Assembly (NCBI GenBank): GCA_013823725.1
Contig: PNMQ01000006.1
Span: 65,746 to 129,745, forward strand
Length of the DNA: 64,000 bases
Source of the DNA: Candidatus Pelagibacter sp.
Lineage (GTDB): Bacteria > Pseudomonadota > Alphaproteobacteria > Paracaedibacterales > CAIOTO01
Direction of reading: 5' to 3'
Every line of letters begins with the position of its first letter. Position 1 is the first letter of the stretch. Positions 1 to 64,000 of this stretch are shown here, one piece after another. The notes below the pieces were generated by a model. That model did no database searches and was not told where the DNA came from. It saw only the letters and a list, made by a program, of their open reading frames with translations. The position numbers were made by a program, and so were the translations under genes.

Positions 1-1
1 T

Positions 2-871
2 TTCATCGTATCCATATTAGTCATATTTCCTTATCTAAAAACACAATTTAATACAGCAATTTTAGAAATTCCAAGAATCACAGAAAAGACCTATCAGAAC
101 ATTCAGCGTCAAATCGAGCATCCAAGAAGCGCATTTCTGCATCAAACAGAGTTTAAAAGTTATATCCTTAATACCCTACCCAAGATCATGGATCATCTTT
201 CTGTGTGGCTTAGTGAAACAGTCTCTTATTTTCTAAGTAATAGTTTAGAAATTGCCAACAAGTTATCTATCGTATTTTTTACCCCCATACTAACTTTTTA
301 TATCAGTAAAGATTGGCCTAAAATCCAAAAGTTTTTAAAGAACGGGATTCCTTCCTCTATTAAAATCCAAAGCCTAGTTATACTATCTGAAATAGATCTT
401 AAAATAACAAATTATTTAAAAGGTCAAACGATTATTTGCGCATATTTAACAATAATTTATGTCACCCTATTATCCATTATTGGATTGAAAAACAGCATGG
501 CTATAGGATTTGCAACAGGTATTTTGTCTTTCATTCCTTATTTTGGTTTTATTGTTGGATTCATAAGCTCGTTAGCAGTAAGTTTTTTTTATTTTTCAGG
601 TTGGTGGCAAATTATTGGTATTGTGTCTATATTTAATATTGTAGCTCTTATTGAAATGAATTATTTACTTCCAAAGTTTATTGGAAATCACTTAGGGGTA
701 AATCCAGCGTGGATAATTTTTAGTATTCTTGCAACATCTCAAGTCCTTGGGTTTTGTTGGATTGCATTATCCATTCCCATATTGTGTATTTTTAAAGTCT
801 TATTTACCACTATCTTCTCTTCACATCAAAATGGCATTCTGACTCCGATTACTCCACCAAACTCATTATAA
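2..871 (+). CDS. AI-2E/PerM family permease (5' end outside window)
   Basis: Integral membrane protein of the AI-2E/PerM family, a group of multi-pass permeases and exporters whose substrates are mostly unproven. The frame is open from base 2, so the gene starts before the window; the first Met inside is at base 188, but coding sequence clearly runs upstream of it. Visible family marks are the amphipathic stretch before PILTFYISKDWPKIQ, then about five hydrophobic segments, with the conserved FIPYFGFIVGF region and the C-terminal membrane pair around ALIEMNYLLPKFIGNHLGVNP. The C-terminus is short and ends in TPPNSL. Its last 23 bases overlap, tail to tail, the end of the EVE-domain gene on the other strand. 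The family call is firm; the substrate cannot be inferred. Confidence 0.85.
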   Translation, partial: FIVSILVIFPYLKTQFNTAILEIPRITEKTYQNIQRQIEHPRSAFLHQTEFKSYILNTLPKIMDHLSVWLSETVSYFLSNSLEIANKLSIVFFTPILTFYISKDWPKIQKFLKNGIPSSIKIQSLVILSEIDLKITNYLKGQTIICAYLTIIYVTLLSIIGLKNSMAIGFATGILSFIPYFGFIVGFISSLAVSFFYFSGWWQIIGIVSIFNIVALIEMNYLLPKFIGNHLGVNPAWIIFSILATSQVLGFCWIALSIPILCIFKVLFTTIFSSHQNGILTPITPPNSL

Positions 872-1250
872 CATTCCATTCAACATCAGTAACAGGTTGA
901 ACAGATAACCTCGATTGCTTAAGTAAGGCCATATCTTGCAACAGAGGATGTGTTTTAACTTCATCAAGTGAATAACCTCTAGAGAATTTTTTGATAAATT
1001 TCATATCTCTTAATCCAAATTTCATCGTTTCATCATTTGGATCCAATCGGTAATCACTACATACTTCAACAATACCGACAATTTTTCTTTGAGAAACTGA
1101 ATGATAAAAAAAACATAAATCTCCAATTTCCATAGCTTTAATATTGTTTCTAGCTTGATAATTGCGCACACCATCCCAAGGCTCAATCATATTCTTTTCT
1201 TGTTGCTCAATAGACCATGTATCCGGTTCAGATTTAATTAACCAATACTT
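849..1250 (-). CDS. EVE domain protein
   Basis: Small soluble protein of the EVE (PUA-like) fold family, whose members bind modified bases in nucleic acid; the bacterial role is not settled. The domain fills the whole protein: MKYWLIKSEPDTWS at the N-terminus, WDGVRNYQARNN near residue 30, GDLCFFYHS near residue 50, IVGIVEV near residue 63, and the LQDMALLKQSRLSVQPV block near the end. An upstream in-frame start would add 15 residues of hydrophobic sequence (from base 1295), but the family normally starts at MKYWL, so I chose the ATG at 1250. The gene converges on the permease and overlaps its stop. Family assignment is strong. Confidence 0.85.
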   Translation of the reverse strand, partial: KYWLIKSEPDTWSIEQQEKNMIEPWDGVRNYQARNNIKAMEIGDLCFFYHSVSQRKIVGIVEVCSDYRLDPNDETMKFGLRDMKFIKKFSRGYSLDEVKTHPLLQDMALLKQSRLSVQPVTDVEWNVIMSLVE

Positions 1251-1338
1251 CATATCACCACTTATCATTATCAAAATTAATAAGAGTTTAACCATATATC
1301 ATCAAAATGAAAAGAGCTATCCTTTATAAATAAATAAA

Positions 1339-2883
1339 ATGTTTAAAAAAATACATTATAGAACTTTACAGATTGTTGTCTTCATTTTATCTCAATTAGT
1401 TGTAAATACATATTCTTTAGATATAGATCCAAATAAAGAGATTCTATCCAGAGATAAAAAGCCAATTGAAAAATCTCATCACAGCAACAGTTCAAAGCTA
1501 GCTAAGAAAGAAAATGCAGAAGCACCATCTCCAAAATTTTTAGGAGATCTTCCACAAAAGCTTCCTAAACTTGATGATATTTCTGAAGATGGAACTATTG
1601 AAAGTAAAATTGAAGATGATAATAAATCTAAAACTATTCATCCAAAGATAATACCGTCCACAAATAGACCTAAAGAAGGAATTACAACAAAGATAAAAAC
1701 ATTTTTAGGTATAACTGGGGATGCTAAAAAAGGGGATGATGCATCCAAAGATAAGGTAGCTAAAAAGGAAGCAACAATTCCTAAGAAAAAAGAGAAAAGT
1801 GCTAGTACTAAAAACAAACAAAAAGAGAATAACAAGACTGAAATTTCACCAGATTCTATAGAAGGCATTGAAGAACAAAAGACAGTAGAAAAAGTTGATC
1901 TAAGCAGCTACATGAAATATTTTGATAGAATGGAAACATTTAAAACATTATTTAATCTTCATGATTTTAATATAGACCAAGATTCATCATTAGTGGAACC
2001 CAGTAGCTATCTTAAACTTATGTTTTCTATACAAAATTATATATCAGTTATTTTAAATACGGATCACTATAATGAAATTTCACACATTATAACTACCAAA
2101 AGTACGGAAAAAACAGATTTTGAAAAAATATTTATAGTGGGACAGTACATAAAGATGATTGTTAAACTAACCCATCAAAATCTAAAAATAAGTGACTTTT
2201 TATACAAGCCGACACTTTTAAGATTTCCACAGCTTTCACAAAATAGCAAACAAATTCAAACAAGTTCAAAATTCATCAGTAGTAAAGATTTTTTGTATTT
2301 AAATGAAAAATTTGACCTTTATATTAAGAAAAACACTCAACGCAAAGTTCAAATAGATAAAAAAATCATAAAAAAAATTAAAAATACATTTACAACTTCA
2401 TCTTCATCTATGTATATTCATGATAATTTAGGATTGATTACGTACGTTTTATTTGTACCCTATACAAGTCATGATTCTACTATCAAATATTTCATATTTT
2501 TAAATGCAGTTGAAATGGACGACAAACAAAAGATTAAATCTGTGTATGACATCTATTTAGTCCCCCATAACTCTTATGCATTTTCAATTGATAAAATTCA
2601 TGATCATATAATGCTTCAAAATCTTTCTGATTCACTACAAAAAGATCTTTTAAAAACAACTTCAACTCCAACACTAGATCCAATGTTTAAGAAAATAATC
2701 AAAAATGAAGAGAATCTTACGGATGAAGGAATCCAAAGAAATAGGAACAACAGGGAGGCAGAAGACCTAAGAACAGAGGATATTGAAGCTGTAGATCATC
2801 AAAGACAAAGGCAAGTTGTTGCACCTAAAAAACCAAAAAATTCTACCCCTGAAAGCTATAAAAAAGAGCCAGAACCATTTTAG
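1339..2883 (+). CDS. Lysine-rich secreted protein, unknown function
   Basis: I do not recognise this 514-residue protein. It starts with a signal-peptide-like segment (MFKKIHYR, then a hydrophobic stretch to about residue 25), so export is likely. Residues 30-190 are low-complexity, rich in Lys, Glu, Ser and Pro and probably disordered. Residues 190-430 look folded, with mixed hydrophobic spacing (SYMKYFDRMETFKTLFNLH, then a stretch ending LIPHN-like YLVPHNSYAF). The C-terminal 60 residues are again charged (REAEDLRTEDIEAV) and end KKEPEPF. It is followed after 12 bases by the convergent DedA gene, and no operon partner is visible. A secreted, perhaps host-directed, protein is a guess. Confidence 0.6.
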   Translation: MFKKIHYRTLQIVVFILSQLVVNTYSLDIDPNKEILSRDKKPIEKSHHSNSSKLAKKENAEAPSPKFLGDLPQKLPKLDDISEDGTIESKIEDDNKSKTIHPKIIPSTNRPKEGITTKIKTFLGITGDAKKGDDASKDKVAKKEATIPKKKEKSASTKNKQKENNKTEISPDSIEGIEEQKTVEKVDLSSYMKYFDRMETFKTLFNLHDFNIDQDSSLVEPSSYLKLMFSIQNYISVILNTDHYNEISHIITTKSTEKTDFEKIFIVGQYIKMIVKLTHQNLKISDFLYKPTLLRFPQLSQNSKQIQTSSKFISSKDFLYLNEKFDLYIKKNTQRKVQIDKKIIKKIKNTFTTSSSSMYIHDNLGLITYVLFVPYTSHDSTIKYFIFLNAVEMDDKQKIKSVYDIYLVPHNSYAFSIDKIHDHIMLQNLSDSLQKDLLKTTSTPTLDPMFKKIIKNEENLTDEGIQRNRNNREAEDLRTEDIEAVDHQRQRQVVAPKKPKNSTPESYKKEPEPF

Positions 2884-2895
2884 AAAAAATATTCC

Positions 2896-3489
2896 TTAAC
2901 CTTCTTTATTATCTTTGGGTTTTGGGCTTGAAAAGATCTTGTAAATTGTTGTAGCAATAAAGCCAACAACTAATAAAACACCAGCCGCAATCATAATATT
3001 TTTTTGTAAGTGGCTGCTTTGTTCGAATAATGCAATCACATATGATCCAAGATAATATCCACCATAACAGCTGATAATAGCCCATATCGCTGCAGATAAT
3101 ATATTTAAAGGTATGAATCGCTTTGGAGGTATGCCAGACGCACCAATGACAATCGCACTAGCAACCCTTACACCGTAAATGAATCTACAAGCAATGATAA
3201 AATACGTGTCATATTTTCGAAGCAAATGAAATGCTTTCGCGGAAGCATTTTTCATTCTCTCTGAAGAGTTTAGAATTCTATTTCCATATTTTCTGCCTAA
3301 GAAATATAGTATCTGATCTGCAATTGTTGTACCAACAAAGGCTATAACAGCAATGTAGTGTATATTAAGTATTCCTTGGCTTGCGAGAGCACTAGCTGTC
3401 AAAATAACAGATTCACCTTCAACAAGAGAACCTAAAAAAACAGCCCAATAGCCATAACTATCTATAAATTGTAATACTGCGTCCATCAT
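2896..3489 (-). CDS. DedA/VTT family membrane protein
   Basis: Polytopic inner-membrane protein of the DedA family (SNARE-associated/VTT domain). Family members include the undecaprenyl-phosphate and phospholipid flippases; the specific substrate is not evident here. The 197 residues show the family signature LGSLVEGESVILTASALAS near residue 20, the GRKYGNR element near residue 65, and the second half FIIACRFIYGVRVASAIVIGASGIPPKRF with the conserved Arg-containing re-entrant segment. About four hydrophobic segments follow, and a charged tail ends KPKDNKEG. It lies head to tail, 6 bases downstream of the M23 peptidase, so the two are probably cotranscribed on the minus strand and both fit a cell-envelope role. 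Confidence 0.88.
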   Translation of the reverse strand: MMDAVLQFIDSYGYWAVFLGSLVEGESVILTASALASQGILNIHYIAVIAFVGTTIADQILYFLGRKYGNRILNSSERMKNASAKAFHLLRKYDTYFIIACRFIYGVRVASAIVIGASGIPPKRFIPLNILSAAIWAIISCYGGYYLGSYVIALFEQSSHLQKNIMIAAGVLLVVGFIATTIYKIFSSPKPKDNKEG

Positions 3490-3495
3490 AATATT

Positions 3496-4845
3496 TTAAC
3501 CCGAATAAACGCTGCTGCTTGAATTTTCTTTGCCAAGACTTGCGAATTTAATTTCTATATTTTTCTTTGCTTGTTGGAAATACTTTAATTCTCTTCCAGA
3601 AAGCTGTTGTGAAGGAGCTGATTTAACTGTCATAGGATTTATATGCACTCCATTCTTTATGACTTCAAAGTGAAGATGAGGGCCTGTTGCCATACCTGTC
3701 GACCCTACGTAACCAATAACTTGATTTTGACTTACTTTCGTGCCTTTTTTAAGGTTACAAGCAAAACGACTAAGGTGAGCATATGCAGTTTCAAACCCGT
3801 TTCCATGACGAATTTTCACATATTTACCGTAGTCACCGTAGTAGCCAATTTTCACTACAACACCTTGACCTGCTGCTTTTACATGTGTACCTGTTGGTGC
3901 ACCGAAATCTACGCCTTTATGATCTCTTCTATAGCCTCTAATGGGGTGGAGTCTATTTCTTCCAAATGCAGATGTTACTCTCATTTTTCTTGGATCTAGT
4001 GGGGTTTGTAAAATGCTTCTTCTAATGCTTTTTCCAGACTCATCAAAAAAATCTGTTATACCACTTCTACTGTGTTGATATAGTTTATGAAAAGTACGCC
4101 CATTAATAAAACCAACGTAAACCAACCCACCAACTTTATGGAGCCTGCCATCACTATCGCGTTGCTCTTCATACATGATTTCAAATCGGTCACCCTTTTT
4201 CACACCGTGCTGAAAATTCATGATGTGGGACAAATAATTAATTGTCTCTTTTACAATTTTTTGAGGAATGGCCATTTTTAAAATAGTTTTATAAAAACTA
4301 GAATTGATGGTACCATCAACTCTTCTAAAAGATTTTTTAACATCTACACGTATAATAGACGCAGATAGTATGTCATTGGGTGAACGAGAAATTCTTACAA
4401 ATTTACCACTTGATAGAGGTATATCAACCTCAACCCAGTTTCTTAAATTTTGATTATCTTTTTTGCTGTCGCTGTATTTAACGAAAACATTGCTTGTGCT
4501 ATCAATAGAATTTTTTCTATGAGAATGTTTTTTGAGCTCTTGTTTTACATATTGTATATCTTGTGCTGAAAAACCTTTTTTATTAAGTGTTCCAACAACA
4601 TTTTGTTGATGTTTTGCTAAAAAAACATAGGAAGATGGCTGCTGAATTTCTTCTTCAGCTTTGACCTCTTCTATTTCGTCGCCTTTTTCATCGCTCAAGA
4701 TTGAAGAAACATCTAACTCAGAATTATTTAAAACTGTTTCCTGATCACAGGATATATCCTGGAAATTTAATGGCTTAAAATAGTTACTGTAAACTACAAT
4801 TCCTAATGCGCAAGAAGTGAAGAATGCCCCAAAATTTTTATACAT
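3496..4845 (-). CDS. Membrane-anchored M23 family peptidoglycan endopeptidase
   Basis: Zinc metallopeptidase that cuts peptide crosslinks in peptidoglycan, of the MepM/NlpD-like type. The start is the ATG at 4845, giving MYKNFGAFFTSC and a single N-terminal membrane segment; a GTG 33 bases further upstream is possible. A Glu-rich linker and an OapA/LysM-like middle region follow (residues about 80-300). The C-terminal LytM domain contains HPIRGYRRDHKGVDFGAPTGT and later GPHLHFEVIKNG, so the His/Asp metal ligands (HxxxD and HxH) are intact and the enzyme is probably active. The tail after the domain is Lys- and Ser-rich. DedA lies 6 bases downstream. It likely helps cell-wall expansion or division. 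Confidence 0.88.
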   Translation of the reverse strand: MYKNFGAFFTSCALGIVVYSNYFKPLNFQDISCDQETVLNNSELDVSSILSDEKGDEIEEVKAEEEIQQPSSYVFLAKHQQNVVGTLNKKGFSAQDIQYVKQELKKHSHRKNSIDSTSNVFVKYSDSKKDNQNLRNWVEVDIPLSSGKFVRISRSPNDILSASIIRVDVKKSFRRVDGTINSSFYKTILKMAIPQKIVKETINYLSHIMNFQHGVKKGDRFEIMYEEQRDSDGRLHKVGGLVYVGFINGRTFHKLYQHSRSGITDFFDESGKSIRRSILQTPLDPRKMRVTSAFGRNRLHPIRGYRRDHKGVDFGAPTGTHVKAAGQGVVVKIGYYGDYGKYVKIRHGNGFETAYAHLSRFACNLKKGTKVSQNQVIGYVGSTGMATGPHLHFEVIKNGVHINPMTVKSAPSQQLSGRELKYFQQAKKNIEIKFASLGKENSSSSVYSG

Positions 4846-4869
4846 TATCGACAATAAAATCCAAACACT

Positions 4870-4970
4870 TTCACACACTTATAATAAAACATACTATAAA
4901 TAAAAATGGCTGTCAATAAGGACCCTGTCATATTTGAGTATTATAAATGCATAATTTTTTTTCACACACT
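4870..4970. repeat. Pair of 10-bp direct repeats upstream of M23 gene
   Basis: The 10-mer TTCACACACT occurs at 4870-4879 and again at 4961-4970, 91 bases apart, in the 220-base gap between the divergent M23 peptidase and the small secreted protein. Both lie in otherwise AT-rich sequence and each is followed by an A/T-rich stretch. A pair of protein-binding sites is possible; chance is also possible in so short a motif. Confidence 0.3.
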
Positions 4971-4995
4971 ATAGTTCGTGATCTGATATATTGCT

Positions 4996-5022
4996 CCAAC
5001 AGTTAAGTTGGTAGTTTTTTTT
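4996..5022 (+). terminator. Hairpin plus T-tract, possible terminator
   Basis: CCAAC (4996-5000) and GTTGG (5007-5011) form a 5-bp stem with a 6-base loop, followed two bases later by eight or nine T residues. That is the shape of a weak intrinsic terminator reading rightward, yet no plus-strand gene ends here. It could end a short leader or small RNA, or be accidental. Confidence 0.3.
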
Positions 5023-5024
5023 AA

Positions 5025-5039
5025 TTAACTCTTTTTTAA
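5025..5039. promoter_or_regulatory. CtrA-like box TTAA-N7-TTAA
   Basis: TTAA at 5025-5028 and TTAA at 5036-5039 are spaced by 7 bases, the spacing of the alphaproteobacterial cell-cycle regulator CtrA. The extended form TTAACTCTTTTTTAAG closely resembles the site at 63029 before the chemoreceptor gene. It lies 30 bases before the small secreted protein and about 360 bases before the pseudopilin gene. In DNA this AT-rich, such boxes also arise by chance. Confidence 0.35.
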
Positions 5040-5068
5040 GTGATAAATTTTAAAATAAAAATTAAGAA

Positions 5069-5341
5069 ATGAATTTAATATATCCCTCTTTTAAGATGCA
5101 AAAAATAACTATTTTTATATTTTTAGTTTCAACATGTATTAATGCTAGTAAAGCTATCAGCGCGATTAGCACATCTAATAATAATCAAAATAAACTTGAA
5201 GTTTCTAAAACGCCAGATATACAAGAGATTCAAAATCAACAAGCTGTTGAATTTTTTCAAGAATACATAAAAATGCAAGCAGCCAGACAAGGAGAATTAG
5301 CAAGAGAAGCAGATAAGATTCGATCTGAACAATTCCAATGA
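5069..5341 (+). CDS. Small secreted protein, unknown function
   Basis: Unrecognised protein of 90 residues. A hydrophobic N-terminal segment (ITIFIFLVSTCINASKA) looks like a signal peptide, with a plausible cleavage after ASKA. The mature part is polar, rich in Asn, Gln and Glu, and likely helical near the end (FFQEYIKMQAARQGELAREADK). The start is uncertain: the Met at 5069 or the one at 5096 (MQKITIF) both give a signal peptide, and the latter is more typical in length. The pseudopilin gene starts 58 bases after its stop on the same strand, so the two may be cotranscribed. The short helical mature region could be an assembly partner, but this is inference. Confidence 0.5.
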   Translation: MNLIYPSFKMQKITIFIFLVSTCINASKAISAISTSNNNQNKLEVSKTPDIQEIQNQQAVEFFQEYIKMQAARQGELAREADKIRSEQFQ

Positions 5342-5399
5342 AACAAAGTCTTCAAAAAATTAGAATTAGAAATTGTGTTTAATAGTGCTGAGAAATAAA

Positions 5400-6041
5400 A
5401 TGTTTAAAAGTCAGAACACCCTACTACTTCATTCAAAAAACAAATACTTCAAAGCTTTTTCTTTGATTGAAATATCTATTGTATTAACAATTATAGGTGT
5501 AATGTTAGGCGCCATGTTTCATGGACAAGAATTATTAGATAGTGCAAAAATTCAATCTGTTGTTTCAGAATATCAAAAAATTAATTTAGCTATCCATTCT
5601 TACAAAGAATCTTACGGTTTCTATCCTGGTGATGATCCAAAAGCATCTGAACGTTTTATAGATGTTTCCAATAATGGTAACGGAAATCACATTATCGACG
5701 AATCAGAATCAAACATCGTATGGCAACATCTTAAGGCGTCAGGTAATACAGAAAACTCTACCTCCCCTACTTCGCGATTTGGAGGAAATTTTGAAATTGT
5801 TTATAACCCTGATTCTCATTTACAGGGACATTGGATTAAATTAAGCAATCCCCAAAATTCTGGAATTTTAACTCCTAAGCAAGCTCAAAAATTAAAAACA
5901 AAAATTGATGGAAATCACTCAGTCTTCACAGAAGGTTATTTGCAAATTAAAGACGATGGATCTGATGAATGCATAAAAAGTGGTGCCTTAAATGCAAATT
6001 CCACAAAAAGCTCATGCATAACCTTTATGAAAATATCATAA
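5400..6041 (+). CDS. Type II/IV pseudopilin-like protein
   Basis: Protein with a prepilin N-terminal methylation motif. After the basic leader (MFKSQNTLLLHSKNKYFKA) comes FSLIEISIVLTIIGVMLGAM, with Phe at the expected +1 position and Glu at +5, followed by the hydrophobic helix. The globular part has conserved-looking features of the short pseudopilins (KINLAIHSYKESYGFYPGDD and a polar Asn/Gly-rich loop NNGNGNHIIDES, possibly a calcium or turn site). The ATG at 5400 is preferred over an upstream TTG. The product would be processed by a prepilin peptidase and inserted in the inner membrane, feeding a T2SS- or pilus-like machine. A GspE/PilB-type ATPase is encoded at 59334-60890, far away. No outer-membrane secretin or platform protein lies nearby. 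Confidence 0.75.
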   Translation: MFKSQNTLLLHSKNKYFKAFSLIEISIVLTIIGVMLGAMFHGQELLDSAKIQSVVSEYQKINLAIHSYKESYGFYPGDDPKASERFIDVSNNGNGNHIIDESESNIVWQHLKASGNTENSTSPTSRFGGNFEIVYNPDSHLQGHWIKLSNPQNSGILTPKQAQKLKTKIDGNHSVFTEGYLQIKDDGSDECIKSGALNANSTKSSCITFMKIS

Positions 6042-6118
6042 TTTATTTCAAATTAATCTTTCATTAAGGTTGCTTTGATTAAATAGGATCAACAACTCAA
6101 ATTAAACAGAGAATAAAA

Positions 6119-6757
6119 ATGAATTTAAAACTATACAAAAATAAAAATAGTTACTCGAAATTTTTTCTTTCTGCAACACTTTTTTATTCCTTTAATCCTG
6201 ACATCAATGTCTTCGCTAATAAAAAAAGAAGTACTTTTTCAGGATTTTCAAAAGCAATTTCATCAGCTGCCAACTCAGCAGGAAAAGCCATGACCAACCC
6301 TGCGTTAACAGGTGCTGTTTTTGGAGCGGGCGCTGCCATGATGTCAGGGCAAAGCGCTGCACAAGGTGCTGTTAAAGGGGCCATGCTGGGTGCAACTAGC
6401 GCTCAAAATCCAGCTTTAGGTGCCTCTATGGCATATGGTATGGGAATGCCAGGAGTTGGATCTATGGTAAATCCTTACGTCAATCCCTATGGCATGCCAA
6501 ATCCTTATGGACACCCAGGCATGATGGGTATGGGTATGCCAGGTATGATGGGTGGTCCTGGTATGGGTATGCCAGGCATGATGGGCGGTCCAGGCATGGG
6601 TATGCCAGGTATGATGGGCGGTCCAGGCATGGGTATGCCAGGTATGATTGGTGGTCCTGGTATGGGTATGCCAGGTATGATGGGTGGTCCTGGTATGGGA
6701 CAACAAGGTATGATGGGCGGTCCAGGTATGGGTGGCATGCAAGGAATGTATAGATAA
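6119..6757 (+). CDS. Secreted Gly/Met-rich repeat protein
   Basis: Unrecognised 212-residue protein in three parts. Residues 1-35 hold a basic start and a hydrophobic segment, probably a signal peptide ending near NVFANKK. Residues 45-100 form a glycine- and alanine-rich segment with small residues at regular spacing (GAVFGAGAAMMSGQSAAQG), resembling glycine-zipper membrane-associating sequences. Residues 115-212 are almost only Gly, Met and Pro, built from six 11-residue units of the type GMGMPGMMGGP and a partial seventh. There is no Cys, and aromatic residues are few. It stands alone, about 78 bases after the pseudopilin stop. Methionine-rich repeats can bind copper or form surface coats; neither is shown here. 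Confidence 0.65.
   Translation: MNLKLYKNKNSYSKFFLSATLFYSFNPDINVFANKKRSTFSGFSKAISSAANSAGKAMTNPALTGAVFGAGAAMMSGQSAAQGAVKGAMLGATSAQNPALGASMAYGMGMPGVGSMVNPYVNPYGMPNPYGHPGMMGMGMPGMMGGPGMGMPGMMGGPGMGMPGMMGGPGMGMPGMIGGPGMGMPGMMGGPGMGQQGMMGGPGMGGMQGMYR
6527..6724 (+). repeat. Six tandem 33-bp coding repeats
   Basis: Six head-to-tail units of 33 bp, beginning at 6527, 6560, 6593, 6626, 6659 and 6692, encode GMGMPGMMGGP. Unit 4 has Ile for the second Met of the MM pair, and unit 6 has QQ for MP. Two sub-types differ at silent third positions (GGT-GGT-CCT versus GGC-GGT-CCA), which points to recent local duplication or slippage. Confidence 0.9.
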
Positions 6758-6850
6758 ATCTTACAAACACACAAATAGTCTTGATCATTTTAGAACATAT
6801 CACTTAAAATAAAAAAGTCTTATCATCAATTTCTAATGTGACGTACACCA

Positions 6851-7366
6851 GTGGGCGGATTTGAATTTAATAAACTATCAGCATCTGTATTGGTTGCGCT
6901 AATCATACTTGCCCTAGGAGATTTTGCTTCTCAATACTTTATCGCTTCTAACAGAAATATCCAAAAAAATTCCTTTCATATTCCGGTTCAAACCACAAAT
7001 GCAATGCCTGCTAACCATGAAGAAAAAATTGGACCTATAGAACCACTACTGGAACAAGCATCTGCTGAAAAAGGGGAATTAGTTTTTAAAAAATGTCAGC
7101 AATGCCACAGTATAAAATCTGATGAACATGCAATTGGTCCAAGCTTACTAGCTGTCGTTGGCAAAAAGATTGCATCGGCTGCTACTTATGCTTATTCATC
7201 TGCCTTCAAAGAAAAAAGTAATGATATTTGGACAGTTGAAAATATCAATGCATTTATTCATAATCCTAGAAAATTTATCAGTGGCACCAAAATGTCATTT
7301 ATGGGATTAGAAGATATTAATGATAGAGCCAATGTTATTAAATACTTACAATCTTTAAAAGATTAA
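6851..7366 (+). CDS. Membrane-anchored class I cytochrome c (CycM-like)
   Basis: Electron carrier of the respiratory chain, anchored by one N-terminal helix and facing the periplasm. The N-terminus GGFEFNKLSASVLVALIILALG matches the CycM/cytochrome c552 anchor. A linker follows, then the haem site CQQCH (Cys82, Cys85, His86) and the likely sixth ligand Met148 in GTKMSFMG. The C-terminal helix VIKYLQSLKD completes the fold at 171 residues, normal for this family. The start is a GTG at 6851; an ATG 14 bases upstream runs straight into a stop. It would shuttle electrons between the bc1 complex and a terminal oxidase. The neighbouring kinase gene has its own 57-base gap. Confidence 0.87.
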   Translation: MGGFEFNKLSASVLVALIILALGDFASQYFIASNRNIQKNSFHIPVQTTNAMPANHEEKIGPIEPLLEQASAEKGELVFKKCQQCHSIKSDEHAIGPSLLAVVGKKIASAATYAYSSAFKEKSNDIWTVENINAFIHNPRKFISGTKMSFMGLEDINDRANVIKYLQSLKD

Positions 7367-7423
7367 TCATTAAAATTTTTTATTTATCAGCATCATAATA
7401 TTAAAAAATAAAAGTGTCAGTTT

Positions 7424-9190
7424 ATGAGTTTTCATCCATTACTTCTCAAACAGATAACGACCGTCCTGGCGAATATTAAAAACAATAACTCATGTTCGTT
7501 CGACGATCTTTTTTACCATATATCTCAAACGTACCAAAACCAAATGGACACTATTAAACGATTAGAGTCTGAAATAAGAGAATTAAAAAATTTACCTGAG
7601 ATACAAAAACAAGCTTTAGAAATGGAAAAAATTCACGCTCTTCGAGAGGATGAAAAGAGATACAGGACACTCTATGAAATTTCATCAGATGCTGTTTTGA
7701 TTCTTGAAAATGAACAAATTATTGATTGCAACCAAGCAGCATTGGGTATGTTCAAATACAAAGACATAGAAGTATTCAAACAAACTTCATTAGAAGAACT
7801 ATGGCCGCGCGTTGAACAACAATACAACAAAAAAACAAACAATTTCAAGTCAGAAAAAAAAAGCAATAAAAGTAACGCCGAGCAGCCTCTCTTTCACTTT
7901 GAATGGACCCATAAACGATCAGATGGAGAACTTTTTCCTGCTGAAGTAATACTTTATAGCTTTATAATATCAAATCGTCAATTCATACAAGCTGTCATTA
8001 GAGATATCACTGTCCAAAAAAAAATTGAAGAAAATCTAATTAAAGCTAAAGAAGCTGCGGAAAAGCAAAATAAAGCAAAAAGTGTATTCTTAGCAAACAT
8101 GAGCCATGAAATTCGCACCCCAACCAATGCAATCGTAGGATTTTGTGAATTACTACAATCTACAAATTTAAATGACATACAAAAAAAAATGCTTTTAAAT
8201 TTAAAAGACTCTTCCAAACTTTTACTATCATTCATCAACAACGTACTAACATTTTCTTCTCTTGAAGAAGGAGCTTTAACCTTAGATGTTGCAACCACAA
8301 ATCTAGTGGTGACATTCGATTCAATACATGAAATTGTAGCACCACTTCTTGGTGCAAAAAATTTATGCTACGAATGCGATATCCCACAAAACTTTCCCTA
8401 TGTAATAGCTGACGAAGACAGACTTAAACAAGTTCTAATTAATCTATTAAGTAATGCCATTAAATTTACAGATGCTGGATTAGTCAAAATAGCAATAGAA
8501 ATTTTAGAAGAAACTAGCAACGATATTCTCGTAAAAATTTCTGTCTCTGATACTGGAATAGGAATTCCCCACGAGATACAACCTAAACTTTTTAAAAGAT
8601 TTCAACAAGGAGACAGTTCTTTAACCAAAAAACATCAAGGAACAGGGCTAGGACTTGCCATAAGCAAAAGTATTGTTGAACTTATGGGTGGCACAATCGG
8701 ACTAGAAAGCGATTTTGGCAGAGGATCTTGTTTTTGGATACAAGTAAAATTTGAAAAGGTTAACAGTAAAGATACAGAGGAATTTGCCAGTACTCCTATA
8801 GATATGTCACAATTTCACAATATCAACATATTACTTGTTGAAGATAATGCTGTTAATCAGATGATAGCCACAGCCATTTTATTACAAGGAAAATCAAATG
8901 TTATTTGTGCAAATAATGGAGAAGAAGGTATAAAAATACTGTTAGAACGGGATATTGACATCATTTTAATGGATATTCACATGCCTATTATGGACGGTTA
9001 TACAGCATCAACACTGATAAGAGAACTTAATGATCCTGTCAAACGAAACACCCCGATCATTGCTGTTACGGCCAATGTCATGCAAAATGAAATTGATCTA
9101 TGCAGGGAACATAAAATGAACGACTATATCGCAAAACCTATTGCTTCAGAAAAACTATTTCGCATATTAGAAAAATGGATTAAAAAATAA
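7424..9190 (+). CDS. PAS-containing hybrid histidine kinase/response regulator
   Basis: Soluble sensor kinase of 588 residues with no visible membrane segment. Residues about 75-205 form a PAS domain (RYRTLYEISSDAVLILENEQ ... AVIRDITVQ). The dimerisation domain follows, with the phospho-accepting His228 in MSHEIRTP. The ATPase domain shows the N-box (QVLINLLSNAIKF), the G1 box (DTGIGIP) and the G2 box (GTGLGLAISKS). The C-terminal receiver domain (about 470-585) has NILLVEDNAVNQ, the phospho-acceptor Asp517 in LMDIHMPIMDG, the Thr of AVTANV and the Lys of YIAKPI. All catalytic residues are present. No separate partner regulator or HPt protein is encoded nearby, so the output is unknown. The PAS ligand cannot be told from sequence. 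Confidence 0.92.
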   Translation: MSFHPLLLKQITTVLANIKNNNSCSFDDLFYHISQTYQNQMDTIKRLESEIRELKNLPEIQKQALEMEKIHALREDEKRYRTLYEISSDAVLILENEQIIDCNQAALGMFKYKDIEVFKQTSLEELWPRVEQQYNKKTNNFKSEKKSNKSNAEQPLFHFEWTHKRSDGELFPAEVILYSFIISNRQFIQAVIRDITVQKKIEENLIKAKEAAEKQNKAKSVFLANMSHEIRTPTNAIVGFCELLQSTNLNDIQKKMLLNLKDSSKLLLSFINNVLTFSSLEEGALTLDVATTNLVVTFDSIHEIVAPLLGAKNLCYECDIPQNFPYVIADEDRLKQVLINLLSNAIKFTDAGLVKIAIEILEETSNDILVKISVSDTGIGIPHEIQPKLFKRFQQGDSSLTKKHQGTGLGLAISKSIVELMGGTIGLESDFGRGSCFWIQVKFEKVNSKDTEEFASTPIDMSQFHNINILLVEDNAVNQMIATAILLQGKSNVICANNGEEGIKILLERDIDIILMDIHMPIMDGYTASTLIRELNDPVKRNTPIIAVTANVMQNEIDLCREHKMNDYIAKPIASEKLFRILEKWIKK

Positions 9191-9309
9191 AAGAAACACA
9201 AGTAATATTGACTTAACAATCTAGCTCTTCCACAGAAACATCAAGTTAGAACATTTACAATAAGATTGAATGTATACTTAGTTAAAACGAAATCCTAACC
9301 AGAAAAAAA

Positions 9310-9804
9310 CTAATCATGGTCTTTTTTGAACGCAGAAAATGAAACAACGTTATCTAAAGGCTTGTCACTATCCTCAACTTTTATTTTATTTTCTTCATCG
9401 AGCTCATCCATTAACGCTTGCAAATGCTCAGCATCAAGAGCAATATCATCAGTCGAAAACTCAATTCCAAAATCAACAGAAGGATCTGAAAATTTTAAAA
9501 TTGAAGCATACGGAACAACTATATTATACTCTTCATCATCGAAAATAAGGGTGACACTAAATGCGTCATCTTCAGCTTTTAAATCCCAAAATTCATATTG
9601 CAAACAAATCATCATGTCTTGAGGATATTCTTCTCTAACGTTTTCCGGTAAAGATACACCTGGAAAGTGTGTTAAAAACTCTATATAAAAATAATGATTT
9701 TCAGGAATACCTTTTTCAGAAGCATAACGCAACAAATCGCGTATTGCTTGCCTCATTGCTTTTTGAATAAATAAATCGTAATTAATAGATCCATTTTTCA
9801 GCAT
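9310..9804 (-). CDS. sspB: SspB-like ClpXP adaptor (alpha type)
   Basis: Adaptor that delivers ssrA-tagged polypeptides to the ClpXP protease. The 164 residues match the alphaproteobacterial SspB family: the helical start INYDLFIQKAMRQAIRDLL, then FYIEFLTHFPGVSLPENVRE, the FEIWDL-like core CLQYEFWDLKAEDDAFSVTL, and the VVPYASILKFSDPSVDFGI strand region. An acidic linker leads to the C-terminal DNVVSFSAFKKD, which resembles the conserved tail that docks on ClpX. It lies about 70 bases downstream of ssrA on the same strand, so tag and tag-reader are linked. No strong promoter was seen between them; a weak one (TTGATT at 9851-9846 on the minus strand) is possible. Confidence 0.88.
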   Translation of the reverse strand: MLKNGSINYDLFIQKAMRQAIRDLLRYASEKGIPENHYFYIEFLTHFPGVSLPENVREEYPQDMMICLQYEFWDLKAEDDAFSVTLIFDDEEYNIVVPYASILKFSDPSVDFGIEFSTDDIALDAEHLQALMDELDEENKIKVEDSDKPLDNVVSFSAFKKDHD

Positions 9805-9875
9805 AATAGCCCTAATTTAAAAAAATATTACTTGTATATTAAATGAATCAAGAAAATAAAGCTAGCATAAATCGA

Positions 9876-10233
9876 TTAATGGGGGCTATTCTGTTGCCCG
9901 GAAGCCCCCCAACCGCTACAGAAAACTACGTTATATTTCGATACGAAATTTTAGGCAGCTTTACGGTCGCTACGACGACGAGCACCATTTGCAGGAACGC
10001 GTGTGTTGCGATTCGCGGACTGACGTCCACTGTTAGAAGCAGAATTTACATTGCCGCTTATAAAAATTAGCCCGATAACGACGGTACAATGCCGAGCAAA
10101 ACAACTTATCTTTACTACGCACGTCGAAGCTATTTCGTCCCCATATTCAATTGGTGGAGACGCCGGGTACCGCCCCCGGGTCCGCAACGCTTATTCCATA
10201 ACTGGTTTATTGCCATAGATGATTTTCATCATC
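9876..10233 (-). ncRNA. ssrA: tmRNA, circularly permuted two-piece form
   Basis: Transfer-messenger RNA that frees stalled ribosomes. On the minus strand the acceptor piece comes first: the T arm CCGGG-GGCGGTA-CCCGG, then CGTCTCC, A and CCA, with the CCA ending at 10152. After a 9-base linker the coding piece starts GGGGACG at 10142. GGGGACG pairs with CGTCTCC over seven positions including one G-U, which proves the permuted layout. Next come GCTTCGACG, a pseudoknot-like region (GCTCG/CGGGC), and the tag frame from about 10055 to its TAA at 9953-9951. A hairpin ATTTCG-TAT-CGAAAT follows, then a GGGGGCT/AGCCCCC stem (9909-9881). The deduced tag has about 34 residues, is rich in Arg and ends RRRSDRKAA. 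Exact piece ends are approximate. Confidence 0.9.
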
Positions 10234-10268
10234 AATACTATTATATAACAAAAAATCAAAAAAATCAT
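10218..10268 (-). promoter_or_regulatory. ssrA promoter and 5' hairpin
   Basis: On the minus strand a perfect TATAAT lies at 10245-10240, with ATGATT at 10268-10263 as a -35-like element 17 bases upstream. The expected start, seven bases after the -10 box, is a G at 10233. From exactly that base the sequence GATGAT-GAAA-ATCATC forms a perfect 6-bp hairpin with a GNRA loop (10233-10218), so the primary transcript would begin with a stem-loop. This supports a dedicated strong promoter for tmRNA. Confidence 0.65.
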
Positions 10269-10462
10269 TAAATAAGTTGAATTGTAAAAAACTAGCCACT
10301 AAAGATTTTTTTGAAATATTATTAAAGTCTTCATCTTCAAAACGACATTACTTATGCAACTCCGTAGAATTATGGTCTTTTTTGATCTTAGAATATGCTG
10401 ATTTAGTCAGAATCTCTTAAACCTTTAGCAGTATCAAACCATTTAAAAAAACCACACTATCA

Positions 10463-12142
10463 TTACTTGCTTAAAGGTTTATATTTTATTCGTGTTGGTT
10501 GCAAAGCATCAATACCAAAGCGACGTTTACGATCTTCTTCGTAGGCCCCATAGTTTCCTTCAAACCATTCAACGTGGCTATCGCCTTCGAACGCTAGAAT
10601 ATGGGTTGCAATCCTGTCTAAGAAAAAACGGTCATGCGAAATAACAACAGCACAACCAGCAAAATTTAGTAATGCTTCTTCTAGAGATCGTAGAGTTTCA
10701 ACGTCCAAATCATTTGTTGGCTCGTCTAAAAGAAGTACATTTGCACCGGACTTTAAAATTTTTGCTAAGTGCACACGATTACGTTCTCCACCAGATAGCA
10801 TGCCTATTTTCTTTTGTTGATCTGAACCTTTAAAGTTGAACCAACTGCAATAAGCACGGCTAGGAACTGATTTTTTACCCAACTGTACAACATCTAAACC
10901 ATCGGAAATTTCTTCCCATAAAGTTTTATTATCGTTCAATGCGTGTCGTGACTGATCAACATAACCAAGATTCACAGATTCACCCACTTCAATTTTGCCT
11001 GAATCGGCTGTTTCACGTTCCGTCATTAGCTTAAAGAGCGTTGTTTTACCCGCACCGTTTGGACCAATAACACCGACAATTCCTCCTCTTGGAAGTTTAA
11101 AATTCAGATCATCGATCAACAACCTATCTTCAAAACCTTTGGAAACATTGGTAAAGTTGATAACGGTATCCCCTAACCTGTCGCCTGCTGGGATAACAAT
11201 AGAACCATCACCTGTTCCAGCGTCATAAGTTTGGTTTAATAAATCTTCATAAGCATTGATACGTGCTTTTGATTTACTTTGTCGTCCTTTGGGTGATTGT
11301 CGAATCCACTCTAATTCTCTTTCCAATTGTTTTTGCTTAGATGATTCAGTTTTTTGCTCTTGCATCAAACGCTTTTGCTTATTTTCTAACCAATCAGAAT
11401 AGTTTCCTTCAAAAGGGAAACCTTGACCACGGTCAACTTCTAAAATCCAACTGACAACATTATCCAAAAAGTAGCGATCGTGGGTAATCAATACGACAGT
11501 TCCCTTGTATTCCTGCAAATGGCGTTCTAACCATGCAACTGATTCAGCATCAAGGTGGTTTGTTGGCTCGTCGAGAAGTAATAAATCTGGCTTTTGCATC
11601 AATAAACTACACAATGCAATACGTCTTTTCTCTCCACCCGATAAAAACTCTACTGAAGAATCTGCTGAAGGGCAACGTAATGCATCCATAGCAATTTCAA
11701 TTTGGCGATCTAAATCCCATGCATTTAAAGCATCAATTTGGTCTTGAACATGGGTTTGTTGTTCAAGCAGTGCATTCATTTCTTCATCAGACATGGGTTC
11801 TGAAAATTTCAAGTTAATTGCATCAAATTCTTGAAGCAATTGAGTCACTCTACCTAAATCTTTTTTAATATTATCAATGACATTTAAACTGGGATCTAAT
11901 TGTGGTTCTTGAGGTAAGTATCCAATTGTAGCTCCTTCTGCAGCCCATGCTTCACCTTGAAATTCTTTATCAAGACCAGCCATAATTTTTAATATCGTTG
12001 ACTTACCTGCACCATTAGGACCGATCACACCAATTTTTACTCCCGGTAAAAATGAAAGCCATAAATCTTTAATAACTTCTTTTCCACCAGGGTAAGCTTT
12101 ACGAAGTTCTTTAATCACATAAACGTATTGATAGGAAGCCAT
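10463..12142 (-). CDS. ettA: Energy-dependent translational throttle protein (ABC-F)
   Basis: Cytosolic ABC-F ATPase that binds the ribosomal E site and gates elongation according to ATP/ADP state. The 559 residues match EttA in length and start ([22 protein letters not shown]). There are two ATPase modules: Walker [10 protein letters not shown] near residue 40 and GPNGAGKTT near 360; signature motifs [12 protein letters not shown] and [13 protein letters not shown]; Walker [13 protein letters not shown] and [11 protein letters not shown] with catalytic Glu. The linker between modules is present ([19 protein letters not shown]), as is the arm-type insert in the first module. No membrane domain exists. 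It is flanked by ssrA/sspB, so three translation-quality genes are grouped on the minus strand, though each gap is over 150 bases. Confidence 0.93.
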
Positions 12143-12292
12143 ATTTTTTTCAAATCTTTTTTAATTCAATCTTTTTAAACATGCACTAAAATGTCTAAAA
12201 TATCAAGAATTTCCTGAATTGAGATCTGTTAAACCTACTAAAAAAGTTTACTTATGAAGTAAAGAATCTTCTAAAAGCAAGTTTATAAAAGC

Positions 12293-14041
12293 TTAAGAAT
12301 GCCAACCACGTGACATAATATTCATATCTGCCGCCGGGTGTAATCTTGGGAAACTGACGAGGTCTGGCCAATACATTATTCGGACCTTATTATCAGAAAA
12401 TAGTGTTTTGATAGCACAAGTGTCTTTAATTTTTTGAGATAAATGATCTAGTATTTTCTCTACTTCTACACCTTCTGAATGAGCATATAATTGATCCACA
12501 TATTCATCAATCATCACATCAGAAATACCAGCAATATTAACAGCTGAACGAACATTTATAGATTTAAAGATTTCAAATGATTTTTTTAAATCAACGGTAT
12601 CTATCTGTAGCCACGAATAAAATAAAAGGTCAAAGTCTAATTTATTCACTGCTGATTCGTAAACAATAGAATCATACAACGCAATATCGAGCATAATTCC
12701 AATTTTTTGTAAAAGAAACTTTAAAAAATGAGCTACTTTTAATAGATTAGAATCCTTCAACATAAGACTAAGATGAACAGGCTGCATATTTTTATCATGC
12801 AATATTTTGTTTTGAAAACTGTAACCATGCTTCAAAAGGTATTTTTTGGAAACGTTAATTTTACTGACAATAGATTTCCACAGTAATTTATGCTCTTGGT
12901 TTAAAGAGCTATCTACCAATTTGAGAGAATCAAATTCAGAATGTTGAAAATATTGAAGATCAAGATCTTCTGGTTGAGTTTGCTTTTTAAACACAGATAT
13001 TATTCCATCTACTACTTTCATATCGTTATCAAAAAAAAGCTTATTAATGTATTCTGGCTCAATAAGCATTAATATTGCTTTTCTTAAATTTTGATCTTGC
13101 AAACTTTTTTTTCTCATATTTAAAACAACAGAACGAACAGCCCAAGGTTTCTTTAATTGGAGCTCTGCCATTGCAAATTGATTTTTTCGAGAAGATGAAT
13201 TATAATTTTTCTTCCATCTTTTAGGATTTGTTTCAAAAAAAACATCAAATTTTTTTGCTAAAAAGGACTGGTAACAAACATCTTGGTTTTTATAAAGATC
13301 TATAATAATTTTTAGAAAATTATTTTTCCCCCTACCGTCTTCATTTTTTTCTGCCCAATAATGTAAATATTTCTCTAACTCTACACTTTTTCCCACTAAA
13401 GCATTTTTAACTTTATAAGGACCCGTACCATCTAGAACCGTCATTCCAGAATTCATAAAATTCAGTTTATCTAATTGTCTTTTGGATAAAATGGGAATTT
13501 GTGACAATTGACGTATGAACAATTTGACTAATCGCACAGATTCTAAAGCACTGAAAGAAATCACAATTTCATAAGGTGATTTAATTTCTATACTTGAAAT
13601 ATTGTTCAAAATTGATTGATATTTCAGTGAACCATATTTTTTTAGGACCTCAAAAGTTTTTTTTATATCTTTTGCATCCATTTTTTTTTCCGAATGAAAA
13701 AGAATGTCCTTTTTTAAATGAAAAGTTATACTCTTTAAATTATAAGTTACCTTTGAACATAACCAAGGATATAAAACACCAGGTTCCAGTGATGATTCTA
13801 TCATAAGCGTTTCGTAACACATCCAAAGATAAGGAAACGGTATTCCTGTCGTTGAAAACATATTCAAATTATCAAAAGATCCAACGCCCGCTAGCCTTAG
13901 CGTTCCTACTTTTGGTGCATTTATATTGACTATTTTTCTGTGTAAATGTAAAGGTTTGTTGTTATTAATGCAAATCTCGTTGGCGTAAAGGCATGCATTA
14001 GACCAGCTAACAAATATAATAAATTTTAAAACAAAATACAT
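12293..14041 (-). CDS. Family 5 extracellular solute-binding protein (YejA-like)
   Basis: Periplasmic peptide- or opine-binding component of an ABC importer, closest in layout to the YejA/microcin C-type group. The ATG at 14041 overlaps the asd stop as TAATG, which is typical of coupled genes; an upstream in-frame start at 14071 would lie inside asd. The signal peptide is MYFVLKFIIFVSWSNACLYA. Family marks include GTLRLAGVGSFDNLNMFS, YETLMIESSLEPGVLYPWL, FHLKKDILFHSEKKMDAKDIKKTFE-type sequence (residues about 100-140), TGPYKV near 215, and late PADMNIMSRGWHS. No permease or ATPase gene is adjacent, so the transporter must be completed elsewhere or the protein acts alone. Ligand unknown. Confidence 0.8.
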   Translation of the reverse strand: MYFVLKFIIFVSWSNACLYANEICINNNKPLHLHRKIVNINAPKVGTLRLAGVGSFDNLNMFSTTGIPFPYLWMCYETLMIESSLEPGVLYPWLCSKVTYNLKSITFHLKKDILFHSEKKMDAKDIKKTFEVLKKYGSLKYQSILNNISSIEIKSPYEIVISFSALESVRLVKLFIRQLSQIPILSKRQLDKLNFMNSGMTVLDGTGPYKVKNALVGKSVELEKYLHYWAEKNEDGRGKNNFLKIIIDLYKNQDVCYQSFLAKKFDVFFETNPKRWKKNYNSSSRKNQFAMAELQLKKPWAVRSVVLNMRKKSLQDQNLRKAILMLIEPEYINKLFFDNDMKVVDGIISVFKKQTQPEDLDLQYFQHSEFDSLKLVDSSLNQEHKLLWKSIVSKINVSKKYLLKHGYSFQNKILHDKNMQPVHLSLMLKDSNLLKVAHFLKFLLQKIGIMLDIALYDSIVYESAVNKLDFDLLFYSWLQIDTVDLKKSFEIFKSINVRSAVNIAGISDVMIDEYVDQLYAHSEGVEVEKILDHLSQKIKDTCAIKTLFSDNKVRIMYWPDLVSFPRLHPAADMNIMSRGWHS

Positions 14042-15075
14042 TATTTCAGAAGTGATGAATACTTTTTGCAAATCACATCCGCAACCATAACACCATTCAA
14101 TGCAGCGCCTTTTAAAAGGTTATCAGCAGCACACCAAAACTTGATTGAGTTTTTGATTCTTGGATCTTTGTACAGCCTTGAAATATAAACTTCGTCTTCA
14201 TTGGTTACTTCAATAGGAGTCACATACTCATCCAATTGTTTTGAAAGAACGAGGTCTTTATGTTTAGAAATTTCCTTTTTAATTATGGAAATTTGTGGAT
14301 CTTCATCAAATTCAACATGCACATACATAGAATGTCCAACAAACACCGGGACACGGGCACAACTTGCAGATATTTCAAAATCTGAGGATAGAATACGTAA
14401 AGTTTCACGCATCATTTTCAACTCTTCTTTAGACTCTCCAGTTTCTATGATGTCGTCAATTTGTGGAATCACATTAAATGCAATTGGTTTTTGAAAAACC
14501 CCATTGTCTGCAATACCTTGATGGACCAAAACACTTTTGGTTTGGTTATCTAAAATATCCATAGCGGCTTTTCCAGCGCCTGAAACAGACTGATACGTTG
14601 AAATAATCACTCTTTTAATTTTGTAAAGATCAGATAAAGGCTTTAAAACTGAAACAAGCTGGATGGTACTACAATTGGGGTTGGCAATAATATTTTTAGC
14701 CAAACCATTCAATAAGACTTCATCATTAACACCAGGAACCACTAAAGGCACTTCCACATCCATCCTAAAATAGGAAGATTTATCAATAACGACTACACCT
14801 TTTTGACCTAGTTCAACTGCTAAATTTTGTGAAATTGAATTCTCTACCGCTAAAAAAGCGACATCTAATGACGTGTCATTTCTTTTGTCAACATGAAGCA
14901 AATTTAAAACATCTGATTCGCCGTAGCTGATGCTTGTTTTTTTAGACATGCCACTTGTAAAAGCAATTACATTGCATGCAGGAACACCAAATTGATGGAG
15001 AACAGATATAATTTTTTGGCCAACAAGTCCTGTGCTGCCAAAAACACCTATTTTAATTTTTTTTATATCTTTCAT
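14041..15075 (-). CDS. asd: Aspartate-semialdehyde dehydrogenase
   Basis: Cytosolic enzyme that reduces aspartyl phosphate to aspartate semialdehyde with NADPH, the branch point to lysine/diaminopimelate, threonine and methionine. With the ATG at 15075 (preceded by GAGAG) the protein has 344 residues, the usual length. The NADP-binding start KIKIGVFGSTGLVGQKI is clear. The catalytic Cys135 sits in NPNCSTIQL, and the QSVSGAGKAAM substrate loop and the later SCARVPVFVGHS block with the acid-base His are intact. An upstream TTG would add 11 residues. It is third in the run glmM-rpiB-asd-binding protein. Together with glmM it supplies cell-wall precursors (diaminopimelate and aminosugar). Confidence 0.93.
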   Translation of the reverse strand: MKDIKKIKIGVFGSTGLVGQKIISVLHQFGVPACNVIAFTSGMSKKTSISYGESDVLNLLHVDKRNDTSLDVAFLAVENSISQNLAVELGQKGVVVIDKSSYFRMDVEVPLVVPGVNDEVLLNGLAKNIIANPNCSTIQLVSVLKPLSDLYKIKRVIISTYQSVSGAGKAAMDILDNQTKSVLVHQGIADNGVFQKPIAFNVIPQIDDIIETGESKEELKMMRETLRILSSDFEISASCARVPVFVGHSMYVHVEFDEDPQISIIKKEISKHKDLVLSKQLDEYVTPIEVTNEDEVYISRLYKDPRIKNSIKFWCAADNLLKGAALNGVMVADVICKKYSSLLK

Positions 15076-15109
15076 GCGTAGTCTCTCATTAAAGTTTTTA
15101 AATATCAAT

Positions 15110-15547
15110 TTATTGATCGTATCGATTTAATTTTTGTACGCGAGCGATATGACGTCCGCCTTCAAATTTTTGGTTTAAAAACAAATCTATCCAACGAAAG
15201 AGATCCTTTTCATCAAACATTCTGGCACCTAAACAAAGAACATTCACATTGTTATGACGTCTTGCCAGCTCTACACTTTGATCGTTAAAAGCAACAAACG
15301 AACGAATATAGGGATGCCTGTTTGCAGCAATGGACATACCTATGCCACTTCCACAAATCAAAATACCAACACTATTTTCAATATCTTTATGAATTTCATG
15401 GCATAAGATATGTGCATAATCTGGATAATCCACACTACAGACTAAATCAAATGGTCCGAGATCTACACATTTAAAATTTTTTGAAAGTTTCTCAAACACT
15501 TTAGTCTTTAACTCAAATCCAGCATGATCGGATGCTATATATATCAT
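15110..15547 (-). CDS. rpiB: Ribose-5-phosphate isomerase B
   Basis: Interconverts ribose 5-phosphate and ribulose 5-phosphate in the pentose phosphate pathway. The 145 residues match RpiB: MIYIASDHAGFELK at the start, the catalytic Cys65 in GILICGSGIGMSIAANRH, and the ARRHNNVNVLCLGARM block that binds phosphate. The start codon overlaps the glmM stop as ATGA, so translation is probably coupled. The family also includes LacA/LacB sugar isomerases, but the sequence and lack of other lactose genes favour RpiB. It may be the only ribose isomerase of this reduced genome. Confidence 0.92.
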   Translation of the reverse strand: MIYIASDHAGFELKTKVFEKLSKNFKCVDLGPFDLVCSVDYPDYAHILCHEIHKDIENSVGILICGSGIGMSIAANRHPYIRSFVAFNDQSVELARRHNNVNVLCLGARMFDEKDLFRWIDLFLNQKFEGGRHIARVQKLNRYDQ

Positions 15548-16917
15548 GATACTTTTTTTTTAAGCTGCATTTTTTCAATGATATCAGAAAGCTCATGTAA
15601 AGTCGAAGTTGTTAAAAGTTCGTCATCACCTTGAACCATAACGCGGATAAGAGGCTCTGTTCCAGAAGAACGAACAAGCAAACGGCCTGATTTCCCTAAA
15701 CGTTCTCTTGCTCTTTCAATCGCATGAACAAGCACAGGATCGGCTTCATCGAGAGGTTCGGCTAGAGGAATATTCTGAAGCTTTTGAGAAACAGGACTAA
15801 AAACAGAAGTTAATTCACTGCAGCTAACATTCTTATCTTGCATTAAAGTCAAAATTTGCAAAGCAGAAATAACACCATCACCAGTAGTTGAATAATCACT
15901 TAAAATAACATGACCAGACTGTTCACCACCAATATTGCATCCTTTAGCTTGCATCATAGCAAACACATGGCTATCACCTACTGCAGAGCGATAAAGTTTC
16001 AAACCCAGACTTTCTAAAAATCTTTCTAAGCCCAGATTACTCATTGTTGTTCCAACAATACCTTGACCTCTTAACAATCCACGTGCATGCCATTTGTAAG
16101 CAATGGCTGCTAATATTTGATCACCATCAACAATATTTCCCTTTTCATCAACAAGAATCAAACGGTCGGCATCACCATCCAAGGCGATACCTATATGTGC
16201 TTGGTGTTCCAATACTGCTTTTTGAAGTCCTTGCGGGTAAGTTGCCCCACATTGATCATTAATGTTGTTACCTTGCGGATCAACACCTAAAGCAATAACT
16301 TCTGCACCTAATTCCCACAATAACCTTGGAGCAACTTTATAAGCAGCACCGTGGGCACAATCTACTACAATTTTCAATCCATCTAATCTTAAGCCACGAG
16401 GAAACGTTGCTTTTGCATATTCTATATATCTTCCAACAGCGTCGTCTAAACGTTTAGCCTTACCGCAATATTGCGCATCAGGAAGGTCAATATCTTCAGA
16501 TAATAATTTTTCAATTTGAGTTTGCTGATCGTAAGACATTTTACAACCGTCAGATTTAAAAATCTTGATCCCATTATCCATGTAAGGATTATGAGATGCA
16601 GAAATCATTACTCCAAAATCTGCTCTTAAAGATCTAGTTAACATTGCAACAGCGGGTGTTGGAACAGGACCTAACAAAATAACATCTATTCCCATAGATA
16701 CATAACCAGCTACAAGTGCTGATTCCACCATATATCCTGATAGTCGCGTATCTTTGCCTATAACAACAGTTAACCTATTACTATGATGCTGATGTAATTC
16801 TGTATCTAGAAAATATTTTGATGTAGAAACCGCAATATTAACAATTTCACTAGGTGTCATTGGCCATTTGTTAGCGCGTCCACGAATACCATCAGTTCCA
16901 AAATATTTTTTCATCAT
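15544..16917 (-). CDS. glmM: Phosphoglucosamine mutase
   Basis: Converts glucosamine 6-phosphate to glucosamine 1-phosphate on the way to UDP-GlcNAc for peptidoglycan. The 457 residues have the four-domain phosphohexomutase layout: MKKYFGTDGIRGRANKWPMT at the start, the phosphorylated Ser108 in MISASHNPYMDNG, the metal loop DGDADRLI near residue 245, the GEQSGHVI sugar-binding loop near 335, and the phosphate-binding RSSGTEPLIRVM at the end. An AGGGTG element precedes the start. It opens a four-gene minus-strand run with rpiB, asd and the solute-binding protein. The symporter gene lies 20 bases upstream on the same strand and may belong to the same transcript. Confidence 0.95.
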   Translation of the reverse strand: MMKKYFGTDGIRGRANKWPMTPSEIVNIAVSTSKYFLDTELHQHHSNRLTVVIGKDTRLSGYMVESALVAGYVSMGIDVILLGPVPTPAVAMLTRSLRADFGVMISASHNPYMDNGIKIFKSDGCKMSYDQQTQIEKLLSEDIDLPDAQYCGKAKRLDDAVGRYIEYAKATFPRGLRLDGLKIVVDCAHGAAYKVAPRLLWELGAEVIALGVDPQGNNINDQCGATYPQGLQKAVLEHQAHIGIALDGDADRLILVDEKGNIVDGDQILAAIAYKWHARGLLRGQGIVGTTMSNLGLERFLESLGLKLYRSAVGDSHVFAMMQAKGCNIGGEQSGHVILSDYSTTGDGVISALQILTLMQDKNVSCSELTSVFSPVSQKLQNIPLAEPLDEADPVLVHAIERARERLGKSGRLLVRSSGTEPLIRVMVQGDDELLTTSTLHELSDIIEKMQLKKKVS

Positions 16918-16937
16918 ACACCCTATTCTAATATTTA

Positions 16938-18176
16938 TTATGCGGCTAAAGCAGTTGTTTTATTATCGCTATAATAAATATCTGCGTTGTGCATACCTTC
17001 CATGCTATCGACTGTCAAAGTGACAGCTGCATCACCCGTAATGCTAATTGTTGTTCTAAAAATATCCATAAAACTATCGATACCTAGAATCAGAGCAATA
17101 GCTGCTTCGTGGGGCAAATTGATTGCTGACAAAACAATAGGCATCATAGCAATAGCTGCACGAGGAATTCCTGCTCCTCCAATAGATCCTAATGTTGCTG
17201 TAAAGATAATAACCCCATAATCAGAAAGACTAAGCACGTGCCCCATAGCTTGAGCAAAAGCTACAACACAAAGACCCAAATAAATAGCTAGACCATCCAT
17301 GTTGATACTTGCTCCAAGCGGTAACAAAAATGAAGAACTTACTTCAGAAACACCTAATTTTTCGCGACAAACTGACATGGTAATAGGAAGAGAAGCTTTT
17401 GTGCTACTTGTTGAAAGAGCCATAGCTTGATATTCAAAACTTTTTTTGTAAAAAGGTAAAGGTGATAATTTCCCAAAATATTTGATCATTGCCCCAAAAA
17501 TGAGATATTGAGCAAGAAAGGCAAATAAACCAGTCATAACTAATTTACTTAAACCAAGCAATACGCCCGTACCTTGCGAACCAACACACCATGCCATTAG
17601 ACAAAATGCAGCAACAGGTGAGAATAAGACGATAATGCGAACCATAGCCAAAACAAAATCAGTCAATTCCCTTACCGCTCTATGAATCTTGTTGGCTTTC
17701 TCCCCCATTGAAACAAGGGTGATACCACAAAAAATAGCGAAGAAAACAACCTGAAGAATTTTACCATTTGCCATGGCGCCAATGGCATTTTCTGGCACAA
17801 TTTTCATGAGCATATCGAGAGGATGAAATGGAAGAATTTTTTCATTAACGCCTGTTGGAATACTTAGACCAATTCCTGGTTTAAAAATAAGTGCGCTTCC
17901 AATACCTATAACAATCGCAAACATTGTACATAATATGTATGCACCTGCAGCTTTAATACCGATTCGTCCAAGTTTTTGAGCATTTTTAATACTCCCTAAG
18001 CCATTAATAATTGAAAAGAAAACGAGAGGCACAACAATCATTTGGATGAGTCTTAAAAATAAATCTCCAAATGGTTTCAAATACACAGTATGAGGGCCCA
18101 TTACAAAGCCTGTAATAATCCCCAACAAAAGTCCTAAAACTACTTTTTGCCACAATGGTCGTTTCGGTATATGCAT
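16938..18176 (-). CDS. Dicarboxylate/amino acid:cation symporter (DAACS family)
   Basis: Inner-membrane secondary transporter of the GltP/DctA family that takes up glutamate, aspartate or C4-dicarboxylates with Na+ or H+. The 412 residues contain the re-entrant loop ALSTSSTKASLPITM, the transport-core helix LPLGASINMDGLAIYLG (the NMDG ion-binding motif), the second hairpin ATLGSIGGAGIPRAAIAMMPIVL, and the substrate-contacting GIDSFMDIFRTTISITGDAAVTL with the conserved Asp and Arg. The Arg in DIFRT favours acidic amino acids or dicarboxylates. It lies 20 bases upstream of glmM on the same strand. For a host-associated cell it would import host carbon or amino acids. Confidence 0.9.
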   Translation of the reverse strand: MHIPKRPLWQKVVLGLLLGIITGFVMGPHTVYLKPFGDLFLRLIQMIVVPLVFFSIINGLGSIKNAQKLGRIGIKAAGAYILCTMFAIVIGIGSALIFKPGIGLSIPTGVNEKILPFHPLDMLMKIVPENAIGAMANGKILQVVFFAIFCGITLVSMGEKANKIHRAVRELTDFVLAMVRIIVLFSPVAAFCLMAWCVGSQGTGVLLGLSKLVMTGLFAFLAQYLIFGAMIKYFGKLSPLPFYKKSFEYQAMALSTSSTKASLPITMSVCREKLGVSEVSSSFLLPLGASINMDGLAIYLGLCVVAFAQAMGHVLSLSDYGVIIFTATLGSIGGAGIPRAAIAMMPIVLSAINLPHEAAIALILGIDSFMDIFRTTISITGDAAVTLTVDSMEGMHNADIYYSDNKTTALAA

Positions 18177-18365
18177 ATATGAATCTACTTTAATAATAAA
18201 TATAAGTTATGATAAATGTTTTCATAAAAAATGCAAATAAATATTATACTTTCTAACAAAACACAATACTATTGTATAGCAAATAAAAAAATAAATAAAC
18301 AAAAATTAATAGTAAATTAATTAAAGTAAAATATATTAATTGGAAATCTAAATCAAGGAAACTTC

Positions 18366-18620
18366 ATGAATATCATCAAGTCTATACTTTTTGGGTTTTC
18401 GACAGGATTTTTAGGATGCATTATTCAAAAGGAAATAGATTTTTCGTCTCCATTTCATTCTACCAGCACTGATTTCAAACACAACTATCAACTAGATGAT
18501 ATCTGCAACTTTCAAATTTCAGAAAATAATGCAAAAGAAGATTACTTTTTTGAAGATAGGGCTAATGAAATAAAGGATATTCCTTTAAAATTTGAAAACT
18601 TAGACATTAAAACTTTATAA
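18366..18620 (+). CDS. Small acidic protein with signal-like N-terminus, unknown
   Basis: Unrecognised protein of 84 residues. A good ribosome-binding site (AAGGAAA) precedes the ATG by six bases, which makes it likely to be real. The first 20 residues are hydrophobic with a Cys (STGFLGCIIQKE), so it could be a lipoprotein, but the lipobox is imperfect (Phe rather than Leu at -3). The rest is polar and acidic (DDICNFQISENN, FFEDRANEIKD) with no repeats. It precedes valS by 66 bases on the same strand. No family or function can be assigned. Confidence 0.5.
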   Translation: MNIIKSILFGFSTGFLGCIIQKEIDFSSPFHSTSTDFKHNYQLDDICNFQISENNAKEDYFFEDRANEIKDIPLKFENLDIKTL

Positions 18621-18686
18621 AGTTCTCGAAAAAATCCCATCATTTGTGTTAAATTTATCTTAGTTTTCTAGATAAGTTATTATTTC

Positions 18687-21308
18687 ATGTTTTCTCGTTT
18701 TTTTGAATTTTCTCAAGAAGAAAATCGTATTTACCAAAGCACTCAAAAATTTTTCTTCAACTCAGATAATAAATTTGATCAAAACTACTGCATCATGATG
18801 CCTCCACCCAATGTAACAGGAAGCTTACATTTAGGGCATGCTCTTAATGATACTTTGCAAGACATACTTGTACGATTTCACCGCAAAAAAGGAATGAATG
18901 TTCTTTGGCAACCCGGTACAGATCATGCAGGTATAGCAACACAAGTTGTTGTAGAACGCCAACTTGAAGCAGAAGGAACAGATAGACATACCCTTGAACG
19001 TGAAAAATTTATAGAACGTATCTGGCAGTGGAAAGAACAATCAGGCAATACCATAGTAGAACAAAAAAAACGCCTTGGAATTAGCCCTGCTTGGGAAAGA
19101 GAACGTTTTACAATGGATGAAGGCTTATCCAAAGCTGTTCAAAAAGTATTTATTTCATTGTATGAAGAAGGTCTTATCTATAAAGCTAAAAAACTTGTTA
19201 ACTGGGACACTCAACTTCAAACAGCATTGTCGGATTTGGAAGTAGTCAACAAAGAATGCGATGGTTTTCTTTGGTATATTCGATATAAAACCAATACGGC
19301 CGAAGATATTATTGTTGCAACAACTCGGCCTGAAACAATGTTTGGAGACACAGCCATTGCTGTTAACCCTGAAGACAATAAATGGAAACATCTTATTGGT
19401 AAACAAGCAAAAATTCCATTAACAGACACTTATATTCCCATTATTGCCGATGACTATTGCATGATAGATAAGGGTTCAGGAGCCGTTAAAATTACGCCAG
19501 GTCACGATTTTAATGACTTTCTTGTAAGCGAACGCCATAAACTTCCTATGATAAATATTATATCTACTGACGGTAAAATGATAGCACCCTGCCCGCAGCA
19601 ATTTATTGGACTATCCATTGATGAAGCACGTAAAAAATTGCTATCCGAATTAGAAGATCAGGCCTATTTAGAAAAATCTGAAAAAATTAAAAATCAAGTA
19701 CCTTACAGCGACAGAACAGGTGTGCGAATCGAACCCTTCCTTACTGAACAATGGTTTTTAGACGCGCAAAAATTAGCAGGTCCTGCTTTAGAAGCTGTAA
19801 AATCTGGAAGAACAAATTTTCACCCTAAAAATTGGGAAAATACTTATTTTAATTGGATGGAAAATATTCAGCCTTGGTGTATTTCTAGGCAAATTTGGTG
19901 GGGTCATCGTATCCCTATTTGGTACGGTCCGGATAACACAATATTTACAGCATGCACAGAAGACGAAGCACAGGCAAAAGCAAATGCGTTTTATGGGAAA
20001 ACTGTAGAAATCCACCAAGATAATGATGTTTTAGACACTTGGTTTTCATCGGCATTATGGCCTTTTTCAACTCTTGGTTGGCCAGACAAAACACCAGAAT
20101 TAAGCCAGTATTACCCTACTCAAGTTTTGGCAACAGGTTTTGATATTATCTTTTTCTGGGTTGCACGCATGATGATGATGGGTTTGCATTTTATGAAAGA
20201 TGTTCCTTTCAAAGACGTCTATATTCACGCTATTGTGCGTGACGAAAAAGGTCATAAAATGTCTAAATCAAAAGGCAACGTTATTGACCCTCTAGAATTG
20301 ATTAATAAATTTGGTTCGGATGCCTTACGTCTTACACTAACAAAGCTTTCTGTACCAGGAAGAGACGTTAAAATTGGCGACCAGATTGTTGAGCAATCAC
20401 GAAATTTCATAACAAAACTATGGAACGCTAGCAAGTTTATACATACCATGACAGGCCAAATTTCTAACACTGAACTTTCAGCGTTTGGCACCCATTCATT
20501 AAAACTTCCATTAAATGTATGGATTGTTAAAAAGACCCTAGATATGTCTAGAAGTGTTGAAGAAAATATAAAAGATTACCGTTTTGATCTTATGTATAAC
20601 ACAATCCATAGTTACTTTTGGGACGATTTATGCGATTTTTATATCGAAGCAAGTAAACCTATGACTGATGAATCTTCTTGTTCAGATGAAATACGTTTAA
20701 CTATAGCATGGTGCTTCAACGTATTTTTAAACTATCTGAACCCAATTGCACCAACAGTAACAGAAGTTATTAAAGAAAAACTTTTTCCTGAATCTGATTT
20801 TTTGATTAATCAAATTTATTCCAAAACTGATGTTCATCATCCAGATATTTTGAAGGATCACGTTAAAAACATCGCCGTAATGAAAGATTTTGTTGAAGAT
20901 ATAAGGTCTTTAAGAGGTTTGATTCAAATTAAAGGATCAGAAAAATTAAGCTTGTATGTTCCCGAAAACAGCACAATGCATAACCTCGTACATAGCGAAT
21001 GGAAATGGGTTAGCCAGCTTGCTCGTTTATCAAGCATAACAGATCAACAAGGGGAAATTCCTATCACTTGCCAAGGAGACGCTCTTTTTTTAGGTTTACC
21101 CAAAAATGTTCAAATTGAAGATATCATTGAACTTATTGAAAAGAACAAGGAAGATTTAAGCATTGAAATTGAAAGACTCAACAAAAAAATAGCTAATGTT
21201 GCGTTTAAAGAAAACAAACCAGAACTGTGGCAAGAAGACTTTAATGCTCAGGAAATAAAATCAAAAGAACGTGAAAAAATATCTCATATTTTGGGATCTT
21301 TTCAATAA
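18687..21308 (+). CDS. valS: Valyl-tRNA synthetase
   Basis: Class I aminoacyl-tRNA synthetase that charges tRNA-Val. The 873 residues include the HIGH-type motif in PPPNVTGSLHLGHALND near residue 38, the CP1 editing domain (about 200-350, with TTRPETMFGDTAIAV), the WxxSxxxW-like zinc/CP core, and the KMSKSKGN loop with Lys524. The anticodon-binding helical domain follows (about 590-730). The C-terminal coiled coil (IVELIEKNKEDL-type, last 70 residues) is the ValS tRNA-binding arm. All active motifs are intact. Length is typical for the bacterial enzyme. A secreted coiled-coil protein starts 20 bases downstream, and the TonB-receptor gene follows it, so they may be read from the same transcript. 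Confidence 0.96.
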   Translation: MFSRFFEFSQEENRIYQSTQKFFFNSDNKFDQNYCIMMPPPNVTGSLHLGHALNDTLQDILVRFHRKKGMNVLWQPGTDHAGIATQVVVERQLEAEGTDRHTLEREKFIERIWQWKEQSGNTIVEQKKRLGISPAWERERFTMDEGLSKAVQKVFISLYEEGLIYKAKKLVNWDTQLQTALSDLEVVNKECDGFLWYIRYKTNTAEDIIVATTRPETMFGDTAIAVNPEDNKWKHLIGKQAKIPLTDTYIPIIADDYCMIDKGSGAVKITPGHDFNDFLVSERHKLPMINIISTDGKMIAPCPQQFIGLSIDEARKKLLSELEDQAYLEKSEKIKNQVPYSDRTGVRIEPFLTEQWFLDAQKLAGPALEAVKSGRTNFHPKNWENTYFNWMENIQPWCISRQIWWGHRIPIWYGPDNTIFTACTEDEAQAKANAFYGKTVEIHQDNDVLDTWFSSALWPFSTLGWPDKTPELSQYYPTQVLATGFDIIFFWVARMMMMGLHFMKDVPFKDVYIHAIVRDEKGHKMSKSKGNVIDPLELINKFGSDALRLTLTKLSVPGRDVKIGDQIVEQSRNFITKLWNASKFIHTMTGQISNTELSAFGTHSLKLPLNVWIVKKTLDMSRSVEENIKDYRFDLMYNTIHSYFWDDLCDFYIEASKPMTDESSCSDEIRLTIAWCFNVFLNYLNPIAPTVTEVIKEKLFPESDFLINQIYSKTDVHHPDILKDHVKNIAVMKDFVEDIRSLRGLIQIKGSEKLSLYVPENSTMHNLVHSEWKWVSQLARLSSITDQQGEIPITCQGDALFLGLPKNVQIEDIIELIEKNKEDLSIEIERLNKKIANVAFKENKPELWQEDFNAQEIKSKEREKISHILGSFQ

Positions 21309-21328
21309 ACTAATGTAAGGGCTCTAGT

Positions 21329-21961
21329 ATGAATTACAACGTCTCTAAATTACTTTTAATGAGTTCTATCCTATTCCTTAACCACATTAAGATTATGCAC
21401 GCTGCAGATAAATCATCAAATTTGAATAGAGATACTCACAACAAACCAGCACAAGCAGAAAAAAGAGAGGACAGAAAAGTTGACCATCACTATCTTGCAA
21501 AATTAAAAGATATACAAATCAACTATCACAAAGTACTTGAAGAAATTAGAGTTAAATTAGAGTCAGAATCCAAAAAAAATTGTTTACAAACGAATCACTT
21601 AGAGGATGCAAAAAAGAAAATAAAACTATTAGAAATACATTACCAAGAATTAGTCAGCAGCCTAAAATCATCTGCCCCTACGCCAAAATTGAATCAAAAA
21701 ATTGATATCTCCCTTTTAATGGGATCTGATTCAGCCGAATGGATAGAGCAACTTAAAAAAGCATATGATTCTAAAGCTAAAAAAAATAATGATGGCCCCA
21801 ATGCCTTTTATCAAACACAAGATTTACCTGTATCACAAAAATCTGTACCAACAAAAACACTAGATTATGACGACCAAATGATCAATAAAAACTTTACACC
21901 TTACAATACCGTTCAAGAAATAGATGAAAATCTGAACAAACAAGCACTTCAATATGAATAG
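21329..21961 (+). CDS. Secreted coiled-coil protein, unknown
   Basis: Unrecognised protein of 210 residues. A signal peptide is likely at the start (MNYNVSKLLLMSSILFLNHIKIMHAADK), with cleavage near HAA. The central part (residues 45-115) has heptad-like spacing with Leu/Ile and many Lys/Glu (YHKVLEEIRVKLESESKK), so a coiled coil is likely. The tail is Asn- and Gln-rich. A ribosome-binding site GTAAGGG precedes the start. Its last 8 bases overlap the start of the TonB-receptor-like gene, so the two are translationally coupled. A periplasmic partner of the receptor is a reasonable guess, not shown. Confidence 0.55.
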   Translation: MNYNVSKLLLMSSILFLNHIKIMHAADKSSNLNRDTHNKPAQAEKREDRKVDHHYLAKLKDIQINYHKVLEEIRVKLESESKKNCLQTNHLEDAKKKIKLLEIHYQELVSSLKSSAPTPKLNQKIDISLLMGSDSAEWIEQLKKAYDSKAKKNNDGPNAFYQTQDLPVSQKSVPTKTLDYDDQMINKNFTPYNTVQEIDENLNKQALQYE

Positions 21962-23789
21962 GAACCTTAGTTTTTTAATAATATGTTCTTACAGCTTAAC
22001 TATTTTTTTTACACAATTATCATATGCTACTCAAAAAAGTTCTTTACCTAAAATAACGGTATATGGTGCACGTCATAAAAACAAAACTTATACAGTAATT
22101 TCCCCCAAAGAAGCTAATAATTTTCAATATAAACATTTAACCGATATTTTGAATCACTCACCAAGTTTTAACTATTCGGAGAGATCTATTTTTTATAGGG
22201 CAACCAATACTCAACATACCCGTTTATTTGTAGAAGATATCGAATTTAATGATCTTACATCATATAATCAAAGCCTCGATTCTTCATTTGTTACAACAGA
22301 CACTACATCTCATATATCCTTAAACGATCCCATAAGTGCATCTAACAGCGATACTATAGGAGCTAATATTCAAATTAATTCAGAAAAAGGAAAAGGTGAA
22401 ACTAGCCAGTTTGCGTTGGTAGAATATGGATCTCGAGATACTTCAACACTTGAATACAATATTCAAGGAGAAAAAAGGGATCTTGATTTCAATATAACTA
22501 TGAAAAATGAAGCAACAAAAGGAATAATAACGAAACCCAAGCACCTAAGATCTAAATCTCGTCATCATGAACCTGATGGAGTTCATAAAATGAACTATAG
22601 TTCAAGATTTGGATTGCAATGTACACCCCATGTCCGCATTCAAACCTTTCATAGAGGATTCAGTAATGATTCTGAATATGTTCATTTTGAGGCCAATACT
22701 CCAAGTGGGTTATCAACATTAAAAAATCAACTTAATAAAATAGAGCTAATACATGATGCCACTAGACGTCAGATAAAAAATAAAATTTCTGTTTATAATT
22801 TAGATTTTAAAAGGAATCAACGTATTCTTGAAAATCCTGCTGTAGAAAATTATGTTAATTCACAGCAAAAGGGGTTACACCTTGAACATTCACAAACCAT
22901 AAACCCTCTTTATGCATTTTTGATTAAAACTGAAGTTCATGAACATGTTTTAACATCTACACTTTTGAAAAAAAAGTCGGTTAAATATAAAGGTATACAT
23001 TCACATTCCTTCTGTTTTAGTAGAAACAATAAGTTCCATTTTAAAAATACCGTTACTAAAAGCAATAAAAACAATGATTTTAATTATTCCCTTGTCTATG
23101 AACACTATTTACCCCAAACAAAAACCACTATCAATCTTACGCATAAAACGGCTTCTTTAGAGCCTTCATTAATGCAGCTTTACATTCCCCAATGGGGAGG
23201 AAACCCTGACCTTAAAACAGAAAAATCAGTAATAGATCAAATAGATCTTGTTCAATTGCTGACTAATAATCTTGTAGTATCTATGTCTGTTTTTCATCAG
23301 AACTTAAAAGATCTTATTTATAGTACGCGCATGGATGAAAACCAGTGGAAATTAAAAAATATTGGAAAAACACAAAGCCACGGGTCAGAAATCAAATTAA
23401 AATATAATATGTTGAATTGGCAATTTTCATTGGGTTATTCCTACCTGGAATTCAAAAATCTTTTTGATTCCAGCATTCTTATCAGACGTCCACGCCATAT
23501 TTATAGTGCTAGTTTGCTACATGAGAATGATGATTTTTTAAAAGGTATACAAGTTTCTTTTAAAAGAAACGAATATGACTCAGATTCAATGAACTGGAAT
23601 TCTCCAAAGATGTATCATAGCCCACCTATTTTTCGTGTTTTTGCTTCAAAGAAAATATATTCTTACCCAAATCTTTGGTTATTTTGCAGAGCTGAAAATA
23701 TTTTTAATCGGTACTACGAATCTCCAAAAGAATACATAAAAGAAGGGGTTGGAATATTTGTTGGTTTTAAAACAAATATTCACTCCTAA
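21954..23789 (+). CDS. TonB-dependent receptor-like outer membrane protein
   Basis: Predicted 22-stranded beta-barrel importer, 611 residues. After a signal peptide (to about residue 25, QLSYATQ) the short plug region has the family pattern KITVYGARHKNKTYTVISPKE, LTDILNHSPSF, and TRLFVEDIEFND with VDG-like turn. The barrel part (about 170-611) alternates polar and aromatic residues and contains late marks such as ENIFNRYYESP, the canonical last-strand motif. The plug lacks an obvious DxLxxxPG match and the C-terminus ends FKTNIHS rather than in Phe, so it is a diverged member. The ligand is unknown. The upstream coiled-coil gene overlaps by 8 bases; rne ends 7 bases beyond its stop on the other strand. 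Confidence 0.7.
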   Translation: MNRNLSFLIICSYSLTIFFTQLSYATQKSSLPKITVYGARHKNKTYTVISPKEANNFQYKHLTDILNHSPSFNYSERSIFYRATNTQHTRLFVEDIEFNDLTSYNQSLDSSFVTTDTTSHISLNDPISASNSDTIGANIQINSEKGKGETSQFALVEYGSRDTSTLEYNIQGEKRDLDFNITMKNEATKGIITKPKHLRSKSRHHEPDGVHKMNYSSRFGLQCTPHVRIQTFHRGFSNDSEYVHFEANTPSGLSTLKNQLNKIELIHDATRRQIKNKISVYNLDFKRNQRILENPAVENYVNSQQKGLHLEHSQTINPLYAFLIKTEVHEHVLTSTLLKKKSVKYKGIHSHSFCFSRNNKFHFKNTVTKSNKNNDFNYSLVYEHYLPQTKTTINLTHKTASLEPSLMQLYIPQWGGNPDLKTEKSVIDQIDLVQLLTNNLVVSMSVFHQNLKDLIYSTRMDENQWKLKNIGKTQSHGSEIKLKYNMLNWQFSLGYSYLEFKNLFDSSILIRRPRHIYSASLLHENDDFLKGIQVSFKRNEYDSDSMNWNSPKMYHSPPIFRVFASKKIYSYPNLWLFCRAENIFNRYYESPKEYIKEGVGIFVGFKTNIHS

Positions 23790-23796
23790 CAATCAA

Positions 23797-26229
23797 CTAC
23801 TTTAAAAAACGTCTTAGCCATTTCTTTCTTGGTTGTTTAATTTCTGTGTTAACGTCTTGATCAGATGAAGCTTCTTTTTCACCCTTTACTGTCTTAGAAA
23901 TAGATTCTTGTTTATTTTTCTTTGTTGAAGATTCTATAGATTCTGTTGAAATATCATGATCACCCTGATTTCGTACGTCTACATTCAAATCTTGATTTTC
24001 AGATGATGATTCCTTCATGTCTCTTTTATTTCTCTGCTTCCAGTTACGAGACCTTCTATTTTTTTTACGCACCTCTGTTTCAGGATCTGTTTTCAAAATT
24101 CCATCAACAACAGCGAGAGGGTCAGAAATTTCTGCAACAATACTGTCTTCAGGGCTGTTTCTTGAAGGTACCGTTTGTGAAAGTTCGGCTTCTAAGGGGT
24201 GCATACCTGTCTTTTTCTTATTATTTCTTCTTCTCTTTTTGGGATTGGGAAGAATTTTTTCCTCATCTGTGCTAGGCTCTATTGTTTCCTTTGCACCTTT
24301 TAAAACAGCATGTTCTTTCTGTCTAAGATGCCTTTCATTGTCCATTTTTTGAGGTTCTTTATGAGCAATAGTAATATTTTCTTTAAGACTACTTTTCTTG
24401 ACGCATTCGATGAGAAAACCAGCTTCATAGGCAGTTTCGTGACGGGTAATATAAATCACACAGCCGTATCTATTTTCTATTTCAGATATATTAGCTCTTT
24501 TTTGATTAAGTAAATATAAATCAACCCCATGAGGAACAATTGCTTTTAATTCTAAACTTTTATCATCTGACAATTTTTTTTCAATTTCACGCAGAATCTG
24601 CAAGGACATAGAATCTATCGATCTGACAAAACCTTTTCCTTCGCAATGCGTACATTTTACCGTGTGGTTCTCAAACAAACTAGGACGCAGTCTTTGTCTT
24701 GAAAGTTCAAGTAATCCAAATTGGCTAATTCTACCAATTTGTATTTTTGCACGGTCATTTTTTACAAAATCTCTTAATTTCTTTTCTACAGCAGCGATGT
24801 GGGCTGTGTCATGCATATCAATAAAGTCGATAACGATTAATCCACCTAAATCTCTTAAACGCATTTGTCTAGCTATTTCAAAAGCTGCTTCCATGTTTGT
24901 TTTAAAAGCTGTTTCATCAATATGACGTTCTCTTGTTGACCTTCCAGAGTTAACGTCCACTGCAACTAAAGCTTCTGTAAAGTTTATGACAATAGAACCT
25001 CCCGATGGTAAACGTTGCTCTGCCTCATGCATTTTTTCAATTTGGTCTTCAACATTAAACTTTTGCAAAAGTGGAAGCAAAGAATCTTTATAAAAGCGAA
25101 CTTTTTTAGCATGACTCGGTATCATGGTTTTCATTAAATGCTTAGCAGCTTTATATGCATCGTCACCAGAGATAAGAATTTCAGAAATGTCTTTATCATA
25201 AATATCTCTTAGTGCTCTTTTAATCAAATCACCTTCAGAATAAATAAGATCTGGCGCATTCGAAACTAAAGTTTTTTCTTTTATTTCATCCCAAAGTCTT
25301 TGCAGATACTCGTAATCTCTTTTAATTTCTGATTTGTTTCTTTCTTTCCCTGCTGTTCTAACAATCAAAGCCATTCCTGTTGGAACATTAAATTCTTTCA
25401 TTAAATCTTTCAAACGACGACGATCTTCACCGTCGCTGATTTTTCTTGAAACTCCACCTGAACGAGAAGCAGAATTGGGCATTAGTACGCAATAGCGTCC
25501 AGGCAAGGATAAATAAGTCGTTAGGGCTGCGCCTTTATTTCCTCTTTCTTCTTTCACTACTTGAACTAATAAAATTTGTCTTCTTTTGATTACTTCTTGA
25601 ATTCTATATTTTCCACGTCTAATAGCGTTTTTTCTAGAGCTTTCGATTTCATCAATAATTTCTTGTGATGAATCATGATCTGATATTGGTTCAGAAATCT
25701 CTGAACTCGATTCGATATGCTCGGATACCACTTCTCCAATAAAGGAAAGTTCGGAAAGATCGATATTTTCTTGAACTTTATCTGAAGGTAACTCCAGCGA
25801 TGCTGATGCATCTATTTCTTCCTCCACACTAACAAAATCAACTGTATCATTGGAGCTGTAGGCCATATCTTGGGAATCTATTGGTACTTTAAAATCTTCT
25901 GAATTGTCAAAATGATCTTCTTCCGTTTTGAAAACTGAAGGATCTATCGAATGATCAAATAAACCTTCTTCTCTATCTGAAACAGGGATTTTGTAATAAT
26001 CAGGATGTATCTCAGAAAAAGGTAAAAAACCATGTCTGTTGCCACTATATTCAACAAATGCGGCTTGTAGTGAGGGTTCGACTCTTATAACTTTAGCTAA
26101 ATAAATATTGCCTTTTGTTATTTTTTTTGTTGTTGTTTCGGAATCAAACTCTTCTAAAGTTTGTCCGTCGACCACTGCAACTCGTATTTCTTCTTTGTGT
26201 GCAGCATCAATAAGTAAACGCTTAACCAT
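23797..26229 (-). CDS. rne: Ribonuclease E/G family endoribonuclease
   Basis: Core RNA-degrading endonuclease. The first 75 residues begin an S1 domain (KGNIYLAKVIRVEPSLQAAFVEYSG); an acidic insert of about 120 residues (around 85-205, Asp/Glu/Ser-rich) interrupts it, and the S1 domain resumes at KRRQILLVQVVKEE. The catalytic domain has the metal-binding Asp residues in VAVDVNSGRST and IVIDFIDMHD, and the zinc-link CTHCEGKGF. The C-terminal 230 residues are basic and acidic, likely disordered, and end PRKKWLRRFLK, resembling the C-terminal PNPase-binding element of alphaproteobacterial RNase E (inference). With 810 residues this is the long, scaffold-bearing RNase E type rather than RNase G. 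Confidence 0.92.
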   Translation of the reverse strand: MVKRLLIDAAHKEEIRVAVVDGQTLEEFDSETTTKKITKGNIYLAKVIRVEPSLQAAFVEYSGNRHGFLPFSEIHPDYYKIPVSDREEGLFDHSIDPSVFKTEEDHFDNSEDFKVPIDSQDMAYSSNDTVDFVSVEEEIDASASLELPSDKVQENIDLSELSFIGEVVSEHIESSSEISEPISDHDSSQEIIDEIESSRKNAIRRGKYRIQEVIKRRQILLVQVVKEERGNKGAALTTYLSLPGRYCVLMPNSASRSGGVSRKISDGEDRRRLKDLMKEFNVPTGMALIVRTAGKERNKSEIKRDYEYLQRLWDEIKEKTLVSNAPDLIYSEGDLIKRALRDIYDKDISEILISGDDAYKAAKHLMKTMIPSHAKKVRFYKDSLLPLLQKFNVEDQIEKMHEAEQRLPSGGSIVINFTEALVAVDVNSGRSTRERHIDETAFKTNMEAAFEIARQMRLRDLGGLIVIDFIDMHDTAHIAAVEKKLRDFVKNDRAKIQIGRISQFGLLELSRQRLRPSLFENHTVKCTHCEGKGFVRSIDSMSLQILREIEKKLSDDKSLELKAIVPHGVDLYLLNQKRANISEIENRYGCVIYITRHETAYEAGFLIECVKKSSLKENITIAHKEPQKMDNERHLRQKEHAVLKGAKETIEPSTDEEKILPNPKKRRRNNKKKTGMHPLEAELSQTVPSRNSPEDSIVAEISDPLAVVDGILKTDPETEVRKKNRRSRNWKQRNKRDMKESSSENQDLNVDVRNQGDHDISTESIESSTKKNKQESISKTVKGEKEASSDQDVNTEIKQPRKKWLRRFLK

Positions 26230-26328
26230 ATTTTAAAAAACTCCGTAAAACCACGATTACCTCGATCAAAAAATGTTGGTATTACACTCAGCATTCGACT
26301 CACAGTAAGCGTCATAAAATTTGTATAC

Positions 26329-26362
26329 ATTATATATAAAGTGAATTTACACTTTCCACTTT
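26329..26362 (-). promoter_or_regulatory. rne promoter with operator-like half-sites
   Basis: In the 346-base gap between rne and the divergent permease, a minus-strand TATAAT lies at 26334-26329 with TGGAAA 18 bases upstream as a weak -35, implying an rne leader of about 95 bases. Overlapping this is a perfect inverted repeat AAAGTG-AATTTA-CACTTT (26338-26355), and a third half-site CACTTT follows one base later (26357-26362). The rest of the gap holds only AT-rich DNA; TTGAAA plus CATTAT at about 26515-26545 could serve the permease. Confidence 0.45.
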
Positions 26363-26575
26363 CATACTAGAACATTTAAAGACCCAATTCAATGTCAGGA
26401 ATTGTAAAAATATAAAAAAATTGAAAAATAGTATATATCCATATAACCAAACATTTGAAAATGTGTCAAAGTATAGGAAAAATGGGCTATATTGATATTA
26501 TGATCTATTTTTTATTGAAAAAGATCAGAAATAATATCATTATAGTAAGAATATAAATTTTAAAAGGAAAAAGAA

Positions 26576-27724
26576 GTGAAGACTAACAACCTAAAAGTAA
26601 TTCTAACATCTGGATTTGCCATGTTTTCAATGTTTTTTGGATCAGGCAATCTTACATTCCCAGTTCTTATTGGCATAGAAGCTCAAAGCTCTTTCATATT
26701 CTCTGTGCTTGGCTTTATTCTGACAGGTGTTTGCTTACCACTCATTGGATTGTTAGGAATTATGTTTTGGGAAGGTGATAAAAATAAATATTTTTCTAAA
26801 CTAGGTAAAATCCCAAGTTTTATATTAACCCTCATCATGTTACTTCTTATGGGGCCTATTGGCATCATACCACGCAGCGCATCGTTGATACATGGAAGCT
26901 TTGAAACCCTTATACCTAGTCTTTCAATTGTGGTTTTCAACTTCTTTTTTTGTATTCTGATTGCAGCGCTCATTTGGCAAAAAAATAGAGTCATAGAAAT
27001 TATTGGTATTTATTTTACACCTATCAAATTAGGATCAATTATTGGCCTTATCGTTATAAGTTTAGTTGTCGCTAATCATACCCTTACATCAGGAACTCCT
27101 GCCTTAGATAATATAGAAGCTGGTATAAAAGCTGGTTATCAAACCCTTGACCTTATCGCAAGTTTCTTTTTTGGAAGTGCTATTTATGGGTACATCAAAC
27201 AAAAAATATCAGCACAACATCCCAATACCCCTGAAAGCGAGTTAAAAGAATCCATCTTTAAGTGTAGCGTTAAAGCAAGCTTTATCGGTGGAGGCCTATT
27301 GTCGCTTTGCTATATTGGTTTTGTAATTTTAGGTGCTAAATATGCTCCACATCTTGCAGACATTACAGGTCAAAAAGAAAAATTTTTAATGGTTATTGCA
27401 AAAGTTGCTATGGGTAATTATGCAGGAATTTTTGTAGCTATTACGCTATTTGTATCATGTCTTGCAACCTGCACTATTGTTGCTTCATTATTTTCTGATT
27501 ATTTATATGAAGATATTTTCAAAAAGAAAATAACAAGAGAAATTGCAATTGTATTAACCATGGGGCTATCTTTCACAGTTTCTTTATTAGGTTTTGAAGC
27601 AATTTATATTTTGTTGGGCACATTATTAGAATGGATTTATCCACTTCTTATGGTCTATGCCATTTATATGCTTGTAACTTCTCTTATGAATTACAACAAA
27701 AAAAATCAATCAGCTATGGCTTAA
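26576..27724 (+). CDS. brnQ: Branched-chain amino acid cation symporter (BrnQ type)
   Basis: Inner-membrane LIVCS-family transporter that imports leucine, isoleucine or valine with a cation. The 382 residues have about 11-12 hydrophobic segments, with the family start GFAMFSMFFGSGNLTFPVLIG, the conserved LLLMGPIGIIPRSAS block near residue 90, and the late LFSDYLYEDIFKKKI loop. The start is a GTG preceded by AAGGAAA. Compared with BrnQ of free-living bacteria (about 440 residues) it is shorter at both ends. Intracellular alphaproteobacteria often keep such uptake systems to replace lost synthesis; that is inference for this genome. mnmA begins 12 bases after its stop, so they are probably cotranscribed. 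Confidence 0.85.
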   Translation: MKTNNLKVILTSGFAMFSMFFGSGNLTFPVLIGIEAQSSFIFSVLGFILTGVCLPLIGLLGIMFWEGDKNKYFSKLGKIPSFILTLIMLLLMGPIGIIPRSASLIHGSFETLIPSLSIVVFNFFFCILIAALIWQKNRVIEIIGIYFTPIKLGSIIGLIVISLVVANHTLTSGTPALDNIEAGIKAGYQTLDLIASFFFGSAIYGYIKQKISAQHPNTPESELKESIFKCSVKASFIGGGLLSLCYIGFVILGAKYAPHLADITGQKEKFLMVIAKVAMGNYAGIFVAITLFVSCLATCTIVASLFSDYLYEDIFKKKITREIAIVLTMGLSFTVSLLGFEAIYILLGTLLEWIYPLLMVYAIYMLVTSLMNYNKKNQSAMA

Positions 27725-27736
27725 AACTCATATATC

Positions 27737-28903
27737 ATGATGCAAAGTTGCTCTTTTGACCGTTATCAAGTCCCAGATGACTACATCCCACCTGAAAGAG
27801 ATCTTCATTTAGAAGGTGTAGAATCAGGAGGGTTAGTGGCCGTTGCCATGTCTGGGGGCGTTGATTCATCAGTTGTTGCAGCATTGCTTCATGAAAAAGG
27901 TTATAAAGTTATTGGAATAACTTTACAACTTTATGATCACGGAAAAGCTATTCAAAAACAGAAAGCTTGCTGTGCTGGCCAAGATATTTATGATGCCCAA
28001 AAAGTTGCATCACAGATGGGATTCCCTCACTATGTTCTGAACTACGAATCTATCTTCAAACAAAAAGTTATCGATGATTTTGCAAACAGTTACGTCAATG
28101 GGGAAACACCTGTTCCTTGCATACAATGTAATCAGCAGGTTAAATTTAAGGATCTTCTTCAGTTTGCAAAAGATTTAGATGCTAAAGCGTTAGTAACGGG
28201 GCACTACGTCCAAAGAAATGTGTACAAAAAAGAAAACCAACATTTCACAACACTACAAAAAGCTATAGATCATAATAAAGATCAGAGTTATTTCTTATTT
28301 GGCACAACAACAGAAGAATTAAACTATCTTCGTTTTCCGCTTGGAATTTTCGATAGTAAACTAGAAACACGCTATCATGCAAAGAGACTTAAACTACCTA
28401 TTGCAAGTAAACCAGACAGTCAAGATATTTGTTTTGTTCCTAATGGAGACTATCGTTCAATCGTTTCCAAAATCAGACCAGAAGCCCTCCATCCTGGAGA
28501 TATTGTAGATATGAACGGGACAGTCTTGGGTAAACACGAAGGCATCATTAATTACACTATTGGACAAAGAAAAGGTTTAGGAATTTCTGCACCTGAACCT
28601 TTGTACGTTGTAAAAATTGACCCTACTAATCACAATGTTGTTGTTGGCCCTAAAGAGCAACTAGCAAAAAAAATAATTTATCTTAAAGACATGAACTGGC
28701 TAGTTTCTTTCAATATCGGAGAAATTATATCGTGCCAAATTAAAATAAGATCTTCAGGTGTCGAAATGCCTGCAACGGTCTATGTCATGGATCAAAACAT
28801 GGCAGAAATTCATCTTTATGAACCTGAATATGGCATATCCCGAGGTCAAGCATGTGTACTTTATGACCAAAGTATGCTACTTGGTGGTGGATGGATTATC
28901 TAA
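27737..28903 (+). CDS. mnmA: tRNA-specific 2-thiouridylase
   Basis: Adds sulfur to the wobble uridine of tRNA-Glu, -Gln and -Lys. The 388 residues begin with a 30-residue extension common in alphaproteobacteria, then the PP-loop VAMSGGVDSSVVAALL, the catalytic Cys pair (CCAGQD near residue 80 and TPVPCIQCNQ near residue 120, then DICFVPNGDYRS near 230). The C-terminal beta-barrel domain has YTIGQRKGLGIS and the typical ending GGGWII. All catalytic residues are present. It follows the BrnQ-type gene by 12 bases on the same strand. Confidence 0.95.
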   Translation: MMQSCSFDRYQVPDDYIPPERDLHLEGVESGGLVAVAMSGGVDSSVVAALLHEKGYKVIGITLQLYDHGKAIQKQKACCAGQDIYDAQKVASQMGFPHYVLNYESIFKQKVIDDFANSYVNGETPVPCIQCNQQVKFKDLLQFAKDLDAKALVTGHYVQRNVYKKENQHFTTLQKAIDHNKDQSYFLFGTTTEELNYLRFPLGIFDSKLETRYHAKRLKLPIASKPDSQDICFVPNGDYRSIVSKIRPEALHPGDIVDMNGTVLGKHEGIINYTIGQRKGLGISAPEPLYVVKIDPTNHNVVVGPKEQLAKKIIYLKDMNWLVSFNIGEIISCQIKIRSSGVEMPATVYVMDQNMAEIHLYEPEYGISRGQACVLYDQSMLLGGGWII

Positions 28904-29026
28904 AGCTTTCACATAGTTGATAATTTTAATAAAAATAGATTCAATTTTAATATTTTTTTAAAATTAGATATTTATTAATCTTTATACATTTAAAATTAAC
29001 TCAAAACACTATGTACATATATTTCG

Positions 29027-30643
29027 ATGAAAAAAAAGATCATCACATTTCTTTTCACATTCCCCTGCATGGCAATTATTTTAAGTAAAGCCTTTGTTTC
29101 GTATTCATATTGTGCGTCTTTGCGCCAACCACCTGCTCTGGTTAACCCAAATTCTTTAGCATCTTCGGCAGAAATTGTAAATATTGATAGTTTTCTCGAT
29201 AAAAAACCAGATCTTTCTGATAAAAAAAATATATTCTCTAATATTATTATTGCTCATAATCTTTGGGACGATCCTTCAACCAAAAAAACCACACATTCTT
29301 CTCAAGAACAAAGACAAAATATAGAACTTGAACCTGTTGTTTCTAAATCTGATCAAGACGAAACAAATCAATCTCAAAGAAGTACCGTTCCTCTGTGGGA
29401 AAGAAATTTAATACAATCCCAAGAACCTGATATGTCTGCAACAACGCCAAAAAATTCGGTTAGCGGACAAACTTCAAATGGCACTTCACAAAAAAAAGCG
29501 ACTCAACACCATGATTCCGAATCATCCATTATACGTCCTAAAGAAGGTAATGAAAAACAACGCATCATCGAAGGTGGAATAGTTGAAACTACACCTATTA
29601 GATATTCCTCACATAGAGATAGCCTTTATTTTATTAAAATCTCGATAGAAAAAAATGATTATTTTAAAGAAGATTATGAAACAAGCGGCGTACCGTTCAT
29701 AAAATATATATCGCAAACCAATCCTGCTACCACGAACACAACGACATCTTCAAACGCATCTATTCCATCAGCAGATTCTACGCAACAACCTCAAGGTGAA
29801 GTCGTTATAACAACATCTGGGAAAAAGTTTTTTATTCCTTTTGCACCAACAACTACAAACAAGGAATCTAGCTCTACCAGTGGCACAATCACTAATAGCA
29901 CTGTTGATAACCAGTATGTATATAATAATTCAGCATCACTTCCACAAACAACAAAAGATTATGCCCCCAGAGCATTTGCTGACCAAGCTAAAGAGACTGG
30001 TTTAAATTTTCCGGACACGCAACTTGTAAACACAAATTCTCCTGCCTATAAAACGCAAACACAACCTCCTCAACAATCACCTTTGCCAGAAGGGATAAAA
30101 ATTGATAAAACTGCTGAAAAAAGTGGTTTCGCGTTAGATGAAGAACAAGTTTTACGAATGCAGTCACAAATTAAATTTGAAAACTTAAGAATCGAATCTA
30201 CTTTGCTAGCTATGGAAAAAGAAGAACTGCAACGTAGACTTGCGGAACAATTAGTCAAACAATTACAAGCACAAAAGAAAACAGAAAAGCAAAAAAGCAT
30301 TCAAATCAACGAATTACGTGATCTCATTAAAGAAGTCATGAGCGAAGCAGGAGAAGCCGGCGGCGGGAAAGCAGCTAAAGGTGCAACGACATCCAAATTT
30401 TCAATGTCAAACTTCAATCTAAAAAATAAAAAGGATGCAAAAAAAGCAGCTAAAGAATGTAGTGGAAAATCGCAAGAAGAATGCAGTATTCGTTCTGAAA
30501 TGTGCGTTTATAAAAAGTTCAAAATTAAAGGAAAGAAAAAATCCTACTGTCGCATCAAATGCTCTGCCATTCCTAAAAAAGTTTGCAAAGCCGTAAAAGT
30601 ATGCACTACGAACAAAAAGGGTCGTTGTATAAATAAGAAATAA
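29027..30643 (+). CDS. Large secreted low-complexity protein with Cys/Lys-rich tail
   Basis: Unrecognised protein of 538 residues. A signal peptide (KKKIITFLFTFPCMAIILSK) starts it. Residues 60-380 are Ser/Thr/Asn/Gln/Pro-rich and probably disordered, with one conserved-looking patch TTSGKKFFIPFAP also echoed in the next gene (TASGEQFEKE). Residues 375-430 form a helix or coiled coil (EEQVLRMQSQIKFEN, then LLAMEKEELQRRLAEQL). The last 70 residues hold eight Cys in a Lys-rich context (ECSGKSQEECSIRSEMC, SYCRIKC, KVCKAVKVC, GRCINKK), suggesting a disulfide-bonded module. Secretion is likely; a host-facing or surface role is a guess. A 78-base gap separates it from a similar secreted gene. Confidence 0.6.
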   Translation: MKKKIITFLFTFPCMAIILSKAFVSYSYCASLRQPPALVNPNSLASSAEIVNIDSFLDKKPDLSDKKNIFSNIIIAHNLWDDPSTKKTTHSSQEQRQNIELEPVVSKSDQDETNQSQRSTVPLWERNLIQSQEPDMSATTPKNSVSGQTSNGTSQKKATQHHDSESSIIRPKEGNEKQRIIEGGIVETTPIRYSSHRDSLYFIKISIEKNDYFKEDYETSGVPFIKYISQTNPATTNTTTSSNASIPSADSTQQPQGEVVITTSGKKFFIPFAPTTTNKESSSTSGTITNSTVDNQYVYNNSASLPQTTKDYAPRAFADQAKETGLNFPDTQLVNTNSPAYKTQTQPPQQSPLPEGIKIDKTAEKSGFALDEEQVLRMQSQIKFENLRIESTLLAMEKEELQRRLAEQLVKQLQAQKKTEKQKSIQINELRDLIKEVMSEAGEAGGGKAAKGATTSKFSMSNFNLKNKKDAKKAAKECSGKSQEECSIRSEMCVYKKFKIKGKKKSYCRIKCSAIPKKVCKAVKVCTTNKKGRCINKK

Positions 30644-30730
30644 TATAAATATAGATCACTATTTACTAATCTTTAATTTTTAAAAGATATTCTATTTAAC
30701 AAATACAATTTACAATAATAAGTGCAAAAT

Positions 30731-32086
30731 ATGTCAAAAAAATATACAGCTTATATCGCATTATTTTCTCTAACAATATCTCATCATGTTTGCGCACAAG
30801 TCATGAGTGAATTGGGCACCAATAATACACCTTCTAGTTCAGGATTTGGATACTATCAAGCACCTGTAGCAAAAGATTCAAACGTAAAATCAGCACCTGC
30901 TTTAAATGTGCCTTCAAATTATTCAGGTTTTGGTTATACTCAAGCAAAACCTTCTGTTAATCCTACTTCAGAGATAACAGGCACATCCTCATCAACTGCT
31001 GCGGCACCTACTCCATCTTTGCCTATTAACCCTAATGCATCAAATTTTGGCGGTGGGATATCTACAAACAGTGCTCCGTCGACACAAGCATTAGCTTTAC
31101 CTGAACAACCTGCTAATCCACCGATTGTTCAACAAAATAATACTGTGACTTCTTCTCTACCAACACAACAAACCAATAATATTCATCATGCAAGTGAAAT
31201 TAAAAAGAGTGATGAATTAGCATCGATACAGGCATTATCAGATTATGAAGAAAGTGACCCTTATAGAAGACGGAAATCTTCTTTTGGACATTTCCAAGTC
31301 AATAATTCAGATGAAGAACCAGCATCTATGTACAACAATCAGAATTTAGAACTTGGCAAAGGGTTGACGTTGCTACCTGATGACGATATTGTAGGATCAA
31401 ATTTGCGTTCGGGCAAAACAAACGTTTTTGGATATAAAAAAATGAGGAAACAAAAACAAAACGCATTTCTTATACCAGGAAAAAGAAGAACTGGATTAAT
31501 CGTAACAGCAAGTGGAGAACAATTTGAGAAGGAACAAGCAAGTAAAGATCTGTCAACAACCCCGCTTGACGATAACATTGATCAAAACAATGAATCAGCA
31601 GCAACAACCGTAAATGCTGATTCTGTACAAACAGCGACTGTTGAAGATCCTGCACCAGCACCCGTGGCAGCACCATCCAAAGGTGGGCTATTGGATTCAA
31701 TAACATCTATTGCAACGGCTGTTGCAACAGTTGCAGATACATTTTCAGGCACAAAACCAGCTGCTCCGGTGGATACAAAGGGAACAGTCACCAAATCATC
31801 AGCAACCGTAAGTACTTCTTCATCTTCGACGAATGATTCAAACGATACTTCAGCATCTTCCAATTCCAATGAATCTGCTTCAACAACAACTACAGAGACA
31901 CCAGCAGAACTAAAGTCTATAGTTACCCAAGAAGTCTCCACACAGCTTCCTCCTTTAGTTCAGGCAGAAGTAGCAAGGCAATTAGGTCAGGTGAATCCCA
32001 ATAATATTGTTCAACAACCTATTCCTGCAGCACCCCCAACATACGATCAACCTCTGGAAGAATTACCCGTTTTCGTTGCAAAATAA
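30731..32086 (+). CDS. Secreted Ser/Thr/Ala-rich protein, unknown
   Basis: Unrecognised protein of about 451 residues. The ATG at 30731 is preferred to a GTG nine bases earlier. A signal peptide (KKYTAYIALFSLTISHHVCA) leads into a low-complexity body. Two early copies of a motif SSGFGYYQAP / YSGFGYTQAK, and a looser third NFGGGIS, suggest short degenerate repeats. Residues 170-270 are more ordered (YRRRKSSFGHFQVNNSDEE, then FGYKKMRKQKQNAF). The C-terminal half is Ser/Thr/Asn-rich with a helical piece ELKSIVTQEVSTQLPPLVQ. It parallels the preceding gene in layout and may be a divergent paralogue. It converges on mutY with only 7 bases between stops. Confidence 0.55.
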   Translation: MSKKYTAYIALFSLTISHHVCAQVMSELGTNNTPSSSGFGYYQAPVAKDSNVKSAPALNVPSNYSGFGYTQAKPSVNPTSEITGTSSSTAAAPTPSLPINPNASNFGGGISTNSAPSTQALALPEQPANPPIVQQNNTVTSSLPTQQTNNIHHASEIKKSDELASIQALSDYEESDPYRRRKSSFGHFQVNNSDEEPASMYNNQNLELGKGLTLLPDDDIVGSNLRSGKTNVFGYKKMRKQKQNAFLIPGKRRTGLIVTASGEQFEKEQASKDLSTTPLDDNIDQNNESAATTVNADSVQTATVEDPAPAPVAAPSKGGLLDSITSIATAVATVADTFSGTKPAAPVDTKGTVTKSSATVSTSSSSTNDSNDTSASSNSNESASTTTTETPAELKSIVTQEVSTQLPPLVQAEVARQLGQVNPNNIVQQPIPAAPPTYDQPLEELPVFVAK

Positions 32087-32093
32087 TAGAATA

Positions 32094-33104
32094 TTATAAT
32101 GCGTCCAAAGCTTTTGCAATCAATTTTGGGAAACTATATTTCTTTCTATCCGTCAAACTGATCCAATGATAAACCTCTTTATCTGTATTAAAACAAGAGT
32201 GATCATCTTTGCTATAAGAATGGTAGACAGAAACATTAAAGTGATAATGAGATAAAATATGTTTAAACTGGTGAAGTAAACAGTCTTCGTCTTTGTTTAG
32301 ACACTCAACTCTTTCATCCAAGTTTGAGGGTAGAAAATACATATTCGCAAACAAACCCTGTTCAGGATTTTTTTTAATCATAATTTTTTGCTTTTGAGAG
32401 TCTGTTACTAAAAACAAATTAAGATCAAATTGTTTTGGCTTATTAAGTTTTTTCGGTTTAGGAAATTCACTCATTGTATTATTTTCGAAAGCTTTGCAAC
32501 TTTTTTTCAAAGGACACATATTGCACATTATCACTTTAGGCATACATACTGTTGCACCTAATTCCATCAAAGCTTGTGAAATTTTGAACGCAAAGGCCTC
32601 TGATCCTTGCATCAAAAGTGTAAATTGTTGACTGATCAACTTTATATTTTTTGAATCAATATCTATTCCATAAAATCTTGACCATACACGTTTTACATTT
32701 CCATCTACAGGTATAACAGGCTGATTAAAACCAATTGATGCAATAGCTGCTGCAGTGTAATCCCCAACACCTTTAAGTTGGAGCAATTCATCATATGATT
32801 TTGGAAAAAAATCAAGGTTTATAATTTGCTGCGAAGCAAAATGTAAATTTTTTGCTCTCCTGTAATAGCCAAGGCCTTGCCACAATAAGAGCACATCATC
32901 AACACTAGAAGATGCTAAATGATTAACAGTCGGAAATTTTTCAATAAAACGATTAAAGTAAGGAATGACAGTTGCAATGGTTGTTTGTTGCAACATAAAT
33001 TCACTTACCATGATATGATATGGATTTGTTTTTTCAAAAACATCAACTCTCCACGGCAATATTCTTGCATTTTGATTATACCAATTTAAAAGTTTTTGAT
33101 GCAT
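32094..33104 (-). CDS. mutY: A/G-specific adenine DNA glycosylase
   Basis: Base-excision repair enzyme that removes adenine opposite 8-oxoguanine. The 336 residues have the HhH-GPD fold: the catalytic Glu in MVSEFMLQQTTIATVIPYF near residue 37, the helix-hairpin-helix LLQLKGVGDYTAAAIAS near 110, and the catalytic Asp in PVIPVDGNVKRVWSRF near 135. The four Cys of the iron-sulfur cluster appear in ATVCMPKVIMCNMCPLKKSC (near 195). A diverged NUDIX-like C-terminal domain follows (about 225-330). Length is normal. The gene is divergent from bamE across 198 bases. Confidence 0.93.
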   Translation of the reverse strand: MHQKLLNWYNQNARILPWRVDVFEKTNPYHIMVSEFMLQQTTIATVIPYFNRFIEKFPTVNHLASSSVDDVLLLWQGLGYYRRAKNLHFASQQIINLDFFPKSYDELLQLKGVGDYTAAAIASIGFNQPVIPVDGNVKRVWSRFYGIDIDSKNIKLISQQFTLLMQGSEAFAFKISQALMELGATVCMPKVIMCNMCPLKKSCKAFENNTMSEFPKPKKLNKPKQFDLNLFLVTDSQKQKIMIKKNPEQGLFANMYFLPSNLDERVECLNKDEDCLLHQFKHILSHYHFNVSVYHSYSKDDHSCFNTDKEVYHWISLTDRKKYSFPKLIAKALDAL

Positions 33105-33302
33105 ACTAACCGAGCTTATTTTTTTAAACAGTATAGGGGTTTAACACCCTAAAGAACAGAAAAGGTTTTAGAATTGAATCTTTTGATCTATCCACAAGCA
33201 ATATTTATTTTAAATTCATTTTTATTGTTTTCAAATCTTTAATTTTGATAAACTATCCATTATAGTGGAAAATAAGATTTATTTCTAAGGTAATAAGATA
33301 AA

Positions 33303-52843: not shown

Positions 52844-54622
52844 ATGTCTACATCAAAAATTGAAAACATACGCATTCTTATGGAACAAGCAGCGGTGGAT
52901 GCTTGGATGATTTCTGTTACAGATCAATTTGGAAACGAACAATTACGCGAAGATCAACAAAGAATAAAATGGTTATGCGGTTTTGATGGATCAACGGGTT
53001 TGATGATTATAACAGCAACAAAGGTCGTTCTATTTATTGATGGGCGCTATACACTACAAGCAAGCTTACAAATAAATTCTACTGACATAGAAATTCTCAG
53101 CATCAATCAACTTGACGCATGGATAAGAGAAACATTTAAAAACAATGTAACACTAGGCTATGACAGTTGGTTACTTACGATCAATCAAGAGAAAGTGTGG
53201 TCCGCAAGAGCTAAAAATTATCACTTCAACCTTAAAAGTCTAGATTTCAATTTTATAGATATTATTTGGAAAGATAAACCAATCCCCAAACAAAGCAATG
53301 CTTTTTGTTTATCTTATGAAGTAGCTGGCTATACAGCACAGGCAAAGTTAGATGTGTTACTCAAATGGATGAATGAAAATCATTTAGACCATTTATTATT
53401 ATCCAAGAATGAATCCGTTAATTGGTTATTAAATTTACGTGGCTGCGACACAGACTATACCCCGGTGCTTAATTGTTTTGCCCTCCTCCATTCTGATGGA
53501 ACCATAGATGTCTTTTGCAACGAAGAGTCGATAACACAAGACATCAAACAATCTTTAGAGTCCATTTGCTATTTCCATAATTTTGAAGAAATGGAAAGGA
53601 TGTTTTCGCAATTTTCACCACTTGGAGTTATTGCACTTGATCCCGAATATACCGCCATTGCTTTTCAAAATTTATTTTTTCATCATAAAAACATCGTTTT
53701 CGTTAAAGACCCTATTATACTTTTGAAAGCCAGGAAAAATCGTTCAGAACGCCAAGCCATACGAAAAGCACATCTGAATGAAGGAATCGTTCTGGTTAAT
53801 TTAATGTACTGGCTTGACAATGAAATTTCACATAACCCTCACAATATATTTGAAATTGATGTTGTTGAAAAAATAGAACAGCTAAGAATGCATTTTAATA
53901 CCTATTGGGGTCCTAGTTTTCCAACCATTGCAGCATCTGGGGATCATGCAGCCATCGTTCATTACAGACCCAACAACACAAATAACGCAAAATTAGAAGA
54001 AGGTAAAGTATTTTTGCTTGATACTGGCGCACACTATAATGGTGGCACCACCGATATGACAAGAACCATTATGATTGGGGAATCCAGTCCTGAAGTCAGA
54101 GAAATGTACACCCTTGTTTTAAAAGGTCATTTGGCATTAGGTAAAGCAGTGTTTCCAGAAAATACCCCTGGTAATTTCCTGGATATCCTTGCCAGACAGT
54201 TTCTTTGGAAAAAGGGTGTAGATTATAACCATGGCACGGGTCACGGTGTGGGTGCTTTCTTAAATGTACACGAAGGACCACATAATATCAGCTCTTCTCA
54301 TCACTTAACAGCAGGCCTTATGTCTGGCATGGTCGTATCCAATGAACCTGGATACTATGAAGATTTCAATTACGGCATAAGAATTGAAAATTTAATGTTA
54401 GTGCAAAGAGAACCTCACAATGGAACGATGGGAAAGAAATTTCTAAGTTTTGAAACACTAACGCTTGTACCCTACGATCGCAAACTTATTGACAAAAACT
54501 TACTATCAGCTGAAGAGATTTACCAAATTAATACATATCATAAGCACGTGTATGCTACACTGGCTTCACATTTAGAACAACCGATTTCAAGATGGCTATA
54601 CGATCAAACTCAACCTCTATAA
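52844..54622 (+). CDS. pepP: Xaa-Pro aminopeptidase (M24B)
   Basis: Metallopeptidase that removes N-terminal residues next to proline. The 592 residues have the long three-domain layout of the eukaryote-like aminopeptidase P: two N-terminal creatinase-like lobes (about 1-310) and the C-terminal pita-bread domain. Metal ligands are the Asp pair in FLLDTGAHYNGGTTDMTRT, the His in HGTGHGVGAFLNVHEGPH, and the Glu residues in SNEPGYYEDFNYGIRIEN and the late SFETLTLVPY. All are present, so the enzyme is probably active. Its last 31 bases overlap the start of addA. It likely recycles proline peptides, fitting with the peptide-binding protein at 12.3 kb. Confidence 0.93.
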   Translation: MSTSKIENIRILMEQAAVDAWMISVTDQFGNEQLREDQQRIKWLCGFDGSTGLMIITATKVVLFIDGRYTLQASLQINSTDIEILSINQLDAWIRETFKNNVTLGYDSWLLTINQEKVWSARAKNYHFNLKSLDFNFIDIIWKDKPIPKQSNAFCLSYEVAGYTAQAKLDVLLKWMNENHLDHLLLSKNESVNWLLNLRGCDTDYTPVLNCFALLHSDGTIDVFCNEESITQDIKQSLESICYFHNFEEMERMFSQFSPLGVIALDPEYTAIAFQNLFFHHKNIVFVKDPIILLKARKNRSERQAIRKAHLNEGIVLVNLMYWLDNEISHNPHNIFEIDVVEKIEQLRMHFNTYWGPSFPTIAASGDHAAIVHYRPNNTNNAKLEEGKVFLLDTGAHYNGGTTDMTRTIMIGESSPEVREMYTLVLKGHLALGKAVFPENTPGNFLDILARQFLWKKGVDYNHGTGHGVGAFLNVHEGPHNISSSHHLTAGLMSGMVVSNEPGYYEDFNYGIRIENLMLVQREPHNGTMGKKFLSFETLTLVPYDRKLIDKNLLSAEEIYQINTYHKHVYATLASHLEQPISRWLYDQTQPL

Positions 54623-57600
54623 ATCCAAAAAATTCAACCAGCCACATACAGTCTGAAGCCTCTGATATTCAACAATCTGTCTGGCTTTCAGCCTCTGCTG
54701 GATCAGGAAAAACAAAAGTCCTCATCGATAGGATTGTTAATCTCCTCTATTCAGGGGTTCCTTTAAAAAACATTTTATGTGTTACCTTCACTAAAAGTGC
54801 TGCCTTAGAGATGAAAGAAAGGCTTGCACATAAAATAAAAAATGATCTTTTAAAAAAGCATCTATCCACAGATCAAAAAAAGTCCATATGTCAAATCTAT
54901 CACCAAATCCTGGAAAATCCGGAAGAAATCAAAATTTTAACTTTACACAGTTTCTGTCAAAGCATTCTTCAAAAATTTCCAATCGATGCAGGAATCAACC
55001 CTTTTTTTAAAGTATTAGAGGAAGAAGAAGCTCAAAATATCATCAAAGAAGGAATTGCAGCCATACTTAAAAAGGACGATCAGATCCTTTACCAATCTCT
55101 TTCCTATTTATCTACAGAAATTAGTGAATCTTTTCTAGAAAAACTAATACAAAACGCACTATCAAAATGGCACATTCTTGAACGCATTCATAGACAAACT
55201 AGTAGTGACGACGATAATATCACTTATCAAAGCCTCGTTCAAAAACTGACTAATATCACTTCATATGAACCAGAGCCTATAGATCTTGTAACTCTTTCAG
55301 GAAATTTTGAACTGATTGATGCTTTAAGATCAACGTCCAAAAAGACAGATTCTAAATTAGCAGAATCTCTTCAACTAAAATCAAACGACTTCTCAATCTT
55401 TTTGACACAAACTGGAAGCATGCGATCCAAACTTTTTTCATCCGAATTTGAAAAATTGTTTCCAGAATACGCAGAAGAACTGATTCATATCCAAACACAA
55501 ATTTGGCATCAAAAACAATACGATCTGTTGCAAAAATGGATTACTAAAAATAATCATTTTTGGATAGTTTTATCAAAGATTCTTGAATATTATCAAGGAA
55601 TAAAAAATACTTCTGGATATATTGATTTCAACGATCTTATATTATTAACAATAAGTCTTTTATCAAATTCTGAAACAAAATCGCATATACTTCAAAAATT
55701 AGATTATTCCATAGATCACATTTTGATAGATGAGGCACAAGATAACAGCCCAGAACAATGGCTTTTAATTTATCAGCTAACAGATATTCTTTTAACTGAA
55801 GAAAAAAAGCATCGATCAATTTTTGTGGTTGGCGATCCCAAACAGTCTATCTATGGCTTTCAAGGCGCCATGCCACATTTGTTCACAAGCATACAAACCG
55901 CTTTCAACGAACTTTTAACATCAAGAGGATTTGTTTTTAAATCCCTGCAATTGAAACAAAGTTTCAGGTCTGCACCTCATATTTTAGACTTGGTTAATCA
56001 TATTTTTAACTCTTCCTCTGCAACATTCACATTACAACATTTTGAAAACCACTCTGCTTTTAGAGAAACAAATTGTTGGATAGACGTAACAACTATTGAT
56101 AAAAACATTTTAAAAGATGAAACTAACACTGATGAAAAACAAACCAAAAACAAATCAACTATCGAAGTCTTACCTTTTAATGAATATACCATTAATAAAA
56201 CCCACCACCATAAAATTGCAGAAGAAATAGCCCTTAAAATTAAAAAACTGCTAGCTTCTAAAGTTTTTATTCCTTCAACATCGCAACACATTAAAGCATC
56301 GGATATTATTATTCTTTTAAGAAAACGAGGAACTTTTGCAAAAGAACTTATCCAAACTTTAAAACGAAATAATATTCCAACAGCAGGGATAGACAGAATA
56401 TCTATCAAAAACAGATTAGCCTTTCAAGACATTTTGGCAATGCTTAGATTTTTAAATCTTCCTCATGACGATTATTCCCTGGCTCACATCCTAAAATCAC
56501 CCTTTTGTAACAATGGTAGTGGTTATGGTGATGAATTATTAATAGATCTGTGCCCTAACAGAGAAAAAACATTATGGGAAAATTTACAAAATAATCATTC
56601 CTCTATCAGCATTCAGCAAGACGTTCAAAAACTAAAACAATATCTTAATTATGTTGATTACGAAACCTTTCTATTCATTGTTAATAAACTTGTTCAAGAC
56701 CATCTTCTCGATTTTAAAAAACGACTGGGTGAAGATGTTAAAGAAATTTTCACAGCGTTAATCGATATGATTATCTCGATGAAGCATGAAACTAAAACTT
56801 TTGCTTACAACCTACATGAGCTAGAAAATACAAATTTTTCGTTTAAAAGAGATCTTTCAAAGTCTGATGGTGTCAAAATCATGACCATTCATAATTCGAA
56901 GGGATTGCAAGCACCTATTGTTTTTTTAGTAGATTTAAATGAAAAAACTTCGCTACAGAAAGAAGATATTTTTTGGCCTAACATTCAACATTTATCACCA
57001 AAGAACAGCATAACATCTGATAGTTCAGCTACTGAACTAACTATGTTTTGCTTACGTCCACCTTCTTCATTAGAATATCAAGAAATACAAAACATAAGGT
57101 CTTATGAACATTTTAAATTAGATGAAGAATTAAATAGATTATTTTATGTAGGATTAACCAGAGCACAAGATGGACTGTGTGTCATTGGTCAAGGACCTTG
57201 GGTGTCTGAAGCCCACATTGGACTACAATCTATTAATCACGATAACACCCTCTTTTTTTCTAATGAACACGATAATCTTCAAAAATCCAATAAAGCAGAA
57301 TCACCACACAAAAAAAATATCCACATTCCAGCACCTTTCCATTTAGAAAAAATCAAAGGAAAATCATCAGAAGATCAATCTATAAATATTATTGAAACAA
57401 AAATCATACCAATTTATTCAGAGAAAAAAAATCACTCTACCATCGAGTTATCAACTTCGACAAGAGGTGAAATCATTCACAAAGCATTTGAAATCGCTAC
57501 ATCACAAATTGATTCAGGATTCAAACACATCAATTTAAATTGGTTAAAAGAAAAATTATCGACACAAGATCATGAAAAAATAAATATTTGGATCAAAAGC

Positions 57601-57894
57601 AAACATATACAACATTTGTTTGATCCGTCCTTTTACGATAAAGCATTTAATGAAAATGAATTTGTTTATCAAGGAACTATGGTAAGAATTGATCGATACG
57701 TCAAAACGTCAGGATGTATTTTAATAGTTGACTATAAAACAGGAAAAAGAAATCCAGAAAAAGAAGATTATCATGTGTATGTGCAGCAAATTACTTTTTA
57801 TAAAAAGATTTTGCAAGAAATATACCCAAAGCATTCCATCAAACAATATTTATTATGGTTTGATGAATATTCTATGGAAGAATTTAATTCTTAA
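54592..57894 (+). CDS. addA: AddA-type double-strand-break helicase/nuclease
   Basis: UvrD-like helicase with a C-terminal nuclease that resects broken DNA ends for RecA. The 1100 residues start with the ATG inside pepP (31-base overlap). Walker A WLSASAGSGKTKVLIDR is near residue 38, motif II ILIDEAQDNSPEQW near 380, motif V GVKIMTIHNSKGLQAP near 770, and motif VI LNRLFYVGLTRAQDGLC near 850. The nuclease domain (about 960-1100) has GEIIHKAFE, the MVRIDRYVK metal Asp, and the catalytic VDYKTGKRNP. No addB is adjacent; in most alphaproteobacteria it lies upstream. Confidence 0.9.
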   Translation: MAIRSNSTSINPKNSTSHIQSEASDIQQSVWLSASAGSGKTKVLIDRIVNLLYSGVPLKNILCVTFTKSAALEMKERLAHKIKNDLLKKHLSTDQKKSICQIYHQILENPEEIKILTLHSFCQSILQKFPIDAGINPFFKVLEEEEAQNIIKEGIAAILKKDDQILYQSLSYLSTEISESFLEKLIQNALSKWHILERIHRQTSSDDDNITYQSLVQKLTNITSYEPEPIDLVTLSGNFELIDALRSTSKKTDSKLAESLQLKSNDFSIFLTQTGSMRSKLFSSEFEKLFPEYAEELIHIQTQIWHQKQYDLLQKWITKNNHFWIVLSKILEYYQGIKNTSGYIDFNDLILLTISLLSNSETKSHILQKLDYSIDHILIDEAQDNSPEQWLLIYQLTDILLTEEKKHRSIFVVGDPKQSIYGFQGAMPHLFTSIQTAFNELLTSRGFVFKSLQLKQSFRSAPHILDLVNHIFNSSSATFTLQHFENHSAFRETNCWIDVTTIDKNILKDETNTDEKQTKNKSTIEVLPFNEYTINKTHHHKIAEEIALKIKKLLASKVFIPSTSQHIKASDIIILLRKRGTFAKELIQTLKRNNIPTAGIDRISIKNRLAFQDILAMLRFLNLPHDDYSLAHILKSPFCNNGSGYGDELLIDLCPNREKTLWENLQNNHSSISIQQDVQKLKQYLNYVDYETFLFIVNKLVQDHLLDFKKRLGEDVKEIFTALIDMIISMKHETKTFAYNLHELENTNFSFKRDLSKSDGVKIMTIHNSKGLQAPIVFLVDLNEKTSLQKEDIFWPNIQHLSPKNSITSDSSATELTMFCLRPPSSLEYQEIQNIRSYEHFKLDEELNRLFYVGLTRAQDGLCVIGQGPWVSEAHIGLQSINHDNTLFFSNEHDNLQKSNKAESPHKKNIHIPAPFHLEKIKGKSSEDQSINIIETKIIPIYSEKKNHSTIELSTSTRGEIIHKAFEIATSQIDSGFKHINLNWLKEKLSTQDHEKINIWIKSKHIQHLFDPSFYDKAFNENEFVYQGTMVRIDRYVKTSGCILIVDYKTGKRNPEKEDYHVYVQQITFYKKILQEIYPKHSIKQYLLWFDEYSMEEFNS

Positions 57895-57903
57895 TTTTTG
57901 AAA

Positions 57904-57989
57904 TGGTGCCCGCTGCCAGACTCGAACTGGCACGAGGTTACCCTCGACAGATTTTAAATCTGTTGTGTCTACCATTTCACCAAGCAGGC
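57904..57989 (-). tRNA. tRNA-Leu (anticodon UAA)
   Basis: 86-base tRNA with encoded CCA. On the minus strand the acceptor stem GCCTGCT pairs with AGCGGGC (one U-G). The anticodon arm ACAGA-TTTAAAA-TCTGT carries UAA. A long variable arm (CGAGGGTAACCTCG, with CGAGG pairing CCTCG) marks a class II tRNA, and the T arm is GCCAG-TTCGAGT-CTGGC. It lies between the converging addA and the secreted-protein gene, head-on to addA. Confidence 0.95.
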
Positions 57990-58018
57990 ACTTATTAGAA
58001 TGTAGCGTTTTTAGCTGT

Positions 58019-58048
58019 AGATTTCAAGATATTTTTAACTTGAAATCT
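58019..58048. terminator. Perfect 10-bp inverted repeat, likely bidirectional terminator
   Basis: AGATTTCAAG (58019-58028) and CTTGAAATCT (58039-58048) form a perfect 10-bp stem with a 10-base AT loop. It lies 30 bases beyond the tRNA 5' end and 31 bases before the stop of the minus-strand gene at 58079, just where transcription converges. The following plus-strand sequence is A/T-rich (CATTATTTTAT) without a clean T run, so termination is inferred. Confidence 0.45.
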
Positions 58049-58078
58049 CATTATTTTATAAAAATATTCTTTTTATGT

Positions 58079-58582
58079 TCAGGACGCTGAAGAAGTATGA
58101 CTATGATATCTTGCATAACAAACAACATCTCCGTTTGCTGAACCATCCCCCGAAATAAGAATGATTTGTCCAATATAGTTAAGATATTCCCCTTTACCAT
58201 CTTCTTGAGCTGGCACACTTAAAATAAATCTTTTTTTCTTTGATAACTTAAATAAAGGGCGAAGAGCATTTAAATCAGCTTCTGATTTAATCATTCCTCT
58301 AGCACCAGGGCTTGTTGAATGGCTTCTGTAAAAACCTTTTGAAGTTTTTTGCACACAAACAATAGCTTGGTCTTCACCTGTCTGAACAGGAACAGATGAT
58401 GAAGAAACAAAGGCAGAAACAGACCCAAGATGGCTAAACGGAGCAATAAGATTATATACCGCGCTATTGTATTTTTCACCTTCAGGTTTTACCTGTGTTT
58501 TCATTGTACCTTTTTGAAAGGCATATACACTAGAACATAAGGTAACACATAGCAAGAAATATTTATATAGACGTTCTGACAT
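58079..58582 (-). CDS. Secreted protein, unknown function
   Basis: Unrecognised 167-residue protein. A signal peptide (LYKYFLLCVTLCSSVYA) is clear, so the mature form is exported. The body carries a segment AIVCVQKTSKGFYRSHSTSPG and KKRFILSVPAQEDGKGEYL, suggesting a small beta-rich fold, and ends YARYHSHTSSAS. Only two Cys remain in the mature part. It is separated from its neighbours by about 90 and 120 bases, so it is probably monocistronic. No family match is evident. Confidence 0.55.
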   Translation of the reverse strand: MSERLYKYFLLCVTLCSSVYAFQKGTMKTQVKPEGEKYNSAVYNLIAPFSHLGSVSAFVSSSSVPVQTGEDQAIVCVQKTSKGFYRSHSTSPGARGMIKSEADLNALRPLFKLSKKKRFILSVPAQEDGKGEYLNYIGQIILISGDGSANGDVVCYARYHSHTSSAS

Positions 58583-58703
58583 GCGAGGAAATTCCTAATT
58601 ATTAATTTTACACTTAGATATTTAAACTGTAAGGAATGAATCTTAAAATTCAGTTAATTTATACTTTTAACTTTTATCGCAATGTCTTTTCATGTCATAA
58701 ACA

Positions 58704-59240
58704 TCAAAAAGGGAACCCACGAAATAAAAAACTAAAATTACTTCTTCTGGGCACCATTAGTCTTGGAATAACAGAGATATAAAAAAATTCCACTGAACAG
58801 TGTTTATTAATTAATTTTATATTTTCAAACATGACTCTCTCGAGTGCTCGAAGACATTGGCGAAATGTAAAATCTGGATCCCTATTTGTTAAGTGATTCA
58901 GTAAAATGTACAGTTCTGAGAAAGTATTGCTTCCACATCCATCCAGGAATTTATTTCCATTGATATGATCAATAACATTGTCTGTGTATTCACGTAAAAT
59001 ATTTCTTTCTTTTAGAATGCTTTTAATAGTCTCTATTTTTGAATATAAGTGTGGGATATCTTTAACCAAACCAACATAATTAGAAATAACTTCAATTTGT
59101 CGAGAATTACAGGATTTATTTGAACAAATATCAGTAAGTACATCTGCAATTTCTGGAACCGAAAATGAATGATTAATAAATATAAAATAAATAAAAAATA
59201 GAGTACCTAAATAAAAAAAGCATCTGTGTATCATATTCAT
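58704..59240 (-). CDS. Secreted helical protein with Cys pair, unknown
   Basis: Unrecognised protein. Starting at the Met at 59240, it has an N-terminal hydrophobic segment (MIHRCFFYLGTLFFIYFIF) that ends near NHSFS, likely a signal peptide. Earlier in-frame starts (59258, and a GTG at 59279) are possible. The mature part includes VLTDICSNKSCNSRQIEVI, ETIKSILKERNIL, then GNKFLDGCGSNTF and RQCLRALERVMF, so it is mostly helical with four or five Cys that could form disulfides. It lies 53 bases downstream of the GspE/PilB-like gene on the same strand and could be cotranscribed with it, though no link in function can be read. Confidence 0.5.
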   Translation of the reverse strand: MNMIHRCFFYLGTLFFIYFIFINHSFSVPEIADVLTDICSNKSCNSRQIEVISNYVGLVKDIPHLYSKIETIKSILKERNILREYTDNVIDHINGNKFLDGCGSNTFSELYILLNHLTNRDPDFTFRQCLRALERVMFENIKLINKHCSVEFFYISVIPRLMVPRRSNFSFLFRGFPF

Positions 59241-59333
59241 TACCACATTCTTAAACATTTCATAAAAATTATATTTCACAAATTTTTAATAGTCAAATTA
59301 TAGAATTCTAACTTCCATTCATTGAAATTAGTT

Positions 59334-60890
59334 TTATTCCAATCCAAAAATGCGATTTGATTCCTTTTGAGTTGTTTTTCCCTCCTGAATCCATTTGCTC
59401 ATTCTTTCTTTAAGTGATAACTTTTCTTGATCTAAACGTTTTTCTTCTAGCTCCTTTCTCGAAGCATATGTTAATAAATGTGACCACTCTATATCAACTT
59501 TCAAAAATTCACCTAATGCTTCACGATGAGAATATCCATCTTCACAACGTAAACATTGTGTATTTACATCAAATAAACCTTTACAATCTTTGCATATTAC
59601 TCTAACCAACCTTTGACTTAATACGCCGATTAATGTTTCTGTCATCAATTGATTAGAAATATCTAACTCTTTAAGTCTTAAAGGAACCCCCAGTGTGTCT
59701 ACGGTATGCATAGTAGCTATTACAAAATGTCCTGTTAACGCGGCCCTAACTGCCATTTTAGCTGTTTCTTCGTCACGAATCTCTCCAATCAAAATCACAT
59801 CCGGATCTTGCCTTAAGATGGAACGTATACCATCTGCGTAATCCAATATTGCCCCTTCCCTAATTTCTGTTTGCCTAATTCCAGGCAAATAACATTCAAC
59901 AGGAGATTCTAACGTCATAATGTTTTTATTATATTTTTGAATTTCTTGGACAAGAGCATATAAAGTCGATGTCTTTCCAGAACCTGTTGGTCCAGTAACA
60001 ACTAACAATCCTTGTGGTTTTTGAATGATACTCTCAAGTTCTAAAAAAATATCTTCGTCAAAACCAAGGTCCTTTAAAGATCTTAATTGATTATAGTGTT
60101 GCAAAAGACGTATTGTCAGATTTTCACCGTAAATAGAAGGATGTGTACTCATTCTTAAATCAACTTTTTTTTCTAATATAGTACATTCATAATGTCCACT
60201 TTGAGGTTTGCGAGACTCTGTAACATCCAAATTAGATAATACCTTTAGTCTTGTTAAAATCATATTCCACATATTTTTTTCAAGAATACATTCTTTTTTT
60301 AAAATACCCGATATGCGAAAAGAAACTTCTACATAATTTTTTTGCGGATGAAAGTGAATATCACTACTTTGACAAATGAAAGCTCTTTCAAAAATTGCGT
60401 CTAATAATTTTGATGTATCTGTGATTTCAGAATAATGAACTTTTTCTGTTTTAACCCACTTAAACAAAATTTCATTTGATGGACAATAATATATATGAAA
60501 AAAGGATTTATCTAATTTATGTTCTTTCATTATATTACAAAGACCATCGATGACTTTAATATTTTCAGGATCATCCATGGCTACATATAAAACATTATTT
60601 TCAATATACAAAGGAAATATTTTATTCATTTTCATCCATGCGGACTGATTTTTTGTGAATTCAAAAGAAACAGTCACATTCTTAATATCTAAGTACTCTG
60701 TATGAAACATGGATGCTTTATAACGAAGAATATCCCTACGTGTCAAAAATTTATGATATAGAATAATTTCTTCAATAGAATCATTACTACTTTTCATTTC
60801 CATCTCTACAATATCCCATTGTAGATTTGATAAAATCTGGAGTTTTTTTAAATACATATAAAACTTTTGATCAGCGTATTGAGAAAACAT
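59334..60890 (-). CDS. GspE/PilB-type secretion or pilus assembly ATPase
   Basis: Hexameric assembly ATPase of type II secretion or type IV pili. Residues 1-150 form a diverged N1/N2 region. The motor domain has the Asp-box (ESRKPQSGHYECT), Walker A GPTGSGKTST (300-309), the atypical Walker B ILIGEIRDEETA (366-377), the His box ATMHTVD, and a zinc tetra-Cys site (Cys433, 436, 446, 449). All are intact, so it should hydrolyse ATP. The C-terminal tail is Lys/Glu-rich. No gspF, gspD, pilC or pilT is adjacent. The pseudopilin at 5.4 kb is the only other part in the window. Confidence 0.9.
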   Translation of the reverse strand: MFSQYADQKFYMYLKKLQILSNLQWDIVEMEMKSSNDSIEEIILYHKFLTRRDILRYKASMFHTEYLDIKNVTVSFEFTKNQSAWMKMNKIFPLYIENNVLYVAMDDPENIKVIDGLCNIMKEHKLDKSFFHIYYCPSNEILFKWVKTEKVHYSEITDTSKLLDAIFERAFICQSSDIHFHPQKNYVEVSFRISGILKKECILEKNMWNMILTRLKVLSNLDVTESRKPQSGHYECTILEKKVDLRMSTHPSIYGENLTIRLLQHYNQLRSLKDLGFDEDIFLELESIIQKPQGLLVVTGPTGSGKTSTLYALVQEIQKYNKNIMTLESPVECYLPGIRQTEIREGAILDYADGIRSILRQDPDVILIGEIRDEETAKMAVRAALTGHFVIATMHTVDTLGVPLRLKELDISNQLMTETLIGVLSQRLVRVICKDCKGLFDVNTQCLRCEDGYSHREALGEFLKVDIEWSHLLTYASRKELEEKRLDQEKLSLKERMSKWIQEGKTTQKESNRIFGLE

Positions 60891-61006
60891 TTAAAACAAT
60901 CACATAATAAAGATATTTATGACATCATGTTTTATATATTTTAATATTTTATTTATACTTATCATTTATTTTTAAAAAAATTGACAAAGAAAGTATTTTG
61001 AAAATC

Positions 61007-62056
61007 ATGACACATTTTTTTTCATCTTTAATACTATTTCAGTTTTTATTTTGTCTTTCTTATGGAACAGGAACGGTTGAAGATCCAGATATTGAATTTG
61101 GAACTAATAGAATTCTCAATTTAGATAACATCTATACCCAAGAAGAAAAAGATAACTTTCCATCCCATTTAATTGATTCAAATCATAATAGACGTGCTAT
61201 AAATACCGAAAGATCTGCAGATTCAACTTCAGATGTCAGCGAATCTGAACTCTCTCAAAATGGTACAAGCCATAGTGCTAACAGCATTAATTCCATTCTT
61301 CTAGGTAAACAAACCATTGGTTTTTCAAGTAATTTTTTAGAAGCCTACACCAAAAAATCTGCTCTATTTTGGAATATATGCAATGCTATACTTGACGATT
61401 TAGAAGCTTTCGGACATGTTGCAGCAACGTGCCTTATTCTATTTGCAAAAACAGAAACCACTATTTCTCCCAGTACATTTATTACTTTATCGATACAAGT
61501 TGGTCTTATTGCCCATGCGTTAAGTAAACTAAATAATTTTGCAGGTAAAGTTGTTGAAGCAAGAAACAAGCGTGTACAAGAATGTACAAAAATGAATGCA
61601 CTTCAAAAAATTGCTAACGAAGAAGCTAAAACTAATCCTCCTGCTCTTAGAGAAGCAACACCAGAAGAAATAGAATTCCTTCAATCTAATTATTCAACAC
61701 CCTTTCTCCAAGGTTTTTTCAAAAGACTAACTGTGGCACGAATTGTAATGTGGGACATCTTTGGGGTATCTTCAATCCTGTTTCAATCAGCAGCCTATAG
61801 TCTTGCAAATTGGTCTACATATGATTCAGACAACAGACACTTATTTTTAACGAGTGCTGCAATTTGTGGTGTGCTTGGGAATTTTTGCGAACTCTATTTA
61901 AAAAAAATCAAAAAAAACACTGAAACATCTGAGTCAGACGCTATCAAGAGTAAAAAATATAATTCTATTATCAGGAACACAAAAAATATGTATAATCAGC
62001 ATCTTATACAAGCGCAAAAAGATGATGAAGGGAATCAAATGGCTTCAAATGTATGA
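61007..62056 (+). CDS. Membrane protein with signal peptide, unknown
   Basis: Unrecognised protein of 349 residues (ATG at 61007 preferred over TTG at 60998). A signal peptide (MTHFFSSLILFQFLFCLSYG) is followed by an acidic, polar stretch (residues 25-100), then hydrophobic segments around residues 130-180 (ALFWNICNAILDDLEAFGHV, TFITLSIQVGLIAHALSKL) and 230-290 (VMWDIFGVSSILFQSAAYSLA, LTSAAICGVLGNFCELYL). The C-terminal tail is Lys/Asn/Gln-rich. The layout suggests a multi-span membrane protein with an extracytoplasmic N-terminal domain. It converges on tsaC with 12 bases between them. No family is visible. Confidence 0.55.
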   Translation: MTHFFSSLILFQFLFCLSYGTGTVEDPDIEFGTNRILNLDNIYTQEEKDNFPSHLIDSNHNRRAINTERSADSTSDVSESELSQNGTSHSANSINSILLGKQTIGFSSNFLEAYTKKSALFWNICNAILDDLEAFGHVAATCLILFAKTETTISPSTFITLSIQVGLIAHALSKLNNFAGKVVEARNKRVQECTKMNALQKIANEEAKTNPPALREATPEEIEFLQSNYSTPFLQGFFKRLTVARIVMWDIFGVSSILFQSAAYSLANWSTYDSDNRHLFLTSAAICGVLGNFCELYLKKIKKNTETSESDAIKSKKYNSIIRNTKNMYNQHLIQAQKDDEGNQMASNV

Positions 62057-62068
62057 CTTAAAATATGA

Positions 62069-63025
62069 CTAAGTTGATGCCGCCCTCTTTAGCCGATCGT
62101 TAATAGCTCTACCAAGTCCATCATGGGGGATCGGAGCAAAGTCTACGATATTGATCTTATCACGATCGATCTGCCTTAGAACATGGTAAAGATTGCAGGC
62201 AGCTTCTTCTAGAGATCCATCTAAACTTAAATTTAAATCACAAGGCATAGATCCAAAACCAACATAAAAGTTTCTTTTATTTTCAGGTAGGATATTTAAA
62301 TGTATTTTAGCTTTGGGTGAATAATGCTTACGTGATAACCCTGGTACAGCTTTTGAATTTTCATATTTAGAAAGAATTAAATCTGAAAACCGACTTTGTA
62401 AATATTCATATGAGGAACTACCTAATCTTAAAATTGAAGGAATATCCGTTTGAATGTCAATAATTGTTGATTCCAGTCCGTATTGAGACTTTCCCCCGTC
62501 CAGGATATAAGGAATCAAACCATCTAAATCCCATTTTACGTGTTCAGCACAAGTGGGACTAACATAATTACTTCGATTAGCGCTAGGTGCTGCGAGTGGA
62601 AAATCTATAGAGGATAAAACTTCTTTAAAGAGTGGATGGCGTGGCAATCTTAGTGCTATAGATTTTTGACCTGCTAAAACATATGGACTTAGTTCGTTTT
62701 CCGTATTTTCTTTAAGAGGAACCACTAAAGTGACAGCTCCACTAAAACTTGAATCCAGCCATACTTCTTCAGCAATTTTCAAACCTTTAACGCTAAATGA
62801 TCCCCACTTTAACGCTGATTCAATTGTTGAAACATGTACAATTAAAGGATTAGAAGAAGGTCTTCCTTTAACGCGATAAATTGACTGAACAGCCAAATCT
62901 TTTGTAGCATCCGCTGCCAAACCATAAACTGTTTCTGTTGGCAACGCCACAACATCAGCATTTTTTAAAGATTGGACTACCAGCTGTAGCGAATTAGTAA
63001 TGAGTGTTTCAAATTTATTTGTCAT
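62069..63025 (-). CDS. tsaC: L-threonylcarbamoyladenylate synthase (Sua5 type)
   Basis: Makes the activated intermediate for the t6A37 modification of ANN-reading tRNAs. The 318 residues include a YrdC domain (VVALPTETVYGLAADATKD, RVKGRPSSNPLIVHV, the LRLPRHPLF and APSANRSNYVSPT loops) and the extra C-terminal Sua5 domain (about 215-318, from PGLSRKHYSPKAKIHL), which marks the long Sua5 form rather than the short TsaC/YrdC. Family length is normal. The chemoreceptor gene starts divergently 78 bases upstream. Confidence 0.93.
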   Translation of the reverse strand: MTNKFETLITNSLQLVVQSLKNADVVALPTETVYGLAADATKDLAVQSIYRVKGRPSSNPLIVHVSTIESALKWGSFSVKGLKIAEEVWLDSSFSGAVTLVVPLKENTENELSPYVLAGQKSIALRLPRHPLFKEVLSSIDFPLAAPSANRSNYVSPTCAEHVKWDLDGLIPYILDGGKSQYGLESTIIDIQTDIPSILRLGSSSYEYLQSRFSDLILSKYENSKAVPGLSRKHYSPKAKIHLNILPENKRNFYVGFGSMPCDLNLSLDGSLEEAACNLYHVLRQIDRDKINIVDFAPIPHDGLGRAINDRLKRAAST

Positions 63026-63028
63026 GGA

Positions 63029-63074
63029 TTAACGTGTTTTTAAGGAATATCAATGTAGTCTCTATAATATAGAG
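63029..63074 (+). promoter_or_regulatory. CtrA-like box and palindromic -10 of the chemoreceptor gene
   Basis: TTAACGTGTTTTTAA (63029-63043) has TTAA spaced by 7 bases, the CtrA pattern. It overlaps the expected -35 region (TTAAGG at 63040-63045), 17 bases before a perfect TATAAT at 63063-63068. The -10 box sits in a perfect 15-base palindrome CTCTATAATATAGAG (63060-63074). The tsaC start lies 4 bases to the left, so the region serves both genes or only the receptor. Confidence 0.45.
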
Positions 63075-63103
63075 TAGTATGATCATATATTTCCAGAACA
63101 AAA

Positions 63104-64000
63104 ATGAGATTAGACACATCATCCAGCACTGCCAAATTACATATCAAAGCGTTATCATATCTTATTTTGGGATTGGCAGTATCTTTTATCCTTACCGTAT
63201 TCATTATAGGAAAGAAATTCCAAGAAATTTATACCGTTAAATTTTATCTATCTAATTTGGGAACAATATTCCTTTTCTTTGGGTGTATGCTATTTACATT
63301 TGTGATTACAATATCAAAATTTATTTTTCCCAATACACATTTTTTTTCTATATTATCCAATCTTGAAAAAGGAGTATTTGAAAACTCCGTAAGATACAGA
63401 TCACGCAAAAACCCCTATTTTGAATACGCTAGTGTAATTTTTCAGTTACAAAATAATATACGCGATTTAAGAAATGCAGTTGCGCAAAATCAGTCTTCTT
63501 TGTCGATGTATTCGGAAACATATGATAATACCAAAATTGCGACATCACAAGATTTAGGTATGGTTTATAGAAAATCACTTTTGTCTGTCGTTGAATGCTC
63601 TTATTCCATATTTAGTCAATCTAAAATTGGATATGATCTTATCCAAAATTCAAATATACGTTCACATAATCTTGTACTTGATTCAAATGAATCTGCCTTA
63701 AAAATCCAAGCTATTGCAGCATCAGCTGAAAAATTATCCACATCAATAACTGATATTAGTTTAAAAGTAATAGAATCTACAAAATCTGCAACTAAAGCTT
63801 CAAGAGCTGCTTCAGAAACAGAATTTAGAGTCCAGGGTCTTGCAAGTGTTGCAACAAGAATTAGTGATGTTGTTTTACTTATTCAAGAAATTGCAAGTCA
63901 AACTCATTTATTAGCTTTAAACGCAACTATAGAAGCAGCCAGAGCCGGTGAAGCAGGAAAAGGGTTTGCAGTGGTTGCATCAGAAGTGAAAAATCTAGCA
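63104..64000 (+). CDS. Methyl-accepting chemotaxis-like protein (3' end outside window)
   Basis: The frame is open from the ATG at 63104 to the window edge (299 codons). Two hydrophobic segments are near residues 20-40 and 58-80, with a periplasmic loop of only about 15-20 residues, so there is no large external sensor domain. A long helical cytoplasmic region follows ([26 protein letters not shown], then [14 protein letters not shown]). It runs into the conserved hairpin tip of the MCP signalling domain, [20 protein letters not shown] then [20 protein letters not shown]. His replaces the usual Asn in QTNLLALNA. It would signal to a CheA/CheW system, of which no other gene is in the window. 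Confidence 0.88.

Follow-up and report, generated by a model that had tools for sequence, protein, structure and literature searches.

A long, arginine-rich tmRNA tag in a Holosporales-type lineage of Alphaproteobacteria

The ssrA gene found in the window (the whole 64,000-nucleotide stretch of contig PNMQ01000006.1 analyzed here) is likely to encode a functional two-piece tmRNA of the alphaproteobacterial type, with a tag that became longer inside a Holosporales-type lineage; tagging would be of the ordinary kind, the degron for SspB/ClpXP being expanded and basic. Its tag of 34 encoded residues is one of 38 that we could read in the order of the host (the Odyssella/Paracaedibacter/Finniella group of protist-associated Alphaproteobacteria, included in Holosporales by NCBI), and all of them are long, about two to five times the usual size.

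The tmRNA gene and its reading frame

The gene (Table 1) matches the covariance model RF01849 over its full length (10272 to 9878, model positions 1 to 355 of 355, 208.3 bits, E 7.7e-59), with the permuted tRNA-like domain of the alpha-type two-piece tmRNAs, and is present as a single copy in the host genome (1.26 Mb, 98% complete). The match to RF04321 (130.7 bits) ends exactly at the TAA at 9951. As in other members of this type, a frame opens at a positioned resume codon, closes with a stop and has Ala-Ala as its last residues. The ANDN-type start, typical of these tags if not strictly defining, is replaced by GNVN, and ANxN is found internally. This does not exclude the gene from the type, because 30 sequences with a glycine resume codon have been recorded (PMC1168896).

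Table 1. Features of the ssrA-sspB region, in window coordinates
Feature	Position	Strand	Evidence
ssrA, permuted two-piece tmRNA, acceptor piece then coding piece	9878..10272	-	RF01849 and RF04321
Resume hairpin (5' arm containing the resume codon), AAGCGG (10059-10054)/CTGCTT (10042-10037), 11-base loop	10037..10059	-	Fold z -1.8; covariation
Predicted resume codon GGC (Gly)	10053..10055	-	Aligned with the usual GCA; triplet A-T-A at -6 to -4; shared position in the tags of the order
Tag reading frame, 34 codons plus TAA, GNVNSASNSGRQSANRNTRVPANGARRRSDRKAA	9951..10055	-	Resume codon placed by homology; frames of relatives; purifying selection; 7/7 Arg codons CGT/CGC
First internal ANxN module, ANRN, codons 14-17	10005..10016	-	Internal ANxN in 32/38 tags of the order
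Last 13 codons of the tag, ANGARRRSDRKAA, resembling a tag of normal length, with degenerate ANxN and AA end	9954..9992	-	Alignment with L034 (ANGNRRRSDVRKAA); analogous segments in relatives
Small hairpin directly 3' of the stop codon, ATTTCG-TAT-CGAAAT	9935..9949	-	Fold z -1.9
sspB, alphaproteobacterial-type ClpXP adaptor	9310..9804	-	PF04386, E 6.5e-34; adjoins ssrA downstream

The frame had already been proposed in a sequence-only reading of this DNA, from the GGC at 10055 to the TAA, with seven Arg, one Lys and one Asp and the ending KAA; the RF01849 match, the RF04321 end on the TAA and the codon count all agree with it. The net charge is +7. The same reading suggested fixing the resume codon with a covariance model, and in the alignment the GGC lines up with GCA, the usual resume codon (columns read by eye), with no shift downstream. 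Six bases 5' of the resume codon opens a triplet that reads ATA in 32 of the 38 tags of the order, ACA in four, GTA in one and CTA in one, i.e., A-T/C-A in 36 cases and one base off in the other two. The bases just 5' of the tag frame have been reported to contact SmpB and to place the resume codon (PMC8012679). The predicted resume codon of the window is fixed by these homologous columns together with the conserved upstream triplet.

The hairpin that holds the resume codon is supported by covariation. When 14 relatives are aligned in this register, 82% of the cells are paired and the score is 0.41 against 0.21 for shuffled alignments (0 of 500 as high), and this register beats all slid registers, although it was picked by inspecting the same sequences, which favors it. 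The loop is two bases longer in branches f4 and f5 (read by eye). This hairpin, both at 10037-10059 and in the relatives, is not drawn in RF01849; an energy-based prediction placed a “helix m,” possibly the same element, in this region of the Caulobacter tmRNA (PMC1168896).

A run of ARAGORN did not find ssrA at 9878-10272. The program also overlooks the tmRNAs of some relatives and elsewhere gives just the C-terminal part of the tag, from an inner ANxN or similar (the loci concerned are that of the window, L001, L022, L023, L030, L036, L037 and L041). Public annotation of the tags at these loci may be wrong. Alphaproteobacterial tags are usually short, of the form ANDN...AA, and gene finders seem to count on this. 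Such calls also bear on where translation resumes. If resumption took place downstream, at the inner ANxN, the real tag would be short, as in ANRNTRVPANGARRRSDRKAA or ANGARRRSDRKAA, with everything upstream left as an untranslated spacer. ARAGORN reports short tags of this kind in several relatives (ANSNRFVAAQAA in L030 and ANTQGFAVKAA in L037), and in many of them the last module with what follows it, mostly 11 to 16 residues, does look like a complete ordinary tag (ANSNRFVAAQAA, ANFNRAYAAVAA or ANGNRRRSDVRKAA). Nevertheless, the conserved A-Y-A triplet and the covarying hairpin remain at the upstream position, and, in all the genomes read, the stretch leading up to the last module stays open and in frame. 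Furthermore, in the f5 branch (L005, L007 and L009), ANNN, ANRN or ANSN begin at the canonical position, and there ARAGORN itself calls the full-length tag.

The substitution pattern points in the same direction. Over 13 pairs of relatives, pS and pN were 0.38 and 0.23 for the whole tag frame, 0.43 and 0.22 for the frame 5' of the last module (pairs pooled, Fisher p 7.6e-7) and 0.47 and 0.21 between codon 8 and the last module, i.e., also beyond codon 7; the Fisher p values of the three regions lie between 3e-7 and 2e-6 and are only a guide, as the pools mix pairs of unlike divergence. Changes in the tag frame by codon position were 58, 56 and 95, highest at the third, and the Arg codons of the window tag are all CGT or CGC (7/7), a class that makes up 36% in the window ORFs longer than 200 amino acids and 66% in its rpoB. 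The frame 5' of the last module is under purifying selection, which argues that the tag extension is translated. Purifying selection, the third-position excess and the CGY codons therefore make a downstream start unlikely and, together with the upstream triplet and the hairpin, led us to reject it; we consider a short tag very improbable.

Long tags across the order

A tmRNA was detected in 38 of the 42 genomes of the order, 37 of them readable to the end. These provided 38 tags including that of the window (G014 contributes two, on short contigs), counted after surplus front codons were cut back to the resume codon. Their sizes range from 18 to 59 codons (median, 34.5), with a mean net charge of +5.1. 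In other alphaproteobacterial families, 103 of 117 tags have 9 to 15 codons and net charges from -3 to +1, and the remaining 14 have 20 to 38 codons; these comparison tags were read automatically, and individual lengths may be a codon or two off. The long tag is thus a trait of the lineage, universal among the genomes of the order that were read and unusual against alphaproteobacteria at large. The earlier description of the window tag as unusually long holds for the latter comparison and fails within its own order, where every tag is long, which also discards an oddity of this genome alone. A sequencing or frame artifact was rejected as well, since relatives belonging to all eight families of the order have open frames that are just as long and end in AA; the comparison with related genomes that the sequence-only reading called for revealed no frameshift. 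The largest tags, L041 of G014 (59 codons) and L037 of G007 (52 codons), have no recognizable internal ANxN. The second tmRNA of G014 (L040, 34 codons) is on another short contig, possibly the result of a mixed assembly.

Named members of the order identified via their SspB include “Candidatus Odyssella thessalonicensis,” “Candidatus Paracaedibacter symbiosus” and MAGs labeled Finniella. NCBI taxonomy places the first two in Holosporales, family Paracaedibacteraceae, in keeping with the Holosporales-like host that had been guessed from the letters. More Holosporales-labeled genomes carry long tags (L168, L171 and L172, plus L169 with duplicated ANDN). In an RpoB tree of 28 genomes, the order and three more long-tag genomes form one well-supported clade. 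A single origin of all the long tags was rejected: G158 and G160 branch apart from the rest, and no fewer than three gains or losses are needed on this tree, whose deep forks are poorly supported. Doubled, near-perfect ANDN or CNDN tags without Arg expansion appear in other families (L258 of G160, L169, L263 of G105, and L170), and G160 falls outside the long-tag order in the RpoB tree.

The long-tag form of this order seems to be undescribed. No description of the long tags of Holosporales or Odyssella was located in the open-access literature, and the tmRNA Website may already list the sequences; the missed and shortened calls of ARAGORN may explain why the trait has been overlooked.

Modules, charge and protein partners

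Internal modules of the form [ACVS]NxN were found in 32 of the 38 tags of the order, against a mean of 5.2 and a maximum of 13 in per-tag shuffles (1,000 rounds), although the count runs over related genomes that are not independent, and the events must be fewer than 32. The internal patch SANRNTRVPAN, noticed before as reminiscent of ANDN, is real and recurs in the relatives of the window as paired ANxN modules. In the window, the second module is degenerate (ANGA, within ANGARRRSDRKAA), and an intact ANRN lies eight codons before it. The tags of the order are often arginine-rich, with net charges up to about +11 (L033). The terminal AA is retained in 36 of the 38; the two other endings are KVA (L049) and RAV (L050). 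Lys is third from the end in seven of the 38, among them all five tags of the family of the window, so that the ending -KAA is confirmed as a family feature, and in one of the 117 tags from elsewhere.

The sspB gene lies next to ssrA, and an SspB frame is close to ssrA in nearly all loci of the order long enough to hold one. The closest solved structures to the window protein are 2nys, 2qas and 2qaz. SspB proteins dock on ClpX through their C-terminal tail, and this tail is conserved in the order (NVVTLDAFRKK in relatives, NVVSFSAFKKDHD in the window). The window SspB is diverged (41% identity to its relative in L033, of the same family), and NVVSFSAFKKDHD ends in residues beyond the conserved tail. 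The genome also codes for ClpP (315 bits), a complete SmpB (TIGR00086, 161.8 bits, with GKKLHDKR and the tail) and a ClpX with the pore-1 loop GYVGEDVE and the RKH loop VPPQGGRKHPQQEF, letters that we take to equal those of Escherichia coli. In E. coli, both loops have been shown to contact the tag (PMC7652416). ClpA was discarded as a tag reader, with nothing above its cutoff in the genome and, as the best hit, a split match in an 863-amino-acid frame that is probably ClpB.

Tags of this form probably go to the usual disposal machinery, as they keep the normal AA end and in most cases hold a second copy of the ordinary adaptor motif. Stalled ribosomes would be rescued by SmpB and tmRNA in the usual way, with resumption at the GGC, which the conserved triplet would position at the base of the small hairpin, and the tag added would be one unencoded Ala plus the 34 encoded residues. 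Its layout would comprise a variable head, the first ANxN module, a basic stretch and then the C-terminal segment resembling a normal tag, i.e., the second module (here degenerate), basic residues and the Ala-Ala end. The acidic SspB from the neighboring gene would hold the ANxN/basic part and hand the Ala-Ala carboxyl end to ClpXP. SspB binding, degradation by ClpXP and any benefit of the extra length or charge are what we infer from the genomes.

A different proteolytic readout had been put forward as a need for a tag of this chemistry. Such a rival readout could involve another protease, e.g., Lon, or a non-degradative role, e.g., association of the tagged fragments with nucleic acids or membranes. 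The length, the charges up to those of L033 and the -KAA ending might suggest it, and in Mesoplasma a longer tag goes with the replacement of ClpXP by Lon (PMC9382460). Unlike mollicutes, this genome retains ClpX with loops of the E. coli type, ClpP and an adjacent SspB with its family-conserved tail, besides SmpB, and the AA end is nearly constant in the order. The claim of need is unsupported, and a different readout is in our opinion unlikely. The Lys third from the end, so rare elsewhere, might weaken ClpX binding. Still, -KAA alone requires no other protease, because ClpXP reportedly depends chiefly on the terminal Ala-Ala, and changes in the antepenultimate residue have only a modest effect on KM (PMC7652416).

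It is harder to say whether the extra residues do anything. Tentatively, the degron might have been rebuilt by co-evolution into a lengthened, basic peptide in which modules for adaptor binding are repeated, matched by an acidified SspB, possibly for a two-site, charge-assisted delivery to ClpXP, in tags of up to 59 codons, beyond the 8 to 35 amino acids on record. In the order, the net charge of the SspB core averages -11.3, compared with -5.2 in 25 others (p 2e-8 by Mann-Whitney test, kinship ignored), with no comparable shift in the charge of RpoB. The charges of tag and SspB are correlated over 52 pairs (rho -0.62), mostly between lineages, and therefore shared ancestry alone could give this relation; charge matching within the order is weak and not significant (rho -0.26, p 0.14). 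In E. coli, longer stretches before ALAA improved degradation without SspB, in support of an expanded degron, and the artificial AANDENYAANDENY, with AANDENY doubled, showed no significant gain in SspB binding over one copy (PMC8512704). Two modules, therefore, need not mean two-site binding. The degenerate second module of the window and the six tags of 38 without any internal ANxN also count against the expanded degron.

An equally tentative alternative is near-neutral drift in small, host-associated genomes, by which a soluble extension of whatever kind would do as long as it ends in AA. The ANxN repeats would then be left over from duplication, and ClpXP would read the tag in the ordinary way. 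The genomes of the lineage are indeed small, and the head and middle of the tags vary greatly in length and sequence, up to the 59 codons without modules of L041. What speaks against drift is the excess of internal ANxN over the shuffles, the purifying selection on the frame and the preferred Arg codons. Drift differs from our preferred explanation, ordinary tagging with an expanded basic degron, in one point alone, namely whether the added length and charge have any effect. These tags of 18 to 59 codons, mostly with repeated ANxN, are natural variants for learning what SspB and ClpX need from a tag, and the lineage bears on whether SspB and tag co-evolve and on why host-associated bacteria with small genomes would pay for longer tags.

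Comparison with known systems

Tags of 8 to 35 amino acids are on record (PMC8012679), the commonest length being 10 (PMC11915505). To correct the previous statement that known tags mostly have 8 to 15 residues, the window tag, with its unencoded Ala, lies at the top of the recorded range rather than outside; relatives with 36 to 59 codons exceed it. With the ssrA of Caulobacter crescentus and the RF01849 type, the window shares the gene permutation, the tRNA-like domain, the resume column, the stop, the acceptor end and the SmpB partner. It differs in its 34 codons (9 to 15 in 103 of 117 others), its Gly resume codon and its net charge (+7 against -3 to +1). The Ala-Ala end, the ClpX loops, ClpP and SspB expected of an SspB-ClpXP degron are all present. 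The mf-ssrA of Mesoplasma florum also has a tag longer than that of E. coli; in mollicutes, active ClpXP was lost and Lon is used (PMC9382460), whereas the window genome keeps ClpX, ClpP and SspB, and its tag the AA end, i.e., the absence of ClpXP that goes with a Lon-read long tag is not found here. The artificial tandem degron AANDENYAANDENY (PMC8512704) likewise has two copies of the SspB-binding motif per tag, but it was made in the laboratory, without an added basic stretch or an ALAA end, and its two copies gave no significant gain in KD. Natural parallels are the duplicated-ANDN tags of Holosporaceae and others (L169, ANDNVFACNDNYAVEAIALAA; L258, ANDNVAFVAANDNTVVEVAVAA), for which we located no description; they also carry two ANxN modules per tag but, unlike that of the window, are shorter (21 to 22 amino acids), with acidic modules, and not Arg-rich.
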